A stretch of DNA of 64,000 nt from a virus. Shown piece after piece: positions 1 through 64,000 of this stretch (positions are counted from its first letter, which is position 1; every line of letters begins with the position of its first letter). A model generated the notes under the pieces. It saw nothing but the letters and a program-made list of their open reading frames with translations, was not told where the DNA came from and searched no databases. The stretch spans positions 62,001 through 126,000 of IMG/VR virus record IMGVR_UViG_3300032675_000001. The stretch is one strand, 5' to 3'. The position numbers were made by a program, and so were the translations under genes.

Positions 1-1
1 C

Positions 2-262
2 GGTGGTAGTATACAAAGTAAAAGCAATCAACGTAGACTAGCAAATGGTTCGCATCATTTATTAAGAGAAAATAGCCCACAAATACAAAATAAAACGCAT
101 CATTTTTTCGGAGGTGATGTTCAGCGAAATAACAATTTTACGAGATTGGCAAATGGGACTCATCCATCGCAGACTGTTTGGAAATGTGAACATTGCGGCA
201 AAACTGGACGAGGCAAAACTAATTATAATAGATATCACGGCGATTCGTGTAAAAATATTTAA
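2..262 (+). CDS. HNH homing endonuclease, C-terminal part (cut by window edge)
   Basis: An open frame runs from the window edge to a TAA at 260-262 and has no start inside the window. The 86 visible residues carry two NGTH/NGSH-type repeats and end in a CxxC zinc-knuckle region (WKCEHCGK, then NYNRYHGDSCKNI). This tail matches the ends of the HNH genes at 50660-51175 and 52123-52713 (HCGKNGR, RYHGSNCK), so it is the same endonuclease family. The HNH core itself lies outside the window. It is one of the few plus-strand genes and its stop overlaps the stop of the convergent gene at 259-627. Confidence 0.75.
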   Translation, partial: GGSIQSKSNQRRLANGSHHLLRENSPQIQNKTHHFFGGDVQRNNNFTRLANGTHPSQTVWKCEHCGKTGRGKTNYNRYHGDSCKNI

Positions 263-627
263 TTATTTTTTCTGTAATCGCCAACTTTTCTTGTTGGACT
301 TACCTTGTTGGTATCTTCGCGTTCGGTGCTTTTAGATTTTGCCCATTTGCGACCACTTTTGTCCCCTACTTGTTTTGCAGCAAAGTCAAGCATCTTTTGT
401 TCCGCATCAGTATAGGCATGGAACATCGGATTGCCTCCGATAAAGTTTTCAGATGGAGTCGGAAACTCAGGAGCACCCGCCAAAGCAATACCCATTCTCC
501 AATGCATATATGAGTTACCATTACTGATATTCTGGTCATCATATGTGTTCACAGCACCCATTTCATTACCGAAGGATTCTGCATCCAACTTATGACTAGA
601 TTCAGTAATGAACTCGTGTGCTCGCAT
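259..627 (-). CDS. Small protein with capsid-targeting-like N-terminus (copy 1)
   Basis: This 122-residue protein starts MRAHEFITE and is a paralogue of the next gene (627-1007). Both share the N-terminus, a central HWRMGIALAGAPEFPTP-type block, a YTD(A/E)E motif and a KVSP(T/V)RKV tail. The N-terminus resembles the T4 internal-head-protein signal MKTYQEFIAE, which is cut by the prohead protease after an (I/L)-x-E site; here I-T-E would be the site. I infer, without proof, packaging in the capsid and co-injection. The function of the body is unknown. Its start abuts the stop of the paralogue, so the two are co-transcribed. Confidence 0.8.
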   Translation of the reverse strand: MRAHEFITESSHKLDAESFGNEMGAVNTYDDQNISNGNSYMHWRMGIALAGAPEFPTPSENFIGGNPMFHAYTDAEQKMLDFAAKQVGDKSGRKWAKSKSTEREDTNKVSPTRKVGDYRKNN

Positions 628-1007
628 TATTTTTTGTAGCCTTTGACTTTTCTAACTGGACTTACTGTATTAGTATTTGACATTTCTGTGCTGCGATTAT
701 CGCTTACCTTTTTCACTTTTCCGGCACCAACAGTCTTTGCAGCAATATTGATAATTTCAAGTTCTTCATCTGTATAAGTGGAAAGAAGCGGATCACCTGC
801 CATTGGTCCTACTGGTGGCGTGGGATAATCTGGAGCACCAGCCATCGCAATACCAAATCTCCATGCGAGATAAGGAGAACCATTTGATTTGTTGATACTC
901 AAATCGGGCATACTGATTGCGCCCTTTATAGCATCAAGTTGCCCTGCTGCAAAATCTTTAGGTTGAACCGGGGAATCAGCCTCTGTAATGAATTCTCTTG
1001 CTCTCAT
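627..1007 (-). CDS. Small protein with capsid-targeting-like N-terminus (copy 2)
   Basis: This 126-residue protein starts MRAREFITE and is a tandem paralogue of the gene at 259-627. The matching core is YLAWRFGIAMAGAPDYPTP followed by YTDEELE. The N-terminus again looks like a T4-type capsid-targeting peptide with an I-T-E cleavage site. A GATAAATA late-type promoter lies at 1034-1041, so this is probably a late-expressed pair that begins with this copy. No enzymatic motif is visible. The function beyond possible head packaging is unknown. Confidence 0.8.
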   Translation of the reverse strand: MRAREFITEADSPVQPKDFAAGQLDAIKGAISMPDLSINKSNGSPYLAWRFGIAMAGAPDYPTPPVGPMAGDPLLSTYTDEELEIINIAAKTVGAGKVKKVSDNRSTEMSNTNTVSPVRKVKGYKK

Positions 1008-1032
1008 ATTAATATTCTTTCAGTTGCAATAC

Positions 1033-1911
1033 TTATTTATCAGAAGTGTGCTTCATTCCGTTGGAACTGAATGGTGGTTCACCATTGGTATCCTGCCACA
1101 ATGCTCTGTTACTAAGGATTTCCACCCAACAGTTTGTTTTTGGATGGTTAAGTGCCCAGAAATCAAACGATATATGACTTGAGATTGGGCGACAATAAAA
1201 CGTCTTTTCACTTGGAATGATCATTTCCTGTGCAGTGGTTCGCATCTTTTTACGTTCTGTGCTTGTTCTCATTACATTAAGCTGCGGACTATCAACATAG
1301 ATTCGGCACATTCCATTTACCATATCATCTTCATTTTCTGAAGTCATTACTATGCCCTGTGCCTGTAACATTCTGGATTCGCTGCTTATTCGGCTGAGAG
1401 TTTGTGATTCGTCATCTGGTGTTCTCTGATAACCGGCCCACGGCAACCATACACCGTGGTTAGTTCTTGCCACAACCTCATCATGCGGAATCTTTTTGCA
1501 AACGTAATGGTATTCATCATCTCTTTTGCAAGCTTCAAGTAAAAACAGAGTATCTTGATCATAGATAATCGTGTTCCCGGTCAACTCGTTTTCTATAGCA
1601 CGTTTTGCTGCACTGGTTGCATCTTTTTGAAGCAATGCGTCTGAAATCTTTTTACCATCTGGACTATGTTTAGTGGAAGTTTTGGTAACTTCCTTTTCAT
1701 CATCCTGAACCATCAAGCTTGCACTGAGGATTGCAACCCCACTGCTATTAAATCCTTCTTTATATCCAGTAACTTTGTCACAGAACATAAGTCTTTCAAG
1801 ACCATCTTTTTGAGAAACTTCAAATCCAATTTCTGGCACATAGTTTCTATCTCGGTTTTTTACTCCGACCCAGCCTTTATCTTCAAAGTATTTGGCAATG
1901 ATAACACACAT
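1033..1911 (-). CDS. Ntn-hydrolase superfamily protein (C45/C59- or NRDE-like)
   Basis: This 292-residue protein begins MCVIIAKYF, so removal of Met would leave Cys2 as the N-terminal nucleophile. It continues with GVKNRDRNY (the position of the Arg and Asp in choloylglycine-hydrolase-type enzymes), GFNSSGVAI (the G-N-x-x-G-x-A block), LFLLEA and ARTNHGVWLP (an Asn of the oxyanion region). Together these point to an N-terminal nucleophile amidohydrolase fold of the acyltransferase (C45), choloylglycine (C59) or NRDE/TANGO2-like type. The substrate cannot be told. No signal peptide is seen, so it acts in the cytoplasm or in the virion. It lies between fibre-type and internal-head-type genes. 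Confidence 0.65.
   Translation of the reverse strand: MCVIIAKYFEDKGWVGVKNRDRNYVPEIGFEVSQKDGLERLMFCDKVTGYKEGFNSSGVAILSASLMVQDDEKEVTKTSTKHSPDGKKISDALLQKDATSAAKRAIENELTGNTIIYDQDTLFLLEACKRDDEYHYVCKKIPHDEVVARTNHGVWLPWAGYQRTPDDESQTLSRISSESRMLQAQGIVMTSENEDDMVNGMCRIYVDSPQLNVMRTSTERKKMRTTAQEMIIPSEKTFYCRPISSHISFDFWALNHPKTNCWVEILSNRALWQDTNGEPPFSSNGMKHTSDK
1034..1041 (-). promoter_or_regulatory. T4-late-type promoter motif GATAAATA
   Basis: GATAAATA on the minus strand lies 26 bases upstream of the start at 1007. It overlaps the 3' end of the Ntn-hydrolase gene, as is common in compact phage genomes. It matches the TATAAATA consensus of T4 late promoters in 7 of 8 positions. Confidence 0.5.
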
Positions 1912-1917
1912 TAAGTA

Positions 1918-2469
1918 TTAACTTCCTGACTGGTTAGTAGTAATGTCTCTTGAATCTTCGGTTTCCATTGCCGAGTTTGCATAACCATCAAGTGCTATAT
2001 CAAGACCGGGAGGATTTTCACCGATCCACATAATTTGTGATGAAATAAAATGTTCTAAAATGGTAGTACCATTAACCAATGGGTTGGCTAATATTTGCAC
2101 ATTTCCACCGTTTAAGTTCATATCATATCTTGATACCGCATTACCAAAGAATGTAGTTCCATAACCGGTAAATGATACTTGAGTTCCATCATTGCTTAGT
2201 TGTGCGGACAGTTGTATGTTCTGAGAATCTGATGTGGCGGGGTTGCTTGAACGAATGATAAACTGACCCTGAGTAAACGTATTGGCGGCAGTTTGAAATA
2301 TTACTTGGTTGGCAGTGTTACCTGTTGTAGTGGTGTTGCTAGTGTTTACGAAAGTAGCAAAAAGATTGGAAAAGTTATTGTTTACTTTTCCGAATGCTGT
2401 ACGTAATGGATCACCTTGTTGATCATTTGGTGCAGTTCCAATATTGATGATTTGTTGGGTAGCAGTCAT
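1918..2469 (-). CDS. Small virion or tail-fibre-type structural protein
   Basis: This 183-residue protein opens with INIGTAPNDQQGDPLRTAF and KVNNNFSNLF, a block often seen at the N-terminus of tail-fibre, whisker or baseplate-associated proteins of T4-like phages. The rest is rich in Asn, Thr, Gly and Ser, as expected for a beta-rich fibre. The C-terminus is acidic with no enzymatic motif. A GATAAATA late-type promoter at 2492-2499 and a GGAAG Shine-Dalgarno precede the start. The precise virion position is not known. Confidence 0.65.
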   Translation of the reverse strand: MTATQQIINIGTAPNDQQGDPLRTAFGKVNNNFSNLFATFVNTSNTTTTGNTANQVIFQTAANTFTQGQFIIRSSNPATSDSQNIQLSAQLSNDGTQVSFTGYGTTFFGNAVSRYDMNLNGGNVQILANPLVNGTTILEHFISSQIMWIGENPPGLDIALDGYANSAMETEDSRDITTNQSGS

Positions 2470-2491
2470 TTAAATCTTCCACGTTATAGAC

Positions 2492-2499
2492 TATTTATC
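2492..2499 (-). promoter_or_regulatory. T4-late-type promoter motif GATAAATA
   Basis: GATAAATA on the minus strand lies 22 bases upstream of the structural gene starting at 2469, in the short gap before the o-spanin gene end. Confidence 0.5.
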
Positions 2500-2508
2500 T
2501 ATGGGAGA

Positions 2509-2781
2509 TTATTTAGAAGCGTTATCAAAAAGTTCTTTTTGGGTCTTGTACCATTCGTTCCAAGCATCCACTTTGGTAGAGCAATCGTGATACTTTACAT
2601 AGTTGTTAGTAACAGTGGTCATCATATCACTAAGTTTAGGATCATCCTTTTTTAGTGTATCCAACTGAGGACATGGCTGCTTTAAGACATCGGGTGCTAC
2701 AGGAAACTTTACTGTGATTGGAACTGCGGTTGTACAGGCAGAAGCTAATAACAGTAATGGAAGTACTAGCAACTTTTTCAC
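2509..2781 (-). CDS. Outer-membrane spanin lipoprotein (Rz1-like)
   Basis: This 90-residue protein has a lipoprotein signal: MKK, a hydrophobic run and the lipobox LLASAC, giving Cys16 as the lipidated residue. The mature part is short with a few charged residues and no second membrane segment, as in o-spanins. It follows the i-spanin gene with a 4-base overlap (2778-2781), the usual tandem arrangement. Together they would bridge the envelope and fuse the two membranes at the end of lysis. The pair implies a Gram-negative host. The identification rests on signal type, size and partner, since o-spanin sequences diverge greatly. Confidence 0.75.
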   Translation of the reverse strand: MKKLLVLPLLLLASACTTAVPITVKFPVAPDVLKQPCPQLDTLKKDDPKLSDMMTTVTNNYVKYHDCSTKVDAWNEWYKTQKELFDNASK

Positions 2782-3221
2782 TTTTTGTCTCCTGTAATAA
2801 GTGCTGCTTGATTGTGTAAGTCAACTGCCTCGGGTGGAATTTTACAATCTTTATCAAGTATAGGAGCATCTTGCTGGATAGTTGTAACTATAGCTTGTCC
2901 CTTCTCATGAATGACTTGAGTTTTGGTTAAAACCTTGGTTACAATCTGGGTGTTTACTTGAGCCGATTGCGCTTCTGCATTTGCCAACTTTGCTTTAAGA
3001 TTGGCAGCTTCGGCATCAATCTTCTTTTGCTGCGCTTGCTCTCCAGAAAAATAAATGGCAAATCCCAGAGCCACTGATCCTAAAATACTAACCGGTAACT
3101 TAAAAAACTTTGCAGTTCGCAGAAAACCCATTATGAGTGCCATGATATGAAGTCCAACACCCACTACAATGAGCATGTGGATTAACCATTTCATCATGAG
3201 TCCGAATAAAAATGAAAACAT
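2778..3221 (-). CDS. Inner-membrane spanin (Rz-like)
   Basis: This 147-residue protein has hydrophobic segments at about residues 10-35 and 42-58, then a long Ala/Gln/Lys coiled coil (about 62-110) and a C-terminal KDCKIPPEAVDLHNQAA block. That block resembles the C-terminal end of known Rz-type spanins. The coiled coil would span the periplasm and meet the lipoprotein encoded just downstream. Two membrane segments instead of one is slightly unusual. A perfect TATAAATA motif lies 8 bases upstream of the ATG, so expression is probably late, as expected for lysis. Confidence 0.75.
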   Translation of the reverse strand: MFSFLFGLMMKWLIHMLIVVGVGLHIMALIMGFLRTAKFFKLPVSILGSVALGFAIYFSGEQAQQKKIDAEAANLKAKLANAEAQSAQVNTQIVTKVLTKTQVIHEKGQAIVTTIQQDAPILDKDCKIPPEAVDLHNQAALITGDKK

Positions 3222-3229
3222 AGCACAAG

Positions 3230-3237
3230 TATTTATA
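3230..3237 (-). promoter_or_regulatory. T4-late-type promoter TATAAATA in front of the spanins
   Basis: An exact TATAAATA on the minus strand ends 8 bases before the i-spanin ATG and overlaps the stop region of the aminotransferase gene. The 5' leader would be very short. Confidence 0.6.
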
Positions 3238-4318
3238 CTTTGCTTTTATAATATCCCTTTATGGCATCAATCACATATTCTACATCACCATCAACCATTT
3301 CTGGATAAATGGGCAAACTGATCAATCCTCTAACAAGATGTATACTTGTACTCATCATATCAGGCTTTGACAATATTTTGTGGCTTCTGGATATTGGAAG
3401 CTCGCTCAATGTACGTGGATAGTGAATCTTTACTTCAATACCATGATTAATCAGATAGGCAAATAGACGGTCACGATCCTCTACATAGATAACGAACTTT
3501 TGGTCTGCATGTAGCATGAAATCCTTTGATAGACATCTGATCGGCAAGTTCTCAAACTCCTTGATATACTGTCGTTTGATTTGCTTTCGGCGGGCTTGCC
3601 ACTCACCAAGATACTTTGTTCTGACTAAAAGATGAGCACAATCTAGTTCACTCATCTTGGAGTTAGTCCCGTGCCACTCGTGTATCGGTTTACCGTTGTT
3701 TTTTACTGCATCAACATATCGGTATAGGTCTTCATCATTAGTTACAACTGCTCCACCATTACCAGAAGCAGGCAAGTTTTTGGTTGGGTCAAAACTGATC
3801 GCCATCCCTGCACCAATATTATCTACAGCCGCCAACCAATGTTGGGCACCATCTACGATGGTTTTGCTATCATGATAGTTAAAGTTTTTGCCTGCGGCAC
3901 CGTAAAGACCGACGAAACATTGATAGTCATTATCAGATACTTCTTCTTGTTGTTCCATAATTCCCCATTTGTCAGTGTCAACGAGATGAACACGCCACCC
4001 ATTATTCAGAAAAGCATTGAGCGTAGCAGGATAGGTGATATTGGGGATTCTGATTACAGGATTCTGATCGTTGCCATTTATAAAATCTTGGTCACTGACA
4101 TATTGTGCAATAAACTCAAGTGCATGAGTACCACTATGAACCACACTGGCATACTTGGCTCCAGTCCTATCGGTCAGCCATCGCTCAAACTCTAAGGTGA
4201 ACTGACCACCAATCAACTGTCCACTTTTTAGGACAAGATCAGTTGCTTCTAACAGTTCTTCCTTGAGATTATCGTATTGCTTTGCTAGACCAAAATGGGG
4301 AACTTTGTAGATACTCAT
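3233..4318 (-). CDS. DegT/DnrJ/EryC1-type PLP-dependent sugar aminotransferase
   Basis: The protein has 361 residues from the chosen start MSIYKVPHFG, which gives the canonical N-terminus of this family (I/V-P-x-x-L-x-x-QY). A longer open frame to 4384 exists but would overlap the next gene by over 110 bases. Family signs are GTHALE (cofactor phosphate region), DGAQHW and SFDPTKNLPASGNGGAVVTND, whose Lys is the expected Schiff-base lysine. Such enzymes transaminate keto-sugars on nucleotide carriers. It follows an extended SDR epimerase or dehydratase with a 50-base overlap, so the two probably act in sequence on one nucleotide sugar. The exact product cannot be told. Confidence 0.85.
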   Translation of the reverse strand: MSIYKVPHFGLAKQYDNLKEELLEATDLVLKSGQLIGGQFTLEFERWLTDRTGAKYASVVHSGTHALEFIAQYVSDQDFINGNDQNPVIRIPNITYPATLNAFLNNGWRVHLVDTDKWGIMEQQEEVSDNDYQCFVGLYGAAGKNFNYHDSKTIVDGAQHWLAAVDNIGAGMAISFDPTKNLPASGNGGAVVTNDEDLYRYVDAVKNNGKPIHEWHGTNSKMSELDCAHLLVRTKYLGEWQARRKQIKRQYIKEFENLPIRCLSKDFMLHADQKFVIYVEDRDRLFAYLINHGIEVKIHYPRTLSELPISRSHKILSKPDMMSTSIHLVRGLISLPIYPEMVDGDVEYVIDAIKGYYKSKV

Positions 4319-5234
4319 AGTATCGCTGAAATCCTTCTTCAATATCAATCTTGGGGTCAAAACCCAAGTCACGACTAATCTCATGAATGGAAAGCGTTCC
4401 CCGACTGGGATAGTCTACGCTTTTATGACCAATGTGAATATCCCCTTTACCGACAATATTAACAACAAGCTGCGCTGCTTCCAAAAGTGTTCTTGACTTT
4501 CCTCTAGCTACGTTGTACGTTTTGAAGTTTGTCCTCGGAGACAATGCAGCCAGAATAATGCCATCTACCGTGTCATCCACATAGGTGAAATCCAAGCGTT
4601 CATTTGCTCCATTCACTTTCAATGTTTCTCCTCGCATAGCAGCAAGAAAGAACTTTGAAACAACACGATCTTCAACATCACGAGGTCCGTATACTGCACT
4701 TGGACGAACGATTGTATAATCAAAGCAGCTACGGTAAGCATAATCTTTTACCAGCCATTCGCCAGCAAGCTTCATGATGCCATACTGGCCCTGAGCAGCA
4801 CAAGCAGAATACTCATTGTTAATGCCATCAAAATCGCCGTATACCATACTGCTGCTTACATAGACGAACTTCTTAACCTTGTATTTGCAACTCAGTTCAC
4901 ATAGGTTGAGAAGTCCCTCAATCATAGTCCTTGATCCAAGCATTGGATCAGCGTTCACTACTTTTTGACGAGGGAAACTTGCCAGATGGATTACCATTTC
5001 TGGCTCAAACGTTTTAAAGACAGTCTCCACTTCCGGCCACCCAATATCATACATGTGACATATGGATGAAATATGTGAACTACGTTCTTCAATCAATGCG
5101 TTCAACTCGTCTTCTGGAATGATCCCATAATGCGTGATTTTGTCAAGGATTTCAACATCATGTCCCATATCTTCAAGACGAGAAACTACGTTGTGGCCAA
5201 TGAAGCCCATACCTCCAGTAACAAGTATCCTCAC
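4269..5234 (-). CDS. NAD-dependent nucleotide-sugar epimerase/dehydratase (extended SDR)
   Basis: This 321-residue protein starts MRILVTGGMGFIGHN, the TGxxGFIG NAD-binding motif. It has VSSSMVYG at the catalytic Ser, YGIMK as the YxxxK pair, then IVRPSAVYGPRD and DFTYVDDTVDG, all typical of GalE/RfbB-like extended short-chain dehydrogenases. The substrate is a nucleotide sugar. It overlaps the aminotransferase gene downstream and shares a 4-base overlap with the small gene upstream (5231-5234). The pair could make an amino sugar for glycan decoration. Confidence 0.85.
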   Translation of the reverse strand: MRILVTGGMGFIGHNVVSRLEDMGHDVEILDKITHYGIIPEDELNALIEERSSHISSICHMYDIGWPEVETVFKTFEPEMVIHLASFPRQKVVNADPMLGSRTMIEGLLNLCELSCKYKVKKFVYVSSSMVYGDFDGINNEYSACAAQGQYGIMKLAGEWLVKDYAYRSCFDYTIVRPSAVYGPRDVEDRVVSKFFLAAMRGETLKVNGANERLDFTYVDDTVDGIILAALSPRTNFKTYNVARGKSRTLLEAAQLVVNIVGKGDIHIGHKSVDYPSRGTLSIHEISRDLGFDPKIDIEEGFQRYYEYLQSSPFWSSKAIR

Positions 5235-5521
5235 TTGTTGTTATCCAGATAATGCTGACCGACCAAAACCATAGCCCTAGCTTGTTCGTCGTTGTTGGGA
5301 AGCTGAATGTGCGTTCCTGATTCATAACGATTAGCATTTTCCAGCAAAGGTGCAATATCGTTGTCAAAGATTTGAGCCATGTTATTAAACAGCATTTTTC
5401 TCTCAGATTCGGTCATTCCTGACATTAGGGAATACATGCGATCATCTTCACTGATTTCAAGTCCATAATCATGTCTCCACGTAAAGCACATAGCAGTGAT
5501 AATTTCTTCTCTAGTTTTCAT
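5231..5521 (-). CDS. Hypothetical protein, 96 residues
   Basis: I do not recognise this protein. It is acidic with a probable helical body (TREEIITAM, then MTESERKMLFNNMAQIFDND) and no catalytic motif. It overlaps both neighbours by 3 to 4 bases (ATGA-type junctions), so it is translated as part of the operon that includes the thyA-side genes and the epimerase. Confidence 0.7.
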   Translation of the reverse strand: MKTREEIITAMCFTWRHDYGLEISEDDRMYSLMSGMTESERKMLFNNMAQIFDNDIAPLLENANRYESGTHIQLPNNDEQARAMVLVGQHYLDNNK

Positions 5522-5685
5522 TTCAATGAGTCCAATTGATTTTTTAATGAGTCAAGTCTAGTAGAATGATAGTTAAGAACGACATGATCCAGATAGGTCC
5601 CGTTTTCGGATAGATTCATCATTTGCTTTTGCAATTCAAGAAACTCGGAAATTATCTGACTTCGTTTCTCTGCTCTAGATTTCAT
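5518..5685 (-). CDS. Small hypothetical protein, 55 residues
   Basis: A short gene begins with ATG at 5683-5685, directly overlapping the stop of the GIY-YIG gene in an ATGA junction, and ends with TGA overlapping the next ATG at 5519-5521. The product starts MKSRAEKRSQIISEF and is a mixed-charge helical peptide (LDSLKNQLDSLK at the end). The perfect four-base junctions on both sides support it as real. The function is unknown. Confidence 0.6.
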   Translation of the reverse strand: MKSRAEKRSQIISEFLELQKQMMNLSENGTYLDHVVLNYHSTRLDSLKNQLDSLK

Positions 5686-6503
5686 ACTTCAATCTTTCTA
5701 ACAATATGGTTTTTAAATACGCTTTTAGTGGGCATCTTTCCTTCAGCCATTCTTTTAACAGTAGCATGGACATTAGCTATACTCACTCCAAACTCATTTG
5801 CAATGGTTTTTAATCCTGCTACTGTTTTCGTTTCTCCAGAAGGGTAAGTTATTTCATACCATGTTACATAAGATAGTTCAGCAGGGTCAACTCCCTTTAT
5901 CCAACTATTCTCTAATTGATACTCCTTCAATCGTTGTTTAGTATCATCAGTATGGGAACGTCTATAGAACGGATTGTTTTCACCGGTCCTATCACGACAT
6001 TCACCGCAGGTGTTAGCAGTCGGTTCGATCTTATTTTTTGAGCAACAAGGGCATAATTTCATTCTTCCACCGTTCTTCCAATTCGGGTTTTGTGATCCCG
6101 GTTTGCTAAACCGAGCAACCTTTTCCTCTGAGGACAACGAATTCATCCAATCTCTAAACTTGGTTGTGCGATTCTCTATAATTTGTTCGCGGTTCGGATG
6201 ATTTAATAATGTATCGCCACCGTTAGCCGGGGCGATGTTATATCCTCCTGCATTGTTATCAATATACCACTGCTCTCTGTAGTGAAGTTCTTCTTCAGAA
6301 GGGTCACCCATATCTTCTACTAGAGTAAAATGGAAGTTTTCCATACCATGCTTATTATAAGCCCGCTGTAGGAACACATTAATGTGATGGCCTTTGCGTA
6401 GGCCGCGACGGTGTTGCTCTAATCTCCATTCTACCTTCATAGAGCTTCCATAGTATTTCTTTCCATCTATCACATTTTCAATACAGTATATACCCTTCAT
6501 CAT
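5682..6503 (-). CDS. GIY-YIG homing endonuclease
   Basis: This 273-residue protein starts MMKGIYCIEN with KKYYGSS, the GIY...YYG pair of the GIY-YIG nuclease. It then has RLEQHRRGLRKGHH and a HYREQWYIDN block with the catalytic Glu. The middle has a CPCC...CGEC zinc motif and an NNPFYRRSHTDDTK stretch like the NUMOD3 module. The C-terminus has a GLKTIANEFGVSIANVHATV helix-turn-helix-like segment that would contact DNA. It sits between thyA and small genes as a free-standing element with its own CTAAATA promoter-like motif at 6518-6524 and an AGGAG site. The second Met may be the true start. Confidence 0.9.
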   Translation of the reverse strand: MMKGIYCIENVIDGKKYYGSSMKVEWRLEQHRRGLRKGHHINVFLQRAYNKHGMENFHFTLVEDMGDPSEEELHYREQWYIDNNAGGYNIAPANGGDTLLNHPNREQIIENRTTKFRDWMNSLSSEEKVARFSKPGSQNPNWKNGGRMKLCPCCSKNKIEPTANTCGECRDRTGENNPFYRRSHTDDTKQRLKEYQLENSWIKGVDPAELSYVTWYEITYPSGETKTVAGLKTIANEFGVSIANVHATVKRMAEGKMPTKSVFKNHIVRKIEV

Positions 6504-6545
6504 AATCTCCTATGATGTATTTAGTCCTAGCTCTACCTTTTCACA

Positions 6546-7376
6546 TTACACCGCCATCGGGGCAGGTAATGCGGAATGACTTTCATACCCGATTAATTTC
6601 ACATCTGCCATAGTAAACTTATCTATGTCAGTAATTTCTGGGTTAATCCACAGTCCGGGCAGTGGGTAAGGCTCTCGTGATAGTTGTTCTTTAACCTGAT
6701 CAATGTGATTAGTATAAATATGAGTGTCCCCCGTTGATATGATCAGTTCACCTACATCAAGATTACAAACTTGTGCAATCATATGCGTAAGCAATGCATA
6801 ACTGGCGATATTAAAGGGACTTCCTAAGTATACATCGCAACTGCGCTGGTACATGTGACAGCTTAGCTTACCGTTGCTAACATAGAACTGACTCATTACA
6901 TGGCATGGAGGAAGCGCCATTTGATCGAGTTCGTCTACGTTCCATGCAGTAATGATGTGCCTGCGACCGTTAGGATCGTTCTTTAATCCGTCGATAAGTC
7001 TTTCAACTTGATCGACTCCACCCCAGTCTCTCCATTGAACACCGTATACTCGGCCCAAATCCCCGGAGAATTTTGCTCTAGGTTGCCAATAAGCTGCCTC
7101 AGCATTTCCTGTCCAGATCGTATTACGGCCTGAGTCTGACCGTCCGTATAAAATTTCAGCAAGTCTTCTCTCATCGTTGCTCCCTTCTAAAAACCAAAGC
7201 AGTTCACTGACTACTGCTTTCCATGCGAGTTTCTTTGTAGTAACAGCGGGGAACCCTTTTGTCAAGTCAAACCTTAGTTGGCGACCAAAGACACTGATTG
7301 TTCCTACTCCGGTTCTGTCACTTTTTTGTTCGCCGTTATTTAGTATGTCTTGTAATAAATCTAGATATTGATTCAT
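6546..7376 (-). CDS. thyA: Thymidylate synthase
   Basis: This 276-residue protein has the full ThyA signature: DRTGVGTISVFGRQLRFDL, KKLAWKAVVSELLWFL, YGVQWRDW, the nucleophile in MALPPCHVMSQFYV, RSCDVYLGSPFNIASYA, GDTHIYTNH and the C-terminal PMAV. It methylates dUMP to dTMP with methylene-tetrahydrofolate. The dihydrofolate reductase gene lies two genes upstream, so the phage supplies both halves of the thymidylate cycle. Its length is close to that of E. coli ThyA. No sign of a dUMP- or dCMP-hydroxymethylase variant was seen by eye. Confidence 0.97.
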   Translation of the reverse strand: MNQYLDLLQDILNNGEQKSDRTGVGTISVFGRQLRFDLTKGFPAVTTKKLAWKAVVSELLWFLEGSNDERRLAEILYGRSDSGRNTIWTGNAEAAYWQPRAKFSGDLGRVYGVQWRDWGGVDQVERLIDGLKNDPNGRRHIITAWNVDELDQMALPPCHVMSQFYVSNGKLSCHMYQRSCDVYLGSPFNIASYALLTHMIAQVCNLDVGELIISTGDTHIYTNHIDQVKEQLSREPYPLPGLWINPEITDIDKFTMADVKLIGYESHSALPAPMAV

Positions 7377-7390
7377 GTGTTTTACCTATT

Positions 7391-8380
7391 TTATAAACTA
7401 TAAAGATATTTCCAGTTATCACATTGCCATTCGTGACGTTTTTGCGCAAAATATTTCATGAAAAATGGTATAGAGACAAACAAGCCTAGCATAAACCATC
7501 CTTCTGTTAGTTCCCATGCCATCCAAGCGGCAATGAAGGGAAACAGAAAAATAAAAATACCGATCAGTTTGTCAGTACTTTTTGCTTGGGCTGCTTTATG
7601 TCTCTCACGTTTAATTTCGGCTACTTCGTTGAGTAGACGAGACTCCTTGAGTTCTTCCGTGTTAACTTCCCAATATACTTCACTGGCCCCATTAGAAAAT
7701 GCTTCGTTAAGCTCTTCATCTTTGAATGGCTTTTGCCATCCCATTTTTAGTTCACCTGTCTTTTCATCAATGGTGGAAGAAAAATGACTATCAAACGTAT
7801 CTGTTCTAATAGTTTTTCCGTTAATGGTGATTCCTGTATATAGACTAAATCGTGAAGACAGAGTGCCTTCCGCTATTTGTCTACCTGCTCTGTAAGCACT
7901 ATCCAGCAGGGATTCTCTAGCATAAATCTGAAGTCCATTTATGCGATCCCTCAACCCTTTTCGGAATTCTTCCTGTAATGTAGGAGTAACAAATGGATGA
8001 TCATATGTCCATTTTGTAATGCCACTTTCCTGTACAAGAATGTTTAGATTTTGCTGATTGCCATCAACAAACTCATCATCAATATAGTTATACCCTTTAT
8101 TATAGGCGTCTTTGGGACGTATGGCAATTTCAAATATTGCCTGAGTCTGGGATGCAATCGCTGCAATGCGCTGTTGTTCTGCATTTATTATCGCTTGTGC
8201 ACGGTTTGCGGCAGCAATATCATTCTGGCGCTGCATTTCGTAATCGTGTTGGCGGTTTAAATCTACTTGACGCTGATGCTGTTTTGTTATAGCTTCAGTT
8301 TGAATACATACTGGACATCTTGTTGCGCCAAGATCAGTGTAAAATATTGATCCACATCCCCAGCAATTTCTTTGACTCAT
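7391..8380 (-). CDS. Membrane-anchored zinc-ribbon protein of unknown function
   Basis: I chose the ATG at 8378-8380 (MSQRNCWGCGS) because it forms an ATGA overlap with the DHFR stop. The 329-residue product has a CWGC...CPVC zinc ribbon (residues about 6-25), a Gln/Ala-rich coiled coil (30-85), a mixed alpha/beta middle and two membrane segments near the C-terminus (FIFLFPFIAAWMAW and WFMLGLFVSIPFF). The layout is rare for a phage protein and suggests a membrane-tethered factor. It lies between DHFR and thyA in one operon, but no nucleotide-metabolism motif is visible. Confidence 0.75.
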   Translation of the reverse strand: MSQRNCWGCGSIFYTDLGATRCPVCIQTEAITKQHQRQVDLNRQHDYEMQRQNDIAAANRAQAIINAEQQRIAAIASQTQAIFEIAIRPKDAYNKGYNYIDDEFVDGNQQNLNILVQESGITKWTYDHPFVTPTLQEEFRKGLRDRINGLQIYARESLLDSAYRAGRQIAEGTLSSRFSLYTGITINGKTIRTDTFDSHFSSTIDEKTGELKMGWQKPFKDEELNEAFSNGASEVYWEVNTEELKESRLLNEVAEIKRERHKAAQAKSTDKLIGIFIFLFPFIAAWMAWELTEGWFMLGLFVSIPFFMKYFAQKRHEWQCDNWKYLYSL

Positions 8381-8835
8381 TTTCTCTTCCAAATTTGATA
8401 TTCGTGGTCGGAGAACACCTCGTTGTAAGTCCTCTCAAACATATGTTCCAAGTATATCAAACTTATGAAAGTATCGCAAGTATAATGGGTAAACGTCTTA
8501 CTCAAATGCACTTCGTCTATATAATCCCAACATGTCTCGATGAGTTTTGCTCCACCTATCAGCCAATATTTTTCACCAGCGGTGGAGAAATCAGTGTTCA
8601 TCGTTACAACATGTGGGTTTCCAGTGATGTTAGATATACTAGTCGTAACAACTACATTTATTCGGTTAGGCAACGGCTTGTTATTCAAGCTATCCCATGT
8701 GTTTCTTCCCATGACTATGATGCCATTTGAAGTTAACCTCTTGAATCTTGGCAAATCGCCTTGGATTTTACTCCAAGGCAATCTGTTTTGATAACCAATA
8801 CCGCCATTTGGATCGCAGGCTAATATCAGTTTCAT
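8377..8835 (-). CDS. Dihydrofolate reductase
   Basis: This 152-residue protein starts MKLILACDPNGGIGYQNRLPW, the DHFR N-terminus (A-x-x-x-x-x-GIG-x-x-x-x-LPW). It continues with DLPRFKRLTSNGIIVMGRNTWDSL and LPNRINVVVT, with a WLIGGAKL block for NADPH binding. It regenerates tetrahydrofolate consumed by the phage ThyA. The C-terminal third is divergent but the length is normal for a bacterial enzyme. Confidence 0.93.
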   Translation of the reverse strand: MKLILACDPNGGIGYQNRLPWSKIQGDLPRFKRLTSNGIIVMGRNTWDSLNNKPLPNRINVVVTTSISNITGNPHVVTMNTDFSTAGEKYWLIGGAKLIETCWDYIDEVHLSKTFTHYTCDTFISLIYLEHMFERTYNEVFSDHEYQIWKRK

Positions 8836-9132
8836 TTATAATCCACTTAATAACTTATCTGTTTCTGGTTGCACTACCTCTGCGATACTTTCCACGTCGA
8901 GAATGAACTCAATCCCAATTACCATATCATCTAGATCAATAAGTTTACGACTAATGAACTCTTCTATTTGATCTGGTTCAAGCCCTTGGTTAAGCAGCCG
9001 CCCGATGTTGATAGTATGCTGACGGCGACCTTCAAGCCTCAAGATCAACTTCTTGATAAACTCTACAGGAATCTTCTGCTTATCAACGTCTTCTAGCAGC
9101 CGCTCCCATTTCTGAATGAACTCAGGCGACAT
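8836..9132 (-). CDS. Conserved phage-type protein, 98 residues
   Basis: The protein is all-helical in appearance (FIQKWERLLEDVDKQKIPVEFIKKLILRL) with an acidic C-terminal half. It has no catalytic motif. From memory, similar short proteins occur in T4-like marine and freshwater myoviruses next to the gene found here upstream (9147-9821), but I cannot name a function. It abuts DHFR with no gap. Confidence 0.7.
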   Translation of the reverse strand: MSPEFIQKWERLLEDVDKQKIPVEFIKKLILRLEGRRQHTINIGRLLNQGLEPDQIEEFISRKLIDLDDMVIGIEFILDVESIAEVVQPETDKLLSGL

Positions 9133-9146
9133 ATATTATATGCGCC

Positions 9147-9821
9147 TTATGCCGCTACAGGGGTTTTCTTTGGACGGCCACGGCTCTTCTTTACTGGCAC
9201 ATCAATGACTGCTGGCTTCGCGGGGTCAATTGAAGATGCTTCGTTTAAAAGGCGCTGTGCTTCTGCCAATAGCCCTTGTGCTTCACGGCTCATACGTTCC
9301 GCTTGTGCACGTAGATTATTCGCAAGAGCAGAATCACCTAGGGCATCATTGGATGATGCTGCAATAGGCGTTGAAGGTGGGTCACCGCGCATTCTACGGG
9401 CAACTTCGGCAGGGTCTTGCATCCCACGTTGGCTATCAAGTTCTGCCATTCTCTTGACAGCATCTTCACCCAACTTCATTTCATCAAGAATCTTGTTGAG
9501 TTCACTCAACTTGATCTTCACGTTTGGTGCAGGGGTCATTACGATGTTTTCCGTGTTGACCTTCTTGAGCATACCTTCACTGTGAAGGCGCTGTAGAATG
9601 AAATGACCATCCTTAGTATACGAACGATTTAATGCGTCGGCAAGGTTTTCACTGTTCTGACCGATATCGCTTTCAATGCACCTTATAAGTGGATCGTGAA
9701 TATTCTGTCCGAGAATCTCAGTGTAAACTACCAAGCACATATGAGGCTCACCGGGAACTTCACGAAATACTACCGCTACCTTACGGTCTCCGTGCTTGCC
9801 CACATGTCTCAAAAAACTCAT
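9147..9821 (-). CDS. Conserved phage-type protein with AT-hook-like tail
   Basis: This 224-residue protein starts MSFLRHVGKHGDRKVAVVFREVPGEPHMCLVVY, then has a helical region (KLSELNKILDEMKLGEDAVKRM), an Ala/Glu-rich coiled coil (about 165-200) and a basic C-terminus KKSRGRPKKTP with the RGRP core of AT-hooks. The tail suggests binding to DNA or RNA. I recall closely similar N-terminal sequences in T4-like cyanophage and pelagiphage genomes, where they are unnamed. It is preceded by an ATTAAATA promoter-like motif (9848-9855) and is probably the first gene of the DHFR-thyA operon. Confidence 0.75.
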   Translation of the reverse strand: MSFLRHVGKHGDRKVAVVFREVPGEPHMCLVVYTEILGQNIHDPLIRCIESDIGQNSENLADALNRSYTKDGHFILQRLHSEGMLKKVNTENIVMTPAPNVKIKLSELNKILDEMKLGEDAVKRMAELDSQRGMQDPAEVARRMRGDPPSTPIAASSNDALGDSALANNLRAQAERMSREAQGLLAEAQRLLNEASSIDPAKPAVIDVPVKKSRGRPKKTPVAA

Positions 9822-9879
9822 ATTGTGTCTCCTTATTATGACTATTGTATTTAATAAGGATTTTCACATTTGAATATTT

Positions 9880-10203
9880 TTAAGACCACCTCGTTAGAAA
9901 CCAAGTTTCTAACTCAGGACTCAGAACGTAGTTCAACGTGTAACCATTGTAACTCGCGTTCCCGTGATTCCACATATGAGGAGGCTGAGACTCTATCCAG
10001 TCTGAAATATTTCCTGTTTTGATAGTATATACGTTCCAGCCAGTTGGACCATGCGTTCCAGACTTTAACCATGGTAGAACCAAAGACTCTAGGATTTCCT
10101 CGTCAATAGTCTTTTGCAATTCTTGTGCCATAATAACTGCAAGTTCGTCTAATTCTTTCCGAGAAAGCCGCGAAAGCTGCACGTTAACTCCAAGTAAGCT
10201 CAT
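9880..10203 (-). CDS. Small protein ending in an LTRWS tail
   Basis: The start at 10203 (MSLLGVNVQLSRLSR) gives 107 residues and a 20-base overlap with the upstream gene; a longer frame to 10275 would overlap far more. The N-terminal half is a charged helix and the C-terminal half is Trp- and Tyr-rich, ending ELETWFLTRWS. That tail is the same as the LRWS tails of the small genes at 46980-49213. The last codons give GAGGTGG, but no gene follows directly here. The function is unknown. Confidence 0.7.
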   Translation of the reverse strand: MSLLGVNVQLSRLSRKELDELAVIMAQELQKTIDEEILESLVLPWLKSGTHGPTGWNVYTIKTGNISDWIESQPPHMWNHGNASYNGYTLNYVLSPELETWFLTRWS

Positions 10204-10417
10204 AAAACAACGCCTCTTTAGGGTCTTCAAATGCAGGGAACTTTTTACCGAACAAATCGCTTGAAACAAGGCCATATCGTCCGATAAGCTTTTCTCTTAT
10301 CCATTCATCCGATTCTTGGGTTGTAGGCGTCTTAGTTCTAACGAAGTGCGCAGGAACGTGCTTCACCTCTCGTTCCATAAACCATTGATGTAGGTTTAAG
10401 TCATTCACGTTCTTCAT
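10184..10417 (-). CDS. Small protein ending in an ELTWS tail
   Basis: The start ATG at 10417 (MKNVNDLNLHQWF) gives 77 residues and a short overlap with the upstream gene; an earlier ATG at 10435 is possible. The C-terminus reads EDPKEALFYELTWS, matching the aromatic-x-L-x-W-S tail of the small-gene family at 46.9 to 49.2 kb and of the gene just downstream. The next gene starts inside this tail-coding DNA (ATGAGC at 10203), the same coupling seen in the main cassette. The function is unknown. Confidence 0.7.
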   Translation of the reverse strand: MKNVNDLNLHQWFMEREVKHVPAHFVRTKTPTTQESDEWIREKLIGRYGLVSSDLFGKKFPAFEDPKEALFYELTWS

Positions 10418-10661
10418 TGTCTTTGACCAGTTCATAAAGCATTTCCAACTTATTCAGTGCATCATTTAGAGTTGGATTAGTTTCTGCAAGCCGAATTATA
10501 CGCATCATTCGCTGAGAACGTATAGCGAGTTCCTGTTGCTTAAGCACTTCCGGGTCTTCCCAATGTAGTTCACGAGTTAGAGAACCAAAAGATCGCTTGT
10601 AAATGGTTTTCCCCCCGTCAGGTGACTCAAATATCACCCGACGAGAGGTATCCACCATCAT
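10401..10661 (-). CDS. Hypothetical protein, 86 residues
   Basis: I start this at the ATG ATG at 10661 (MMVDTSRRVIFESPDGG), just after the VWA gene stop (10672-10674), with a GGAAA ribosome-binding site. Earlier in-frame ATGs at 10688 and 10691 would overlap the VWA gene. The protein has a basic middle (KTIYKRSFGSL) and a helical, acidic end (ALNKLEMLYELVKDNEERE). No family was recognised. It is the third gene after MoxR and VWA and may belong to that unit. Confidence 0.6.
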   Translation of the reverse strand: MMVDTSRRVIFESPDGGKTIYKRSFGSLTRELHWEDPEVLKQQELAIRSQRMMRIIRLAETNPTLNDALNKLEMLYELVKDNEERE

Positions 10662-10671
10662 GATTTCCGGC

Positions 10672-11973
10672 TTACTTCCGGTGGTCATCATAGATTGCCC
10701 AAGCACCGAACGGCGGGTTCGGATCAGGATCACCGTGAATGATCCACGTGGTGTCACAGTAATCTGCATCACCCCACGAACCAAACGGATAACCGTCAGT
10801 GAAAACGATCAGCCGTTCGGGCACGATTGCTTCTTCCTTGAGAAATTTGAAAATGCAATCAAAGTCAGTGCCACCACCACCATGGATTTGATATTCATCA
10901 ACAGTGTCAAGGTTCTCAGAAGTGAACTCCTGCATGTTGTAGACCTGAGTATCAAAGCAAGCAACACGGATACGGAAACCGTCAAACGCTTCCATCATAC
11001 CGGCAACTTCCGAGAGGAATGCCTGACCCTGCTTCATGGAAATGGAACCCGACATGTCAATCATGACAACAACGTCGATTTCTTCACCGGGGTTCATACC
11101 GGGCATGACAGCATCCATGTGCCAGCCGCGACGAGAAGGACGCATCCAGCTATAATCCGACTTGATAGCAGAGGTCAGATTGGTCTGGATCAGTTCGCGC
11201 CAAGGCATGACCGGATCAGTAAGCTGCTTGATCATGCGTTCAACGCCCTTCGGAATCGAACCAGCTTCGGCAGTAGACGCAGCGTTCAGGATAGCCTGCT
11301 TCACTTCCTGACGAATCTGTTCCTTTTCAGCCTCAGACAGTTGAGGACGGCCCTTGCCCCTACGACCTTCGCCATCCTTGCCATCTTCGCCTTCGCCTTC
11401 GCTATCACCATCACCGTCGATGTGATCGTCCAGCATCTTGTCCAGAAGGTCTTGAACGTTGATGTACTGGACATTCTTCATGAGGTCATCATAGATAGCC
11501 TCAGCAGCCCAGTTTTCATACTTGGCATCGTACAAGCAAGGAACAGTGGTGATGAACTCACCAACCTTGTGACGCTTCAAGTCAGCATTCACAGCATAGT
11601 CATCAGCAATGTTCCAGATTTCAGGATCGCGATTGTCACGACGACCGAGGTGATCGTAGACAACATGCAGAACTTCGTGACCGACGAGGAATTCAACTTC
11701 CTTCGTCTTGAGCATGTTGATGAAGCGCGAGTTGTAATAGAAACGCTGACCATCAGTAGCAGCAGTAGTCAGCCATTCGTCAGCGTTGACAAGCGTGAGA
11801 CGAGTAGCAAGATTGCCGAAAAACGAATGACGAAGCAAAAGACCGATACGAGCAGTAACCAGACGCTCACGGGCAATATGATCAACCTTCGGATCGGTGG
11901 GTCCAACAAGGTTTTCAAACTTCTTGCTGCGCGAACGCTTGGACTTCTTGGGGGCAGTGGTATTGGTAGTCAT
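10672..11973 (-). CDS. VWA-like putative metallopeptidase (DUF2201-type), partner of MoxR
   Basis: The start MTTNTTAPKKSKRS at 11973 gives 433 residues. About residues 105-115 carry VGHEVLHVVYDHLGR, an HExxH zinc-peptidase motif with a third His. A Glu/Gly/Asp-rich acidic linker follows. The C-terminal third has DVVVMIDMSGSIS, the DxSxS MIDAS motif of a von Willebrand A-like domain, then HGGGGTDFD. This is the putative metallopeptidase plus VWA-like architecture. Such proteins act with MoxR AAA ATPases in chaperone-like, metal- or substrate-loading complexes, and the MoxR gene lies upstream. A sigma70-like promoter is at 12003-12031. Confidence 0.85.
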   Translation of the reverse strand: MTTNTTAPKKSKRSRSKKFENLVGPTDPKVDHIARERLVTARIGLLLRHSFFGNLATRLTLVNADEWLTTAATDGQRFYYNSRFINMLKTKEVEFLVGHEVLHVVYDHLGRRDNRDPEIWNIADDYAVNADLKRHKVGEFITTVPCLYDAKYENWAAEAIYDDLMKNVQYINVQDLLDKMLDDHIDGDGDSEGEGEDGKDGEGRRGKGRPQLSEAEKEQIRQEVKQAILNAASTAEAGSIPKGVERMIKQLTDPVMPWRELIQTNLTSAIKSDYSWMRPSRRGWHMDAVMPGMNPGEEIDVVVMIDMSGSISMKQGQAFLSEVAGMMEAFDGFRIRVACFDTQVYNMQEFTSENLDTVDEYQIHGGGGTDFDCIFKFLKEEAIVPERLIVFTDGYPFGSWGDADYCDTTWIIHGDPDPNPPFGAWAIYDDHRK

Positions 11974-12002
11974 TGTGGTTACCTTTCGTTGTTGATGAAG
12001 TG

Positions 12003-12031
12003 ACATTACGCTATACACGGAGCGATGTCAA
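12003..12031 (-). promoter_or_regulatory. Sigma70-like promoter for the VWA gene
   Basis: On the minus strand TTGACA (26-31 of this 12000 block) and TAATGT (12003-12008) are 17 bases apart. The promoter lies about 30 bases upstream of the VWA start and downstream of a rho-independent terminator, so the VWA gene is probably transcribed separately from MoxR. Confidence 0.55.
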
Positions 12032-12048
12032 CTCAAAAAATGATTTTT

Positions 12049-12147
12049 CTATTGCCCATATAACAAACTTCGCCAGAGCAGCACCAGTGCTACTCCAGCG
12101 ATGAGTATGGCAAGAAATGTTAAAATAGATAGTAGCATATTTGCCAT
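12049..12147 (-). CDS. Possible 32-residue single-membrane-span protein
   Basis: An ATG at 12145-12147 opens a 32-codon frame ending TAG. The product begins MANMLLSILTFLAILIAGV and is one hydrophobic span followed by WRSLLYGQ. It lies between the MoxR terminator and the VWA promoter. Small phage membrane peptides are common, but the evidence is only the hydrophobic character and position, and it follows a terminator. Confidence 0.35.
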   Translation of the reverse strand: MANMLLSILTFLAILIAGVALVLLWRSLLYGQ

Positions 12148-12150
12148 TCC

Positions 12151-12182
12151 AAAAAAGTGGGGAGGGTGTCTCTACCCTCCCC
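12151..12182 (-). terminator. Rho-independent terminator after MoxR
   Basis: On the minus strand GGGGAGGGT and ACCCTCCCC form a perfect 9-bp stem with a 6-base loop, followed by ACTTTTTT. It begins 15 bases after the MoxR stop codon. This is the clearest terminator I found in the window. Confidence 0.88.
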
Positions 12183-12196
12183 ATGGAGCCGCTGGA

Positions 12197-13294
12197 TTAG
12201 TTACCAGCTTCCACGATGTACTTGCCGTACTTCTTGTGGAACTCGTCAAAGTTGCTCAACTGAGAAGGCTCAATCGGCAGCTTGTAGGTCTTGAGGGCAA
12301 TCTTGGCACCCATCACGACCAACTCCGTTTCAAAGTTCTTCATGATGTACTCAAAGAAGTTGTCAGCCATTTCGTGGAACTTCTTGTTGTCAGCCGTCTT
12401 GTTCTGGAGGGCATCACGCAGTTCATAGCACATGGAAATGGTCAGCGAGTACATGGCCGAGATTTCCTTGACCTGCAGGTCCTTCACCTTGCCCGAGAGA
12501 ATGTCGGCAGGGTTCGGCATACGACCAGCAACCTTGCGGTGAGCCATGAACTTGGTGGCGAGACCATCACCAATGGAACCAGCGACCAGGTTGAACAGCG
12601 TATCATTGTCAACGTCTTCATCGTTGAGCAGATCGCTGACAAAGCACCACGAACGCGGAGTAGCGAACGCACGGCTGGACGACTTGGCTTCAAAGTCATA
12701 ACCATCCTGCTTGGAGAACGAGAGATAACCAACAACGTCCTTGTGGATACCCTTGTTCACGGCCCACTGCTGCCAAGCATTGAAGTCATAGCGCATTTCA
12801 ATGTGAACGAAACGGTTGGCCAGCGGCATCGGCATACGATAGGTGACACCCTTGTCGCTGTCACGGTTACCGGCAGCAACGATCACCACGTTGTCAGGCA
12901 GCTTGTACTTGCCGATGCGACGGTTCAGGATCAACTGATAACCAGCAGCCTGCACGGCAGGCGGAGCCGAGTTCATTTCGTCAAGGAACAGAACGACGAT
13001 GGGATAGTTCTTGCAGACTTCTTCGCTCGGAAGGTCAACAGGTTCAGCCCAGTCCATCTTGCCGATGTCCTTGTTGAAGAAGGGGATACCGCGAACGTCA
13101 GTCGGTTCCATCTGCGCCATACGCATATCGTACATATAGCCGCCGAGGTCGTCGGTGATTTCCTGCACGACTTCCGACTTGCCGATGCCCGGAGGACCCC
13201 AGAGGAAGACAGGACGCTTTGCCTTGAAAGCAGTGAGGAGGGCCTTGCGGGCCTGAATCGAGGTAACGGTAAGGGTGTCAGATACTTGAGACAT
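12197..13294 (-). CDS. MoxR-family AAA+ ATPase
   Basis: The start MSQVSDTLTVTSIQ at 13294 gives 365 residues. The Walker A is GPPGIGKSEVV (near residue 35) and the Walker B is VLFLDEMNSAPP. VIVAAGNRDSDKG follows as sensor 1, and PLANRFVHIEM as the arginine-finger region, all typical of MoxR-type AAA ATPases. These remodel or activate partner complexes through VWA proteins; the VWA-metallopeptidase gene follows downstream. A sigma70-like promoter (13360-13388) and a strong terminator (12151-12182) frame it as its own transcription unit, unlike most genes here. Confidence 0.92.
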   Translation of the reverse strand: MSQVSDTLTVTSIQARKALLTAFKAKRPVFLWGPPGIGKSEVVQEITDDLGGYMYDMRMAQMEPTDVRGIPFFNKDIGKMDWAEPVDLPSEEVCKNYPIVVLFLDEMNSAPPAVQAAGYQLILNRRIGKYKLPDNVVIVAAGNRDSDKGVTYRMPMPLANRFVHIEMRYDFNAWQQWAVNKGIHKDVVGYLSFSKQDGYDFEAKSSSRAFATPRSWCFVSDLLNDEDVDNDTLFNLVAGSIGDGLATKFMAHRKVAGRMPNPADILSGKVKDLQVKEISAMYSLTISMCYELRDALQNKTADNKKFHEMADNFFEYIMKNFETELVVMGAKIALKTYKLPIEPSQLSNFDEFHKKYGKYIVEAGN

Positions 13295-13359
13295 GGTATT
13301 AAGCTCCATTAGGTTAAAAGTGATAGAGAGTGTTTTCCTTTGTTGCTCCCTATGAACCC

Positions 13360-13388
13360 CGTATAGCGATGGTTCCGATTCGAGTCAA
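13360..13388 (-). promoter_or_regulatory. Sigma70-like promoter for MoxR
   Basis: TTGACT (13383-13388) and TATACG (13360-13365) on the minus strand are separated by exactly 17 bases, about 66 bases upstream of the MoxR start. This suggests early or middle transcription by the host-type holoenzyme. Confidence 0.55.
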
Positions 13389-13416
13389 CAACTATTTTCA
13401 CATTTTTTGAAGCTTT

Positions 13417-13704
13417 TTATGCCATCAGTTGAGCGATGAGGATAAGCTGATCCAAGTGATTGATTGCATTGATGATTTCGTTGAGTTTCTTATCTGAGGC
13501 AATGATATGCTGATTGCTGCGAAGATTGCGCGCAGTCCTTGGCACACTACGAGATTTTACCTCAAGTTTGCTGAGTTCAGTGATCATCCGCTTGATGTTG
13601 CCATGCATCTTATACAAGTCTGGATTATACTCCAGCTTGAAAAGCTTTAACAGCCTTTTGTCAAGGTGTGACTGAGCCGAAATCGCACTATGAATGTTTT
13701 CCAT
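13417..13704 (-). CDS. Hypothetical helical protein, 95 residues
   Basis: A basic, Leu-rich, probably helical protein (MENIHSAISAQSHLDKRLLKLFKLEY; later KLNEIINAINHLDQLILI). No family was recognised. A TTGACT element at 13734-13739 with a weak -10 (TAAAGG, 17-base spacer) precedes it, resembling the two neighbouring promoters. It lies just upstream of the MoxR promoter. Confidence 0.65.
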   Translation of the reverse strand: MENIHSAISAQSHLDKRLLKLFKLEYNPDLYKMHGNIKRMITELSKLEVKSRSVPRTARNLRSNQHIIASDKKLNEIINAINHLDQLILIAQLMA

Positions 13705-13735
13705 GGTCTACCTTTACGATAGCATCGGGAATAAG

Positions 13736-15799
13736 TCAACGTGTTTCTTTCATCATATTGGGATCGTTTGGAGAAAAAGAGCCACGATTTCCGACCGCTG
13801 ATTTAACCTGATTTGGATTAAAAACTACCCAAACTTCACCAGACTTTGCATTGCTATTGTTCGGTATTGATTCATTGATAATAGCACCATCAAAGCCAAG
13901 CTTCTGTAAGGTTTTTACAAAGTGGTCACCTTCTGGTCCGTCAAACAGTTCCCAGCGTTCAAACTCATCAACATAATAATATATTGACCTCAAGTCAATA
14001 CCATTGTCTTTAAATCCTTGCACGGTTTCTTCGTTATCTAACATATGTGAAAGATTGTTATCTCTTAGATCAATGGGATTCTGTACTGAAAGATATACAG
14101 GCAAGATTCGTCCACCTGGCTTATATTCACCGGGGTAATCTGGTCTTTCAATGAAGAGTTCAGCAAACTTTGGGTCAACCGCAAAGAATGATCCATGACG
14201 ATCTACTTCAAATGTCATACCCAGTGCACTTGCAAATCCCGTTCCATGTGTGTTGAATGTATCAAAGTCTTTAGTAGTTGCATGGTAGAATACTATTGGC
14301 TTATGTCCATCCCATGCGTGAGTATGCTGTAACCAGTCATCCATTCTCTTTTGACGATGTTGCTGATCGTATCCTGGGAAGAGTTCTTGTTGTTCTTCTG
14401 CTTCCGATAACATTCTTGACAACTGCTGAATGAAACTTTCAGCTATCTTACCGTTTGGATTAGCTTGGGGAGGGATACCTGCTCGTGAAACTTTAGACCC
14501 AAGCCTTTTTGCATTGTCTTTAATGGAATCTGGTTTCACATCTACAGTAAGAGCAGTCTTAAAACGAGGATCGTTCTTTTCTTTTGCAGATGGAATGTAA
14601 CCTGAGGCTTCATCAATATACGGAAGACGAACATTCTTGTATTGTTCTGGATCATATGGTTTGATTTCTGCTGGTTTCTTAGGCTTTGGACCTCTCCAAC
14701 CGCGTTCCCATGCTGCTGCACCCTTTCGTGCTGCTATATTAACGTCCTCACCGCGATACTTTGCTGATCTGACAAAGTGATCAATCACTTGCTGCTTAGT
14801 GGTATAGGCTTCGTCAAGTTCTTCATCCTCAGCAAAGATACCACGCTTGAAGCGTTCCCATTCACCTTTCATTGCAGCAGCAGCCATTTGCTTTTCATAC
14901 GCTGCTTTAGCTAACTTAGCCTTGAATGGATCAACGGGCTGTTGCTGACCAATTTCTTCTGGTTTGATATTATACTGCTTCATCATTTTATCAATGATTC
15001 GCTTTATACTTTCAATCTCAGATGGAGTTCTTCCGGCAGTGTTTTGTAGCTTTTTGATCTTTAGTAGAGCATCATCGCGAGTACCTGCTTCTTCAATGCT
15101 TAATGCTTGACTATGCAGCTTGTCGCTTAGATCATAAAGTTTATCAATGCCACCTTGTGTTCTAATAGCCTTATAGGCAAGATTTTCTGGACTGAACTCG
15201 CCGCCTTTTGACAGTCCTGCTTTACGGTAGCGTTTGATCAGACCGATAACATCATCTATTCTTTTTACACTTTTGGTCTTTAGTGCAAGATCAATCAAAT
15301 CTGACAATTTATTGTATTTTGCTTGGGTTGCATTCTGATCAAAGTTGGCTTTACGTTTAACTGGATGCCTAATCCATTTGTTATGAAGAATACTATATTC
15401 ACCAAGCGATACTACAGGAAGATTAGAATCCTGAACATACACTTCAATCGGAACTCCATGAACTGTGATATCATGTGAGTCGTTGTATAGGGTTTTCTTT
15501 GCGTTGAACAGTTCCTGATAAACTTCATTGTCAGGAAGTTTGGACATGTCTACAATGATGTGAAGATCAAGGTCACTGTGTGGAGTATATGAATAGGCAG
15601 CGTTTGAACCTGATATTCTCACATCTTCTACGTTGACATCTTTGATGCCAAGCGCCGAAATGAAGTCTTCTGCTATATCTAACAGCGCATTTCTAACGTC
15701 TGGATCAAGCTTGTTGTTTACCCATAGCTTTGGGTTAAGTTCATCATGAAACTTAACAGCGTCAGATAATTTAAATGAATGAAGTTCTTTAATGTCCAT
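13736..15799 (-). CDS. Nucleotidyltransferase plus ART-PolyVal ADP-ribosyltransferase protein
   Basis: This is a 687-residue protein with two effector-like ends. Residues 62-82 read RISGSNAAYSYTPHSDLDLH, the GS...DxD signature of a polymerase-beta-type nucleotidyltransferase. The middle (about 230-490) is helical, Lys/Ala-rich and low in motifs. Residues 500-687 have IVFYHATTKDFDTF, GSFFAVDP, PVYLSVQNPIDLRD, KLGFDGAI and WVVFNPNQVKSAVGNRGSFSPNDPN. The last block is characteristic of ADP-ribosyltransferase domains of polyvalent proteins. It may modify a host or phage macromolecule, as T4 Alt does. A late-type promoter (AATAAATA, 15805-15812) fits packaging or late use. Targets are unknown. Confidence 0.82.
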   Translation of the reverse strand: MDIKELHSFKLSDAVKFHDELNPKLWVNNKLDPDVRNALLDIAEDFISALGIKDVNVEDVRISGSNAAYSYTPHSDLDLHIIVDMSKLPDNEVYQELFNAKKTLYNDSHDITVHGVPIEVYVQDSNLPVVSLGEYSILHNKWIRHPVKRKANFDQNATQAKYNKLSDLIDLALKTKSVKRIDDVIGLIKRYRKAGLSKGGEFSPENLAYKAIRTQGGIDKLYDLSDKLHSQALSIEEAGTRDDALLKIKKLQNTAGRTPSEIESIKRIIDKMMKQYNIKPEEIGQQQPVDPFKAKLAKAAYEKQMAAAAMKGEWERFKRGIFAEDEELDEAYTTKQQVIDHFVRSAKYRGEDVNIAARKGAAAWERGWRGPKPKKPAEIKPYDPEQYKNVRLPYIDEASGYIPSAKEKNDPRFKTALTVDVKPDSIKDNAKRLGSKVSRAGIPPQANPNGKIAESFIQQLSRMLSEAEEQQELFPGYDQQHRQKRMDDWLQHTHAWDGHKPIVFYHATTKDFDTFNTHGTGFASALGMTFEVDRHGSFFAVDPKFAELFIERPDYPGEYKPGGRILPVYLSVQNPIDLRDNNLSHMLDNEETVQGFKDNGIDLRSIYYYVDEFERWELFDGPEGDHFVKTLQKLGFDGAIINESIPNNSNAKSGEVWVVFNPNQVKSAVGNRGSFSPNDPNMMKETR

Positions 15800-15804
15800 A
15801 CAAG

Positions 15805-15812
15805 TATTTATT
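15805..15812 (-). promoter_or_regulatory. Late-type promoter motif AATAAATA
   Basis: AATAAATA on the minus strand ends 5 bases before the ATG of the nucleotidyltransferase-ART gene, within a short gap. Confidence 0.45.
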
Positions 15813-15813
15813 G

Positions 15814-16206
15814 TTATGGACGAGCGTTTCTCAATCTTGTAGCAACGTTCTTTGATTTTTTAGGATTTGGAGGATTACCAAAACCAAGCTCATCATGACC
15901 GAATATACCATCTAATACTATGTAAGTTGGATTTCTCCCAGACACTTCATATATAATACTAAAGTTATGCGTTAAGTGGGCTTTTCTTGCCTTTGGTAAA
16001 ATAGTATCAAATGGAGTTCCACTTACCATAGGTTTATCGTTAGCCCCATATGACTGAATGGGGTTATCTGCTTTAGTTTTAAGAAAGTCTTTTAGTTTAT
16101 CCCGAACAGAAGGATTACTAGCAGCAGCACTTGCTAAACTGCTATTAAACAGATCACCATACCTAAAAATGACTTCTGATGTTGCAGGCTTATTATTTTT
16201 GGACAT
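15814..16206 (-). CDS. RelE/YafQ-like small protein (possible RNase toxin fold)
   Basis: This 130-residue protein has a C-terminal half reading ARKAHLTHNFSIIYEVSG, then IVLDGIFGHDELGFG. That resembles the last strands of RelE/YafQ-type domains (a dibasic stretch, an IIYxV strand, then a GxxxHDEL block). The N-terminal half carries a helix-rich region. The fold call is tentative and the catalytic residues cannot be assigned by eye. It overlaps the 62-residue gene upstream by 14 bases, as toxin and antitoxin genes often do, and precedes the nucleotidyltransferase-ART gene. Confidence 0.6.
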   Translation of the reverse strand: MSKNNKPATSEVIFRYGDLFNSSLASAAASNPSVRDKLKDFLKTKADNPIQSYGANDKPMVSGTPFDTILPKARKAHLTHNFSIIYEVSGRNPTYIVLDGIFGHDELGFGNPPNPKKSKNVATRLRNARP

Positions 16207-16381
16207 TTACTACCCTATCAACATGCTCAAGCAACTGGTCAATCGTGGCTTCCTGAAAGGAACCACGGCGACCCTTGATCACATTCACAAGGTCTTCGGT
16301 AAGAATGTCGGTATTGTTTTCGGCATCAATAGCCTCAAAGAGAGCCTGTTCGCTGGGTTGGGTAACTTCGGTGATCTTCAT
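16193..16381 (-). CDS. Small acidic protein, 62 residues, coupled to the RelE-like gene
   Basis: It starts MKITEVTQPSEQALFEAID and ends ATIDQLLEHVDRVVNVQK; it is acidic and helical. The stop lies inside the start region of the RelE-like gene (14-base overlap). Its place and size would suit an antitoxin, but no DNA-binding motif is visible, so this is only an idea. A GATAAATA late-type promoter is at 16387-16394. Confidence 0.6.
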   Translation of the reverse strand: MKITEVTQPSEQALFEAIDAENNTDILTEDLVNVIKGRRGSFQEATIDQLLEHVDRVVNVQK

Positions 16382-16386
16382 GGTAT

Positions 16387-16394
16387 TATTTATC
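16387..16394 (-). promoter_or_regulatory. T4-late-type promoter motif GATAAATA
   Basis: GATAAATA on the minus strand ends 5 bases before the ATG at 16381, at the front of the small acidic protein and RelE-like pair. Confidence 0.5.
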
Positions 16395-16422
16395 CTTGAA
16401 AAAGATATTTGACGTTGGCCTA

Positions 16423-16944
16423 TTAAATCGTCAGACCCAACATGTCAAGACCTTTTTTATGGAAACATTTGGTATTCTCAATCGCTTCTTCTGTACTCAA
16501 TGCGGCGAAACCCTTAGAATGCATTTCTTCATCCGGTAGAATTTTGGAAAACACCTCACGAATGTCTTCGTCAATCTCATTGTCTGCGGCCAATGCACGA
16601 ATGCGAACAAGACGCATTGCTTCGGCATGATGACCTGCTGCGGTTACTTCTTCAAAAGTCTGGACATTTCCTAGGATTTCACTCCAATAACGGTCATGTT
16701 CATATGTTGGGGTTGGCAGTTCAATGTTACGAGCGGCGAGAAGTTCTCCTACCCAGTCGCGGTGCTTAGCTTCATCAGAAGCAATCTTTTCCAAAAGTAC
16801 TTTGCCTTTTCCTTCTGTCGTTTTGGCGAGTGATTCAATTCGTTCTGCGGCAAGAGCTTCACCGATATATTGACGCTGCAACCAGTGATTAAGCTTTTCA
16901 GGAGATGCTTTTACCTCGTTGAGCCACTGTTCGGTAGTTTTCAT
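16423..16944 (-). CDS. Ferritin-like diiron protein (rubrerythrin/MiaE-type fold)
   Basis: I start this at 16944 (MKTTEQWLNEV), with an AGGAG site; a longer frame to 17007 would run into the tmRNA tag region. The 173-residue protein has a four-helix pattern with EALAAERIESL, SDEAKHRDWV (ExxH), HHAEAMRLVRI and PDEEMHSKGF (ExxH). Paired Glu and ExxH motifs are the ligands of ferritin-like diiron sites. The role could be oxygenase, peroxide reduction or iron handling. It directly follows the tmRNA on the same strand and may share its transcript. Confidence 0.8.
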   Translation of the reverse strand: MKTTEQWLNEVKASPEKLNHWLQRQYIGEALAAERIESLAKTTEGKGKVLLEKIASDEAKHRDWVGELLAARNIELPTPTYEHDRYWSEILGNVQTFEEVTAAGHHAEAMRLVRIRALAADNEIDEDIREVFSKILPDEEMHSKGFAALSTEEAIENTKCFHKKGLDMLGLTI

Positions 16945-16959
16945 GATTAATCTCCTATG

Positions 16960-17268
16960 TAAAGTGGCCCGTTCTGTTTCTAGGTGGAGCCGTACCCAGG
17001 AAATCATGCCGCTAGGGCAATATCCATAGTTGAGTTATCGTTTGCAGATAATTCTATTTAGTCTATAATGCGACTAACCAACCAGTCTACTCTCACCTTC
17101 AACTCGTAGTCGAATCCTAAATACGCCCCCATCAACTACTCTGAATCGCTGTGTTTCCGCCAGACAGCTTTTCACCCTTTATAGCGGCGGGTTATCAGAG
17201 TAGATGGTGGAGGCGAGGGGAGTCGCACCCCTGTCCTACGCAGCATTCAGTTTGTATCAACAACTGAT
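16960..17268 (-). ncRNA. ssrA: Circularly permuted (two-piece) tmRNA
   Basis: Read on the minus strand, the 3' half comes first. The T-arm lies at 17216-17232, the 3' acceptor strand CGCCTCC at 17209-17215 and an encoded discriminator plus CCA at 17205-17208. A spacer of about 74 bases follows, closed by a perfect 9-bp inverted repeat (CTACTCTGA / TCAGAGTAG). Then comes the 5' half, GGGGGCG (17124-17130), followed by TATTTAGGATTCGAC. The two acceptor strands pair over 7 bp with a G3-U70 wobble, the alanine identity mark. The tag frame at 17004-17045 reads ANDNSTMDIALAA then TGA, ending in the LAA-type degron. The outer ends are approximate. Permuted genes with ANDN tags are typical of Alphaproteobacteria. 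Confidence 0.93.
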
Positions 17269-17274
17269 AACTTA

Positions 17275-17303
17275 CTTATACACTATTCACAGAAACATGT
17301 CAA
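17275..17303 (-). promoter_or_regulatory. Sigma70-like promoter of the tmRNA gene
   Basis: TTGACA (17298-17303) and TATAAG (17275-17280) on the minus strand are 17 bases apart. The predicted start, near 17268, lies just before the first hairpin of the tmRNA acceptor piece. The -35 overlaps the end of the 63-residue gene upstream. Confidence 0.75.
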
Positions 17304-17491
17304 GAAATAACTTGAACCATGTAGTTTTTAGATTTTTCCTCAAACTCTGCTCGTTTGCGATCCATATCAATCTTGCGAAGGAGCAAAGGATCGTTGGGCT
17401 TGATCACATATCTGTTTTTTTCAAGAACAGCCCGAAGACGTTTTTGATCATCCGTGAAAGTTTCACGGTCGCTGTTTATTTTTCTAGCCAT
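17300..17491 (-). CDS. Small basic hypothetical protein, 63 residues
   Basis: The start MARKINSDRETFT at 17491 is chosen; a longer frame begins at 17524. It is highly charged and helical (DQKRLRAVLEKNRYVIKPND, then DRKRAEFEEKSKNY). No family was recognised. It lies between the ABC-GNAT gene and the tmRNA promoter. Confidence 0.6.
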   Translation of the reverse strand: MARKINSDRETFTDDQKRLRAVLEKNRYVIKPNDPLLLRKIDMDRKRAEFEEKSKNYMVQVIS

Positions 17492-17533
17492 TAAAGTTGT
17501 CCTTTGAACCACAATATTTAACATTACCCATCG

Positions 17534-18658
17534 TTAGTCTCTATCAAGTCCCACATACTCATGAGAAAAGCAAACACGCTTGATGTGCTTATCTTTATGG
17601 TTCTTTTCCTTGACGGCGCGGTTGGTTATATAATCTTTTCTACCCTTACCGTTCTTTGACGTTCCTCTCCACCGTGGGGAAGAGTTTCTGTATTCACCCA
17701 AACGTGGATGTGCAGTTTTAGAAAAAAACCTACAACCTCTTGCTAAGAAGATTTCACCAATCGCATCACTTAAACGGGTTCCAAATCCAAGACCCTGATA
17801 CTCTGGTAGAATAACGGTTCTATGACCTCTCCATGCATTCTTGAAGTTGCCATTTGGAAATGGAAGAGCAGCAGAAAATCCTACTATTTCACCATCCCAA
17901 ATAGCTAACCAGCATTGTGCAGTTCTATTAAGGTTTCCGTCAAGATAGTGATGGTGGCGGAAGATTGGCCAAACTTCGGTTGAACAAGGTATGATTTCCA
18001 GTTTGATTTCAGGTCTTGGCCGAAGTGACCCCCTTCCGGTCATCTGACCGGTCATAGTGTCATATACCCAATCGGGCTGTAACCATTCAATCACATCATA
18101 ATGGCATGTTGCGAGAACAATGTTCTTTAGGTTATGTTTGTCAACATATCTACGAATGGCAACAGAACACGATTTAGCTACATTCCTGTCAATAACAGAT
18201 GTGAACTCATCAAATACCATACCTGACACCAATGACCTTGCGAGATTAGCGCGAAACTGTTCTCCATTTGAAAGAACATGATATGGCCTGAGCCAAGATG
18301 GAATGGTGTTTAATCCCACAGCAGACAGTCGTTCTGCAGCTTGATCTGCCGATTCAAAGTGTGAGCAGATTGCTTTAGTTTCATCCCATTCAGGTTGTTC
18401 AGTAGAACCAAACGATTTCAGCAGAGATGACTTACCTGATCCAGATGGACCAACAATCAACCCGATACCATAATCTTCCGGAATACTTGGAACATTTGGA
18501 ACAGTAAATGTGGTAGTCCCGTTGAACTCATAGTCAAACATAGATGATACTGCTTTAGTGATATCATCTTGAAATACAGATACCGATATATCTCTACTCG
18601 GTATCTTATCGTTCTCAAACTCAAATAGAGATGCTATACTATCGTGCATATTATTCAT
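17534..18658 (-). CDS. ABC-type ATPase fused to a GNAT acetyltransferase domain
   Basis: This 374-residue protein has an N-terminal ABC ATPase: Walker A GPSGSGKSS (70-78), signature LSNGEQ (129-134), Walker B with D150-E151 and an H-loop His186 in LATCHYD. There are no membrane spans, so it is not a transporter. From about residue 225 a GNAT-type domain follows, with LAIWDGEIVGFSAALPFP and VILPEYQGLGFGTRL (acetyl-CoA loop Q/RxxGxG). The end is basic. The fusion resembles phage proteins thought to act on nucleic acid, and the adjacent DNA methyltransferase supports that, but the substrate is unknown. Mom-like base modification is one possible reading. Confidence 0.82.
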   Translation of the reverse strand: MNNMHDSIASLFEFENDKIPSRDISVSVFQDDITKAVSSMFDYEFNGTTTFTVPNVPSIPEDYGIGLIVGPSGSGKSSLLKSFGSTEQPEWDETKAICSHFESADQAAERLSAVGLNTIPSWLRPYHVLSNGEQFRANLARSLVSGMVFDEFTSVIDRNVAKSCSVAIRRYVDKHNLKNIVLATCHYDVIEWLQPDWVYDTMTGQMTGRGSLRPRPEIKLEIIPCSTEVWPIFRHHHYLDGNLNRTAQCWLAIWDGEIVGFSAALPFPNGNFKNAWRGHRTVILPEYQGLGFGTRLSDAIGEIFLARGCRFFSKTAHPRLGEYRNSSPRWRGTSKNGKGRKDYITNRAVKEKNHKDKHIKRVCFSHEYVGLDRD

Positions 18659-18884
18659 CTGCTATTTCAAACAGGTCCCCATATGGGTTCTGTTCTTTTT
18701 CGTATTGCTCTTTTGCATTCTGAATACGTGCTTGTGAAATCTTGATATAATCTGGATCAAGATCAATGCCAATATAGTTGAAGCCTTCAAGCATCGCAGC
18801 CTTACCTGTTGAACCAGAACCATTGAATGGATCAAGAACAGTCCCACCCTTTGGTGTTACTAAACGACACAGATACTTCATCAA
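18651..18884 (-). CDS. DNA methyltransferase, C-terminal piece (SAM-binding motif I)
   Basis: The 77-residue product contains TVLDPFNGSGSTGKAAM, motif I (FxGxG) of N4/N6 amino-methyltransferases, and IGIDLDPDYI, the motif II acidic residue. Upstream in frame are HPT, a TAG, then VKPTDLM, so the expected HPTVKPTDLM block is broken by six bases that include a stop. The start is taken as TTG at 18884, followed at once by ATG. This is the missing C-terminal end of the methyltransferase at 19712-22267, separated from it by a homing endonuclease gene. It may work as a separate subunit or be a remnant. Confidence 0.75.
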   Translation of the reverse strand: MMKYLCRLVTPKGGTVLDPFNGSGSTGKAAMLEGFNYIGIDLDPDYIKISQARIQNAKEQYEKEQNPYGDLFEIADE

Positions 18885-18908
18885 GTCAGTTGGTTTTACC
18901 GCCTACGT

Positions 18909-18934
18909 GGGGTGAGTATTTAAATACTCACCCC
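18909..18934. repeat. Perfect 26-bp palindrome
   Basis: GGGGTGAGTATTT is followed directly by its exact reverse complement. It lies between the VSR-like endonuclease stop and the methyltransferase C-terminal piece, 7 bases after an AGGAGG on the minus strand. There is no T-run, so it is not a classical terminator. It could be a site of insertion or deletion of the endonuclease, an RNA hairpin controlling the downstream TTG start, or part of the target site. Confidence 0.7.
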
Positions 18935-18960
18935 GAACCTCCTTTACATATATCTTCAAC

Positions 18961-19734
18961 TCATTTGGTAGCGAGTCGAAGTCTTTCTTTGATAATTCCA
19001 TTGTTATTTTTCATTTCCTCTATGACTTCATGCTCCCAGAATCTCAAAACAGTAAATCCACATTTCCTCAAATATGCATCTTGTGATTTGTCTAAGTTCA
19101 TTCTTTTTTGCTGCCTAAGGTCCGGAATTCCATTTTTCAATTTTGATGGATGTCCGTGCCAGTAATCACCATCCCATTGAATGATGATTTTTTTATCCGG
19201 TATTAGAACGTCAACTGATATTTTGTCTGCTATTAGTATTTGTTCTTCAAATATAATATCCTCGTTCAATAATATCTGCCTTCCGAGTAACTCTAATTTG
19301 TTTGGTCCTTTTTTTCTATTCTGTGCCATGTTTCCATTAGTAGATGCTCTCCTGATCCATTCTTCATCTGTATTTCTGCATTCTATGGTGCAGTAAGTTG
19401 GGTTATTATCTTTCAGTCGGCTTTTACTCCAATAGAAAGTATTATGACACATTTTACATTCAAATGCAACTTTATTTTTTGCCTGAAAATCATTAGCACA
19501 CTTATGACTGCAGAAATGATTAGCATGTGCCTCTAATGTCGCCAGACTCCTATACACTTGATTACCACACATAGCACATTCAACGATTCGTCCAGTTTTT
19601 CTTTGTGGTTTAGGGCTGGTCCTGCTACAATATGCACTGCAATATTGCCTATTTGCTGGCATATCTGCAGTATGAGGTTTTCCGCATCCCTTACATATTA
19701 TCGTTCTCGTTTTATATTTGTTTTTTCTGTACAT
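18961..19734 (-). CDS. VSR-like (EDxHD/DUF559-type) homing endonuclease with zinc fingers
   Basis: This 257-residue protein has three or four N-terminal Cys4-type knuckles (CKGCGK...YCSAYC; CAMCGNQ...HFCSHKC; CKMCHN...YCTIEC). The C-terminal half reads ISVDVLIPDKKIIIQWDGDYWHGHP, then KSQDAYLRKCGFTVLRFWEHEV. That is the core of very-short-patch-repair-like endonucleases found in phage homing genes. It splits the methyltransferase coding sequence: its start overlaps the 5' piece by 23 bases and its stop lies 76 bases before the 3' piece. Only about 130 bases flank it, too few for a group I intron, so it looks free-standing. Confidence 0.82.
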   Translation of the reverse strand: MYRKNKYKTRTIICKGCGKPHTADMPANRQYCSAYCSRTSPKPQRKTGRIVECAMCGNQVYRSLATLEAHANHFCSHKCANDFQAKNKVAFECKMCHNTFYWSKSRLKDNNPTYCTIECRNTDEEWIRRASTNGNMAQNRKKGPNKLELLGRQILLNEDIIFEEQILIADKISVDVLIPDKKIIIQWDGDYWHGHPSKLKNGIPDLRQQKRMNLDKSQDAYLRKCGFTVLRFWEHEVIEEMKNNNGIIKERLRLATK

Positions 19735-22267
19735 TTAATACTCCATTACTTTCGTTTGAAGTATTTATATGTTTTTTGATTTTTTCAATAATATCTGGTG
19801 GCGTATTTTCATCAATCAGATAACGCGAAACTTTATCCAATCCGCTGTTACGATCTGATCTGCTGGCTTTAGCAGCATAATACATTCTCTGAACATTCTC
19901 ATAATCCAGTGTGTCTTCCTCTGTGAATTCACAAGACTTAAAAAATCTTGCTGCTGATCCTGTGTCGCCTCGTTTCGCTGATGGAACTCTTTGATATTCA
20001 CCATAACAGTTGGTATTATCATCTCCTGTATGTGATGGTTCTGTTCCCTTTACATCGCCTTGTTGACCCTTACTTTCAGGAAACAATGCGACAACTTCAT
20101 CACTGCCATCATGAATGATATTAGCGGGGAATCTTCCTTTTAGTTCTGGTCGGTCAAACTCAGTTCTAGGTCTATGATCAGATTTTCTATAGTAACAGTT
20201 TGTGCAAATATCTTGATCTTCTTCTACTGGATTTAGTGTATCAGGAGCATAATCATCGCATCCCATATATTCCGAAGAGCCAGCAAGTGATCCTGACTTC
20301 GCCGTGCATTTTCCTTGCGGCGTTGCACTTAGCTTATCCTCTTCCGACATATAATCAACCCGACAATCATCAATATTGATTCCACCAGTTCCATGCTTTA
20401 GAACATTCTTCGCTACAGTCTTTTCAGATAGTGGCTTCCTAGCAACGCAAATAGGCTCCCACGCTGGCTTCAGTGCCGTGCCCCAGCCATCCCATTGTTT
20501 TGCTTCTTCTGTTGCTGGTGCAGTAACGTCCCAAGTTTCATAAACAGTTGTTCCACCAACAGTTGGCAATGCGGATTTTCCACTAGTGCTTCTAGCTTTA
20601 ATCTGCTGACCAATTACCCTTCGTTCAATATTATTATAAATGCCGGTCAATCTTTCAGAAGTTTCTTCATCCGGATTGAGCACTTCCTTCATGCGTTTCC
20701 ATTTTTCCTGTGGTGGCAACAAATTAACCCATGGGTCAAACTTTTTTCCATCTGCTGGTAGTGTTAGATAGTTACTTGCTCTGAACCCACACTCAGTGTC
20801 AATCTGCTTTCGCGTTTTCCCACTTTTTTTAAATATATTAGTCAGGATATTCTTTAGTTCAATTACTTCTTCATCATCGGCAGGATTTTCCATATGCTTA
20901 TCAATAGCCTTACCGATGTTCATAGACTTAGGAAAGCCAGAGTTTCCAGTAGTGAATGCTTTACCATCCCTTACTGCGACGAATGCGCCAGTAGGAACCT
21001 TAACACACCAAATCTTACCTTCATATTCAATCGGAGTTACAGTTGCCAGAGTGGTTTTATGTCCTTTCCAGCCTCGTATAACTTGTGATCCGAGTTGTTG
21101 GCAAATAACATCAGATTCTCCGCCCGATTGTCCAATGGATCGTGGTTTATATGATGCACTACTTCCGTGCGAGTAAGCATTCTGTTTAAATGCTTCGCTA
21201 CTATTAGACGGTGCTCCATGACATACCCGTCTCTCCTCGCCATAGGCAGGAAGTCCACTGGACAACGAACATACTTCGCTCCTTTGTAGTTTCCATGTGA
21301 GCGACGGTATGTTACTCCACCCTTCCAAGCAGGGTTGGTTTCTCCAGTCATGCGGTCCACCAAATCTTGTTCCGACTTCTCGGACCAGTTGGCTCTCCCC
21401 TTGTGTGCGTGAGCTTTCCATTCTATTCCCCGCAAAACTCCGTTGCATGTTTTTGAACACACAGGAGTTTTCACTCGTTGTAAATGTTTTATATTTCTGT
21501 AGAACGTTATCCCACATACTTGACAAGTATGTTGTTGTTTTCCAATATGTTCGTTTATAGGTGGCGATCCAGTATTGGAACGACCTATTGACTTGTTGGA
21601 ACATTGTTTGCTGCAAGTTTTGTTTCTTATAGCCTGTTCTTTGGTATGAGTCTGATAAGGATTGTTGCAAACCAGACAGGTTTTCCAAAAAGGGTATATT
21701 CTCTTGCGAACTAAGTTCTTCTGCAAAAGCGAATATTTCTCTTCCGCCTCGTTCAACAATGCAACGATGGTTTCGGCTGACGATTTGGTCTGTATGATCA
21801 GATTGTATTCTGTAAGCGGTATCCTTGATGTCATATTCATAAACTTCCTCAACTGGCATATAACTATATGTTTGAGTATATTTATCATAACACAAGACTA
21901 AATCGTTTGGTTTTATTGCTGTGTATGGTTTTATGCCGTTTGGCGTCACAATCTCTGTGTCATCAGATAGACAGCCATAGACCCACCCAATCTGATCGCG
22001 AATATCAAATCCAGCGTCTTCAATCGCTACCACCATTCTATGATATGTGCGAGTACCAGAGAATGCCAACAGGTGTCCGCCTGGCTTCAATACACGCATC
22101 ACCTCTGACCACATCTCAACACTATATGCGATGCCAGAACTGTCCCACGACTTACCCATGAAACCAAGTTCATATGGCGGATCAGTTACCACAGAATCAA
22201 CAGAGTTTTCTTCCATGGTTTTTAATACGTCAACACAGTTGCCGTTATGTAATACAAAGCTACTCAT
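19712..22267 (-). CDS. DNA methyltransferase N-terminal piece with embedded intein
   Basis: This is an 851-residue precursor. Residues 1-98 hold SVVTDPPYELGFMGKSWD (catalytic motif IV, DPPY), VLKPGGHLLAF and DQIGWVYG. Residues 99-442 are an intein. The extein resumes SGFPKSMNIGKAIDKH and continues to AKASRSDRNSGLD, the usual run toward the C-terminal motif I block. That last block is absent here and lies at 18651-18884. The extein also has CTNCYYRKSDH, a possible zinc site. It is an N4/N6-type amino-methyltransferase (beta-class motif order) that would need splicing and assembly with the C-terminal piece to be active. A sigma70-like promoter is at 22296-22324. Confidence 0.88.
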   Translation of the reverse strand: MSSFVLHNGNCVDVLKTMEENSVDSVVTDPPYELGFMGKSWDSSGIAYSVEMWSEVMRVLKPGGHLLAFSGTRTYHRMVVAIEDAGFDIRDQIGWVYGCLSDDTEIVTPNGIKPYTAIKPNDLVLCYDKYTQTYSYMPVEEVYEYDIKDTAYRIQSDHTDQIVSRNHRCIVERGGREIFAFAEELSSQENIPFLENLSGLQQSLSDSYQRTGYKKQNLQQTMFQQVNRSFQYWIATYKRTYWKTTTYLSSMWDNVLQKYKTFTTSENSCVFKNMQRSFAGNRMESSRTQGESQLVREVGTRFGGPHDWRNQPCLEGWSNIPSLTWKLQRSEVCSLSSGLPAYGEERRVCHGAPSNSSEAFKQNAYSHGSSASYKPRSIGQSGGESDVICQQLGSQVIRGWKGHKTTLATVTPIEYEGKIWCVKVPTGAFVAVRDGKAFTTGNSGFPKSMNIGKAIDKHMENPADDEEVIELKNILTNIFKKSGKTRKQIDTECGFRASNYLTLPADGKKFDPWVNLLPPQEKWKRMKEVLNPDEETSERLTGIYNNIERRVIGQQIKARSTSGKSALPTVGGTTVYETWDVTAPATEEAKQWDGWGTALKPAWEPICVARKPLSEKTVAKNVLKHGTGGINIDDCRVDYMSEEDKLSATPQGKCTAKSGSLAGSSEYMGCDDYAPDTLNPVEEDQDICTNCYYRKSDHRPRTEFDRPELKGRFPANIIHDGSDEVVALFPESKGQQGDVKGTEPSHTGDDNTNCYGEYQRVPSAKRGDTGSAARFFKSCEFTEEDTLDYENVQRMYYAAKASRSDRNSGLDKVSRYLIDENTPPDIIEKIKKHINTSNESNGVLNVQKKQI
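20942..21973 (-). mobile_element. Intein within the DNA methyltransferase
   Basis: The intein covers residues 99-442. It starts CLSDDTEIVTPNG (block A, Cys1 nucleophile) and has DQIVSRNHRCIV (block B-like). It ends with YEGKIWCVKV (block F) and FVAVRDGKAFTTGN, then Ser of the C-extein (block G). The penultimate residue is Gly instead of His. The exteins join as GWVYG-SGFPKS, a conserved methyltransferase run, which fixes both borders. The middle, about 220 residues, has no endonuclease motif in this frame; instead an HNH gene occupies the same DNA in another frame. Confidence 0.88.
21037..21888 (-). CDS. HNH endonuclease nested out of frame inside the intein
   Basis: This open frame is shifted one base from the intein frame. 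Real coding seems to begin after about residue 55 (near 21726, where a TTG is available), since the first part matches DNA of the intein N-terminal domain. It then has two Cys clusters (CLVCNNPY...CSKQC; CQVCGITFY...CSKTC), NPAWKGGVTYR and the HNH core (MEHRLIVAKHL, VVHHINHDPLDNRAENLMLF). It ends 32 residues before the intein C-terminus. The HNH motif makes this frame the clearly protein-like one in this stretch, while the intein frame stays open with no recognisable domain. Confidence 0.8.
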   Translation of the reverse strand: MINILKHIVICQLRKFMNMTSRIPLTEYNLIIQTKSSAETIVALLNEAEEKYSLLQKNLVRKRIYPFWKTCLVCNNPYQTHTKEQAIRNKTCSKQCSNKSIGRSNTGSPPINEHIGKQQHTCQVCGITFYRNIKHLQRVKTPVCSKTCNGVLRGIEWKAHAHKGRANWSEKSEQDLVDRMTGETNPAWKGGVTYRRSHGNYKGAKYVRCPVDFLPMARRDGYVMEHRLIVAKHLNRMLTRTEVVHHINHDPLDNRAENLMLFANNSDHKLYEAGKDIKPLWQL

Positions 22268-22295
22268 GAAATCATCATTCCTTATAGATGGATGT

Positions 22296-22324
22296 AATAT
22301 AGCGCAATATGGAGTTAATGTCTA
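22296..22324 (-). promoter_or_regulatory. Sigma70-like promoter of the methyltransferase
   Basis: TAGACA (22319-22324) and TATATT (22296-22301) on the minus strand have a 17-base spacer, about 30 bases upstream of the methyltransferase ATG. This suggests early expression. Confidence 0.55.
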
Positions 22325-22795
22325 TTGTTTTGGGCAAACCGATGAGGTTGACATAAGATACCAGCCATCTTTGAACTCACTGCTTATGCTAAAGCCCAAC
22401 TTTGTATAAAAGTCAGGAATATCAGTGGATAAAACCACCTCTTGCCCTTTTGCCTTGCTAAAATATATAGCTTCTCTGGTTATTCGTTTTGCTATTCCTT
22501 GGCCTCTATGGGATTCGGCAACTGCAACCCACGATAGGGCAAAGAAATGTTGAATAGCTAACATGTTCAGTGCAGCGAAACCAACAAGCTCCTCGCCATC
22601 TTCTACGAGGATATAATACTTGGTTGCATTCTGCAGCGAAACCAAAAAGTCAATCTGTTCTAACTTGATCTTTTTCTGTTTCGGGTCTTGTATTAAAATA
22701 GCATCATCTACATGAAAGAATGGATAACATTGATACAGTAATCCAGTTACCTTTTCAATGTTATCCAGTTCTTCAACTATTCTTAGTCGGATCAT
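22322..22795 (-). CDS. GNAT-family N-acetyltransferase
   Basis: The start at 22795 (MIRLRIVEELD) forms an ATGA overlap with the stop of the exported protein upstream. The 157-residue protein has LVGFAALN (strand 4), then LSWVAVAESHRGQGIAKRI with the RGxGxA acetyl-CoA loop, and FYTKLGF near the end, the standard GNAT order. The substrate is not known. It is the second acetyltransferase domain in this neighbourhood. Confidence 0.88.
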   Translation of the reverse strand: MIRLRIVEELDNIEKVTGLLYQCYPFFHVDDAILIQDPKQKKIKLEQIDFLVSLQNATKYYILVEDGEELVGFAALNMLAIQHFFALSWVAVAESHRGQGIAKRITREAIYFSKAKGQEVVLSTDIPDFYTKLGFSISSEFKDGWYLMSTSSVCPKQ

Positions 22796-23106
22796 TCGCC
22801 GTAGCAAATGGTCTGACGAGTTACAAAGTTATTATACTGATCGTAAGTATCACGGACTTCACATGTGCCACGGAAATGATCGTAGTAGCGATATGCAATA
22901 ATCGTATGATACACTGGATAAGTAGGTGCAACTACTACCGTGTGTGGCTGAGTTGATTCAACGATGACACCACCGATGATTCCCCCAATAACCAAAGGAG
23001 CAACCCATCTTCCTCCACCACCATGCCAGTGACCGGGGCGAGCGTCCGCCATTGCTGGTGCAGTTAGAAGTGCCAATCCCGCTAATGCTGATACAAGTTT
23101 CTTCAT
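22792..23106 (-). CDS. Exported small protein with glycine-zipper-like segment
   Basis: This 104-residue protein has a clear signal peptide (MKKLVSALAGLALLTAPAMA, probable cleavage after AMA). It is followed by a His/Gly-rich stretch (RPGHWHGGGGRW) and a Gly-zipper hydrophobic segment (APLVIGGIIGGVIV). The rest is Tyr/Val-rich with two Cys that could form a disulphide. It would act in the host periplasm or outer membrane. Its strong sigma70-like promoter (23127-23155) points to early expression, so it may change the envelope or block superinfection; that role is a guess. Confidence 0.75.
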   Translation of the reverse strand: MKKLVSALAGLALLTAPAMADARPGHWHGGGGRWVAPLVIGGIIGGVIVESTQPHTVVVAPTYPVYHTIIAYRYYDHFRGTCEVRDTYDQYNNFVTRQTICYGE

Positions 23107-23126
23107 AGTTTTTCTCCTTACTTGCT

Positions 23127-23155
23127 AATATATTTACTTTTTGATCAAATGTCAA
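23127..23155 (-). promoter_or_regulatory. Strong sigma70-like promoter of the exported protein
   Basis: TTGACA (23150-23155) and TATATT (23127-23132) on the minus strand are 17 bases apart. The start codon lies 20 bases downstream with an AAGGAG site. A GTAAATA late-like element overlaps the -10. Confidence 0.7.
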
Positions 23156-23166
23156 GAGTTAATGTG

Positions 23167-26100
23167 TTAAAGTTGCTCAAAACGCTCACGAAGCCATGCC
23201 CATTCGTAACTTAGCTTCAGCTTATCAAACTCACCGTTTACATCGTCATAGTATTCATCAGCGTCTAATGCACCCTTGATACTATATTCCGAGAACTCCC
23301 CTTGACCCTTGTTTAACCATGCTTCCAGCCTTTCTCGCGAAATGTCAGTATCATCAGCCTTTAGCTTCAACACTTCACGAAATGCCGTTCTCCACGTGGA
23401 GAATGGATCGGTATTGTACTGTGCAATACCTGATAGCAGTGGCACTACTTCATGTTCATCATCCAACGTAAAGTCAAGCCCATTTCCTACATTAGCTAAT
23501 GTAAGTTTCTTATTGTAACAAATGAGGCCCTGGTGGCCGTATATCAAACCATTTACTGGATTTTTGGCATGGAAAATATAATGCTTCGGAACCTGCATTC
23601 TATCTGGTTGCCAGTTGAAGTCAAACTTTAAACTGACTTTCAGCTTAGCAAATACAGTAAAGCACCATGGAGTGTCACTTGCCTCAACGGCGGCATGATA
23701 CGCGGCTACACGACCATTTACACCATCAACTCTAACAACACGATTCTTCAAGTTTTTGGTTGCTTGAAGTAGATGTTCCCAGTTTTCTTCTGCACCAGTT
23801 TCACCATTGCTCAAATATACAATGTCCAGTGGCCTTGACATCGCAAGTTTAGGTGCACGTTTGATGTAAGGATAGTCATACAGTTCCTTCTTAACGTGAT
23901 CCTTTACTTCCTTGGGAACAGTGATTCGGGTTGCGCCCGTGCTGGTGATAATGATATTCTTGTTCTCTGGTGCCCACAAGCACATAGGCTCAACATCTTG
24001 AACATTGACGCTAGCATTATCTTCCGTAATGATGGTAGCATATGGAAAACCATCAACCTTTTTAATGGCATTAACATGCGTATCATCGCTTGTAACGATG
24101 ATTGGCTCCGGAAGTCTATTGGTCTTGATGGTCCCATTGTAGTTTACCTTATGGTAATCTTCCAACACTTGCATATCGTCAATGATTTCACGAGTCTTGT
24201 TTACGTCAATAAAAAATGTATCGCCAAACTTAAGCTTACCGCTCGGGAAGACATGAAGATGATCACGAGCAAATGGATCAACCGTATATGAGAAATCAAA
24301 GTTGGAATAATCACATACGCTACTGCATATCCAAAGATAATGCTCTTTCTTCTGATGCTGCCTAGAGATAATATTTCTCAACGTGTTAAGATAGCTTTCG
24401 TCATACGGAATAGTGGTTACATGTTTTCCGCTTGCTTTGCTTTTTAATAGTTCAACTACCTTTTCCGTTTCTTTATTACCATGATCAATAACCACAATGT
24501 CATGGACACACTGTGTTGCAGTTGCACGAATGTTCTTGACAAAGTTGAGGTTACTTAGATGCTCAATGATCTTAATCCACTTGGTATCTTCGCCAAATGT
24601 CTCACGGTTAACCAAGAATGTGCTACCCCAATGTGACCACTGAGTTCCGAACACATGGACCATTTTCATCTGCCATGGGTTAGGATAATATTCAAAGTCA
24701 AAATTGGTGTAATCCAGTTCTGAGTTTAGTACCCAAAACAGATCGGTAGTAGATCGGTTGGAACACCGATTTATAGTATCAACCCAAGAGTTAAGATAAC
24801 GTGTCTTTTGTATGTTAGGGTACTTTGCCTTTAACTCGTCAAATCTTGCAAGAGACTCTGGGTTGCCCTTATCAACATAGAACATATCAGACTTTTTGAA
24901 TAACTTAAACAATGTTTTGTCATCAAGCTTTTCATCAACTACCCAATTGATTTCTCTGTGGCCCTTTAACCACATATTGGCATTGATCAAGTATGTCTGT
25001 GTCAACTCACTGTCAGATGATCCAAATGCATGAACATACTCTGCTTGTTCAATGGTCGGTCTCCATGAGAAATCAAAATCAGTGTAATCAAGATCAGAAT
25101 TTAGTGCCCAAAAAATCTCACCATGGTGTTCTTCAACAAGATCACTCAGAGTGGTCTTAACGTAATACCGAGGGTAATCAGAAACCACATTCTCATCAAT
25201 ACTAAGCCATTCCATTTTAACGATTTCACCGTTTGTATTTGGCGAAACATATCGTGGACCATCTTCTGGATTTTCAATGGTTCCAAACTGATAGATATAT
25301 GGAGGAGACAACTCATCAGGATGCCATGAAAAGTCAAACGTGTCAACATTTATTCCATCAGGAATGACCCAGTTTTCTTTTGATGGAAGACGCATTGCCG
25401 TTGGATTCCCAACATAAAAGTTATCTGTTGCGCCCGGAACAATATACATTGGACCACCGGTTTTCTGATGCTGAGTACCGAAGATGTAGATATATGGATC
25501 ATTGGTATCATCAGGATGCCATGAATAATCAAAATCTCCGATTACTGTTGGATCGGTAATGGTCCATTTAGACTTGTCTGGTTTACGAATGGCTTTAATG
25601 ATACGAGTATCAATATACTTTAACGGAGAACTTTCTGTTGCACCCGGAGCAATATATCTTGGACCGCCTGTCTTTTGCCACTGAGTTCCGAACTGATAGA
25701 TATATGGCTGATCGTCCAAATATGGATGCCAAGAGAAATCAAATGCATCAACATCAATCTCATCGGGATTGTATTCCCAGTTGTCTCTATTAGGAAGCAC
25801 TTTGGCAGTTTGACATTCTTCATACTTGACTGCGACACCACCCGGAACAGTATATGTAGGACCACCAGTCAATGCCCACTGTGTAGGGAACTGATAGATA
25901 TAGGGTGGTGCAGTATCATCAGGATGCCAAGAAAAGTCAAAACCTTCCATGTCCACATTATCCGGAATGGTCCAGTTTTTCATGCTTGGATGACGAATGG
26001 CTTTCACATCATCAACATATTTTACTTCAGTGGCATTAGGCATTACATAACGTGGACCGCCTGTCTTCTGCCACTGAGTTCCAAACTGATAGATATATTT

Positions 26101-28104
26101 TGGCTCACCGGGATTTGGCTTCCAAGAGAAATCAAACTTGCTAGCATCAATGTTGTCTGGAACTTCCCAGTACTGCATATCATTATCAAGAGTTGCAATA
26201 ACATCTGTAACATACTTGACCTGAGTTGCACCTTCCACTCTATATTCAATAGTCGGCATTACTTCTGCTGGATGCCACTGATTACCAAACACATAGATAT
26301 ATGGTTCATCAGTTTCATCAGGATGCCATGACCAATCAAAGTCTTTTATTTTCAGATTTCTCAGAATAGTAAAATTTTGTTCATTTGGCAAACGAGTTGC
26401 CTTGATGATAGATGTATCAATATACTTGACGGGGCTGTTCTTATCGCAACCGGGCGTCATATATGTGGGGCCACCGGTTTTTTGATGCTGAGTCCCAAAT
26501 TTATAGATATATGGTTGATCTTCCGCATATGGGTGCCACGAGAAATCAAACGTTGATTCGTCAATAAGTTCATGATCATAAACCCAGTTTGTTTTGTCAG
26601 GCATTGCTATAGCAACCTGACCCTCTACGTACTGAACTTTTATGGCACCGGGAACGGTGTAGACAGGACCTCCACTAAATGCCCATTGAGTACCAAACAC
26701 GTAAATATAATCAGGGCTAGTAGCATCTGGATGCCAAGAGAAATCAAAACCGTTAACGTCCACGCTTTGAGGGGATGTCCAATGCTCCATGCTAGGCAGT
26801 CTTTTAACTTTTTGTACATCAACATATTTTCTTTCTGTTGCACCCGGAACAATATACATTGGTCCACCGGTTTTCTGCCATTGCGTCCCGAACTCATAGA
26901 TGTAGGGAGGATCGTGTGGATTTGGTTCCCATGAGTAGTCAAAACCCCTATCATCAACGTTATCAGGGATAATCCAGTTTGTCAAGCTTGGATTACGTGT
27001 GGCACGTTCATCCATATATTTGTATTCAGTGGCACCTTCTACCACATATTGAATTGATACCTTGTCTTCTGGCTTGTTCCATTGATTGCCCCAAGCATAT
27101 ATATACGGCGGGGATGTTGGATCAGGAACCCAGCTATAATCAATACCATATGAGTCTTCCAAGTGTTGAAAATTATTGGGCTGAGGCAGCAACTTTGCTG
27201 AACTTGGTATATGCTTTTCATCTATTGCACCTTCCATAAGATACCGAATTGTAGGCATCTTTGTGCTATCATACTGATTGTTACCAAATACATAATTTAG
27301 AGTTGGTTCACGTGGATCAGGTCTCCATGAGAAATCAAAACTGTTTATGTCAATAGGATATAATATTTCCCACTTATTCCATTCAGGTAGAACCGGAATC
27401 TTTTCTGGCATATATTTTTTATCAGTTGCTCCGGGGGCATGATACTCTAACGTGGACTTGAGGGTGCCCTCAATATACTTGTTTCCCCATATATAAATGA
27501 AGGGAGGGTCCATAGGATCAGGACGCCAAGACATATCAAATCTTGACTTATCAACTTCCTGAACTTCTACCCAACAATCATTGGGTAATAGTTCAACAAT
27601 GTTGTTCATATACTTCACGTTCACAGCACCGGGAACATGATACTCTAAAACAGACTTAATCTGTACGGGGAAGTATTTGCATCCCCACTTATAGATATAA
27701 GGAGGGTCAGATGGATCAGGGTGCCACGAGAAATCAAACTTGGTATGATCTACGGTGTCAAGTTCAACCCAGCAATCGTTGCTAAGGTTTCTGCGTTTTA
27801 CCGGATCAACATCGGAGCGATATATGATGACATCGCTATGTTCTTTGGGGCAAAGCCAAGTTCCAGAATCCTTTTGATGTTGGCTTGGCCACACATTATT
27901 ATGTTCTTCCGCCCACACATCTTCATCGGGAAGGAACTCAAAGTCAAAGTCCCAGTCAAACCCACGATAGTCACAGAACTCATTAATGATCCAGAAATGT
28001 TCAGTCGTTGACTGGCTTCTGGCATCCTCTAATGATTCTGCAAACTTTTCTCTTGGGTGAACGTTTGGTTTTTTACCGTAATAAAAAACATCTCTAATTG
28101 CCAT
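23167..28104 (-). CDS. Giant repeat protein with GT-like C-terminus
   Basis: This 1645-residue protein is built mostly of about 14 to 17 modules of 70 to 100 residues, each with the core F-D-[FYW]-S-W-[HR]-P-[DN]...PPYIY-x-[FW]-G-[TN]-Q-W. Between cores are TGGPxYxxPGA and KY(V/M)-type segments. Residues from about 1390 read DIVYLSNGETGAEENW, RVDGVNGRVAAYHAAVEASDTPW, and resemble the 315-residue protein at 51179-52126, a GT-A-type domain. The whole may be a scaffold of glycan-binding repeats with a transferase-like end. There is no signal peptide and no close family I can name. Its position next to the glycosylation island supports a sugar-related role. Confidence 0.8.
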   Translation of the reverse strand: MAIRDVFYYGKKPNVHPREKFAESLEDARSQSTTEHFWIINEFCDYRGFDWDFDFEFLPDEDVWAEEHNNVWPSQHQKDSGTWLCPKEHSDVIIYRSDVDPVKRRNLSNDCWVELDTVDHTKFDFSWHPDPSDPPYIYKWGCKYFPVQIKSVLEYHVPGAVNVKYMNNIVELLPNDCWVEVQEVDKSRFDMSWRPDPMDPPFIYIWGNKYIEGTLKSTLEYHAPGATDKKYMPEKIPVLPEWNKWEILYPIDINSFDFSWRPDPREPTLNYVFGNNQYDSTKMPTIRYLMEGAIDEKHIPSSAKLLPQPNNFQHLEDSYGIDYSWVPDPTSPPYIYAWGNQWNKPEDKVSIQYVVEGATEYKYMDERATRNPSLTNWIIPDNVDDRGFDYSWEPNPHDPPYIYEFGTQWQKTGGPMYIVPGATERKYVDVQKVKRLPSMEHWTSPQSVDVNGFDFSWHPDATSPDYIYVFGTQWAFSGGPVYTVPGAIKVQYVEGQVAIAMPDKTNWVYDHELIDESTFDFSWHPYAEDQPYIYKFGTQHQKTGGPTYMTPGCDKNSPVKYIDTSIIKATRLPNEQNFTILRNLKIKDFDWSWHPDETDEPYIYVFGNQWHPAEVMPTIEYRVEGATQVKYVTDVIATLDNDMQYWEVPDNIDASKFDFSWKPNPGEPKYIYQFGTQWQKTGGPRYVMPNATEVKYVDDVKAIRHPSMKNWTIPDNVDMEGFDFSWHPDDTAPPYIYQFPTQWALTGGPTYTVPGGVAVKYEECQTAKVLPNRDNWEYNPDEIDVDAFDFSWHPYLDDQPYIYQFGTQWQKTGGPRYIAPGATESSPLKYIDTRIIKAIRKPDKSKWTITDPTVIGDFDYSWHPDDTNDPYIYIFGTQHQKTGGPMYIVPGATDNFYVGNPTAMRLPSKENWVIPDGINVDTFDFSWHPDELSPPYIYQFGTIENPEDGPRYVSPNTNGEIVKMEWLSIDENVVSDYPRYYVKTTLSDLVEEHHGEIFWALNSDLDYTDFDFSWRPTIEQAEYVHAFGSSDSELTQTYLINANMWLKGHREINWVVDEKLDDKTLFKLFKKSDMFYVDKGNPESLARFDELKAKYPNIQKTRYLNSWVDTINRCSNRSTTDLFWVLNSELDYTNFDFEYYPNPWQMKMVHVFGTQWSHWGSTFLVNRETFGEDTKWIKIIEHLSNLNFVKNIRATATQCVHDIVVIDHGNKETEKVVELLKSKASGKHVTTIPYDESYLNTLRNIISRQHQKKEHYLWICSSVCDYSNFDFSYTVDPFARDHLHVFPSGKLKFGDTFFIDVNKTREIIDDMQVLEDYHKVNYNGTIKTNRLPEPIIVTSDDTHVNAIKKVDGFPYATIITEDNASVNVQDVEPMCLWAPENKNIIITSTGATRITVPKEVKDHVKKELYDYPYIKRAPKLAMSRPLDIVYLSNGETGAEENWEHLLQATKNLKNRVVRVDGVNGRVAAYHAAVEASDTPWCFTVFAKLKVSLKFDFNWQPDRMQVPKHYIFHAKNPVNGLIYGHQGLICYNKKLTLANVGNGLDFTLDDEHEVVPLLSGIAQYNTDPFSTWRTAFREVLKLKADDTDISRERLEAWLNKGQGEFSEYSIKGALDADEYYDDVNGEFDKLKLSYEWAWLRERFEQL
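25020..27740 (-). repeat. Tandem protein-coding modules (FDFSWHPD...PPYIY core)
   Basis: About 14 clear copies of a 70 to 100 codon module lie in this stretch, with weaker copies on both sides (toward 23.6 kb and near 27.95 kb). Copies differ at many positions, so the array is old rather than a recent tandem expansion. Some pairs alternate (modules with TGGPxY versus modules with a longer linker), which suggests duplication of two- or three-module blocks. Confidence 0.8.
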
Positions 28105-28136
28105 AACAATATTTACTCAACGCCAACCAGTTGTCT

Positions 28137-28229
28137 TTATTTTATATACCTACACGGGTCTTTAGTAGTCTTACCAAGATACATCAATCCGGTTTTGTTA
28201 TGGGTTTTCTTGTACAAATAAATAATCAT
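28137..28229 (-). pseudogene. Truncated GIY-YIG homing endonuclease (30-residue remnant)
   Basis: An ATG at 28227-28229 opens MIIYLYKKTHNKTGLMYLGKTTKDP, the start of a GIY-YIG domain (IYLYKK, then YLGKTT), but the frame stops after CRYIK and nothing recognisable follows before the giant gene. The gene is therefore a remnant. It still has an intact leader and promoter (28230-28296) of the type found before the HNH genes at 50.6 and 52.7 kb. Confidence 0.7.
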
Positions 28230-28296
28230 ATGCTGATGCTCCTTAATAGCGTTAGAGTGAGTGGGGGCGCAATCCCGCGACTCACAACTATTTATA
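28230..28296 (-). promoter_or_regulatory. Endonuclease leader RNA, copy A, with late promoter
   Basis: On the minus strand a TATAAATAG promoter (28288-28296) is followed after 2 bases by stem GTGAGT (28280-28285) and ACTCAC (28257-28262), enclosing CGC and a small inner hairpin. Then comes TCTAACGCT, a spacer, GGAG and CATCAG before the start codon. The same order occurs at 50594-50659 and 52714-52780. The TCTAACGCT and GGAGCATCAG blocks are identical to copy B. Confidence 0.8.
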
Positions 28297-28297
28297 T

Positions 28298-29776
28298 TTA
28301 AGAGCAAACTTTGACACCGTATAGCAACTCGAAACGATCCGCATCGGCGCGACCATTTACCATAGGTTCGCCACGAATGTTTAATGATGTGTTGAGGAGC
28401 ATAGGACAACCTGTCTCCTCATACCAACGCTCTAGCAGTCTTCTGATTCCTGATCCATCATTCGGAACGCTCTGAACACGGCTAGTCCCGTCAGCATGAA
28501 CGATAGCAGGGAATAGGTCAGGATGCCTACAAGGAGCGACGACTTGCATATACCTACTGTTATTCCAGCCGTAAGGCATATCAAAATAGTCAGACAAATG
28601 CTCCTCCAAAATGACTGGAGCAAACGGTCTGAACTTTTGTCTGCGCTTGATTTCATTTACTTTGTCCTTAATCTCTGGTCCTCTAGGATCGGCAAGTAGA
28701 GAACGATTCCCCAATGCTCTTGGTCCGAACTCTGCTCTTCCACTTGCTACTCCTACAATCTTGTGTGTATACAACTCTTTTACGATATTGTCAACAGGAT
28801 AATCACCTTTGATTTCATGACCGAGGAATGCATCCTTCCATGCTAATCTTTTACCATATCCAAGAGCGGCTGCACCAAGAGAGTTTCCTGCATCACCGGG
28901 ATTTGGCATGATCCATATGTTATTAAAGAATGCACCAAGTTTACGATTGGCAGAACAGTTCAATGCAACGCCACCGCCAAACACAAGATTGCGACTCTTC
29001 GCAAAGATTCGAGCTTTAATCATGACTGTAGAAATCAACGATTCAGTGAGAACCTGAGTTGATGCTGCAATGTCCATCTCATTCGCATCTTTACCCAAAT
29101 ATTCGTCTTGTAATCCTGTGTGAAGATTAACGGCAAAATCTAGGGTTGATCTATCCTCTATCAAATCTTCAAGCTTGTTAACATGAATTGGATTACCATA
29201 TGCAGCCATTCCCATAAGGATATACTCTTCATCTAATGGACGCAATCCTACATAGGCAGTCATGGCAGAATACATCAATCCTATTGAATCTGGATATTTC
29301 TTGCCCCACAGACGTTTATATACTGCTCGTCCATTTTTGTCATATGATGCATCCCATATAGACATAGTATCAAGTTCACCAATAGCATCAATGATGACTA
29401 CCGTAGCATTATCATACGGGCTAGTTTGAAATCCAGCAGCAGCATGTGACAGGTGATGGCTGTGAGTACTCAGGGTAGTAAAATCAAACCGATCATAGAT
29501 ATCATGACCCATGATCTTGGAAATGCTTAGAGGACCAATCGGCTGTTTAGCCTTGAACTGCCTGATAGCTTTTAGCCACGGCTTTTCATAGTAGTGAAGT
29601 TCATACTCACCATTGGTATATTTTAGAGCATCATCCACCAATGCATGACATAGATTGGCATCATGTTTATTCTTACTGTAACGCTCACTGTGCCCTGCAA
29701 ACTTGATTTCACCATGATCATCCACAACAGTTATGGCAGCATCATGGAATCCGCAACTAATACCAATATAGTTCAT
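28298..29776 (-). CDS. Carbamoyltransferase (NodU/CmcH family)
   Basis: The start MNYIGISCGFHDAA at 29776 gives 492 residues. The N-terminal Kae1-like ATPase fold has GHSERYSKNKHD, HSHHLSHAAAGF (metal-binding His pair) and VIIDAIGE. The C-terminal half has FGGGVALNCSANRKL, PNPGDAGNSLGAAALGYG and FGPRALGNRSLLADPR, the O-carbamoyltransferase signature. It transfers a carbamoyl group from carbamoyl phosphate to a hydroxyl, usually on a sugar. It opens the sugar-modification island and is divergently placed from the plus-strand radical-SAM gene. Confidence 0.93.
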   Translation of the reverse strand: MNYIGISCGFHDAAITVVDDHGEIKFAGHSERYSKNKHDANLCHALVDDALKYTNGEYELHYYEKPWLKAIRQFKAKQPIGPLSISKIMGHDIYDRFDFTTLSTHSHHLSHAAAGFQTSPYDNATVVIIDAIGELDTMSIWDASYDKNGRAVYKRLWGKKYPDSIGLMYSAMTAYVGLRPLDEEYILMGMAAYGNPIHVNKLEDLIEDRSTLDFAVNLHTGLQDEYLGKDANEMDIAASTQVLTESLISTVMIKARIFAKSRNLVFGGGVALNCSANRKLGAFFNNIWIMPNPGDAGNSLGAAALGYGKRLAWKDAFLGHEIKGDYPVDNIVKELYTHKIVGVASGRAEFGPRALGNRSLLADPRGPEIKDKVNEIKRRQKFRPFAPVILEEHLSDYFDMPYGWNNSRYMQVVAPCRHPDLFPAIVHADGTSRVQSVPNDGSGIRRLLERWYEETGCPMLLNTSLNIRGEPMVNGRADADRFELLYGVKVCS

Positions 29777-29790
29777 ACAACATATCACCC

Positions 29791-29813
29791 GATAAATATC
29801 ATATGATATTTAA
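29791..29813. promoter_or_regulatory. Divergent late-type promoter region
   Basis: Between the carbamoyltransferase (minus) and the radical-SAM gene (plus), GATAAATA at 29791-29798 faces right and GTTAAATATC at 29805-29813 faces left. The stretch also holds an ATCATATGAT palindrome. Confidence 0.45.
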
Positions 29814-29828
29814 CGAAACATTTATTCA

Positions 29829-31052
29829 ATGAATAAATCCTTATGCCCATATCCTTTTATACATTCACATGTTAGCGCAACATATGAAAGAAAGCTTTGC
29901 TGTGTCGCAAATAGAAGTATAACGGAGTTGCACAAAACTACCGATGAGTACTGGAACTCAGATTATATCAAAAAAACTAGACTTGATATGATATCCGGTA
30001 TTCCAATACCTGACTGCAGCTTTTGTTATGATCATGAAAACAATGGCGTAAAATCACTTAGACAAACTCTTAATGAACAGTTTCCCATACAGCATTTAGT
30101 TGATCAGACCAAAGAAGATGGATCATTGGAAGTTCCGCCATCCTTTTTTGACTATCGTTCCACGACATGTAATCTGCATTGCACTACCTGTGACCACAAT
30201 CATAGTTCTAAATATGCAAAAATTTCCAATAAGCTATTGGGTAAAGAAACGATCCATAAAGTTGACATTGCCTATGAAAACAGCTTGGGAGAAGAAATCA
30301 TCACTGGACTGAGGAACAAAACGGTTAATACCATCTATTGGGCAGGCGGCGAACCAATGATAATGAAAATGCATTGGGATGTGATTGGCGAAATGGAAAA
30401 GTTATATGATGATGCCGAATATTGCTCCTACATAAAGAGCATAAAGCTATACTATAACACGAATATGACCAAGTTATACTGGAAGGGGCGTCTAATACCA
30501 GAAATACTATCCAAGTTTGATGTTACGTTATGGGCCAGTATAGATGGAGTAGAAGAAACGTTTGAGTACTGTAGAGACGGAGCAAGCTGGGAAACGGTCA
30601 AGAACAACTGGCTAATATATAAAAAATACGTTCCAAAGACTTGGGTTACATCCGTTCTATCTGCCCCAGTATTGATGGATATAGATCGCTTTCTTAGCTT
30701 TTTTGAAGCGACTGATTCCACAACCGACTTTTTCAATCACCAGTATGTGCCAAATGCGTTCTTGAACTTGCTGGATATCAGGCAGTACCCATCGGAAATA
30801 TTCAACGATATCATTGACAATGCCATAGCCAGAGTTGAGAAGTCTCCTTTAGGTGGCAAAGAATACACGCTATCTATTCTAAGAAAGTATAAAGCAGAAA
30901 ACCAACACATTGACTCAGTTGGTTATTCCGAAATAAAAAAACAAATCATTCAAAGAGACAAGTTTCTAATATCCGGATTATCATTTGAGCAATTACTTGA
31001 ACAGATTAATCCTGACGCTCACCGATGGTATAAGTCTATAACAGTTGATTAG
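29829..31052 (+). CDS. Radical-SAM protein, twitch type (plus strand)
   Basis: This 407-residue protein has the cluster motif CNLHCTTC (about residues 115-122), preceded by an N-terminal region with LCCVAN and CSFCYDHEN that could bind another cluster. Then come IYWAGGEPMI (the GGEP glycine-rich SAM motif) and TLWASIDGVEE. The layout matches other phage twitch-domain radical-SAM proteins at 43094, 45155 and 49180. It is the only large plus-strand gene. Its 3' end overlaps the convergent sulfotransferase-like gene by 17 bases. The substrate is unknown. Confidence 0.87.
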   Translation: MNKSLCPYPFIHSHVSATYERKLCCVANRSITELHKTTDEYWNSDYIKKTRLDMISGIPIPDCSFCYDHENNGVKSLRQTLNEQFPIQHLVDQTKEDGSLEVPPSFFDYRSTTCNLHCTTCDHNHSSKYAKISNKLLGKETIHKVDIAYENSLGEEIITGLRNKTVNTIYWAGGEPMIMKMHWDVIGEMEKLYDDAEYCSYIKSIKLYYNTNMTKLYWKGRLIPEILSKFDVTLWASIDGVEETFEYCRDGASWETVKNNWLIYKKYVPKTWVTSVLSAPVLMDIDRFLSFFEATDSTTDFFNHQYVPNAFLNLLDIRQYPSEIFNDIIDNAIARVEKSPLGGKEYTLSILRKYKAENQHIDSVGYSEIKKQIIQRDKFLISGLSFEQLLEQINPDAHRWYKSITVD

Positions 31053-31809
31053 ATAGTTCTATTAACTTTGGATAAAAATCCTCAAAGACCTTCTTGACTT
31101 CATCAGCATTGACAATCTGATCATATGGATCAATTGATAACTGCTTTTCCCTGTAGATACCAAAAGCCTTTTCTCGCTCAGCATCACTCAGATTATCAGA
31201 TTTAGCAATCAGAGTATCATACTCCACAGTATCATAAGTGATCATTGAATCAATGATCTTTTTGTGTTGCTGTTCTATCAGATAACGAGAAACGATGAAA
31301 GACTTTAGTTCATCAATATCTACGTTTAGCATCATGGTATTACGATATGTGCTAAAGATAAAACTCTTTTTCGCAAACATGGCGCTGATTACCTTGTGCT
31401 CAAAGCTTCGTTCAACATACAAAAACTTAAACCCAAGATTAGTCAGATAATTTATTCCGTCAGCAAATCCAATTGATGCCATTCTGTCATCAAGAAACAC
31501 TCTGCATGTTAGAGCCTGAGACATATTCGCTTTGGATATGATATCAAGCCGTTCCTTGGCAACGTCTGACATTGTATTAAAGGTTGCTGCTGGCTTATTG
31601 TAAATCTTTAATTTACCATTTTCCAATGCTATAGTGTGAACTAGGCCAGCCTGAACCGTGAAGATTTCTTGCAGAGATACCACATCGTTGTATTTATTAC
31701 TAAGAGAGTAATTAACAAATGCTTCTGTTAACTGCGTTCCTGATCTTGGAACGCCCAAAATCACATAACGGTGATGTTCTAAATCCCACGGAAGATTGCT
31801 GTTAAACAT
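31036..31809 (-). CDS. Sulfotransferase-like protein
   Basis: The start MFNSNLPWDLEHHRY at 31809 gives 257 residues; a longer frame would overlap the 34-residue gene upstream. YVILGVPRSGTQLTEAFVNY near the N-terminus is the PAPS-binding loop (P-x-SGT) of sulfotransferases. The rest is helical, with LGFKFLYVERSFEHKVISAMF in the place of the 3'-phosphate-binding Arg/Ser strand. It might sulfate a phage-made glycan. Convergent overlap with the plus-strand radical-SAM gene is 17 bases. Confidence 0.7.
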   Translation of the reverse strand: MFNSNLPWDLEHHRYVILGVPRSGTQLTEAFVNYSLSNKYNDVVSLQEIFTVQAGLVHTIALENGKLKIYNKPAATFNTMSDVAKERLDIISKANMSQALTCRVFLDDRMASIGFADGINYLTNLGFKFLYVERSFEHKVISAMFAKKSFIFSTYRNTMMLNVDIDELKSFIVSRYLIEQQHKKIIDSMITYDTVEYDTLIAKSDNLSDAEREKAFGIYREKQLSIDPYDQIVNADEVKKVFEDFYPKLIELSNQLL

Positions 31810-31813
31810 TCTA

Positions 31814-31918
31814 TTACTTATAGATGAATGGATCGCGCTTGCGAAGTTCCTTGATGCGCTTTTTGTATGCGCGATCACGTTTTATATTATTGATAATCTT
31901 TTTAATCCACTTGAACAT
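31814..31918 (-). CDS. 34-residue basic peptide ending RDPFIYK
   Basis: ATG at 31916-31918 opens MFKWIKKIINNIKRDRAYKK and the frame ends KRDPFIYK then TAA, 4 bases before the chosen start of the sulfotransferase-like gene. It overlaps the stop of the SGNH-like gene by 17 bases. Tiny basic peptides ending in RDPFIY are, from memory, recurrent in T4-like cyanophages. The tight spacing supports a real gene. It may bind nucleic acid or membrane. The function is unknown. Confidence 0.65.
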   Translation of the reverse strand: MFKWIKKIINNIKRDRAYKKRIKELRKRDPFIYK

Positions 31919-32678
31919 TATTGTTATCCTTTATAAAATTGTACAGTTCTTCAGCATACAGACGATGTGGTTCCTCACTATGATGCCAGTACTGTGCCTT
32001 GTCATTGGTGTATCCCATGTGTCTGTATTTCCAGTAGAATGCTTGACTTTCATCTGTACCAACATTGTAATATCTGGTCTTGTCTATCTTGTTGACAAGG
32101 TAACTGGTAAAATGTTCATTCGGAGCAAACATATGCATGGTGTCACACATGACATAATCAATACCCAAAGACTTTAAATAATACTGTGTCATTAATACAT
32201 CAGTGGCTGACCAGTTTTCCAATATCGTTTCATTTTCTGCCATGAACTGATGATATGGAGGAATCATTTCCTTTTCATCGTCTGTATTACCATGCCATCC
32301 AAAGTTTATACGAAAGAAACTATTGCTTGAAGAATCAAACCATGGACTTGCAGAATTTCCCTCATTATAATAACATGCTCGTTTTTTTGCTGGAACTTCC
32401 ATGCGTGTGCTTTCAGTCCATCCTATTATAACAAACACGTCCATTGTATCGGGATTATATTCTTCATGAAACCAACTAAGAATGCTACGAGCAATACCAG
32501 AATTGGTGGCACCATTCAATGAAATATTAAGTGGACGATAGCCCATTTTCTTAGCTAGTACAGCACCATATGCGTTGTCACGGTTGTAGTGGCTATCTTC
32601 TGTTCCATCAATTTCTGATCCGGCAGAATGGCTACATCCGGATATTAAGGCGATCTTTTCTTTTGGCATATTGGTCAT
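31902..32678 (-). CDS. SGNH/GDSL-hydrolase-like protein
   Basis: This 258-residue protein has ALISGCSHSAGSEIDG near the N-terminus (nucleophile Ser position, block I), then NISLNGATNSGIARSI (Asn block), VFVIIGWTESTRME and a C-terminal HSEEPHRLYAEELYNFI (D/H-type block). This pattern is that of SGNH esterases and acyl- or deacetylases. In the context of glycan genes, sugar O-acyl handling is plausible. It shares a 4-base overlap with the B12-type radical-SAM gene upstream. Confidence 0.7.
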   Translation of the reverse strand: MTNMPKEKIALISGCSHSAGSEIDGTEDSHYNRDNAYGAVLAKKMGYRPLNISLNGATNSGIARSILSWFHEEYNPDTMDVFVIIGWTESTRMEVPAKKRACYYNEGNSASPWFDSSSNSFFRINFGWHGNTDDEKEMIPPYHQFMAENETILENWSATDVLMTQYYLKSLGIDYVMCDTMHMFAPNEHFTSYLVNKIDKTRYYNVGTDESQAFYWKYRHMGYTNDKAQYWHHSEEPHRLYAEELYNFIKDNNNVQVD

Positions 32679-34891
32679 GGTAAATTTGCCGTCTTTCTTC
32701 TATTAACTAGTGACTGAAACTCTGTACCATTGTCAACTTTCTTTTCAGGAATGGTGTCTCTTTTATTGGATGATACCTCTACGATATAATCTTTCCAGTT
32801 GCTCCAATCGCCAGTATTCTTATATTTTAACTCAAATGAGAAATCAATCGTTGCATTGAGAGCCGCTTCTTCGTTTAATAAATCAGCGAAATCTTGACCT
32901 GATCTTCCTTCATCCTTATCCCAATCGGGCTTGGCAAGCTTTCGTGCACGTTTAGCTGTATTAGCCTGAATGCGCGAATAATCCTGTGCATAAAATGGTC
33001 CCTTACGACCCTCAGGAGGCGGTGCACGATCATCAAATGGATTGTCAATCTGATCAAACTTAATGTCAAAGTCTGCTTCCCATAATCCTTCATCAGTAAT
33101 CTTGAACTTATAGACAGCATTATACATGCCGGGACCAAACTGTGATCCGAACTCTTTCAAGTCTATTTCAGGATTAAATCTGACTTCGGCTTCGTATCCA
33201 CCTCGTGCACGCCACAGGTTTCGGAAGAAAGGCCACATTTCATTAACAAGGGTATTAGCAAAAGGGTTGCTAGGATCAACGGGAGGAATAATATTATAAT
33301 CAAATTTCTCATAGAACATTTCTTTCTGGCAATCAGGGTTATTTAACTTAATATCATAATGATCTTTTGCCAGTGCATAACGAATAGGATAAGTTATTGG
33401 CTCACCGTCTTTACAGTGTGAAATAAAGTCTGCCCATATGTGAATGCACTTGACACGAGTCATGACATGTGTGCCACCCTTTGCTAAATCGTTGGATATC
33501 CAATGTCCCTGATATTTGTGCCATGATACATTGAACTTGTGGGGATTTTGTCCTACGATAGTTTCTGGTCCTACAGCAAATCCTACACCAAGACCCATAT
33601 TACCAATGGCATCACGCATACGCCATTGTAGAGTCATCGTGTCAGAATAATCTTGAAAGTCCTCAGTGCTGAATCCTACAATCCAGTTAGTATCGCACCC
33701 AATACCTACCTTCTTACAGTCAATGAAGTTTTGCTCAATCTCAGCAATGGTAACTCCCTTGTGCATATCATCAAGAACCTTTTGGCTTCCTGATTCAGTG
33801 CCAAAATTAAATCGTAGACATCCACCGTCCGCCAAGTCCTGTAGATATTCCAAATCCATTCTCTCATCATGGCGAGCATACCCAGTGAACTTTACCTTTA
33901 AGTCTTTAGCTTTAAGTGCTAGCGCAAATGCACGAAGTTCTTTTATGTTACCATTAATAAGAGAATCAATAAACCAAATAACATCTGTGCCCTTATTATA
34001 ATAGAGCCATTCTATTTCAGTGATTAAATCTACAGCCTGACGTTGACGATATTTCCAGAAATGTGTCTCTTCACAAAAAGAACACTTGGCAGTACATCCT
34101 CGTGATATTTCAGAGTTAATACCATTGGGAAGTTCATAATGACTAAAATCAATACTTTCATAGTCGGGCATTGGAAGGTTATTAATATTGATACGTTGAT
34201 TTTCTGGTTGTGATAGGATTTGTGTTTCTGTAGGTCTCCATCCTTCTTCAATCTCATCCAACATTACCAATAGATTTTGCTCGCCTTCACCAATAACAAC
34301 ATAGTCATAATATGGCTGAATCTCAAACCATGATTTATGAACGTTTGGTCCACCCACAGCAATAAGAATGTCTGGCTTACGGCGCTTTAGTTCTTTGCAC
34401 ATCCACTTTGTAGGCTCTTCGGAAATATAGTAGACGCTGAATCCAACAACATCTGGATTCATTGCAATAATATCATCTACGGCCTGTGATAGAATAGGTT
34501 CCAGAACAGGATGGATGTCGTTCATATATGTTTCACCCAGCCAGTGCCATGATGCACTCGGGTCCCAAAGCCTAAATGGAAGTTTATTATTTGGATGCCA
34601 ATCATTACGATAAGCATTGTATGCCTTGACATTTAAATCCATAATATGAGTTTCATATCCAGCCGCCTTGGCAATGCCAGATAGCTTAGCTAGAGAGAAT
34701 GGAGGCATATATGGCGACCATTCAGGACATAGAACAAGAACCATTTTGGTTTGTCTCGTTTTATAATCCACATATACCGGCGTCAAGTTTTTTTCATTGA
34801 CGACCGCAGGCTTGGCATATGGCGCAATAGCGTCCATCATAGCCTGATGGCGCAAATCGGATATATCCTGTGTAGGTCTTTCTCTTGTCAA
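32675..34891 (-). CDS. B12-binding-type radical-SAM protein
   Basis: This 738-residue protein has an N-terminal cobalamin-binding-like domain (MVLVLCPEWSPYMPPFSLAKLSGI, DVVGFSVYYI, VGGPNVH, VIGEGE). A radical-SAM core follows with the cluster SRGCTAKCSFCEE (about residues 268-276), then FIDSLINGN and FNFGTESGSQ. The long C-terminal part (about 480-738) is specific and ends in charged, Asp-rich sequence. Such enzymes methylate or rearrange unactivated carbons. It starts an operon with the SGNH-like, RDPFIYK and sulfotransferase-like genes. The substrate is unknown. Confidence 0.88.
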   Translation of the reverse strand: MTRERPTQDISDLRHQAMMDAIAPYAKPAVVNEKNLTPVYVDYKTRQTKMVLVLCPEWSPYMPPFSLAKLSGIAKAAGYETHIMDLNVKAYNAYRNDWHPNNKLPFRLWDPSASWHWLGETYMNDIHPVLEPILSQAVDDIIAMNPDVVGFSVYYISEEPTKWMCKELKRRKPDILIAVGGPNVHKSWFEIQPYYDYVVIGEGEQNLLVMLDEIEEGWRPTETQILSQPENQRININNLPMPDYESIDFSHYELPNGINSEISRGCTAKCSFCEETHFWKYRQRQAVDLITEIEWLYYNKGTDVIWFIDSLINGNIKELRAFALALKAKDLKVKFTGYARHDERMDLEYLQDLADGGCLRFNFGTESGSQKVLDDMHKGVTIAEIEQNFIDCKKVGIGCDTNWIVGFSTEDFQDYSDTMTLQWRMRDAIGNMGLGVGFAVGPETIVGQNPHKFNVSWHKYQGHWISNDLAKGGTHVMTRVKCIHIWADFISHCKDGEPITYPIRYALAKDHYDIKLNNPDCQKEMFYEKFDYNIIPPVDPSNPFANTLVNEMWPFFRNLWRARGGYEAEVRFNPEIDLKEFGSQFGPGMYNAVYKFKITDEGLWEADFDIKFDQIDNPFDDRAPPPEGRKGPFYAQDYSRIQANTAKRARKLAKPDWDKDEGRSGQDFADLLNEEAALNATIDFSFELKYKNTGDWSNWKDYIVEVSSNKRDTIPEKKVDNGTEFQSLVNRRKTANLP

Positions 34892-34901
34892 CTTAGGTTC
34901 C

Positions 34902-35987
34902 TTATTCAGACATATTTAGAGCATCGCTGACAGTGAAATATTTAATAAGGTCTTTTGTTACGGTAAAATCAGTCTGATTGTTCAGTATATCAGCATTGTG
35001 TTCTACTATGGGTTTAATATTGTGTGTCCACTGAATCATCTCATCGTCAGAAAGGCTGCACAATCGTTTTATTTCATTTACTATCGCATCCATTCTTTCT
35101 CTAGGGTCAGTGATCAGATCATATGATTCATCAATATAAGGAGCAAAGGTTTTGTATCCTCGGGAGCGCAATGTAGCGAGAAAGCCTACAGTTCCAACCA
35201 CAATGAATGGATGTTTCATTGCCAGCGGCTTGAATATCTTCTCAGAGAAGAAACAACCCGGAGATATTATTTGACCATCTGGATAATACCTATACATGGT
35301 TTCAGTTACTACCGAGAAATAAGAATTGCTGAAATACGACCAATCATCTGGTGTGATGTCCACTGGATTCTCATCATAGCTATTAATATTCAGTTTTAAT
35401 GGTAGCCTGTTTATATTCTGCACACAGTATGGAAAGTTGTCCTTGTATTCAATAATATTGTCAATAAAAGATGGCTCGCTTCCTTGAAATGAATAGTAAG
35501 CCTGATCAACAAGTCCTGCCTTAAACATTTCCTCTAGTAGTTCTATTCTATGTTGACGATGAACTTTATTAAAGCAAAGAAACTTTTTATCCCTCAGACC
35601 CGGTACATATTCATGAGGCGTGTGGATTCCATAGGATGACTTAAACATCGCTTCAAAATAAGACATTGATGCTATTTTGAGTAATGATTCTTCGTGGTTC
35701 ATTTCCAAGAACGTATTATAGGCTTGCTCACCCTTAAGATCACCAGTCAGGAAAAAGAACTGAGCATTAGGAACACTGTCTTTTACGTACTTAACTATTG
35801 AATGAACTCTAGAGATAACATCGTACCAAAATGATTCAGACAGGCAATCAAACATGATGTTTGTTTTGCCTTCTGAATAAGCTAATCGTATATCGTTAAC
35901 TACGGTAAAGAAATCTCTGTGAATAATACTGTGATCACTATGCAGCCCAGCATATATGGGATGCATAGTGTCTTTAAAAGGAATCAA
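34902..35987 (-). CDS. Glycosyltransferase-like protein, paralogue 1 of 4
   Basis: The protein has 361 residues from a TTG at 35987; an ATG at 35966 is an alternative. The C-terminal half has KFLCFNKVHRQHRIELLEEMF, YFSVVTETM, FFSEKIFKPLAMKHPFIVVG and GYKTFAPYIDESYD. The SEKIFKPL...PFIVVG block is like the acceptor and donor region of GT-B fucosyltransferase-type enzymes (GT10-like). The same blocks recur in the genes at 37326, 38444 and 40485. The donor is not known. It would act in the cytoplasm. Confidence 0.72.
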   Translation of the reverse strand: MIPFKDTMHPIYAGLHSDHSIIHRDFFTVVNDIRLAYSEGKTNIMFDCLSESFWYDVISRVHSIVKYVKDSVPNAQFFFLTGDLKGEQAYNTFLEMNHEESLLKIASMSYFEAMFKSSYGIHTPHEYVPGLRDKKFLCFNKVHRQHRIELLEEMFKAGLVDQAYYSFQGSEPSFIDNIIEYKDNFPYCVQNINRLPLKLNINSYDENPVDITPDDWSYFSNSYFSVVTETMYRYYPDGQIISPGCFFSEKIFKPLAMKHPFIVVGTVGFLATLRSRGYKTFAPYIDESYDLITDPRERMDAIVNEIKRLCSLSDDEMIQWTHNIKPIVEHNADILNNQTDFTVTKDLIKYFTVSDALNMSE

Positions 35988-36013
35988 ATCATTCCAGTTT
36001 TCAAGTATTTGTG

Positions 36014-37237
36014 TTAGAGTCCACTGTCCTGCTTCAGGGTGTGGCTCAAATCTTTTTTTTGGCGTGTGTTGCCATAGTGGACAATTGGTCCACTATGTTG
36101 ATATGTATTAATACGTCTCCAAGGATCAACTACCGTGCAGCGATCGGGAAACTTTAGATCAGCAACATAATGTTCCCAATATCCGATTAAATAAACATCA
36201 GTCGTATCAGCAGCAAGATCGGTATCACCAGTATGAATGTCATAGTAGTTTACATTTCCACCATGCTGTTCAACATAATATCCGACCAACATTGAAGAAG
36301 AACCATTCGTATAGTGCACTCCGGGCTTATATGCCTTACCGACGATGGTTACATTATTGCCATACTCAAGACACTTCTTGGCCATGTTTTCAGCCTGCAC
36401 TTCACGTGCTCGCATAATAGCGTCAAAAAGGTCATATCCAAGACCAAGATTTTCTGCCATATAACGCAGAGCAATATTGTCACGTGGATGACATGCCCCA
36501 CCATCACCCATTCCAGCCATCATATATGCTGGACCTGTGATGCGATAGTTTGATCTTGCAAGAGCGCCTGTTACCACATCAACGTCAATATTGCCATTCT
36601 TTTCGGCAACGTCCTGAATCATGTTAACGATACCAACCTTTGCTGAAATAAAAGTGTTGTAGAAAATCTTAATGGATTCTGCTTCATCCCATGTACCAAC
36701 TTCATAACGTGGATCATTCTGCATGAATACCTTGTAGAAATCAATCAACTCAGCAGCATCACCAGTAATAGAGCCATCCTCTGTACCAATAATGACCATT
36801 TCTGGATTAACCATATCCCACTTGATTGTTCCCATTGCAATAAGATATGGATTGTAAATAAACCGTGCATTAGTGATGCAAGGACGTAATTGACTACGAA
36901 CTGTTCCCGGAAGCACTGTGCTAATGAGCACTACCAACTGGTCTTGGCTTACCCATTTATTAACTTCTTTGAGAATATCAGTTACGATAGTGTAATCAAA
37001 GTCCTTATTAGGAAGATGACTTGTTGGAGTTTCTCCACCATAGATAGGATCATGTGGAGTAGGAGCAGCAATAAAGATAATATCTCTATCTGCTACTGCA
37101 TCCTGAATGGTATTGCACATTGGGAATAATGGAGTTCTTGGTTCAACATCATATCCAACTACATCATAGTGTTCTGACATAACTTCGGCACAGTCTTGCC
37201 CGAGTTTGCCGCATCCGATCATTGCTACTTTTTTCAT
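36014..37237 (-). CDS. UDP-glucose/GDP-mannose-type nucleotide-sugar dehydrogenase
   Basis: This 407-residue protein starts MKKVAMIGCGKLGQDCAEVM (Rossmann GxGxxG), has IFIAAPTPHDP, IFYNTFISAK and the catalytic Cys in GDGGACHPRDN. A C-terminal Rossmann half (VTIVGKAYKPGVHYTNGS) follows. It oxidises a nucleotide sugar to the uronic acid in two NAD-dependent steps. Whether UDP-glucose or GDP-mannose is the substrate cannot be read by eye. The GDP-mannose 3,5-epimerase two genes upstream of the glycosyltransferases favours a GDP-sugar theme. TATAAATA at 37243-37250 drives it. Confidence 0.88.
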   Translation of the reverse strand: MKKVAMIGCGKLGQDCAEVMSEHYDVVGYDVEPRTPLFPMCNTIQDAVADRDIIFIAAPTPHDPIYGGETPTSHLPNKDFDYTIVTDILKEVNKWVSQDQLVVLISTVLPGTVRSQLRPCITNARFIYNPYLIAMGTIKWDMVNPEMVIIGTEDGSITGDAAELIDFYKVFMQNDPRYEVGTWDEAESIKIFYNTFISAKVGIVNMIQDVAEKNGNIDVDVVTGALARSNYRITGPAYMMAGMGDGGACHPRDNIALRYMAENLGLGYDLFDAIMRAREVQAENMAKKCLEYGNNVTIVGKAYKPGVHYTNGSSSMLVGYYVEQHGGNVNYYDIHTGDTDLAADTTDVYLIGYWEHYVADLKFPDRCTVVDPWRRINTYQHSGPIVHYGNTRQKKDLSHTLKQDSGL

Positions 37238-37242
37238 GAAAA

Positions 37243-37250
37243 TATTTATA
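37243..37250 (-). promoter_or_regulatory. T4-late-type promoter TATAAATA
   Basis: An exact TATAAATA on the minus strand ends 5 bases before the dehydrogenase ATG at 37237. Confidence 0.6.
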
Positions 37251-37287
37251 GTCCCTGTTGGTGTGTAATAAATTTTATCTGATATTC

Positions 37288-37307
37288 CATTATACCATGG
37301 TATAATG
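37288..37307. repeat. Perfect 20-bp palindrome
   Basis: CATTATACCA is followed by its exact reverse complement TGGTATAATG, in the 88-base gap between the dehydrogenase start and the glycosyltransferase end. Both halves contain TATAAT-like elements. No T-run follows, so an operator or a weak hairpin is as likely as a terminator. Confidence 0.6.
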
Positions 37308-37325
37308 CGCCGCGTTATTTAATAC

Positions 37326-38456
37326 TCAAATCAGCTTAGTGATAAAATTGGTTTGGTTCATGAGTGCGTTGTAGTTGAACTCGCATATTTCTCTTGCCTT
37401 ACTTAGAAAATCAGATAATTGGTCTTGATTTAACTCGCATAATCGTTTTGTTTCATTCAGTATCATCATGAGACGCTTATCGTCATTTTCTTCCGTGTCA
37501 TAGCTTTCATCAATGATGTCATCAAAGGTTTTATAACCAATACTACGCAATGCTCTTAGTGTATGAGGACGAGTAATAACAATGAACGGATGCTTTTTCA
37601 GTATGGGCTTGAATATCTTCTCCGATACAAACACACCTTCTCCTCTGTGCTTGAAAAAGTTTGTCTCAGATACAATGCTGAAATAGCTATTTGCATAGTA
37701 ATAATCGGTTGAATCTGTCATTGTTGCCTGATTGATGTGCAGGTCTTTTGTGTCCAAATACATGGGCGGAAGGCTTTCATATTCTTCACGTCTAGTATAA
37801 AGCGTGTTTAATAGTTCTTCATCGTTTATACACCATAGAAAGGAATCTGCTGCTCTTTCCCATGATGCGCCGTCCACACCAGCAGCCAAACTCACAAATC
37901 CCTGATTTAATAATCCATGTAGCTGCAACAATGCCACAAACATTATGCGATGTTCTCTCCATCGTCTATTGAGATTGAGAAACTTTTTCTCATAGTGTTT
38001 GTCTTCAAGAGTAGCCAACTGTTGGTGCTGTGTCTGTTTAAGATTGTATTCAAACATTCTCAGCCATTCCACATTGATCGTGTCCTGATTGTATAGCGAG
38101 GCAACTCTCTTGACTTCCTGATCAATAATTGCCGATTCACTGAGTAATACTATATGCTTTGGTGGTATTCCCAATCCTATGACATAATGCTGATATATGC
38201 TGTCTACAACATCATGAAACGCTTCATGTGAATTATTTAAACACAGTGTTATTCTACCATTACGCATGTCTTCTATGGCAGTCTTGTCCATACGTGCTAT
38301 AGATTGATTCAAATATTCCCCATGGTGGAAATCAATATACCAATAATCAGTGTCGTTAAAGTCTCTTATATAGAATAGAGAACTGTTTGGACGAAGTTCT
38401 GGACCAGTACTACTATAATAATATATGGTATTGACAATAGACACTATTTCATCCAT
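37326..38456 (-). CDS. Glycosyltransferase-like protein, paralogue 2 of 4
   Basis: This 376-residue protein has KKFLNLNRRWREHRIMFVALL, YFSIVSETNFF, FVSEKIFKPILKKHPFIVIT and GYKTFDDIIDESYD, the same C-terminal blocks as the proteins at 34902 and 40485. The N-terminal half is unrelated or highly diverged. It probably transfers a sugar to a phage- or host-derived acceptor. It overlaps paralogue 3 by 13 bases. Confidence 0.72.
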   Translation of the reverse strand: MDEIVSIVNTIYYYSSTGPELRPNSSLFYIRDFNDTDYWYIDFHHGEYLNQSIARMDKTAIEDMRNGRITLCLNNSHEAFHDVVDSIYQHYVIGLGIPPKHIVLLSESAIIDQEVKRVASLYNQDTINVEWLRMFEYNLKQTQHQQLATLEDKHYEKKFLNLNRRWREHRIMFVALLQLHGLLNQGFVSLAAGVDGASWERAADSFLWCINDEELLNTLYTRREEYESLPPMYLDTKDLHINQATMTDSTDYYYANSYFSIVSETNFFKHRGEGVFVSEKIFKPILKKHPFIVITRPHTLRALRSIGYKTFDDIIDESYDTEENDDKRLMMILNETKRLCELNQDQLSDFLSKAREICEFNYNALMNQTNFITKLI

Positions 38457-39511
38457 CCCATTTTTCTGTAGTACTGCAATGTATATTCTGTTAGTTTTTT
38501 AACATGACCATGCATCGTATAATCGGTTCCATCAGTGAGGAACTTAAGAGATGTTGGTACCATCTTGTCTTTGTTCAAACCAAAGTCAATCATGCGCTGT
38601 CTATTACGTATCATTTTTGGTAACAAGGTTTCATGCATTTGATCACGATAATCATTATTGTATATCTGGACTATGCGTTCAATGTTGTCTACTAACCCAT
38701 TGATTCTATCCTTTACGTTCGGCATCGTGTCAAAACTATAATCAAACAGTTCATCATACAGTTCCAGACCGTACATGTTTGCCAAGTAGTCTGTGTGGTA
38801 ACCAGCACTACATAGAGCGATAAACGGCTTCAACTGTGCGATACTTTTTATTGTTTTCTCAGTTAGAAAGAACTCTTCTGGTTCAACATGACTTTCAGAT
38901 ACTAGATCAATAAATCCTCTGGTAAAGCTTGCGGGAATGGAACCGGCGTTAAACTCTGGTTTGGAATTCAACTCAAAATCTTGCTCATCCAACAATCGTG
39001 AACCATCGTGATATTTCCATCCCAGAAACGGTTCACTTTTCATTGAAAATGATACTCTCTCGGGATATATAAAGGTCACAATCCCATGTTGAAGGAGGCT
39101 TCTTTTTACTAGCTCATCAACCAGTAATGCTCTTTCATACTTTGGATTGTTATTATAACTAGTGAATACTTTATCCGCTTTAAGATGAGTATTCAGTGTG
39201 TCAGGTGCTGATATGCCCTTGTACAGTAAATCAACAAAGAATATATAGATACCAGAGGTAGATTCTGTTACGATATTTGGAGTAATTTGCAAGTTATTTG
39301 GATTTGGAACTAGCACAGTTACGGTTTTATTATTTTCTTCTAACCATGGTTGTATATTATTAAAGAAGTGTTTGAAAATAAATCTAAAGTCATATTCTTC
39401 CAAACACAAACAAAGAATTCTGTCTGGGTTGAGTTCTTTGATTTCATTTATTTCCTGTTCCCATTGATAGTTATTGGCATGATACAAATGGTGAACAATA
39501 TATACGTTCAT
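38444..39511 (-). CDS. Glycosyltransferase-like protein, paralogue 3 of 4 (divergent)
   Basis: The start MNVYIVHHLYHANN at 39511 forms an ATGA overlap with the epimerase stop. The 355-residue protein keeps the family outline in weaker form: NNPKYERALLVDELVKRSL, FIDLVSESHV, FFLTEKTIKSIAQLKPFIALC and ELFDYSFD. This is the most diverged of the four paralogues and may use another sugar. Confidence 0.68.
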   Translation of the reverse strand: MNVYIVHHLYHANNYQWEQEINEIKELNPDRILCLCLEEYDFRFIFKHFFNNIQPWLEENNKTVTVLVPNPNNLQITPNIVTESTSGIYIFFVDLLYKGISAPDTLNTHLKADKVFTSYNNNPKYERALLVDELVKRSLLQHGIVTFIYPERVSFSMKSEPFLGWKYHDGSRLLDEQDFELNSKPEFNAGSIPASFTRGFIDLVSESHVEPEEFFLTEKTIKSIAQLKPFIALCSAGYHTDYLANMYGLELYDELFDYSFDTMPNVKDRINGLVDNIERIVQIYNNDYRDQMHETLLPKMIRNRQRMIDFGLNKDKMVPTSLKFLTDGTDYTMHGHVKKLTEYTLQYYRKMGWMK

Positions 39512-40488
39512 TGATCTTCGTTCCCCTGTACTATTTGTTGTGAAATCCATTGATAGGTTTTGATCAAACCTGTTTCTAAATCTTCGTCAGGACTCCATCC
39601 CAATACTTCTTGAATAAGCTTATTATCAGAGTTGCGTCCCATCACTCCTACAGGACCGTCTATATTCTTGACTGTGACTGACTTATTAGTGAGACTTGCA
39701 ATCAGCATGACAAGATCATTTATACTAATCATGCGTTCGGAGCCTAGGTTTAATGGCTTGTCATATTCTCCGTCCATGATGCGATGAATGCCCTCAATGC
39801 ACTCATCGATGTACAGAAACGATCTTGTTTGTGTTCCCGGTCCCCATACTTCAATCTCGCCATTGTGGTCGCACAATGCGACCTTACGACATAATGCGGC
39901 TGGTGCCTTTTCCTTACCGTTATTCCATGATCCTTGAGGACCAAATATATTGTGAAATCTTGCGATACGAACGTCTATATTATAGTTCTTTGCATATGTC
40001 ATATACAGGCGTTCACTGAATAGTTTCTCCCATCCATATTCAGAATCTGGATTGGCAGGATATGCGCTGTCTTCAGATAGTAGAGGATTATTAGGATCAA
40101 TCTGATTATGTTCCGGATAGATACATGCAGACGAAGAATAAAAAACTTTCTTAACACAGTGTTCTTTCATTGCATCAAGGATGTTCAGATTAATACTTAC
40201 AGAGTTGTGCATAATATCAGCATCATGTTCGCCTGTAAAGATGTATCCTGCTCCACCCATATCTGCGGCAAGCTGGTAGACTTCATCAAACTGATATAAT
40301 CTAAAGATTGTATTAACACTGTTAATGTCACGTAAGTCTATAATGTGAAAATTGTCACACGATGTTTCAGAATAAAGTGGATGTTTTAAATCAACTCCTA
40401 TTACTTTGTGTCCCTGTGCCTTGAGACTTGCAGCCAAATGTGAACCAATAAATCCGCCTGCACCACAGACTAATACTTTTTTAGTCAT
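39508..40488 (-). CDS. GDP-mannose 3,5-epimerase-like protein
   Basis: This 326-residue extended SDR starts VLVCGAGGFIGSH. The run AADMGGAGYIFTGEHDADIM, YSSSACIYPEH, YGWEKLFSERLY, RIARFHNIFGPQGSW, KAPAALCRKV and TRSFLYIDECIEG closely follows plant GDP-mannose 3,5-epimerase as I remember it, including MGRNSDNKLI near the end. It would convert GDP-mannose to GDP-L-galactose (and GDP-L-gulose). This gives the neighbouring transferases an L-galactose-type donor. It shares 4-base overlaps with both neighbours. Confidence 0.88.
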   Translation of the reverse strand: MTKKVLVCGAGGFIGSHLAASLKAQGHKVIGVDLKHPLYSETSCDNFHIIDLRDINSVNTIFRLYQFDEVYQLAADMGGAGYIFTGEHDADIMHNSVSINLNILDAMKEHCVKKVFYSSSACIYPEHNQIDPNNPLLSEDSAYPANPDSEYGWEKLFSERLYMTYAKNYNIDVRIARFHNIFGPQGSWNNGKEKAPAALCRKVALCDHNGEIEVWGPGTQTRSFLYIDECIEGIHRIMDGEYDKPLNLGSERMISINDLVMLIASLTNKSVTVKNIDGPVGVMGRNSDNKLIQEVLGWSPDEDLETGLIKTYQWISQQIVQGNEDQ

Positions 40489-41810
40489 GGTATATTCTTT
40501 CTGAATATGTTTGTCATTTTATCTACGATTAACTTTGGACTTGCATTCTTTACCAGATGATAGTTATGCTCTAAGATGGGCTTCACTCTGCGTCTAAAGT
40601 CAATAATCTGTTCTGGCGTCCATTGCCCAATCTGAGCCGTCACAGCAGCAAGTCTGCGCATTCTTTCATGTGGATCATGGCAGGTGTCATAGCTTTCATC
40701 CCAGAACTCTGAGAACGTTTTAAACCCCAAATCTTGCAATCCTCTAAGAGCGCCATTAACACCCACTGTGATAAATGGATGCTTTTCTTTTGCTGGTTTA
40801 AATGACTTTTCGGTTAATGTTACTTCTGCTTCATAGAAGTTTGTTTCTGTTACAATACTAACAAGACTGCTTTGATAGTATGGGCGAGATGCATTTGCAC
40901 GATCTTCACACATTCTATTAATATCAGTTTCGTTATCAAGTATTAATGGAAGCCTAGACTGAAACCTGTTAATATCGTCTATCTTGATTCCGTACTGGTT
41001 ATCCAGTAACGTCTGATCAACCCTATGATGGAACTTAATAGATGGTGTTTCAATGTCATGTCCACTAAAGCTTATTAGGCTTCGGTCAATCAGATTATTC
41101 TTTTCCAGATTTAATGCCATCTCAACACGATGCTGGCGAAATCTTCTATTCCACATTAGAAACAGCTTCTCAGGAACAGTGTCAGTATTATACTCTGGTT
41201 CCTCATTGTTTTCAGAATATTCTGTGCTGAACACATGCATTGCAGATGCATATGGAACTATAGTCAGACGATGTTCTGGTGTATTTGGTATATTGTTTCT
41301 AGAACAGTAACTGTCGTATATTTCCTGCCCATTAATACAGCCTGTCAAATATAATATCTTATGCAGAGGAATATTGTGAATATCTTTAAAGTAACCATGC
41401 ATTGCAGTAATGTGATTATCTTGAATAAATGCCTCGGCAAAATGATTAATCAGAATGTAACCATTGGCATTTCTTACTCTTTCAACCAAATGCCATGGAA
41501 TATGAGCAAACTCCAATATTCCAGTATTGCCTAGAAAATAATGTTCAAACTGTATGCGCCATACTAGCGTGAACGGTATAACAAATGGTCTGGTATCATT
41601 ATTGGCGATGGAGACGGCTGGATAGATTTCATAATCATCTTGAGCATAACGGAACATTCTTGTCCATGCATCATCTCCCCACCATTTTAGAGAACTGATT
41701 TCTTTAACACCCTCAGCCACTCCTGCAAGGCTTAATACATTTGGTAACTCGGTATTCCAAATAGGACCTCTTGGGCCTATCCAGCTATAAACAACTTTGA
41801 TTTTTTCCAT
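40485..41810 (-). CDS. Glycosyltransferase-like protein, paralogue 4 of 4
   Basis: The start MEKIKVVYSWIGPRG at 41810 avoids overlap with the radical-SAM gene and gives 441 residues. C-terminal blocks are KLFLMWNRRFRQHRVEMALNL, LVSIVTETNFYEAEVTLTEK, SFKPAKEKHPFITVG and GFKTFSEFWDESYD, as in paralogues 1 and 2. The N-terminal part (ending near residue 200) is longer than in the others. A mid-region FAHIPWHLVERVRNAN block has no parallel I recognise. Confidence 0.72.
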   Translation of the reverse strand: MEKIKVVYSWIGPRGPIWNTELPNVLSLAGVAEGVKEISSLKWWGDDAWTRMFRYAQDDYEIYPAVSIANNDTRPFVIPFTLVWRIQFEHYFLGNTGILEFAHIPWHLVERVRNANGYILINHFAEAFIQDNHITAMHGYFKDIHNIPLHKILYLTGCINGQEIYDSYCSRNNIPNTPEHRLTIVPYASAMHVFSTEYSENNEEPEYNTDTVPEKLFLMWNRRFRQHRVEMALNLEKNNLIDRSLISFSGHDIETPSIKFHHRVDQTLLDNQYGIKIDDINRFQSRLPLILDNETDINRMCEDRANASRPYYQSSLVSIVTETNFYEAEVTLTEKSFKPAKEKHPFITVGVNGALRGLQDLGFKTFSEFWDESYDTCHDPHERMRRLAAVTAQIGQWTPEQIIDFRRRVKPILEHNYHLVKNASPKLIVDKMTNIFRKNIP

Positions 41811-41814
41811 GCCA

Positions 41815-42792
41815 TTATTTATCGACCTTATATTTAGGTATGATAATATCTGTGCCACAGTGGCAATGATCTTTAAAGCATGTGATTTCTTGTGGACCCA
41901 CTTTGCTTACATCTTCCAATATATGACCAACGCGGTCTCCTTGTCCACAACTTGCCAGACTAATCTCTCCCACAGGATTAATAAAAATGGCGTCTCCTAC
42001 TTGACACTTCCAATGTTTAAAAAAGTTCTGACCATTCACAATAATGTCATTTGAGTTGGTGGGATAAGAGAATGATTCGTTATCTCCACGATAACGATTA
42101 TAACTGACAGTTCTATGTGTGCGTTTATTTGGCTTTGGTTTTGTCTGTTGGATTTCAATATTGTGCTGTTTTAGAAAGTCAGACTTCTTTTGGTCTTTAT
42201 ATTCCCATGGGCTTGCATTAATACTGAGTTCATCAAAAAGTGGTGTCCATTCTAAGAAATAGTTAGGCATTACCTTTTTTAATTCTTCTGCATACTCTAC
42301 GATTTCCCAGAATCGTTCCTCGTGCATGAGCATCTTAGTAGAAAGGTAGTTTACCTTTTCGCATAGATAAATGGAATTCTCCTTGTAGCGTTCCTTGTTA
42401 GTGAACTCTACATGAAAGGACGCAACGATGTCATCAAACAGATAGGCATGTTTTTCCCACCATGCCAGTGGGCGAGAAAGATTCGTATTCACGGCCAAAG
42501 TAGCAAATGGAAGTTCCTTGTAAATCCATTCACAGATGGGAATAAAGTTACGCCATGCTGTAGGCTCACCACCAGAGAAAAAGAACTTGAAGTTTTTGTA
42601 ACCCTTTTCCTTGTATTTGTTGATGATTGTCTCTAGGTTGGCAAGATAGATATCTAGATTGCCATTGTTTGGGCTTGTGCCACCCCAGTTGCCGGGGTTG
42701 CAATAACTGCATCGGAAGTTACAGAAGTTAGAGACTTGCCATGTGATCGCAAGATATGGTTCTGGTGCTTCAATGGCAATAAGTTCTCTCAT
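41815..42792 (-). CDS. Radical-SAM protein with SPASM-like C-terminus
   Basis: This 325-residue protein has the cluster CNFRCSYCNPGNWGG (about residues 24-31), FKFFFSGGEPTAW (GGEP SAM motif) and SFHVEFTN. Its C-terminal Cys residues (KCQVGD...SLASCGQG...CFKDHCHCG) could ligate an auxiliary cluster, as in SPASM enzymes. SPASM radical-SAM proteins commonly modify peptides or sugars. It is coupled by a 4-base overlap to a 102-residue protein of unknown function and precedes paralogue 4 of the glycosyltransferases. Confidence 0.87.
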   Translation of the reverse strand: MRELIAIEAPEPYLAITWQVSNFCNFRCSYCNPGNWGGTSPNNGNLDIYLANLETIINKYKEKGYKNFKFFFSGGEPTAWRNFIPICEWIYKELPFATLAVNTNLSRPLAWWEKHAYLFDDIVASFHVEFTNKERYKENSIYLCEKVNYLSTKMLMHEERFWEIVEYAEELKKVMPNYFLEWTPLFDELSINASPWEYKDQKKSDFLKQHNIEIQQTKPKPNKRTHRTVSYNRYRGDNESFSYPTNSNDIIVNGQNFFKHWKCQVGDAIFINPVGEISLASCGQGDRVGHILEDVSKVGPQEITCFKDHCHCGTDIIIPKYKVDK

Positions 42793-43094
42793 AATGTCTC
42801 TTCTATATATTTCTTTAGTTCTTTTAAAGTGGTATCGTAATCTTCTACTACACCGATCATGCTGTTTTTGACTTTAGGTTCAATGACTACAGTATAACAA
42901 CAGTTGTTATTGGTGGTCCATCTGAATACTCGGTTATAAATCCATCGTTCACTGTAAGTTGGTTCACCGAAAAAGCCTTTATATCCCGAAATGAAACCAT
43001 ATGACTTGTAATCATTAGCATTAGGATGAAAATCAAGCTGCTCCAGCTTTTTGAGATTATATAACTTCTTCAAGAAATATAACATGTCAGACAT
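42789..43094 (-). CDS. Hypothetical protein between radical-SAM genes, about 101 residues
   Basis: The start MSDMLYFLKKLYNLKK at 43094 overlaps the stop of the upstream radical-SAM gene (TAATG). The protein has a basic helical N-terminus, a Tyr/Gly-rich middle (SYGFISGYKGFFGEPTYSERW) and an acidic end (TLKELKKYIEETL). It could be a partner or substrate of the flanking radical-SAM enzymes, but nothing in the sequence proves this. Confidence 0.65.
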   Translation of the reverse strand: MSDMLYFLKKLYNLKKLEQLDFHPNANDYKSYGFISGYKGFFGEPTYSERWIYNRVFRWTTNNNCCYTVVIEPKVKNSMIGVVEDYDTTLKELKKYIEETL

Positions 43095-44368
43095 TAACTT
43101 GCTGCCCATTCATAGACTTCTTTAATCTCTGGTACAATGTCTTCAAACTTCTCGTTACGAAACTGATCCAACTCATCATTGAACTGCTTGAACTCCAAAA
43201 TGCCGCCCTTGTTCTCATCACCTACGTTGAGGTTATAGATGATCATCTTGAAGCCGTTAAAGATGTCTACATTGTCCTTATACTTTTCCTGATACACACG
43301 GTAAAGTTCAGTGAGCCTACGCTTTACGTGGTTTGGCAGAATCATGATATTTGCATACCATGGATTAGTAGCCAGATTAAATCTAGGACTGGTCTTGGTA
43401 TCAATAAAACCATTGTCAATCATATAATCAAAAAAGTCTGCAAAGTGAAAGATGTTCCATATGGAAATAGTAGGTGTAATCTGAAACTGAACGTGTGGCA
43501 GTTCTTCCTTCAACTTCTTCATATTCTTGATAGTGCGGTCCCAGTCAGTTCCTTTACGCATACATTCAGCAAGAGCACCATGAGCATCAAGTGATGCCCA
43601 TACCTGAATGTTCTTGAACTTCTTCCAGTATTCAATCAAGTCTTTGTTCTTATAGCCATGTAGCGTAGAGAAGTTTGTAGTATAGTTTAACTCAATACTA
43701 TCTGCTTGACCCGATTCAATCCAATAATCAAGACATTCATAGTGTTCTGGTGTAATAATGATTTCACCACCAGCAAAATATACTTCCGTAACATCAGCAA
43801 GATATGGCTTTAACTTGACCATGAACTGTTGGTCTTCGTTATTATTAACAACTACTTTCTGACCGGGGAAATATTCATCCCACATTTCCTTGCCACGCTT
43901 GTCCAGAAACTCTTGTGCCCACTGTGATGAGCATGATGGACCACATGAGCGGCACTTCATGTTACAGAGGTTACTGAACCGAATATCCATATACTTCATT
44001 TCAAACTCAGATAGCGAACCATCTTCGTTTGTGTTTTCTGCAATATAGTTAACGTAGTCAAGACCTCTGCGACGATTATGAGACTGTCTCATCGTCCATG
44101 TGCCCATAAGTTCCAAGTCAAAGCAACGCTTACACTCTGGAACTTCCTCATCATTAAGCATTGCCTTACGAATCTCATTGTAACGATCACTGTTCATCAT
44201 TTCAATGATAGACTGATCTGGATCAATCTGTGCCACTGGCATATTACTATCAGCAACACAGCAAGGCATTACTCTTGAATCAGGCCATGCATGAAAGTGC
44301 ACCCATGGCAGAACACAAAAGTGCTTACCGTTGCATACCAGATTCTCAACTACGTTTTTATCAGCCAT
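43094..44368 (-). CDS. Radical-SAM protein, twitch type
   Basis: This 424-residue protein starts with a Cys-rich region (CVLPWVHFHAWPDSRVMPCC, CKRCFDLE), then the radical-SAM cluster SNLCNMKCRSCGPSCSSQW (about residues 136-143). EVYFAGGEIIIT (GGE SAM motif) and VWASLDAHG follow. The pre-cluster CxxC-type pairs could bind a second cluster. Close in plan to the genes at 45155 and 29829. It is coupled to a small 83-residue gene upstream by an 8-base overlap. Confidence 0.88.
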   Translation of the reverse strand: MADKNVVENLVCNGKHFCVLPWVHFHAWPDSRVMPCCVADSNMPVAQIDPDQSIIEMMNSDRYNEIRKAMLNDEEVPECKRCFDLELMGTWTMRQSHNRRRGLDYVNYIAENTNEDGSLSEFEMKYMDIRFSNLCNMKCRSCGPSCSSQWAQEFLDKRGKEMWDEYFPGQKVVVNNNEDQQFMVKLKPYLADVTEVYFAGGEIIITPEHYECLDYWIESGQADSIELNYTTNFSTLHGYKNKDLIEYWKKFKNIQVWASLDAHGALAECMRKGTDWDRTIKNMKKLKEELPHVQFQITPTISIWNIFHFADFFDYMIDNGFIDTKTSPRFNLATNPWYANIMILPNHVKRRLTELYRVYQEKYKDNVDIFNGFKMIIYNLNVGDENKGGILEFKQFNDELDQFRNEKFEDIVPEIKEVYEWAAS

Positions 44369-44612
44369 TTGCTTCTTCTGTTTCCGAAACTCTTTTATAA
44401 GTTACAATATTATTGAGAATATTCTTAATCTTGATTTCAATGCTGTTGTCTTCATCATCAAGAGTTACTTGTGCAGCAGCATCACTGCCAAATGATCTGA
44501 TAATATCACTCATTACCGCATCACATGTTTCCTGAGTTAGAGGCTCAAACATATACTTGTCAAGAATAGCGTTAATCTCTTTATCCATTGCTTCATTAAT
44601 ATCAAATGTCAT
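44361..44612 (-). CDS. Small acidic protein, 83 residues, between radical-SAM genes
   Basis: The sequence MTFDINEAMDKEINAILDKY continues with FEPLTQETCDAVMSDIIRSF and an acidic Asp/Glu run, then KRVSETEEANG. It looks like a compact helical domain and overlaps the radical-SAM gene downstream by 8 bases. A recognition protein for the radical-SAM enzymes is conceivable but not shown. No family was recognised. Confidence 0.65.
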   Translation of the reverse strand: MTFDINEAMDKEINAILDKYMFEPLTQETCDAVMSDIIRSFGSDAAAQVTLDDEDNSIEIKIKNILNNIVTYKRVSETEEANG

Positions 44613-44613
44613 A

Positions 44614-45153
44614 TTACTTTCCCTGTTTCAACTTTTGAATTTCACTCAGTAACTGTTTATATTCTGCTTCTTTCTTTGCATGTTCTTTTGCCATAACAGT
44701 CAACTCGTCACGAAGTTTTTTAGATTTTTTTAAGAAGCTGTTATCATCTGTTGTTTTGCTCGTTGGAAGCTTAACTACACACGGTGTGCTAATCTTCATG
44801 GCATGATTGCGAATACGTGCTGCCAGATGTTCTAGTTTTGTTGCCAGCCAATCATAAAAACGCACACGCAAGCAATCATTCTTTTCGGTAATTTGTTGCA
44901 AACGATCAATCAAAGTGCGATTGTCCTTTGCATCTTTTAAGATTTTAATTTTGTCACGAAGACGCTGAATGGCATTAGCCGATGCTATTACACTTTTAAG
45001 TGCGGCTGCTCGTTCATCTGTATCTGGATTGTCCTGACCATCAATTTCTTTTACAATTGCACAGTATTTGTTATGGACCGATACTGCCGCCTGTAATTCT
45101 TCTTCAAGAACTGGCAAATCAGATACATTGTATTCTTCTATTAATATTCCCAT
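44614..45153 (-). CDS. Coiled-coil protein, 179 residues
   Basis: Almost entirely helical, with heptad-like runs at both ends (VLEEELQAAVSVHNKY; KKLRDELTVMAKEHAKKEAEY) and a short Lys/Pro/Thr linker in the middle. It lies between two radical-SAM genes with gaps of one base on each side, so it is co-translated with them. No enzymatic motif is present. A structural or adaptor role is the most one can say. Confidence 0.7.
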   Translation of the reverse strand: MGILIEEYNVSDLPVLEEELQAAVSVHNKYCAIVKEIDGQDNPDTDERAAALKSVIASANAIQRLRDKIKILKDAKDNRTLIDRLQQITEKNDCLRVRFYDWLATKLEHLAARIRNHAMKISTPCVVKLPTSKTTDDNSFLKKSKKLRDELTVMAKEHAKKEAEYKQLLSEIQKLKQGK

Positions 45154-45154
45154 A

Positions 45155-46387
45155 TCATTTCTCCAAATCTCTCAGTTTACTTAGTTCAGGGAAGACAGAC
45201 CAAAAGTTTTCGTCTCTGATTCTATCTATAGAACGAGTGTGCTGTAGGAACGTTTCCTTTACTTTAGCCCAATCATCACTGTCTGATGCAAAGTTGACAG
45301 CATCGGTAATAAGTCTTGACAATGATGTTCCATCACCTTCGTTGGCTGTTGCCCATGCCAATGCTTTCTTGGCGGCTTCATCCTTAAGTTCACGAGGTAA
45401 TGATTTGGCACAGTAATAGTTAGGATGAACTGCAAGATAGAGTGAGTGATACCAATCTTCTCTACGAACTATTCCCTTGTCCTTTAGGTATTGATAAAAC
45501 TCACCAATGGTGCTATAGTTAAAAATGCTAAACACCGTGTTCATTTGAAATACTACCTGCTCAAGGTCACGAAAAATGAGGAGGTTTTCCTCTACTTTAC
45601 CCCAATCAGTTCCCTTGCGCAACCATTCTGCACGTTCGCCATAATGATCTATTGAGCAAGATAGTTCCACTCTCTTAAAGTGTTTCCACAGTTCAAGGAC
45701 ATCATGCTTTTTATACTTGATATTGCTTGCGTTTGTGTTGTATCTTAATGTGATATCGGTGCGACCTTTGCGAATCATTTCCTCAAGCATCGTATAATGC
45801 TCGTCGGTGATCAGTGGTTCGCCGCCTGCAAAATATGCAAGGTCAATATTTTCCACTTGATCAAGTGCTTCTTGCAGTAGATTACCCTTGGGATCAGCAT
45901 GAATAACAATAGGATGATTTGGGTCATAGTTCTTCTGCATCTCTGCACCCCACTGTGAGCTAAACTCTGAGCCACAGGTTCTGCATTTAAAGTTACATAT
46001 GTTGGAGAAACGAATGTCAAAATAGTGCATCTTAAAATCAGGCACGGTGCCATCATCCAGAGTGGTCGGAACGATTTCGTCAAACCGTGATGCAAACTGC
46101 TCTTTACTGTAGTTTCTGAATGAGTGTGGTCCAGCTTCCTCATGCTTATAGCAAAAGTCGCAAATCTTAGATTTGCGACCATTAAGCATATCAAGGCGAA
46201 GCGCCTTCATCTTCTCATTATTGAATGCTTCTTTGAGGGAAGTCTCTTTGGTATTACCAAATGGTTCAGTATAGTTGTTTGAACAGCAAGGATAGATATC
46301 ACCTTTAGGCGTCACGTTTAAGTGAAGCCATGGAAACATGCAGAACTCTTTGCTTTCGTTTAACAGGTAATCTTTATCTAAATCCAT
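45155..46387 (-). CDS. Radical-SAM protein, twitch type
   Basis: This 410-residue protein has CMFPWLHLNVTPKGDIYPCC at the N-terminus, CDFCYKHEE, then the radical cluster SNICNFKCRTCGSEFSSQW (about residues 130-137), DLAYFAGGEPLIT and VELSCSIDHYGER. It follows the same plan as the gene at 43094. It is the first gene of a five-gene operon (45155 down to 41815) driven by a sigma70-like promoter (46410-46439). The substrate is unknown. Confidence 0.88.
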   Translation of the reverse strand: MDLDKDYLLNESKEFCMFPWLHLNVTPKGDIYPCCSNNYTEPFGNTKETSLKEAFNNEKMKALRLDMLNGRKSKICDFCYKHEEAGPHSFRNYSKEQFASRFDEIVPTTLDDGTVPDFKMHYFDIRFSNICNFKCRTCGSEFSSQWGAEMQKNYDPNHPIVIHADPKGNLLQEALDQVENIDLAYFAGGEPLITDEHYTMLEEMIRKGRTDITLRYNTNASNIKYKKHDVLELWKHFKRVELSCSIDHYGERAEWLRKGTDWGKVEENLLIFRDLEQVVFQMNTVFSIFNYSTIGEFYQYLKDKGIVRREDWYHSLYLAVHPNYYCAKSLPRELKDEAAKKALAWATANEGDGTSLSRLITDAVNFASDSDDWAKVKETFLQHTRSIDRIRDENFWSVFPELSKLRDLEK

Positions 46388-46409
46388 TAACTTTCCCTTA
46401 TAAGACTAT

Positions 46410-46439
46410 ATTATATAGCACGATAAAAGGGAGTGCCAA
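46410..46439 (-). promoter_or_regulatory. Sigma70-like promoter of the radical-SAM operon
   Basis: TTGGCA (46434-46439) and TATAAT (46410-46415) on the minus strand are 18 bases apart, 22 bases upstream of the radical-SAM start at 46387. Confidence 0.55.
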
Positions 46440-46446
46440 TGTTTTA

Positions 46447-46644
46447 TTACGATTCCCGAATCACATCAAATATGTCACCCCATTCAATGACAATCTCGTA
46501 CTGTGCGTGTTGATATTTCCGCACTACCCTACAATATGATGGTTTAAACGGGTAGACAATCTTTCCGCTTACAGTACGATGGAACCACTTTGGCTTCATG
46601 GGCATCCAATCCTGAATGACTACCGGATCAAAAAAGTTTTTCAT
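46447..46644 (-). CDS. Small hypothetical protein, 65 residues
   Basis: MKNFFDPVVIQDWMPMKPKWF continues with a basic, Tyr-rich middle and a IVIEWGDIFDVIRES end. It fills the space between the radical-SAM promoter and the convergent plus-strand gene. No family was recognised; it lacks the LRWS tail of its neighbours. Confidence 0.55.
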   Translation of the reverse strand: MKNFFDPVVIQDWMPMKPKWFHRTVSGKIVYPFKPSYCRVVRKYQHAQYEIVIEWGDIFDVIRES

Positions 46645-46731
46645 AAAATTTCGCGCTAATCTACTTAGGTGTGTAAGTCATAAAAATCAGCATCTTAGTC
46701 CCCCATCATAAATACGTGATAGGAGACTAAG

Positions 46732-46890
46732 ATGACACTTGATGAATTTAATGAAGAATGGCGCGCGCTGACAGAGGATGAAATTGAAGCGCTTGGTGGG
46801 CTACGGAAGCGGATATTCATTCTGGACCCCGCAATATACCTTCAACAAACTCTTCGTATTCTTGCAGATCATGGAATTGATATACATTGA
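46732..46890 (+). CDS. Small plus-strand protein, possibly decayed, 52 residues
   Basis: A CATAAATAC late-type promoter (46706-46714) and an AGGAG site (46721-46725) precede an ATG at 46732. The first 22 residues (MTLDEFNEEWRALTEDEIEA) look like real protein. The second half overlaps the antisense gene 46801-46983 and looks less natural, so the gene may be truncated or frameshifted. The leader resembles that of the GIY-YIG gene at 6503 (AAATAC...ATAGGAGA). Confidence 0.45.
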   Translation: MTLDEFNEEWRALTEDEIEALGGLRKRIFILDPAIYLQQTLRILADHGIDIH

Positions 46891-46983
46891 CAATGGATTG
46901 CTTTTCCATTTGATGTCTTCGTTTAACGCCCTACCACCAAAAACAAACATTAAATCATCAGAAATACTAGTCGGAATGTTCAT
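46801..46983 (-). CDS. Small protein at the end of the cassette, 60 residues
   Basis: The start ATG at 46981-46983 lies in an ATGA overlap with the stop of the preceding LRWS gene, directly behind GAGGTGG. The product starts MNIPTSISDDLMFVFGG. It lacks the LRWS tail; the end (CGVQNEYPLP) may be altered because the frame runs into the convergent gene. Convergent overlap with the plus-strand gene is 90 bases, so one of the two may not be functional. Confidence 0.45.
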   Translation of the reverse strand: MNIPTSISDDLMFVFGGRALNEDIKWKSNPLSMYINSMICKNTKSLLKVYCGVQNEYPLP

Positions 46984-47180
46984 GACCACCTCAACGTAAA
47001 CAGAGTGGCATCTTTTGGATCACCGAACCAAAACTCATAGATTATGTCTATTGACAGGCTGACATCAGACATATCTGTTTCTCTGTACCGACTATAACTG
47101 ACACAATGTTTTTTAGCCCAAAAAATCAACTCTAGAGTGGTAGCATCCGGATCAAACAGTTCTACTTTTGTTAACTCCAT
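46980..47180 (-). CDS. LRWS-tail small protein, 66 residues
   Basis: MELTKVELFDPDATTLELIF, a helical middle and the tail DATLFTLRWS. The start ATG sits inside the LRWS codons of the upstream gene (CTA AGA TGG AGT TAA), a coupling that differs from the GAGGTGG type. The body has no motif. The tail ends the protein exactly as in six neighbours. Confidence 0.75.
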   Translation of the reverse strand: MELTKVELFDPDATTLELIFWAKKHCVSYSRYRETDMSDVSLSIDIIYEFWFGDPKDATLFTLRWS

Positions 47181-47641
47181 CTTAGACTAAACCACGTATA
47201 GTCAGACTCTTCCTTGAAGGCGAAAAACATTACATCGCCGCCGCCGATTTCATTAAACTCAAAGTTATCTTGGTTATCCCACAGCCCACGAAGCCAATCG
47301 TTTCTCCACTTACCTTGACAATTCTGTTCGCACCAGTCTGCCATTTGGTCTATGACATCAAAATTAAAGGCAGTATTTGTAATACGCGGAACGTTTAATG
47401 CATGATTAGCAGTGCTAGGACGCAGTTGTGTAAAGCTATAGTAGATATAGTGTTTATCAGGTACTGACCATATGAACTTATAACCGTGATAGTATGTGTG
47501 TGCCCAACGAGCCATTGGGCCAATATCAGAGTCATATCTGCGCTCATATTCACGCCAAGTTTTACAGCCATGAGTTTCTAGAAAGCGTTTTTCACGCCAT
47601 CCTGTCCATCGCGTTTTTAATTCTTTTATAGGATTATTCAT
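47171..47641 (-). CDS. LRWS-tail small protein, 156 residues
   Basis: This is the largest member of the cassette. It is Trp- and Tyr-rich (RWTGWREKRF; RWAHTYYHGYKFIWSVPDKHY; WCEQNCQGKWRNDWL) and ends with FKEESDYTWFSLRWS. The tail is encoded by synonymous codons (CTA AGA TGG AGT) unlike those of most neighbours, so the amino acids themselves appear to be conserved. It shares the WCEQN block with the protein at 48044. The function is unknown. Confidence 0.8.
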   Translation of the reverse strand: MNNPIKELKTRWTGWREKRFLETHGCKTWREYERRYDSDIGPMARWAHTYYHGYKFIWSVPDKHYIYYSFTQLRPSTANHALNVPRITNTAFNFDVIDQMADWCEQNCQGKWRNDWLRGLWDNQDNFEFNEIGGGDVMFFAFKEESDYTWFSLRWS

Positions 47642-47855
47642 CTCGTAAAACTTTCAGCATGTATTCTTTTTGAGAGAGCCATATATTGCCAATATACCCG
47701 TAATCAGTGCTACGTATCCCTTTGTAGGCTGTTCTTAGGAACAACAACTTGTTACTACGATTGCATCTGGTAAAGAGCCATAAAACTCTGCGTTTCACCC
47801 AAGTCCATCTCACTCTCATAGAACGGTCAATATCTTTATCCCAGTAAAAAGCCAT
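47634..47855 (-). CDS. Small basic protein in the cassette, 73 residues
   Basis: MAFYWDKDIDRSMRVRWTWV continues with VLWLFTRCNRSNKLLFLRTAYKG and a Lys/Arg-rich end. It overlaps the next gene by 8 bases and follows the previous by 3 bases. It lacks the LRWS tail. No family was recognised. Confidence 0.65.
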   Translation of the reverse strand: MAFYWDKDIDRSMRVRWTWVKRRVLWLFTRCNRSNKLLFLRTAYKGIRSTDYGYIGNIWLSQKEYMLKVLRDE

Positions 47856-47858
47856 TAG

Positions 47859-48047
47859 TTATCCCCACCTCAACTTAAACCATATTGCATCTTCTTCGCT
47901 CTGAAACCGTATGCCTTCTCTACCGTCTATACTACTTCCAACAGTCCATCGTTGTGGTTCCGGCAACGGTGGGTTTGGCATCTTTTCATCTAACCAGTCG
48001 CCAGCTTCTACTAACACTTTTAAGGGGACTTCAATATCAATACTCAC
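47859..48047 (-). CDS. LRWG-tail small protein, 62 residues (GTG start)
   Basis: A GTG at 48045-48047 overlaps the TGA of the upstream gene (GTGA) and follows GAGGTG, so it is the likely start (MSIDIEVPLKVLV). A longer ATG frame to 48068 lies inside the upstream tail. The end reads FQSEEDAIWFKLRWG, the Gly variant of the tail. The D-(A/Y)-x-W-F pattern before LRW is shared with neighbours. Confidence 0.75.
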   Translation of the reverse strand: MSIDIEVPLKVLVEAGDWLDEKMPNPPLPEPQRWTVGSSIDGREGIRFQSEEDAIWFKLRWG

Positions 48048-48403
48048 GACCACCTCAACATAAACCAAGAAACATCCTTCTCATTCTTGAGAAAGACATA
48101 GTATACTCCCGTATACCAATCGCCCTGTTTTAAGTTCTGTTCGCACCATTCACGTATTACGTAATAGTCCTGTGGATCAATCTCAGAATACCATCCTCCG
48201 TCTCGTTCTTCTACCCACTGATTCTTGTCAAGAATGATACCAAGATCATCGGTCCAGCGCGACCAATGCCACGCTGGATTGCCACGTTCGTAGCGAAACT
48301 TTGGCTTGATCCTTTCTGGTGAAACTATATGCCATGCAGCATTCAGTTTTCTAGTTTTAGCAGTCACTGTTGTCTTTATAATATCAAACTTAATATCAGT
48401 CAT
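48044..48403 (-). CDS. LRWS-tail small protein, 119 residues
   Basis: The start ATG at 48401-48403 forms ATGA with the upstream stop. The protein contains RYERGNPAWHWSRWTDDLG, a middle with GGWYSEIDPQDYYVIREWCEQNL and the tail LKNEKDVSWFMLRWS. The Trp content is high. The last codons TTG AGG TGG TCG give GAGGTGG, which serves as ribosome-binding site for the next GTG. The body shares REWCEQN with the 156-residue member. Confidence 0.8.
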   Translation of the reverse strand: MTDIKFDIIKTTVTAKTRKLNAAWHIVSPERIKPKFRYERGNPAWHWSRWTDDLGIILDKNQWVEERDGGWYSEIDPQDYYVIREWCEQNLKQGDWYTGVYYVFLKNEKDVSWFMLRWS

Positions 48404-48618
48404 GTTTCCCTCAAGATAAACCAAACATAATCTTCTTCACGATCAAAAACAATGTGTACTTGACCTTCCCGAATCGTGATCTTTTGATCATACGTATCGT
48501 TCCAATGACATACCCATGCACGGTAAAAAACCCCCTCCGTATTAATAATCTTGTCGAACCTATTACGGAACCATTCAGGTTGCTGATTATGATCCTTCGG
48601 GACTTTGTAGTAATACAT
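48400..48618 (-). CDS. Cassette small protein with LRET end, 72 residues
   Basis: The start ATG at 48616-48618 overlaps the upstream stop as TAATG. The body starts MYYYKVPKDHNQQPEWF and ends FDREEDYVWFILRET, the same pattern as the LRWS tails but with Glu-Thr in place of Trp-Ser. The coding DNA is TTG AGG GAA ACA, so GAGGGA still provides a Shine-Dalgarno for the next gene. Confidence 0.75.
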   Translation of the reverse strand: MYYYKVPKDHNQQPEWFRNRFDKIINTEGVFYRAWVCHWNDTYDQKITIREGQVHIVFDREEDYVWFILRET

Positions 48619-48935
48619 TATGACCACCTCAATGTCAAATAGACCCAAGCCTTTTCAGCATCAGCATATCGTTTGAATATCATAGAACGATGCCCATAGT
48701 CTTCTCCACCAAACGATTTCATGATTGCCAGTGCATCATTTAGTACCTCAGTAAAATCAATGCTAAATTTAACAGCAATAACCCACTTGTTCTTGTGGCC
48801 ACCTGTCTTGCGTTGCACCCTCTTACGATAGAGCATAAAATGATTGTTTTGTAGCTCTACTGGTCTATAAATGTCAAGCGTCACATTCTTCAACAGACGG
48901 GAAAGCATTTCTTGCCCTGAAATAGTTTTAGTCAT
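48618..48935 (-). CDS. LRWS-tail small protein, 105 residues
   Basis: The start MTKTISGQEMLSRLLK at 48935 lies in an ATGA overlap behind GAGGTGG. It has a basic middle (YRKRVQRKTGGHKNKWVIAVK) and FTEVLNDALAIMKSF, then ends with RYADAEKAWVYLTLRWS. The mix of a VAV/KFS strand and helices suggests a small alpha/beta fold. The function is unknown. Confidence 0.78.
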   Translation of the reverse strand: MTKTISGQEMLSRLLKNVTLDIYRPVELQNNHFMLYRKRVQRKTGGHKNKWVIAVKFSIDFTEVLNDALAIMKSFGGEDYGHRSMIFKRYADAEKAWVYLTLRWS

Positions 48936-49213
48936 GACCACCTCAACAGAAACAAAATCATGTCGCGTTCATCGGTGAACTCGTAATAGTCATCCCAGTT
49001 GTTGTATGTCGCATTGTATTTTGATGCCATATCTGCGTTCCACTTAACCCAATGCATATATACACTACGACTGTCAGTTGGAGCAATGGCTTGATGCTCT
49101 TTGGAGATGTTATAAAACCATTGCTTCCGCACCGTGCGGCTGGCATCATCATGGACATATAGACGCAGATTATCCCTTGTTACATGGGATTCATTAGGTT
49201 CACTTCTTGACAT
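48932..49213 (-). CDS. LRWS-tail small protein, 93 residues
   Basis: MSRSEPNESHVTRDNLRLYV continues with RKQWFYNISKEHQ and YMHWVKWNADMASKY, and ends with FTDERDMILFLLRWS. It is the first of the cassette after the radical-SAM gene, whose stop it overlaps by 34 bases. The last codons (TTG AGG TGG TCA TGA) also hold the ribosome-binding site and start of the next gene. Confidence 0.78.
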   Translation of the reverse strand: MSRSEPNESHVTRDNLRLYVHDDASRTVRKQWFYNISKEHQAIAPTDSRSVYMHWVKWNADMASKYNATYNNWDDYYEFTDERDMILFLLRWS

Positions 49214-50577
49214 AAGCGGTAGAAATCCAACATCTCAGGGTACACGGTTAACAAGTCCGTCTCACGACGATCATCAATCTCATTGAACCAGTTGTAGAAA
49301 TCTCTACGTCCTTCAATGAGCTTCTGATCGCTATACACCGTTTCCGCCATATAGTCAACAACTCTTTTGAACTTTTCATACTCGATAGTAGAGAAAGCAT
49401 CGGCGCGGTCATCATCAAGGTTGTCTTCCATAAACTTCAATGACTCGCACATATATGGCATGAACTCATCCTTGGGAAGAATGTTCATGTCATACTGAAT
49501 CGGATCACGAAGATATGGAGTGTCAAAACGAATGATGTGCTGCTTGCGCTCTTCATCCCATCCATACTGCTTACGCCATTCAAGAAACTTCTCTAGAAGA
49601 CTCTTGAAGCTTGTCACACTGAAAATATTAAATGTGATCATGAATGTGATAGGAGACTGTGCCTTGCTTACATAGGTGTGGAAGTTCTTTTCCCACACAT
49701 CTAGGTCTAGTCCAGTGCGAATATACTCCGCACGTTCTCCCCATGTATCCATTGAAGTGAACAGCTTGAATGCTCTGATTTTACCTTCATCCTGTAGCTT
49801 TCGGACTTTGGTTGCAAGGCGATCAATCAGAATATTCTTCGTGCCTAGGTTTGAGTTAATGTTTAGTTCCAACCATGGCATTGGGTCTTCATCAATCTTG
49901 TCTAGCAGTTGCCATGTAGACTTGTGAAGAGTTGGTTCTCCGCCTGTGACACGCATGATGTTTAATGTTTGTCTCAGTTCAGGCCACCATTCCCAGAATG
50001 CATCAACATATGGGTTTTCTTCTTCACGTTGATAAAGTTTCATCCAGTCAATATCGCAGCGATGGTTCTTGACACTTGTTACCGGACCAAAATCTTCAAT
50101 CTCTTTGAAGTAGCGAGTTGAGTATTTTGGATGACAGTATCCGCATTTGAAATTGCATTCGTTGCCAAAGTTTATTTCCAAGTATTCCGGATTGATATTC
50201 TGATTCCAAGCACCCTTTGCTGTCTGTTCGTAACGTTCTTCTGTGAAGATAGAACTGTTGCGAATGTGTCGGTCAGAGATATAATCCTTACCCATTGCTT
50301 CCACGTTCCAGCAGTATTGACACCCTTTTGGCTTTTCTCCATTGAGCATCTGCTGACGCTCTAACTTCTTTTCAGTTGTATTGTGGAGAGCCGATGGATT
50401 ATCTTTTAGTTCACTCAATGGAATCTTGTGAGGAGCCGGGTGATAGCATGAATGCGTTTCCCCTGTCTGCAAGTAGATAGTCGTATGCATCCATTTTGCT
50501 AAACAGAAAGTCTTAGTAGAGTCAACGTCTATATAATCACGTATGCGTTTAATTCTGTCAACTTCGGATTCTTGCAT
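49180..50577 (-). CDS. Radical-SAM protein, twitch type, heading the small-gene cassette
   Basis: The start MQESEVDRIKRIRDY at 50577 is chosen, because a longer frame would enter the divergent endonuclease leader. The 465-residue protein has CLAKWMHTTIYLQTGETHSC, CQYCWNVEA, then the cluster GNECNFKCGYCHPKYSTRYF, IMRVTGGEPTLH and KLFTSMDTWGER. It is the fourth twitch-type radical-SAM gene of the window. It is followed with a 34-base overlap by nine very small genes, so it may act on or with one of their products. This remains an inference. Confidence 0.87.
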   Translation of the reverse strand: MQESEVDRIKRIRDYIDVDSTKTFCLAKWMHTTIYLQTGETHSCYHPAPHKIPLSELKDNPSALHNTTEKKLERQQMLNGEKPKGCQYCWNVEAMGKDYISDRHIRNSSIFTEERYEQTAKGAWNQNINPEYLEINFGNECNFKCGYCHPKYSTRYFKEIEDFGPVTSVKNHRCDIDWMKLYQREEENPYVDAFWEWWPELRQTLNIMRVTGGEPTLHKSTWQLLDKIDEDPMPWLELNINSNLGTKNILIDRLATKVRKLQDEGKIRAFKLFTSMDTWGERAEYIRTGLDLDVWEKNFHTYVSKAQSPITFMITFNIFSVTSFKSLLEKFLEWRKQYGWDEERKQHIIRFDTPYLRDPIQYDMNILPKDEFMPYMCESLKFMEDNLDDDRADAFSTIEYEKFKRVVDYMAETVYSDQKLIEGRRDFYNWFNEIDDRRETDLLTVYPEMLDFYRLCQEVNLMNPM

Positions 50578-50593
50578 GGGCTTCTTTTCTGAT

Positions 50594-50659
50594 GATAAAT
50601 AGCTGTGAGTCGCGGAACAGACATTCCCACTCACTCTAACGCTATTAAGGAGCATCAGC
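50594..50659 (+). promoter_or_regulatory. Endonuclease leader RNA, copy B, with late promoter
   Basis: GATAAATAG (50594-50602), then GTGAGT (50605-50610) pairing with ACTCAC (50629-50634). Inside is CGC and an inner hairpin GGAA / TTCC. TCTAACGCT (50635-50643), a short spacer, AGGAG (50648-50652) and CATCAGC precede the ATG at 50660. It is almost identical in block order to copies at 28230 and 52714. Confidence 0.82.
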
Positions 50660-51175
50660 ATGACTATTTACACTGGCAATAACTATCGGAAAATTTATAA
50701 ACAACACCATGGTCCTATCCCAAAAGATGAAAACGGGCGACGATACGACATTCATCATATTGATGGTGATCATACCAACAATCTCCCGGACAATCTGATT
50801 GCCATTCCAATTCAAGAACATTATGATATTCATTATGCCCAAAAAGATTATGGTGCATGTTTTCTCATAGCACCACGCCTAAAAATGTCAGCAAACGTAC
50901 TATCAGAACTAGCATCAAAACGCAATAAACAACAACTTGAAAATGGGACGCACGTTTTTCAAAGTGGTATGCAGACAAAAAACAATCTGATACGAAGTCA
51001 AAACGGAACTCATCCTTTTCTTGGCGGAAATGTTCAGCGTGATATGCACAGAAAAAATTTAGAAAACGGTACACATTTCGGTAAAATGGTGTGGACATGT
51101 CCACACTGCGGCAAGAACGGTAGGAATAAATCTAACTATACCAGATATCATGGCAGTAACTGTAAATCGCTGTAG
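50660..51175 (+). CDS. HNH homing endonuclease (plus strand)
   Basis: The 171-residue protein has the AP2/HNH-type core YDIHHIDGDHTNNLPDNLIA followed by IQEHYDIHY (HH, N, H). Then come ENGTH / QNGTHPF repeats and a CPHCGK...SNCKSL zinc motif at the end. It opposes the flanking genes and ends 3 bases before the convergent GT-A gene. It shares family, tail and leader with the gene at 52123-52713. It would nick or cut near its insertion site to spread. Confidence 0.92.
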   Translation: MTIYTGNNYRKIYKQHHGPIPKDENGRRYDIHHIDGDHTNNLPDNLIAIPIQEHYDIHYAQKDYGACFLIAPRLKMSANVLSELASKRNKQQLENGTHVFQSGMQTKNNLIRSQNGTHPFLGGNVQRDMHRKNLENGTHFGKMVWTCPHCGKNGRNKSNYTRYHGSNCKSL

Positions 51176-51178
51176 TTT

Positions 51179-52126
51179 TCACCAGCCTTCTATCTTTCTA
51201 ATGACATCCATCTCTTTTACCAATGGACCCACGTTGTATTTGTCTGCGTTGTAGTGACGCTTGAAGAACTTGCTTTGTTCTTCTAAAAACATGCACATTG
51301 GTAGACCTAACTTATCTGCTAAGATATCTCCTACTATTTCCGCAGCGATGGTTGGATGCTTGTCTTTGTGAGATTCCCAAAGATTGTGAAAAGTATCAAA
51401 GTCGGATACTTCACGATAATCCCAGTCAGTGAGCATAGTCATCCATGTACCTAATCTTGCACCGTAAATAGCCCAGATACCATTCTCCACATCGGCACCA
51501 ACATTGTGCCAAATAGTGAGATTGTTCAGATTGCGTGATGCTACTCGCTCCTTAAAATCATCTATACTAGGCTTTGCACCACGATCCAGCACCATCTTGA
51601 CGCCTTCACGAAATCCTGCTCTCCACGCCTGAAAGGGAGTATAGTTAGGATATGTAGTAGAGTAGCAGTTCCACAAAGCCCAGTATAGACTATTGGTAGA
51701 ATCCATACAGAAGTCTACCGATGTTGAATCACTTCCATCAGTGTTTTCGTGGGTTTGCATAGTTGAAACATATGATTTTGTCCATGACGATATTCCTCCA
51801 TTTCCATAACGGAGACCATTGATATGATTAATGGCCTTCCACCTAAATTGTGCTAGTTTATACGAAGGGTCCAAATCAGTGAAGTCCAATTGGACATTAA
51901 AAAACTCCTCATGTGGCAAGTTATCCCCATCTATTACGAAAAAACGTTCGGTGTCGCTAGCTTCTCCTGCTGCTTTGTGGGCAGCGTCAGAACCCTTCAC
52001 ACCATCAACCCTCTTGGCCCATGGGCACATATTTTTTATCTTAAGCCAAAATTCTTCCTTAGATGGTTCATCATATGAAAGATAAATTACGTCACAATCT
52101 GCAACGTCTAAAATGTCTATACTCAT
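51179..52126 (-). CDS. GT-A-type glycosyltransferase-like protein
   Basis: This 315-residue protein starts with CDVIYLSYDEPSKEEFWLKIK, then CPWAKRVDGVKGSDAAHKAAGEASDTERFFVIDGDN. This is a nucleotide-binding strand pattern with a D-x-D-type metal motif (DGDN). TPFQAWRAGFREGVKM and a C-terminal helical half follow. The same domain plan occurs at the C-terminus of the giant protein (23167). It is probably a sugar transferase. Its start overlaps the HNH gene stop by 4 bases. Confidence 0.72.
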   Translation of the reverse strand: MSIDILDVADCDVIYLSYDEPSKEEFWLKIKNMCPWAKRVDGVKGSDAAHKAAGEASDTERFFVIDGDNLPHEEFFNVQLDFTDLDPSYKLAQFRWKAINHINGLRYGNGGISSWTKSYVSTMQTHENTDGSDSTSVDFCMDSTNSLYWALWNCYSTTYPNYTPFQAWRAGFREGVKMVLDRGAKPSIDDFKERVASRNLNNLTIWHNVGADVENGIWAIYGARLGTWMTMLTDWDYREVSDFDTFHNLWESHKDKHPTIAAEIVGDILADKLGLPMCMFLEEQSKFFKRHYNADKYNVGPLVKEMDVIRKIEGW

Positions 52127-52713
52127 GTAATATTCCTATTCTTACAACGAACGCCGTGCCATCTACTATACATCGGACTACTTACTGTCATGGAGCAATG
52201 CTCACATGTTTTCATTATTTTAGACGGATGCGTACCATCTTTTAATTGTTTTTTCGTTACGGCTCCACCTACTAAATTGTGCCTGTTCTCTTCAATTCTT
52301 TTTAAATTTTTCTGTTTAGCGTTTTCTGAGTTTTGCCACGGGTGCTTCCCTTCCATCACCTGTTTTAACGCTTTTTCTCGTTGGTGGTCACTATTCTGCC
52401 ATGGGTGAATGCCTCTTGCAACTTGACTTGCTGCATTCCTTTTTGCCAACTCTGACTTCTTTTCCTGAGATATATCCATACGCTTTGACAGGCTAAGACA
52501 TGCTGCCCAGTCTCCTTGAGAATAATGAATGTCATAATGTTCTTGTATGGATACTGCAATTAAATTTTCCGGAGAATTATTATGACTGTTTCCATCACGG
52601 TGATGAATATCATATGACCTTCCGTAATCATCCAGTGGAATAGGGCCATGAAACTTTTCGTATAATCGTCTGTAAAAGGTTGAAGATGTTCGTTTTCTAG
52701 AGTAAATAGACAT
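52123..52713 (-). CDS. HNH homing endonuclease (minus strand)
   Basis: The start MSIYSRKRTSSTFYRRL at 52713 follows the leader; a longer frame to 52791 would include leader RNA. The core is YDIHHRDGNSHNNSPENLIAV with EHYDIHY. GIHPWQNS / GKHPWQNS repeats and a CEHCSM...VRCK zinc end follow. It is the same family as the plus-strand gene at 50660, though clearly diverged (about half the residues differ by eye). It sits between a GT-A gene and a small phage gene. Confidence 0.9.
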   Translation of the reverse strand: MSIYSRKRTSSTFYRRLYEKFHGPIPLDDYGRSYDIHHRDGNSHNNSPENLIAVSIQEHYDIHYSQGDWAACLSLSKRMDISQEKKSELAKRNAASQVARGIHPWQNSDHQREKALKQVMEGKHPWQNSENAKQKNLKRIEENRHNLVGGAVTKKQLKDGTHPSKIMKTCEHCSMTVSSPMYSRWHGVRCKNRNIT

Positions 52714-52780
52714 ACTGATGCTCTCCCAAGCGTTAGAGTAGTTGGGGATTCCAGTCCCGCGAACTACATCTTTATTTATG
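52714..52780 (-). promoter_or_regulatory. Endonuclease leader RNA, copy C, with covarying stem
   Basis: CATAAATAA (52772-52780), then GTAGTT (52762-52767) pairing with AACTAC (52738-52743), where copies A and B have GTGAGT / ACTCAC. CGC and an inner hairpin GGGA / TCCC lie inside, followed by TCTAACGCT, GGGAGAG and CATCAGT before the ATG. The stem changes on both sides while pairing is kept, so the RNA fold is under selection. Confidence 0.82.
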
Positions 52781-52799
52781 TCTGACATCAACTATTTCA

Positions 52800-53126
52800 T
52801 CAGAGTGCATAAGTCTTTAAATCCCAATATTGTCCATCGTCATCAGTAAGAATACTGATGTCTTCTTTTTCACACAGTGCGCCTTTTGTATCTGGTACCA
52901 AGCGTGATATAACTGCGTTTGTGTTTATCTTTATCAACTTGCCATCAACTACACGAACGTCTGGACGGCCTTCTGCGTATGTTTGAGCATCAATGACAAT
53001 GTAGTTACCATCGTGCTTTTCACAAGAGTATGAGACTACACAACCCCTTTCATCATAGTAGAGCCTGAACTCTGGCTTTACTATGATAGGTGCTTCCCAG
53101 ATGATTACCTCTTCGTTATCCATCAT
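52800..53126 (-). CDS. Hypothetical protein, 108 residues
   Basis: It starts MMDNEEVIIWEAPIIVKPEF and appears beta-rich with alternating hydrophobic strands (YIVIDAQTYAEGRPDVRVVDGKLIKI), ending QYWDLKTYAL. No enzymatic motif is visible. From memory, T4-like cyanophages have similar small proteins near tail genes. It shares a 4-base overlap with the next upstream gene. Confidence 0.7.
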   Translation of the reverse strand: MMDNEEVIIWEAPIIVKPEFRLYYDERGCVVSYSCEKHDGNYIVIDAQTYAEGRPDVRVVDGKLIKINTNAVISRLVPDTKGALCEKEDISILTDDDGQYWDLKTYAL

Positions 53127-53383
53127 TTCAACTCAAAATAATCTGCGATGACCTCAGATGGAAGCATATGTTCCCATTTGTCGCTCCCGTTGAGCGGCAA
53201 ATCAGCGACTCTCATGCATTCTCTGACAACCAGTTCAGCATACATTTCCAGAAACTTGGTAGTATAACCGATGCTACTGTTAACCCTGAATATAGAGTCG
53301 TAACCAGCAGATTCGGCACTTTGCGACCATCGCATTGCTCCCTCTAGGATTTCTTGACATGCGTGGCGAGAAATATTTGACAT
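53123..53383 (-). CDS. Conserved small phage-type protein, 86 residues
   Basis: It starts MSNISRHACQEILEGAMRW and contains MYAELVVRECMRVAD, a short motif often seen in small phage proteins encoded near nucleotide and structural genes, then EVIADYFELK. It is helical with no catalytic residues. It overlaps both neighbours by 1 to 4 bases, so it is part of the glycosyltransferase operon. Confidence 0.7.
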   Translation of the reverse strand: MSNISRHACQEILEGAMRWSQSAESAGYDSIFRVNSSIGYTTKFLEMYAELVVRECMRVADLPLNGSDKWEHMLPSEVIADYFELK

Positions 53384-54135
53384 TAAGTGTTTTCCTGTAT
53401 TTTGTTGGCGAATGATTTAATATGGTAGTGAATGGGATAGCGTTGTGGTATCGTATTGATTCTAAAAGTGTGTGGGAGAATCTCATAAACAAAAGTGTCA
53501 GTCCAGTCTTCTGTCGGCAGACCATTGATGAACTGTTTCATATGTACCATGGACAGAAACTCTGAATGAGGCAATGTGGTGTTCTCAACTCCTAACATAT
53601 GACAAGCGAGTGCATATACCCAATCTGTGGTAGCAGTTTCATCAAGGTTGCACTTTAATGTACTACGAAACTCTCCCCAGTTTTCAAAGATGGTTTTCAC
53701 TATCTCAAAAAACTGTTTGGCAAAATCTGATTTACGAAAATAAGTTATTCCATTGTATACGTCTGGAAGATCATTGTCAACAATAAACTTGCGATAAGCC
53801 TTGATATCGGATACATCTTGCTTGAAGTTACGAATGTGTGTAGACACAACCAGATCGCGGTCCTTTAGCGCATCCCACCAGTATTCAATAGTTTGTGGCA
53901 CATACATGTCCGCTTCAAGCTTGATAGTATATTCATATGGACTGGCTTCATATATCTGCCAATCGTTTTGCAGCTTCCAGTTAGTATCAGGAGCCTGATC
54001 ACCATATGGAAGCATATCAGTGGTAATAATAGTCACGTTGGCGTCTGGCATTACTCGCTTGATGCTTGCTTCTAATACTTCAGCACACCTGACGTAATCA
54101 TCGCCCTGTGCCATTATGACAAAACCCTTATCCAT
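53383..54135 (-). CDS. GT-A-type glycosyltransferase, paralogue a
   Basis: This 250-residue protein starts MDKGFVIMAQGDDYVRCAEVLEASIKRV, followed by VTIITTDMLPYG and YTIKLEADMYVPQ, the metal-binding ExD/DxD position of GT-A folds (GT8-like). VYNGITYFRKS and YALACHML follow. It resembles the protein at 54384 in plan. It probably adds a sugar from a nucleotide donor. Confidence 0.75.
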   Translation of the reverse strand: MDKGFVIMAQGDDYVRCAEVLEASIKRVMPDANVTIITTDMLPYGDQAPDTNWKLQNDWQIYEASPYEYTIKLEADMYVPQTIEYWWDALKDRDLVVSTHIRNFKQDVSDIKAYRKFIVDNDLPDVYNGITYFRKSDFAKQFFEIVKTIFENWGEFRSTLKCNLDETATTDWVYALACHMLGVENTTLPHSEFLSMVHMKQFINGLPTEDWTDTFVYEILPHTFRINTIPQRYPIHYHIKSFANKIQENT

Positions 54136-54397
54136 ATTTTAACCTATGCCACATTTCATCTTCGCTATTGTTGAACTTGATAGATACCCCGTTCATAGGC
54201 CATTTATCACCACAGACTTTCCAAACTAGATCATAGTCTCCCGGAAACACTTCCTTAAATGCCTTCATCACTGCCGATGTGTTAATGTTTAATAGTTGAT
54301 TGCTACTAAAATGTCCGGGAAGAGCATCAAATGGTAATGCGTTTCCACTAATGAAGGGCAAGCCATCTACCCACATTATTCTATCAGTCATGCCCAT
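54128..54397 (-). CDS. Small protein with LKYG tail, 89 residues
   Basis: It starts MGMTDRIMWVDGLPFISG (GGAG site 7 bases before the first ATG) and ends FNNSEDEMWHRLKYG. The end keeps the pattern acidic-aromatic-x-L-(R/K)-aromatic-(S/G) of the LRWS family in weak form. The next gene starts within the tail-coding DNA (ATGGATAAG at 54135), as in the cassette at 47 to 49 kb. The body has VWKVCGDKWPMNG. The function is unknown. Confidence 0.7.
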   Translation of the reverse strand: MGMTDRIMWVDGLPFISGNALPFDALPGHFSSNQLLNINTSAVMKAFKEVFPGDYDLVWKVCGDKWPMNGVSIKFNNSEDEMWHRLKYG

Positions 54398-55196
54398 TTA
54401 TCATCTCCACGAACAAATCTTTATTCATGACATGGAAGTCCATATCCTTTATTGTGATATACTCTTTGCGAATCTTACCACGTTGCCAGTTGTCAAACAT
54501 CACGGTATATTCTGTGTTGAACTCTTCACCATTGTTGCGATAAACTTGCGTATTTTTACCAACATGTAGCAAATCCCACGGAATAAAATTATTGGAATCA
54601 GAAAAATGACCGTCAGCAATGCGGAGAGCAAGAGTAAGAGCATAATCGTTACGATAAACACCCCCAATGAAGTTATGAATGTTGGCGTAGTGTTCATAGT
54701 TTTTTTGTACCATTTCTAAGCATTGGAATATCTGCTCTGCTCTTTTTGTTTTTCTAAACATCACCACTGTTGCCCATAGTGTGTCATAACTGTATACTGA
54801 CAAAGACTCTTGTGGAACCCCCGGATGCATGAGGAAACTAGTTCTATTGTGACAGCAGAAATCATAACCAAGATCAAACGTTTTTAGTAGCTTGTCCGAG
54901 TTTACAATGTAATCAACGTCAAGAAGAATGGTTTCATCATATGGACTTAATTCATATGCTAGATATCTGCCCTTATTAATCCACATGCCCCAATCACGGA
55001 AGTTATTTTTATCCGGTTCAATCTTGATGATGTGATCCCATTCATAGGTTTCTTCATAAGGATATGATTCGCTGTCAGTAACGATTGTAACTGGCAATCC
55101 CAAGAAATGATTTACACGTTTGGCAGTATGAAGTGCCATGTCGTAGTAGTTATACTTGGGGGAGTTAAAGGCAAATAGGATTACACCGCGAGTCAT
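54384..55196 (-). CDS. GT-A-type glycosyltransferase, paralogue b
   Basis: This 270-residue protein starts GVILFAFNSPKYNYYDMALHTAKRV, followed by PVTIVTDSES, DETILLDVDYIVNSD (DxD motif) and DFCCHNRTSFLMHPG. NDYALTLALRIADGH follows. It fits a GT-A fold close to paralogue a. The donor sugar cannot be told. It overlaps the next upstream gene by 4 bases. Confidence 0.78.
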   Translation of the reverse strand: MTRGVILFAFNSPKYNYYDMALHTAKRVNHFLGLPVTIVTDSESYPYEETYEWDHIIKIEPDKNNFRDWGMWINKGRYLAYELSPYDETILLDVDYIVNSDKLLKTFDLGYDFCCHNRTSFLMHPGVPQESLSVYSYDTLWATVVMFRKTKRAEQIFQCLEMVQKNYEHYANIHNFIGGVYRNDYALTLALRIADGHFSDSNNFIPWDLLHVGKNTQVYRNNGEEFNTEYTVMFDNWQRGKIRKEYITIKDMDFHVMNKDLFVEMINGHD

Positions 55197-55501
55197 CTCT
55201 TGCCTTCTAGTTCAGACCATTCTGCATACCATTCTTTCATGACTTCCCAATATGTATCGGTAAGCTTGTCAAGTAACTCTTGACGGACAACTTTTACGGG
55301 ATTATCAAATGTATCGATAAGGATTATTTCTTCGTTTCCAGAAACAGAAAGAAATGCAATGGTTTGTTGATCGGCTCGCCATAATCCACCCTGTTCAGCA
55401 ACAAGCAGTTTGCTGTTGTATTTCTCTGCGAGATACGCTTTTGCTGAATTGTGATTAAATCTTGCCTTGGCATCGGCAATTAAAGTCTTTGTATCCATCA
55501 T
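55193..55501 (-). CDS. Conserved phage protein of the tail region, 102 residues
   Basis: It starts MMDTKTLIADAKARFNHNSAKAYLAEKY, then VAEQGGLWRADQQTIAFLS and IDTFDNPVKVVRQELLDKL. I recall almost the same protein in T4-like cyanophages next to tail-fibre genes, where it has no assigned function; this memory was not checked. A TCTAAATA promoter-like motif at 55514-55521 precedes it. Confidence 0.8.
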   Translation of the reverse strand: MMDTKTLIADAKARFNHNSAKAYLAEKYNSKLLVAEQGGLWRADQQTIAFLSVSGNEEIILIDTFDNPVKVVRQELLDKLTDTYWEVMKEWYAEWSELEGKR

Positions 55502-55513
55502 ATACTCCTTGGG

Positions 55514-55521
55514 TATTTAGA
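55514..55521 (-). promoter_or_regulatory. Late-type promoter motif TCTAAATA
   Basis: TCTAAATA on the minus strand ends 12 bases upstream of the start at 55501, followed by an AAGGAG site. Confidence 0.4.
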
Positions 55522-55545
55522 TGGATACTAAGAGGTGAGTAAAAA

Positions 55546-56499
55546 TTATGATCCAGTTACAGTTCCCGCAAGAGTGATTGTTCCCCACGAGTTTGCGATG
55601 TTGGTTGTTTCTGGTGGTACGACTGTAAGTGTGGTTGCCGAGCCAGAGTTTGCAGCTAGACCGGTTGGAATTTCATTCCAAGTTACATATGTTGTTATTA
55701 CGCTTCCGTTATCTGCGTTTGTTCCTTGTGTACCGTTAGTTTTGGCGACAACAGAAATATTAGTACTTAAATAACCAGAAGGACCGGTTGATGCAGTCTG
55801 CGTAAATACAGTAGTATTTGTGGTTGTTAGCCCATAATAACCACTATTGGTGGAAATAGTCGGAGAATTTCCGCCTCCACCTACTTTAGTGATGCCATTA
55901 TATGATGTGCCAACTACAGTCACAGCACCAGATGATGGTGCAGAAAGAACTATAGTCCCTACGTTTGATGCCAAGTTATTAAGAAGTAGGTTTATCCCAG
56001 TTCCAGTAGGTGAAGAACATGTAATTTTCAACTGTCCTCCTGCATTGAAAAAATAACGTGCTGCATCGCCATTAGCAAAAGTAGTAGTGAACGTAAACGT
56101 CAATGAATGTGACCACGATGAACCGTAAGTTTGTGTATTAGAGGTAGTTGATCCCTGTGACGCAGCATTTAATCTGCTACTGTAAATGCTAGAAAGGTTA
56201 GTTGGTATACTTGAAAGATATGTAATGACGCCACCAGAAGTAGGTGCAGTTACTGCAGAAATGGAAGTACCTTGGTGAGTTGCAGCACTTGCAGTATTTG
56301 ATACCAATGCGTTCCAATAACTAGTTGCAACTACAGTTTGCCCAGAAGCAACATTTGCAATTGCAGGTTGTCCGTATCCTGCACTTCCTCCTCCAGTTGC
56401 CCAAGTAGCATTGAGTGTATTGGCAGTAGTTGTCGGGTTTCCACCAACGAATGTGTTGAAATCGGCTGCCTGAATCGTACCAAATTGTGCGTAACTCAT
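55546..56499 (-). CDS. Virion tail-fibre-type protein, 317 residues
   Basis: It starts MSYAQFGTIQAADFNTFVGG, a typical start for phage fibre proteins of this type, then a long Ala/Ser/Thr/Gly-rich body with beta-repeat character (TNSGYYGLTTTNTTVFTQT) and a VTWNEIPTGLAANSGSATTL end. It has no Cys-rich or catalytic region. It is the first of a row of fibre genes that run toward the window end and probably forms part of the tail tip. Confidence 0.75.
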   Translation of the reverse strand: MSYAQFGTIQAADFNTFVGGNPTTTANTLNATWATGGGSAGYGQPAIANVASGQTVVATSYWNALVSNTASAATHQGTSISAVTAPTSGGVITYLSSIPTNLSSIYSSRLNAASQGSTTSNTQTYGSSWSHSLTFTFTTTFANGDAARYFFNAGGQLKITCSSPTGTGINLLLNNLASNVGTIVLSAPSSGAVTVVGTSYNGITKVGGGGNSPTISTNSGYYGLTTTNTTVFTQTASTGPSGYLSTNISVVAKTNGTQGTNADNGSVITTYVTWNEIPTGLAANSGSATTLTVVPPETTNIANSWGTITLAGTVTGS

Positions 56500-56511
56500 T
56501 ATTAATCCCTA

Positions 56512-57729
56512 TTACTTAATAGAAACAAACGCCAGCACAAAGCCCGCGCCATCATCTAATTTATCTTCAAGTGCTCTGCCTATCACATTAAATGGAGTGG
56601 CTTCTCCTTCGGCGGCAGCACGAGCTACACCCGAACCTGCACTAACTAGACGTTGACCTTTAAGGACTATTCCAGAAACCTTTACTGGTACGCGACCAGA
56701 AACAGCCACAGGAGGGTGAGTTGCGTCACTACCTGCTCCAGCATTCATCAAATATGCGGCAGTATCAGAGATAACGCCAAATACATCTTCGGATAGTTCA
56801 TACTGAACTGCTGTAATTTCGTCTTCTCCACCAAGCTGAACAACCGTACCCGGATCGTATACATTATCGGCAGCAAATCGTTCTGCCAAGTCAGCGTAAG
56901 TAGCTTGTAGTCTTGAACCAGCAGAAAGTGTCCAGTTACCTGTGATTGTGCCAGCCGTTGTATTTGCTCCGGTTGTCAGAGTGGTTGCAGTAGTTTGTAC
57001 TGTGGAAATGTTACCACCATAGGTCGGCAGATATGCCGCCACATTTGAGTTAGAATAAGTGCCTCCAAGAGGGATAGAAGCACCATTTGCATACATGTAG
57101 TTGTCGCATTTAATGCCATAAGTTCCACCAGCAGGAAGTTGAATACCACCTGATACGAAATTCAGTGCTGTTGCGCCCGATCCTCCGGGTCCCCCGGTGA
57201 TATTCCACACACCAGTTAATGTTCCGGACGTAGTGGCGGCTCCAGTACTAATAGCAGTAGTAAAAAGTGTTCCAATAGTCCCGGTAGTTGCATTTAAATT
57301 AGCTATAGCCGCATTGGATGTTACTGTGATATTATTGAATATTCCAGAAGTAGCAGTGACACTTCCACTGGCATTTACATTAGAAGCAGAAATGTTTCCA
57401 GTAACAGTAACAGCACCAAAAGTCGTTGAACCACCAGATGATGTGGAAGTCAATGACAACCAATTTGATGCATTGGTAGTGCCAGTAATTGGACAAACAT
57501 ACAATGTGTTATTATTTGTATTGAACCAAAGTTGTCCTTGGAGAGGATTAGCTGGAGGAGTAGATGAAGCGAAGTTTTCAAGCATTTGTACCATGTTGGT
57601 ATCTAAAACTTGACCGTATCCGGCATAGTTACGACCTGGCAAACCAAGAGAAGTACTAGTTGTATTAATAGTACCATCTTGAATGGTAGTCAAAACTGTA
57701 CCATTACTGTTAAGAATTGTATACGCCAT
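56512..57729 (-). CDS. Tail-fibre protein with shared attachment domain, 405 residues
   Basis: Residues 1-95 (DGTINTTSTSLGLPGRNYAGYGQVLDTN; LENFASSTPPANPLQGQLWF) are homologous to the start of the 853-residue fibre at 58724. That shared domain is probably the virion-attachment part. A repetitive TVTGNIS/TAT-rich shaft follows. The end (YADLAERFAADNVYDPGTVV, then VSGRVPVKVSG) resembles C-terminal modules found in phage fibre proteins. A GATAAATA promoter is at 57751-57758. Confidence 0.82.
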   Translation of the reverse strand: MAYTILNSNGTVLTTIQDGTINTTSTSLGLPGRNYAGYGQVLDTNMVQMLENFASSTPPANPLQGQLWFNTNNNTLYVCPITGTTNASNWLSLTSTSSGGSTTFGAVTVTGNISASNVNASGSVTATSGIFNNITVTSNAAIANLNATTGTIGTLFTTAISTGAATTSGTLTGVWNITGGPGGSGATALNFVSGGIQLPAGGTYGIKCDNYMYANGASIPLGGTYSNSNVAAYLPTYGGNISTVQTTATTLTTGANTTAGTITGNWTLSAGSRLQATYADLAERFAADNVYDPGTVVQLGGEDEITAVQYELSEDVFGVISDTAAYLMNAGAGSDATHPPVAVSGRVPVKVSGIVLKGQRLVSAGSGVARAAAEGEATPFNVIGRALEDKLDDGAGFVLAFVSIK

Positions 57730-57750
57730 CTATAATTACTCCAATACTCT

Positions 57751-57758
57751 TATTTATC
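57751..57758 (-). promoter_or_regulatory. T4-late-type promoter motif GATAAATA
   Basis: GATAAATA on the minus strand lies 21 bases upstream of the fibre gene start at 57729. Confidence 0.5.
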
Positions 57759-57761
57759 TTT

Positions 57762-58715
57762 TTAGCAAATATAGGTTGGGAAACTGCTCAGCCCAATACC
57801 AACTATATAAAAACATGTTACGGTAACAGTTGCTCCTGCTGCCACTGTTCCTATGTTCCATGCATTATATATTGCATAGTCACCTATTCCTACTGGTCCA
57901 CCGCCTGTTAATACGGTGCCCGCATTATAAATAGGCCAGTTAGTTGCTATCAATGTGTTGGTAGTAAAACCATTGCCCGGAGTGTAAGATGATATTGTCT
58001 TATCAGTTAGCTGACCAGATGCATAAACGGTATTTGTTACTGGAACCGGTGACGTTCCTCTTCCATTGTTGGTTGGATATTCATCCCAATCCGGGTCCCC
58101 ACCTCGCTGAATTTGTACAGTGTGGCTTGTTGCAGTCGTATTTGTATAAGACATCTGCATACGTACAATTGATTCTCCCGGATAAGAGAAATACTGAAAC
58201 ACTGCATGTCCATAAGTAGATGCATTGCCCATCAAAACAACTATTTCACCATTCTCTAGCTGCCACGAACGAACAGTTCCGTTTGCCGAACCTGTGGGTC
58301 CACCCGGTTCATTACCACCACCAAGTGCCAGAACACCATCAACATAAATGGCACCCATTTCATGTGGAGTTCCGGGTTGAAATACGTCATTCCACTGATT
58401 TGAATAGTCATAATTTCCAGTTCCGGTTGGATCATATATTAACATATACAAACTGGGACTAGTAGCTCCAGACTGCCCCATACCAAAAACACCTTTTCCT
58501 TGCCCGTTGATCAAATATTTAATATAACCAGTGTTAATGCTCCATGAATGGGCACCAGTCTGTGCTGTGCCCAACTGAGACAACGTGTATCCATCAGATG
58601 AACTTGGTATTAAGGTTGGGAATGTATATCCAGAGTTAGCGCAATGAGGATTATGTTGCTGCGTGGATACCCATGCTCTATAACTTGCTGCACTAAATGT
58701 TGCTAATCTAGGCAT
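57762..58715 (-). CDS. Virion protein of the fibre region, 317 residues
   Basis: It starts MPRLATFSAASYRAWVSTQQ, then has short beta-rich stretches (SLYMLIYDPTGTGNYDYSNQW; GGDPDWDEYP) and a Gly/Thr-rich end with VTVTCFYIVGIGL. It has no signal peptide. Its place between two fibre genes and its composition point to a virion tail component, perhaps a receptor-binding tip. The precise role is not known. Confidence 0.7.
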   Translation of the reverse strand: MPRLATFSAASYRAWVSTQQHNPHCANSGYTFPTLIPSSSDGYTLSQLGTAQTGAHSWSINTGYIKYLINGQGKGVFGMGQSGATSPSLYMLIYDPTGTGNYDYSNQWNDVFQPGTPHEMGAIYVDGVLALGGGNEPGGPTGSANGTVRSWQLENGEIVVLMGNASTYGHAVFQYFSYPGESIVRMQMSYTNTTATSHTVQIQRGGDPDWDEYPTNNGRGTSPVPVTNTVYASGQLTDKTISSYTPGNGFTTNTLIATNWPIYNAGTVLTGGGPVGIGDYAIYNAWNIGTVAAGATVTVTCFYIVGIGLSSFPTYIC

Positions 58716-58723
58716 TAATCACC

Positions 58724-61285
58724 TTACGCATATTTCGAGACAGAAGCAAACACTGTATATGTTGCAGAAGCTGTCTTCACTATAGTGAATGTATACGCAT
58801 CAATGCTATTAGTATCACCCGATGCCGGTGGTGCTCCCCCTAACCACTTAGGTGTTACTGAGACGCTATCAACACTAAATCCAGTAGGATAGTATGCGGA
58901 TGAACCTTGTGTTACAAGAACCGTGGTGGTTGATGACTGACCTGAACTCAAATATGAATTAGCAGTAACTGTTGAGTTTCCTTGAAAATTAAATGTCCAG
59001 TTAGACGAAGAGTTGGCAGTATAATAGGTAATTGCATCACCTATTAAATTTACGTTTGTTGTTGATGATGGTGCAGATGCAACAACATTTACTTGTTCAA
59101 CAACATCACGAATTTGCTGAGTTCCAGACGAGAAGGAGGTGTTTCCTCCTCCTTGTATTGCGCCAGTAACATTAAGTGATGTTAATGTTCCAACAGATGT
59201 GATGTTTGGTTGAGCATTGGTTGTTACGGTATTAGCAGTTCCAGAAATATTAATACTATAATTTCCAGTAAGATAGCCGTTTCCAATCGTTCCAGAAGTG
59301 ATATTACTTGCATTCAGTGAGGATAACCCTGCGCCTGAGCCATAATGATTACTCGTTATATTACCTGCAGTTATATTACCGGTGACTGCTAGTGAAGTCA
59401 GCGTACCAACAGATGTGATGTTTGGCTGCGCGCTATATGTTATGTTGCCTGCACTAACTGCATAAATTGCATTAGCTACTGCCCCGGTCACATTCATACC
59501 AGCCACGGTTCCTGCACTCGTTGCATAATTCGCGTTTGCTACGGTACCGGTTACGTTAGCTCCGGATACGGCGTTGGCAATATTTGCCACGTTTGAAAAT
59601 GCTACTGTACCGACAATATTTGCCGCAGCTACAGAATTTGCCACGTTTGCTATATTAGCTTGAGAAACAGAGCCAGTTACGTTAGCGCCCGCAACCGAGT
59701 TAGCAGTTCCGGCCACGCTTGCAGATGCAACAGGTCCAATAACGTTAGCCCCACTTACTGAATTTGCAACAGCAGCATAAGACACCGTTCCCGTTACGTT
59801 AGCACCTGCTACTGAGTTTGCAGTTGTTGCATATGCCACAGGACCACTTACGTTAGCACCTGCTACTGAGTTTGCAGTTGTTGCATAAGTAACTGCACCG
59901 ATGACATTGGCACCTGCTACTGAGTTTGCAGTTGTTGCATAAGTAACTGCACCGATGACATTGGCACCAGGAATAGATGTAAGACCGGCACCATTACCAA
60001 AATGATTTGCGATAATATTTGCACTGGTTATGTTTCCAGTTACAGATAAGTTTGCAAGTGTTCCAACCGATGTGATGTTTGGTTGAGCACTAGCTGTTAC
60101 TGTACCTGCCGTGTTTGCATTAAGTGCCGCTGTTGCGGTACCAGTAATGGAGCCAGAAACAATCAGGTTTCCTACCGTTAATGTGTTACTACTTGGTACA
60201 TAATAAAATGCAGTATCCAATCCTAATCCTGCATTGGTTGTTGCTGATGCAGCAAAAGTAGGATAATATGTTGGGTTTAAAGTACTGTCATCTGTTACAG
60301 TTACTGTAGCCGATTGACCTGCGTTTGCAGCATATGATGCATTTGCAATTGTTCCGTTTATATTAGCAGCAGTAATGTTAGACAGATTGCCACCATCACC
60401 ATAATGGATGGCTGTTACGTTTGCTCCAATAATATTTCCGGTTGCTCTAATATTTCCAGTAACATCCAAGGTGTAACTTGGACTAGTCTGCCCAATGCCA
60501 ACGTTTCCACCCGATGTTATACGCATCCTTTCATTTGTGGATAATGTTCCCCCAGTGAAGAATTGAATATTGGAGGCATTTGCAGTACCGATGCCTAAAT
60601 TGGTATTTCCAGTGTATATATAACCATCCGAGGGACCAGTTATCGTCCAATTGCTGTTGCTCCAAGAATTGCTGAGAATGCCAATATCAATAAAATTATT
60701 GCTTGCGCTTGTTGGTCCATTGGTATCATAAATGGAAAAGTCAGCAGACGCATTTGGTGTTGCGCTCTGATTCCATAACCACACCTGTAGATAATTTGGC
60801 ACATTGCCTTGAAACCCGCCGATTGCACTATTACCGCTATCATAAAAAATTTGTGCATTGGCCGTAGCATTAGTGGTATAAAAGCCGCCTGTCACATAGA
60901 TATTGGCCGCATTTGCATAACCAGATATCAAAGAGTTATTTGCAGAAATATTTCCAGATAGTGATATTGCATTTGCTGTCAAGTTTCCGTTGTTATCTGT
61001 AGTAGCAATTATTACCCACTGATTCGCTGAAGACGCGCCATCAACCGGACATACACGAAGTACCGCGTTTCCAATATCATACCAAAGCTGACCTCTAAGT
61101 GGATTAGCCGGTGGGGTGTTGTTTGCAAAGTTTTCCAGTAGGTAAACGTAATTGGTATCAAATACCTGTCCGTATCCCGGATACAGTCTACCCGGAAGAC
61201 CAAGCGACGATGCTGTGGTATTGATTGTACCATCTTGAATGGTGCATAATGTTGCGCCGTCACTTTTAATAATTACGTATGACAT
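58724..61285 (-). CDS. Long tail-fibre protein with 18-residue repeats, 853 residues
   Basis: The N-terminus (residues 1-95; DGTINTTASSLGLPGRLYPGYG, NPLRGQLWYD) matches the fibre at 56512. A middle with RMRITSGGNVGIGQTSPSYTLDVTG is the common VGIG-type fibre motif. About residues 430-610 carry repeats of an 18-residue unit GANVxGxVxYAxxANSVA. The end (TKWLGGAPPASGDTNSIDAYTF) resembles a terminal receptor-binding domain. It is probably a trimeric shaft. Three near-identical DNA copies show recent repeat expansion. Confidence 0.85.
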   Translation of the reverse strand: MSYVIIKSDGATLCTIQDGTINTTASSLGLPGRLYPGYGQVFDTNYVYLLENFANNTPPANPLRGQLWYDIGNAVLRVCPVDGASSANQWVIIATTDNNGNLTANAISLSGNISANNSLISGYANAANIYVTGGFYTTNATANAQIFYDSGNSAIGGFQGNVPNYLQVWLWNQSATPNASADFSIYDTNGPTSASNNFIDIGILSNSWSNSNWTITGPSDGYIYTGNTNLGIGTANASNIQFFTGGTLSTNERMRITSGGNVGIGQTSPSYTLDVTGNIRATGNIIGANVTAIHYGDGGNLSNITAANINGTIANASYAANAGQSATVTVTDDSTLNPTYYPTFAASATTNAGLGLDTAFYYVPSSNTLTVGNLIVSGSITGTATAALNANTAGTVTASAQPNITSVGTLANLSVTGNITSANIIANHFGNGAGLTSIPGANVIGAVTYATTANSVAGANVIGAVTYATTANSVAGANVSGPVAYATTANSVAGANVTGTVSYAAVANSVSGANVIGPVASASVAGTANSVAGANVTGSVSQANIANVANSVAAANIVGTVAFSNVANIANAVSGANVTGTVANANYATSAGTVAGMNVTGAVANAIYAVSAGNITYSAQPNITSVGTLTSLAVTGNITAGNITSNHYGSGAGLSSLNASNITSGTIGNGYLTGNYSINISGTANTVTTNAQPNITSVGTLTSLNVTGAIQGGGNTSFSSGTQQIRDVVEQVNVVASAPSSTTNVNLIGDAITYYTANSSSNWTFNFQGNSTVTANSYLSSGQSSTTTVLVTQGSSAYYPTGFSVDSVSVTPKWLGGAPPASGDTNSIDAYTFTIVKTASATYTVFASVSKYA
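59460..59980 (-). repeat. 54-bp tandem repeats in the fibre gene
   Basis: The unit of 54 bases (18 codons, GANV-x-G-x-V...ANSVA) is repeated about ten times. The two copies at about 59860-59970 are nearly identical in DNA, so they arose recently. Copy-number change would lengthen or shorten the fibre shaft in frame. Confidence 0.8.
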
Positions 61286-61298
61286 CTACTCATCCTGT

Positions 61299-61306
61299 TA
61301 TTTAAA
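61299..61306 (-). promoter_or_regulatory. Late-type promoter motif TTTAAATA
   Basis: TTTAAATA on the minus strand ends 13 bases upstream of the long fibre start at 61285 and overlaps the stop of the next gene. Confidence 0.4.
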
Positions 61307-61922
61307 TAGTCACCAAGTTAGTAAGTGCCTGAATGCGAACAGTATAATCAATTTGAATCTGTCTGTTCAAAGACTTCTGCACTGGGTGGAATACCACGTG
61401 TGTTAATAGTTGCGTAATAGGATTACCGCTACTGTCGGTCCCGTAGTTAGCCAGTAGACCGAGTTCATCAAAAGTGTATGTTGATGTTAGATCGGTGCTA
61501 TTATCAAACGCCTGTTGACCAGAAGGTTCACCGTAGTCAAGCAAACACTGAACAAGGATATCAGTATATAAATTTCCAGTGGTATGATATACAGTCATTT
61601 TATTTCTAGTTGGGTCCAGATTAAACACGCTGGTGTCATCTACAATCTTCGCATAGGTCTGATTATAAAGAGCAGCATTCAATCCAGTTGTGTTTGGTGG
61701 CAAATAGGTAATAACACCAGTTTCATCAACTGATGCTGCACCATTACCAAACGCCATTTGGTAGATTTCTCCATATCCACGATCACTAAGGGTATTTGCG
61801 ATGGCCAAAGACATCGTTTCGTAATTTATGGCATTTTTCTTATCCACAAAAACTTCACCCGAATTGGGATCAAAGATTTTAATAAATCCTTCAACCTTAT
61901 ATGATAAGTTGATAGTAGACAT
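61302..61922 (-). CDS. Baseplate or tail structural protein, 206 residues
   Basis: It starts MSTINLSYKVEGFIKIFDPNSGEVFVDKKN, then GEIYQMAFGNGAASVDETGV and TYTFDELGLLAN and LLTHVVFHPVQKSLNRQI. The KIFDPNSGEV block recurs in the 48-residue gene just upstream (KIFDPNSQEV), so the two share a module. Composition and position support a baseplate or tail-tip role. The start overlaps the small gene stop as TAATG. Confidence 0.72.
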   Translation of the reverse strand: MSTINLSYKVEGFIKIFDPNSGEVFVDKKNAINYETMSLAIANTLSDRGYGEIYQMAFGNGAASVDETGVITYLPPNTTGLNAALYNQTYAKIVDDTSVFNLDPTRNKMTVYHTTGNLYTDILVQCLLDYGEPSGQQAFDNSTDLTSTYTFDELGLLANYGTDSSGNPITQLLTHVVFHPVQKSLNRQIQIDYTVRIQALTNLVTI

Positions 61923-62068
61923 TAATCATCACCTCTTTTTTGCACGATAACTTCCTGTGAATTTGGGTCAAAAATCTTTACGCTGGAGGAAAAATATATT
62001 CCTCCGACTTCATTCGGTTTGCCAGTTGGGCGACGATTACCTTGTTTCTCTGAGTTATACTTGTTCAT
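61922..62068 (-). CDS. 48-residue protein with a KIFDPNS block
   Basis: ATG at 62066-62068 opens MNKYNSEKQGNRRPTGKP and the frame ends KIFDPNSQEVIVQKRGDD then TAA, which overlaps the ATG of the baseplate gene (TAATG). The KIFDPNS block is shared with that gene. A GATAAATA promoter at 62074-62081 precedes it. A small linker or truncated copy of the baseplate protein is possible. Confidence 0.7.
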   Translation of the reverse strand: MNKYNSEKQGNRRPTGKPNEVGGIYFSSSVKIFDPNSQEVIVQKRGDD

Positions 62069-62073
62069 TTGTA

Positions 62074-62081
62074 TATTTATC
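62074..62081 (-). promoter_or_regulatory. T4-late-type promoter motif GATAAATA
   Basis: GATAAATA on the minus strand ends 5 bases before the ATG of the 48-residue gene, in the gap after the stop of the large partial gene. Confidence 0.5.
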
Positions 62082-62083
62082 AT

Positions 62084-64000
62084 TTAGGTTACATCCACTT
62101 CCAAGAACTTGGCTGGAATAGTCTGACTGATTTGCAACGGATCGCCCAATGTAGAGTTGTAAACATATGAATTCCAAGTCTGGTTATAGTAGGCACTTGG
62201 AAGTTCATTATTAGATGTCAAACTGAAGGCTTCTGTATATTGCGGAATATAGAGTTGTGCGCCAGTTCCATTTGCTCCACGCTGCAAGCCACCCAAAGTA
62301 TTATTAGTCAAGTTCACAATATTGAACTTGATTTGTTCACCATTTACGTAAATGGTATTACCTACCAGTGTATTAATGGTTAACGAATCACCAACAGTAA
62401 TGTAACTTCCGACATTAATTTCTAATACAGGAGCTAGATCAACTATTACTACTTGATACGATGATGTAGGAATATATTGGTTAGTTCTATTATTGTAAAC
62501 AGTAATTCCCGTAATCAGCGTCTTATCAACATTGTTTAACCCAATGCTATATACATTGTCGCCAAACTCATTGAGTGCAGCTTCTGGTGTCACAGAAGTT
62601 TGTATTACATTGTTAGTCACAGATGTTACATCCTGAACGTAGATCAAGTCGCTTTCAAGTGACAGTGGCTGTGTTAGCCAAGTTCTTGTTCCAGTGTTTG
62701 CTCTGTATACCGTAGCTTCTCCTGTCTGATTTACAAAGTTCATGTAAATTTCTTCTGACGGAGTTGCTGTTGGAATCATGTTAGTAATGATAACAGTATC
62801 ACCAGACGAGATAGGAGCAAGTATGCTCAATTCATTTGACGAGTTCATACGTAGGCATGAAGATGGAACACGATAACCATTAATGGTTACCCACAAACGA
62901 TCAACATTAGTCTGCTCCCATTGAGTTACATTTACAGTTCCACTTGCATTACTTAAAGCAACAACACTACCATATTGTGAAGAAGCCACATTAAATGTAG
63001 TTGGACTTAGGATTTCGTTAACATAATATGTTGTTCCCTGAATCAATCCTCCGAGAATGTTAGTGCCATCCAATGATCCAAGTTTACTGAATAATACCGG
63101 AGTATTGACATCCAACATAGCAGTGCTTGATACCGTTATGGCATTGTTGATTGATGCAGTTGCTGAGGCAGTAGTATCTACCAAATAATAGGAACCCTGA
63201 ATCCAAGTATATCCGCCGCCCGTGTATGCAGAAATAGCGGTTACTGGATAATTAACAGCATTAAGAGAAGAACTATATGCTTGAGTATATAAATCAAACT
63301 GTGTTGAAGATATTACTCTTACATAATAGTAGTTTCCATTAAGTTGTGTTGAACCCGCTGTTCCATCTATTCTGACTATTTCACCGGTTGTGAAACCATT
63401 GGTTCCGTTAGTGGTTACACGAACTGCTGGCTGTCCTCCTACTGTTACCAACATATTACCGCTGGCAGTCGTCAAAGATAGTGCTGATCCGCCTTGAGTG
63501 GCAGAAATCGTAAACGTGGTTGAGTTTACGATGCTTTTGACAAAATATACGGTTCCGCTAGTTGAAATTCCACCAAACCCAGTTCCTTCAAAGAATACAG
63601 TCTGATTGACCACAAAACCAGAAGTACTTGCAACGGTAATGTAGTTAGTACCAGAAGCAGTTGCTGTAGCGGTTGTGTTGGCAAGCGGTGCAGTAATATT
63701 ATTTGAAATAGTACTAATAGCATACACAGAATTAGAACCACTTGCCGTTATGGTTTGTGTATTCAAATATTGTTGTGTAGTATCGTTGTACGTTGTAACA
63801 GCAATAGGAGCATTCAATGCTGGTGCGGAATTGAACGTTATCGTGTTATTGGCTGGCGCGATTGTATACGTAGATGGTTTTTGACGCAATCCACTTACTT
63901 CTACCACTGCGCTGGCTGGATTTACAAGACCTTGGACATTATTTGAGAGATCAAATACTGTTTGTGAACCTGTTCCCGTAAACCATTGTGTTTCAGGAAT
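62084..64000 (-). CDS. Large virion structural protein (5' end beyond window)
   Basis: The frame runs open from the window edge to the stop at 62084 with no need for an internal start (the ATT at 64000 begins IPETQWFTGTGSQTVFDL). The visible 638 residues are beta-rich, with repeats of the type TGTVYFVKSIVNSTTFTIS / GNYYYVRVISSTQFDLY. VNGEQIKFNIVNLTNNTLGG and a C-terminal FLEVDVT follow. It is probably a baseplate wedge, fibre-connecting or whisker-type protein. The repeat of a short STTF- or STQF-type beta motif suggests tandem Ig-like or fibre domains. Confidence 0.78.
   Translation of the reverse strand: MPETQWFTGTGSQTVFDLSNNVQGLVNPASAVVEVSGLRQKPSTYTIAPANNTITFNSAPALNAPIAVTTYNDTTQQYLNTQTITASGSNSVYAISTISNNITAPLANTTATATASGTNYITVASTSGFVVNQTVFFEGTGFGGISTSGTVYFVKSIVNSTTFTISATQGGSALSLTTASGNMLVTVGGQPAVRVTTNGTNGFTTGEIVRIDGTAGSTQLNGNYYYVRVISSTQFDLYTQAYSSSLNAVNYPVTAISAYTGGGYTWIQGSYYLVDTTASATASINNAITVSSTAMLDVNTPVLFSKLGSLDGTNILGGLIQGTTYYVNEILSPTTFNVASSQYGSVVALSNASGTVNVTQWEQTNVDRLWVTINGYRVPSSCLRMNSSNELSILAPISSGDTVIITNMIPTATPSEEIYMNFVNQTGEATVYRANTGTRTWLTQPLSLESDLIYVQDVTSVTNNVIQTSVTPEAALNEFGDNVYSIGLNNVDKTLITGITVYNNRTNQYIPTSSYQVVIVDLAPVLEINVGSYITVGDSLTINTLVGNTIYVNGEQIKFNIVNLTNNTLGGLQRGANGTGAQLYIPQYTEAFSLTSNNELPSAYYNQTWNSYVYNSTLGDPLQISQTIPAKFLEVDVT

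Follow-up and report, generated by a model that had tools for sequence, protein, structure and literature searches.

Stalled ribosomes are released by tmRNA, which also adds a tag to the incomplete proteins on them. In two-piece tmRNAs of the alpha type, RNase P cuts the precursor before G1 and the other piece is trimmed to its CCA end; the spacer between them is lost and the two pieces base-pair with each other. Genes for two-piece tmRNAs have already been published for phage Melnitz and other phages, and 53 were counted in 18,146 phage genomes, 50 of the 53 being marine or aquatic (PMC9004378). A tmRNA was also reported for the Sinorhizobium jumbo phage AP-J-162 (PMC11242549). A preliminary description of the locus studied here called permuted tmRNAs rare in phages, which agrees with the above count in cultured collections. 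In IMG/VR, on the other hand, each of two scans by tag pattern returned at least about 120 contigs, which together yielded more than 100 distinct phage permuted tmRNAs. Our locus, in a window of 64,000 nucleotides (the whole stretch analysed) from an IMG/VR virus record of 360,683 bases, is a well-supported addition to this group. In our view (probability about 0.93), a jumbo tailed phage here carries a complete permuted tmRNA gene of the two-piece alpha type that is very probably functional.

Anatomy and conservation of the permuted tmRNA gene

A complete, circularly permuted gene for tmRNA lies, together with its promoter, on the minus strand of the window at 17303-16963, with the tmRNA proper at 17268-16963. 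ARAGORN reported a permuted tmRNA (tmRNA*) with the tag ANDNSTMDIALAA. The Rfam search of the 64-kb window matched RF04321 (tmRNA_permuted) at 17268-17004 with 85.5 bits (E 5.7e-15) and RF01849 (alpha_tmRNA) at 17307-16963 with 65.8 bits (E 8.6e-16), exceeding the Rfam cut-offs of 47 and 50 bits, respectively. The second match is the outcome of the alpha-tmRNA covariance-model search that the preliminary description had proposed as a check. RF01850 and RF01851, for the beta and cyanobacterial permuted tmRNAs, were both absent from the Rfam list of the window, from which weaker overlapping matches of the same clan were dropped, and the alpha model is therefore the best fit.

The gene begins with the 3' (acceptor) piece (17205..17268, its start taken from the RF04321 match), which contains the P2 3' strand, the T-arm and the acceptor 3' strand and is closed by an encoded CCA (17207-17205). 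It is followed by an intervening spacer of 74 nt (17131..17204) without an open frame, which is closed by a 9-bp stem (CTACTCTGA/TCAGAGTAG) and ends in TGAT before G1, and then by the 5' half. This order of 3' acceptor half, spacer and 5' half is the permuted arrangement. The acceptor 5' strand GGGGGCG (17124..17130, with G1 at 17130), placed by Rfam and covariation, forms seven pairs with CGCCTCC, G3-U70 among them. Both pieces are further linked by a short P2 helix of 5 bp between CTACG (17105..17109) and CGTAG (17240-17236), which covaries in relatives. Ahead of the tag, the sequence seems to form a simple hairpin instead of a full first pseudoknot. The tag reading frame delimited by ARAGORN (17004..17045) runs from GCA to TGA and is followed by an alpha-type terminal pseudoknot (16999 to about 16965) with an S1 core of GGGT/ACCT, S2 of GGCTC/GGGCC and an ACAGAA loop, in accordance with RF01849 and the covariation of S2. 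The acceptor halves, CCA, spacer closed by 9 bp, G3-U70 pair and ANDN-type tag of the preliminary description were thus all located on the minus strand, and to these we add the terminal pseudoknot and P2, which it had lacked. When the window spacer was searched against Rfam with E up to 5, no self-cleaving ribozyme or other RNA besides the tmRNA itself was found, with the single exception of a chance-level tRNA-like match located in the acceptor half.

Upstream of the tmRNA on the same strand, a -35 element TTGACA (17298..17303) and a -10 element TATAAG (17275..17280) are separated by 17 nt from TTGACA to TATAA, and both the elements and their spacing are kept in all seven clade sequences compared, including the window. 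The gene hence has its own sigma70-like promoter as had been claimed, and transcription is predicted to start near 17268 from the position of the -10 element. A generic promoter scan of the single sequence did not flag this promoter, whose TATAAG is without the final T, so that the case for it is made by conservation.

Downstream of the tmRNA and outside it, a rubrerythrin/ferritin-like gene on the minus strand (16423..16944; PF02915, E 2e-09) has its own ribosome-binding site. Elsewhere in the window, a DNA methyltransferase frame of 851 aa (19712-22267, minus strand) has two ends (1-115, 608-651) that match methylases, and the part separating them holds an intein-like start (CLSDDTEIVTPNG); the frame probably contains an intein. 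The region 28298-50661 carries a cluster of twitch-type radical SAM genes, a Nol-like carbamoyltransferase, a UDP-glucose dehydrogenase and other sugar genes, which are unusual cargo for a phage. The contig also has 43 tRNA matches above cut-off (G000:C1:216380-255638), 42 of them within 230-256 kb, and the tmRNA is distant from them, at 79 kb.

Covariation was evaluated on seven sequences in a plain sequence alignment with the spacers removed, where 95.9% of the helix cells were paired. Double (compensatory) changes occupied 26 cells against a shuffled mean of 8.3, and the covariation score was 0.558 against 0.160 in shuffles; 0 of 500 shuffles reached either value, counts that are not to be read as probabilities, since the aligned sequences are few and related to one another. 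When the structure was slid by one column, the score did not exceed 0.161. The compensatory changes are seen in the T-stem, the acceptor and the terminal pseudoknot, in which four of the five S2 pairs covary. G3-U70 is identical in all seven sequences, and acceptor pairs 4 to 6 vary with compensation. P2 is CTACG/CGTAG in the window, TTGTC/GACAA in L127, L131 and L161 and TTTATGTT/AACATAAA in L158, and is reduced to three pairs in L145. The two acceptor strands, whose pairing had been named beforehand as a test, do pair, with compensatory changes among the relatives; the pairing counts of the finder used for collecting the loci are not independent evidence, since it demands acceptor pairing.

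Turnover and putative coding content of the spacer

Close relatives, whose neighbour protein is as much as 98% identical, carry unrelated sequence in place of the 74-nt spacer, and their comparison shows that no other part of the gene is as mobile. In L127-L129, at 98% identity of the neighbour protein, the spacer has 208 nt with a 61-codon frame; it is 110 nt in L161, only 9 nt in L130 and tRNA-like in L145 and L131. An HNH-type gene, just below the Pfam cut-off, adjoins the tmRNA in L130. By eye, L158 and L161 have homing-nuclease-like frames near the tmRNA, and an insertion in the tag region of L144 (3444-4680) contains a GIY-YIG-like frame of 256 codons on the minus strand, all without a Pfam match. 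The tag-region insertions of L144 and L130 (8586-8980) bring their own tag end, stop codon and possible pseudoknot, and the old tag end and terminal pseudoknot persist downstream of them.

For a wider view, we surveyed 151 viral permuted tmRNAs with spacers shorter than 700 nt from all loci fetched. After removal of redundancy, the median spacer was 87.5 nt in 86 viral clusters versus 29 nt in 15 bacterial clusters. A closing stem of at least 8 bp appeared to be a mark of phages in the redundant data (104/131 viral versus 5/45 bacterial), and this shrank to 57/76 versus 3/7 non-redundant clusters; as only these seven bacterial clusters were long enough, the stem is not callable phage-specific and we keep the size difference alone.

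Among 64 viral spacers at least 90 nt long, two of which (807 and 888 nt) are doubtful assignments, ATG frames were longer than in shuffles in 13 at p<0.01 and in 21 at p<=0.05. The two, in L017 and L362, are probable false pairings (L017 otherwise has 79 nt), and the Rfam placement contradicts a very long spacer in L114. A family of proteins of 38-44 residues, each with one likely membrane span (MKNPLVKKISVAMFKLYILWSICADVILISGIIALLLGYGKISF in L116 is an example), is encoded in seven spacers, and Rfam confirms the tmRNA around all seven (98.8-123.5 bits). The pooled pN of this family was 0.20 against a pS of 0.63, as is characteristic of translated genes. The spacer of L044 encodes an HNH nuclease (phrog_2255, E 2e-25) within a tmRNA match of 59.4 bits that is truncated by the end of the locus. 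Frames in the spacers of L021 and L088 (MVICSCRDIRDSQYTN...CCGTC), which extend into the 5' acceptor half, resemble by eye a small iron-sulphur (Bfd-like) protein. Two of the spacer proteins were queried against cultured phages by tblastn and had no match. The 2025 tmRNA database paper, as far as its accessible part goes, gives one case of a tRNA-Ala and one of a repeat within spacers, without mention of a protein gene (PMC11915505). Published reports of spacer reading frames were not found in the searchable literature, outside which most subscription journals lie.

On balance, we favour the idea that the spacer of phage permuted tmRNAs is expressed from the promoter of the tmRNA, is excised by tRNA-processing enzymes and acts as a slot for exchangeable cargo, and that a sizeable minority of the spacers hold a genuine small protein gene, so that a single transcript would be a message for a protein and also the source of a ribosome-rescue RNA. 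The conserved protein with a single membrane span, the HNH nuclease and a short basic protein in the relatives of the window seem to be examples, the frames being putatively translated. If they are, a gene for a structural RNA doubles as a protein gene, and excision and translation compete on one transcript. This finding concerns the family and not the window copy, as the spacer of the latter has no frame. A further step would be that phages retain the locus chiefly because of its spacer, as a slot ferrying small genes, tRNA-like RNAs and homing nucleases among phages, as might be read from the unrelated spacers of close relatives, the 13 of 64 long spacers with longer-than-chance frames and the HNH gene in L044. 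We regard this as unlikely, since the window's own spacer is frameless and L130 keeps its tmRNA with a 9-nt spacer, which means that cargo is not required.

Proposed ribosome rescue and the tag peptide

For a functional two-piece tmRNA, the processing, charging and ribosome rescue that we infer would proceed as follows. A single precursor made from the sigma70-like promoter would be cleaved by host RNase P before G1 (17130), and 3' processing would leave the CCA end (17205), with the 74-nt spacer discarded and the two pieces kept joined by the acceptor stem and P2. Host alanyl-tRNA synthetase would charge the RNA with alanine via G3-U70, and stalled ribosomes would be rescued with host SmpB and EF-Tu, adding a tag of A + ANDNSTMDIALAA that ends in the usual ALAA degron. 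A phage-encoded SmpB was considered and rejected; none was detectable in the 360-kb phage contig, so function would depend on SmpB of the host, which we assume. The likely benefit to the phage would be that ribosomes are kept cycling at a time when phage takeover and mRNA decay yield many broken mRNAs.

The tag of the window starts with ANDN and ends with ALAA, its frame opening at the resume codon and closing in the hydrophobic degron. Five base differences separate this frame from that of L127, all silent, with no change of amino acid. In a set of 96 distinct viral tags, 93 start with ANDN and 67 end with ALAA, the commonest ending. The same tag motif is carried by 10 IMG/VR contigs, and in those examined the surroundings of the gene are closely related. 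A search of 84,980 bacterial and archaeal species, each represented by one genome, gave no tag with the STMDI middle; thus, the STMDI-type tag is, as far as searched, private to these phages, and naming the host by an identical bacterial tag was dropped. The preliminary description remarked that the tag differs from the usual ones by MDI in the middle: the middle is indeed unusual, but the ends are ordinary and the middle is variable everywhere. Its further idea that phage-tagged proteins might meet different proteases is unsupported, because the ANDN front and the ALAA end are kept and only the variable middle differs.

Alternatively, the phage RNA may be a decoy, in competition with the host's tmRNA and SmpB, which lowers the tagging of phage proteins without performing normal rescue. 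For the tmRNA of Lacusarx, the authors of the genome proposed a role in counteracting host tagging (PMC5648845), and a tag-less form from phage DS6A inhibits host tmRNA in E. coli according to a work cited in PMC11915505. However, a decoy would not need an intact tag frame, a normal ALAA degron and changes that are silent only, all of which are seen here, and we think it quite improbable for this gene.

Origin, host and known permuted tmRNAs

A tree was made from spacer-free cores of viral and bacterial loci. The window groups with other phages having STMD tags (support 0.98), inside a group of 127 leaves that are all viral with zero bacterial leaves (node support 0.883). A recent capture of the tmRNA from one of the sampled bacteria is therefore rejected; these bacteria were chosen by tag pattern and are rich in rhizobia, so the tree shows distance from the sampled bacteria and not from all. 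That the gene is a host-derived pseudogene or chance passenger without selection, as could follow from the argument that excising phages can take host ssrA fragments (PMC9004378), is very improbable in view of its completeness, covarying helices, promoter conserved in seven sequences, silent-only tag changes and branch without a bacterial member in this sample.

An alphaproteobacterial host had been suggested from the tmRNA type, and this suggestion is weak. Melnitz has an alpha-type tmRNA and yet infects a gammaproteobacterium (PMC9004378), so that the tmRNA type does not fix the host, and the closest terminases are split between Pseudomonas phages (50.0%) and a Sinorhizobium phage (49.8%). 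Our tree indicates that viral two-piece tmRNAs are a lineage for the most part distinct from those of the bacteria sampled, which makes the tmRNA type unfit for assigning hosts.

Permuted tmRNAs are also present in known phages without being annotated. The jumbo phage Phosso has one at PV764938.1 349596-350198 (L403 2103-1501; 113.3 bits) with the tag ANDNVSTKVALAA, unannotated in its record. By eye, the arms of its spacer hairpins could pair with the acceptor halves, too. Those of the Caulobacter phages phiCbK (NC_019405.1; L002 1469-1787) and CcrBL9 (MH588546.1; L003 1476-1781) match RF04321 with 71-73 bits and are likewise unannotated; the phiCbK stretch has in addition a GOLLD RNA match of 165 bits around a tRNA-Gly. 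ARAGORN misses the tmRNAs of Phosso and L127-L129, which Rfam finds; this common tool thus overlooks tmRNAs with long spacers.

Compared with the two-piece ssrA of Melnitz and the pelagimyophages (PMC9004378), the window gene is likewise phage-encoded, alpha-like and two-piece, but it belongs to another phage lineage and has no match to the glutamine riboswitch in Rfam. With the Sinorhizobium phage Phosso, the jumbo relative by terminase (49.8%), it shares a permuted alpha-type tmRNA, but in Phosso long hairpins make up a spacer of about 390 nt, and the gene escapes ARAGORN. From the alphaproteobacterial permuted tmRNA (RF01849, RF04321) it differs in its spacer, 74 nt versus the bacterial cluster median of 29 nt, and in the STMDI tag, absent from the one genome each of 84,980 species, but it shares the gene order, the tRNA-like domain with G3-U70, the encoded CCA, the spacer ending in TGAT, the ANDN tag and the terminal pseudoknot with ACAGAA.
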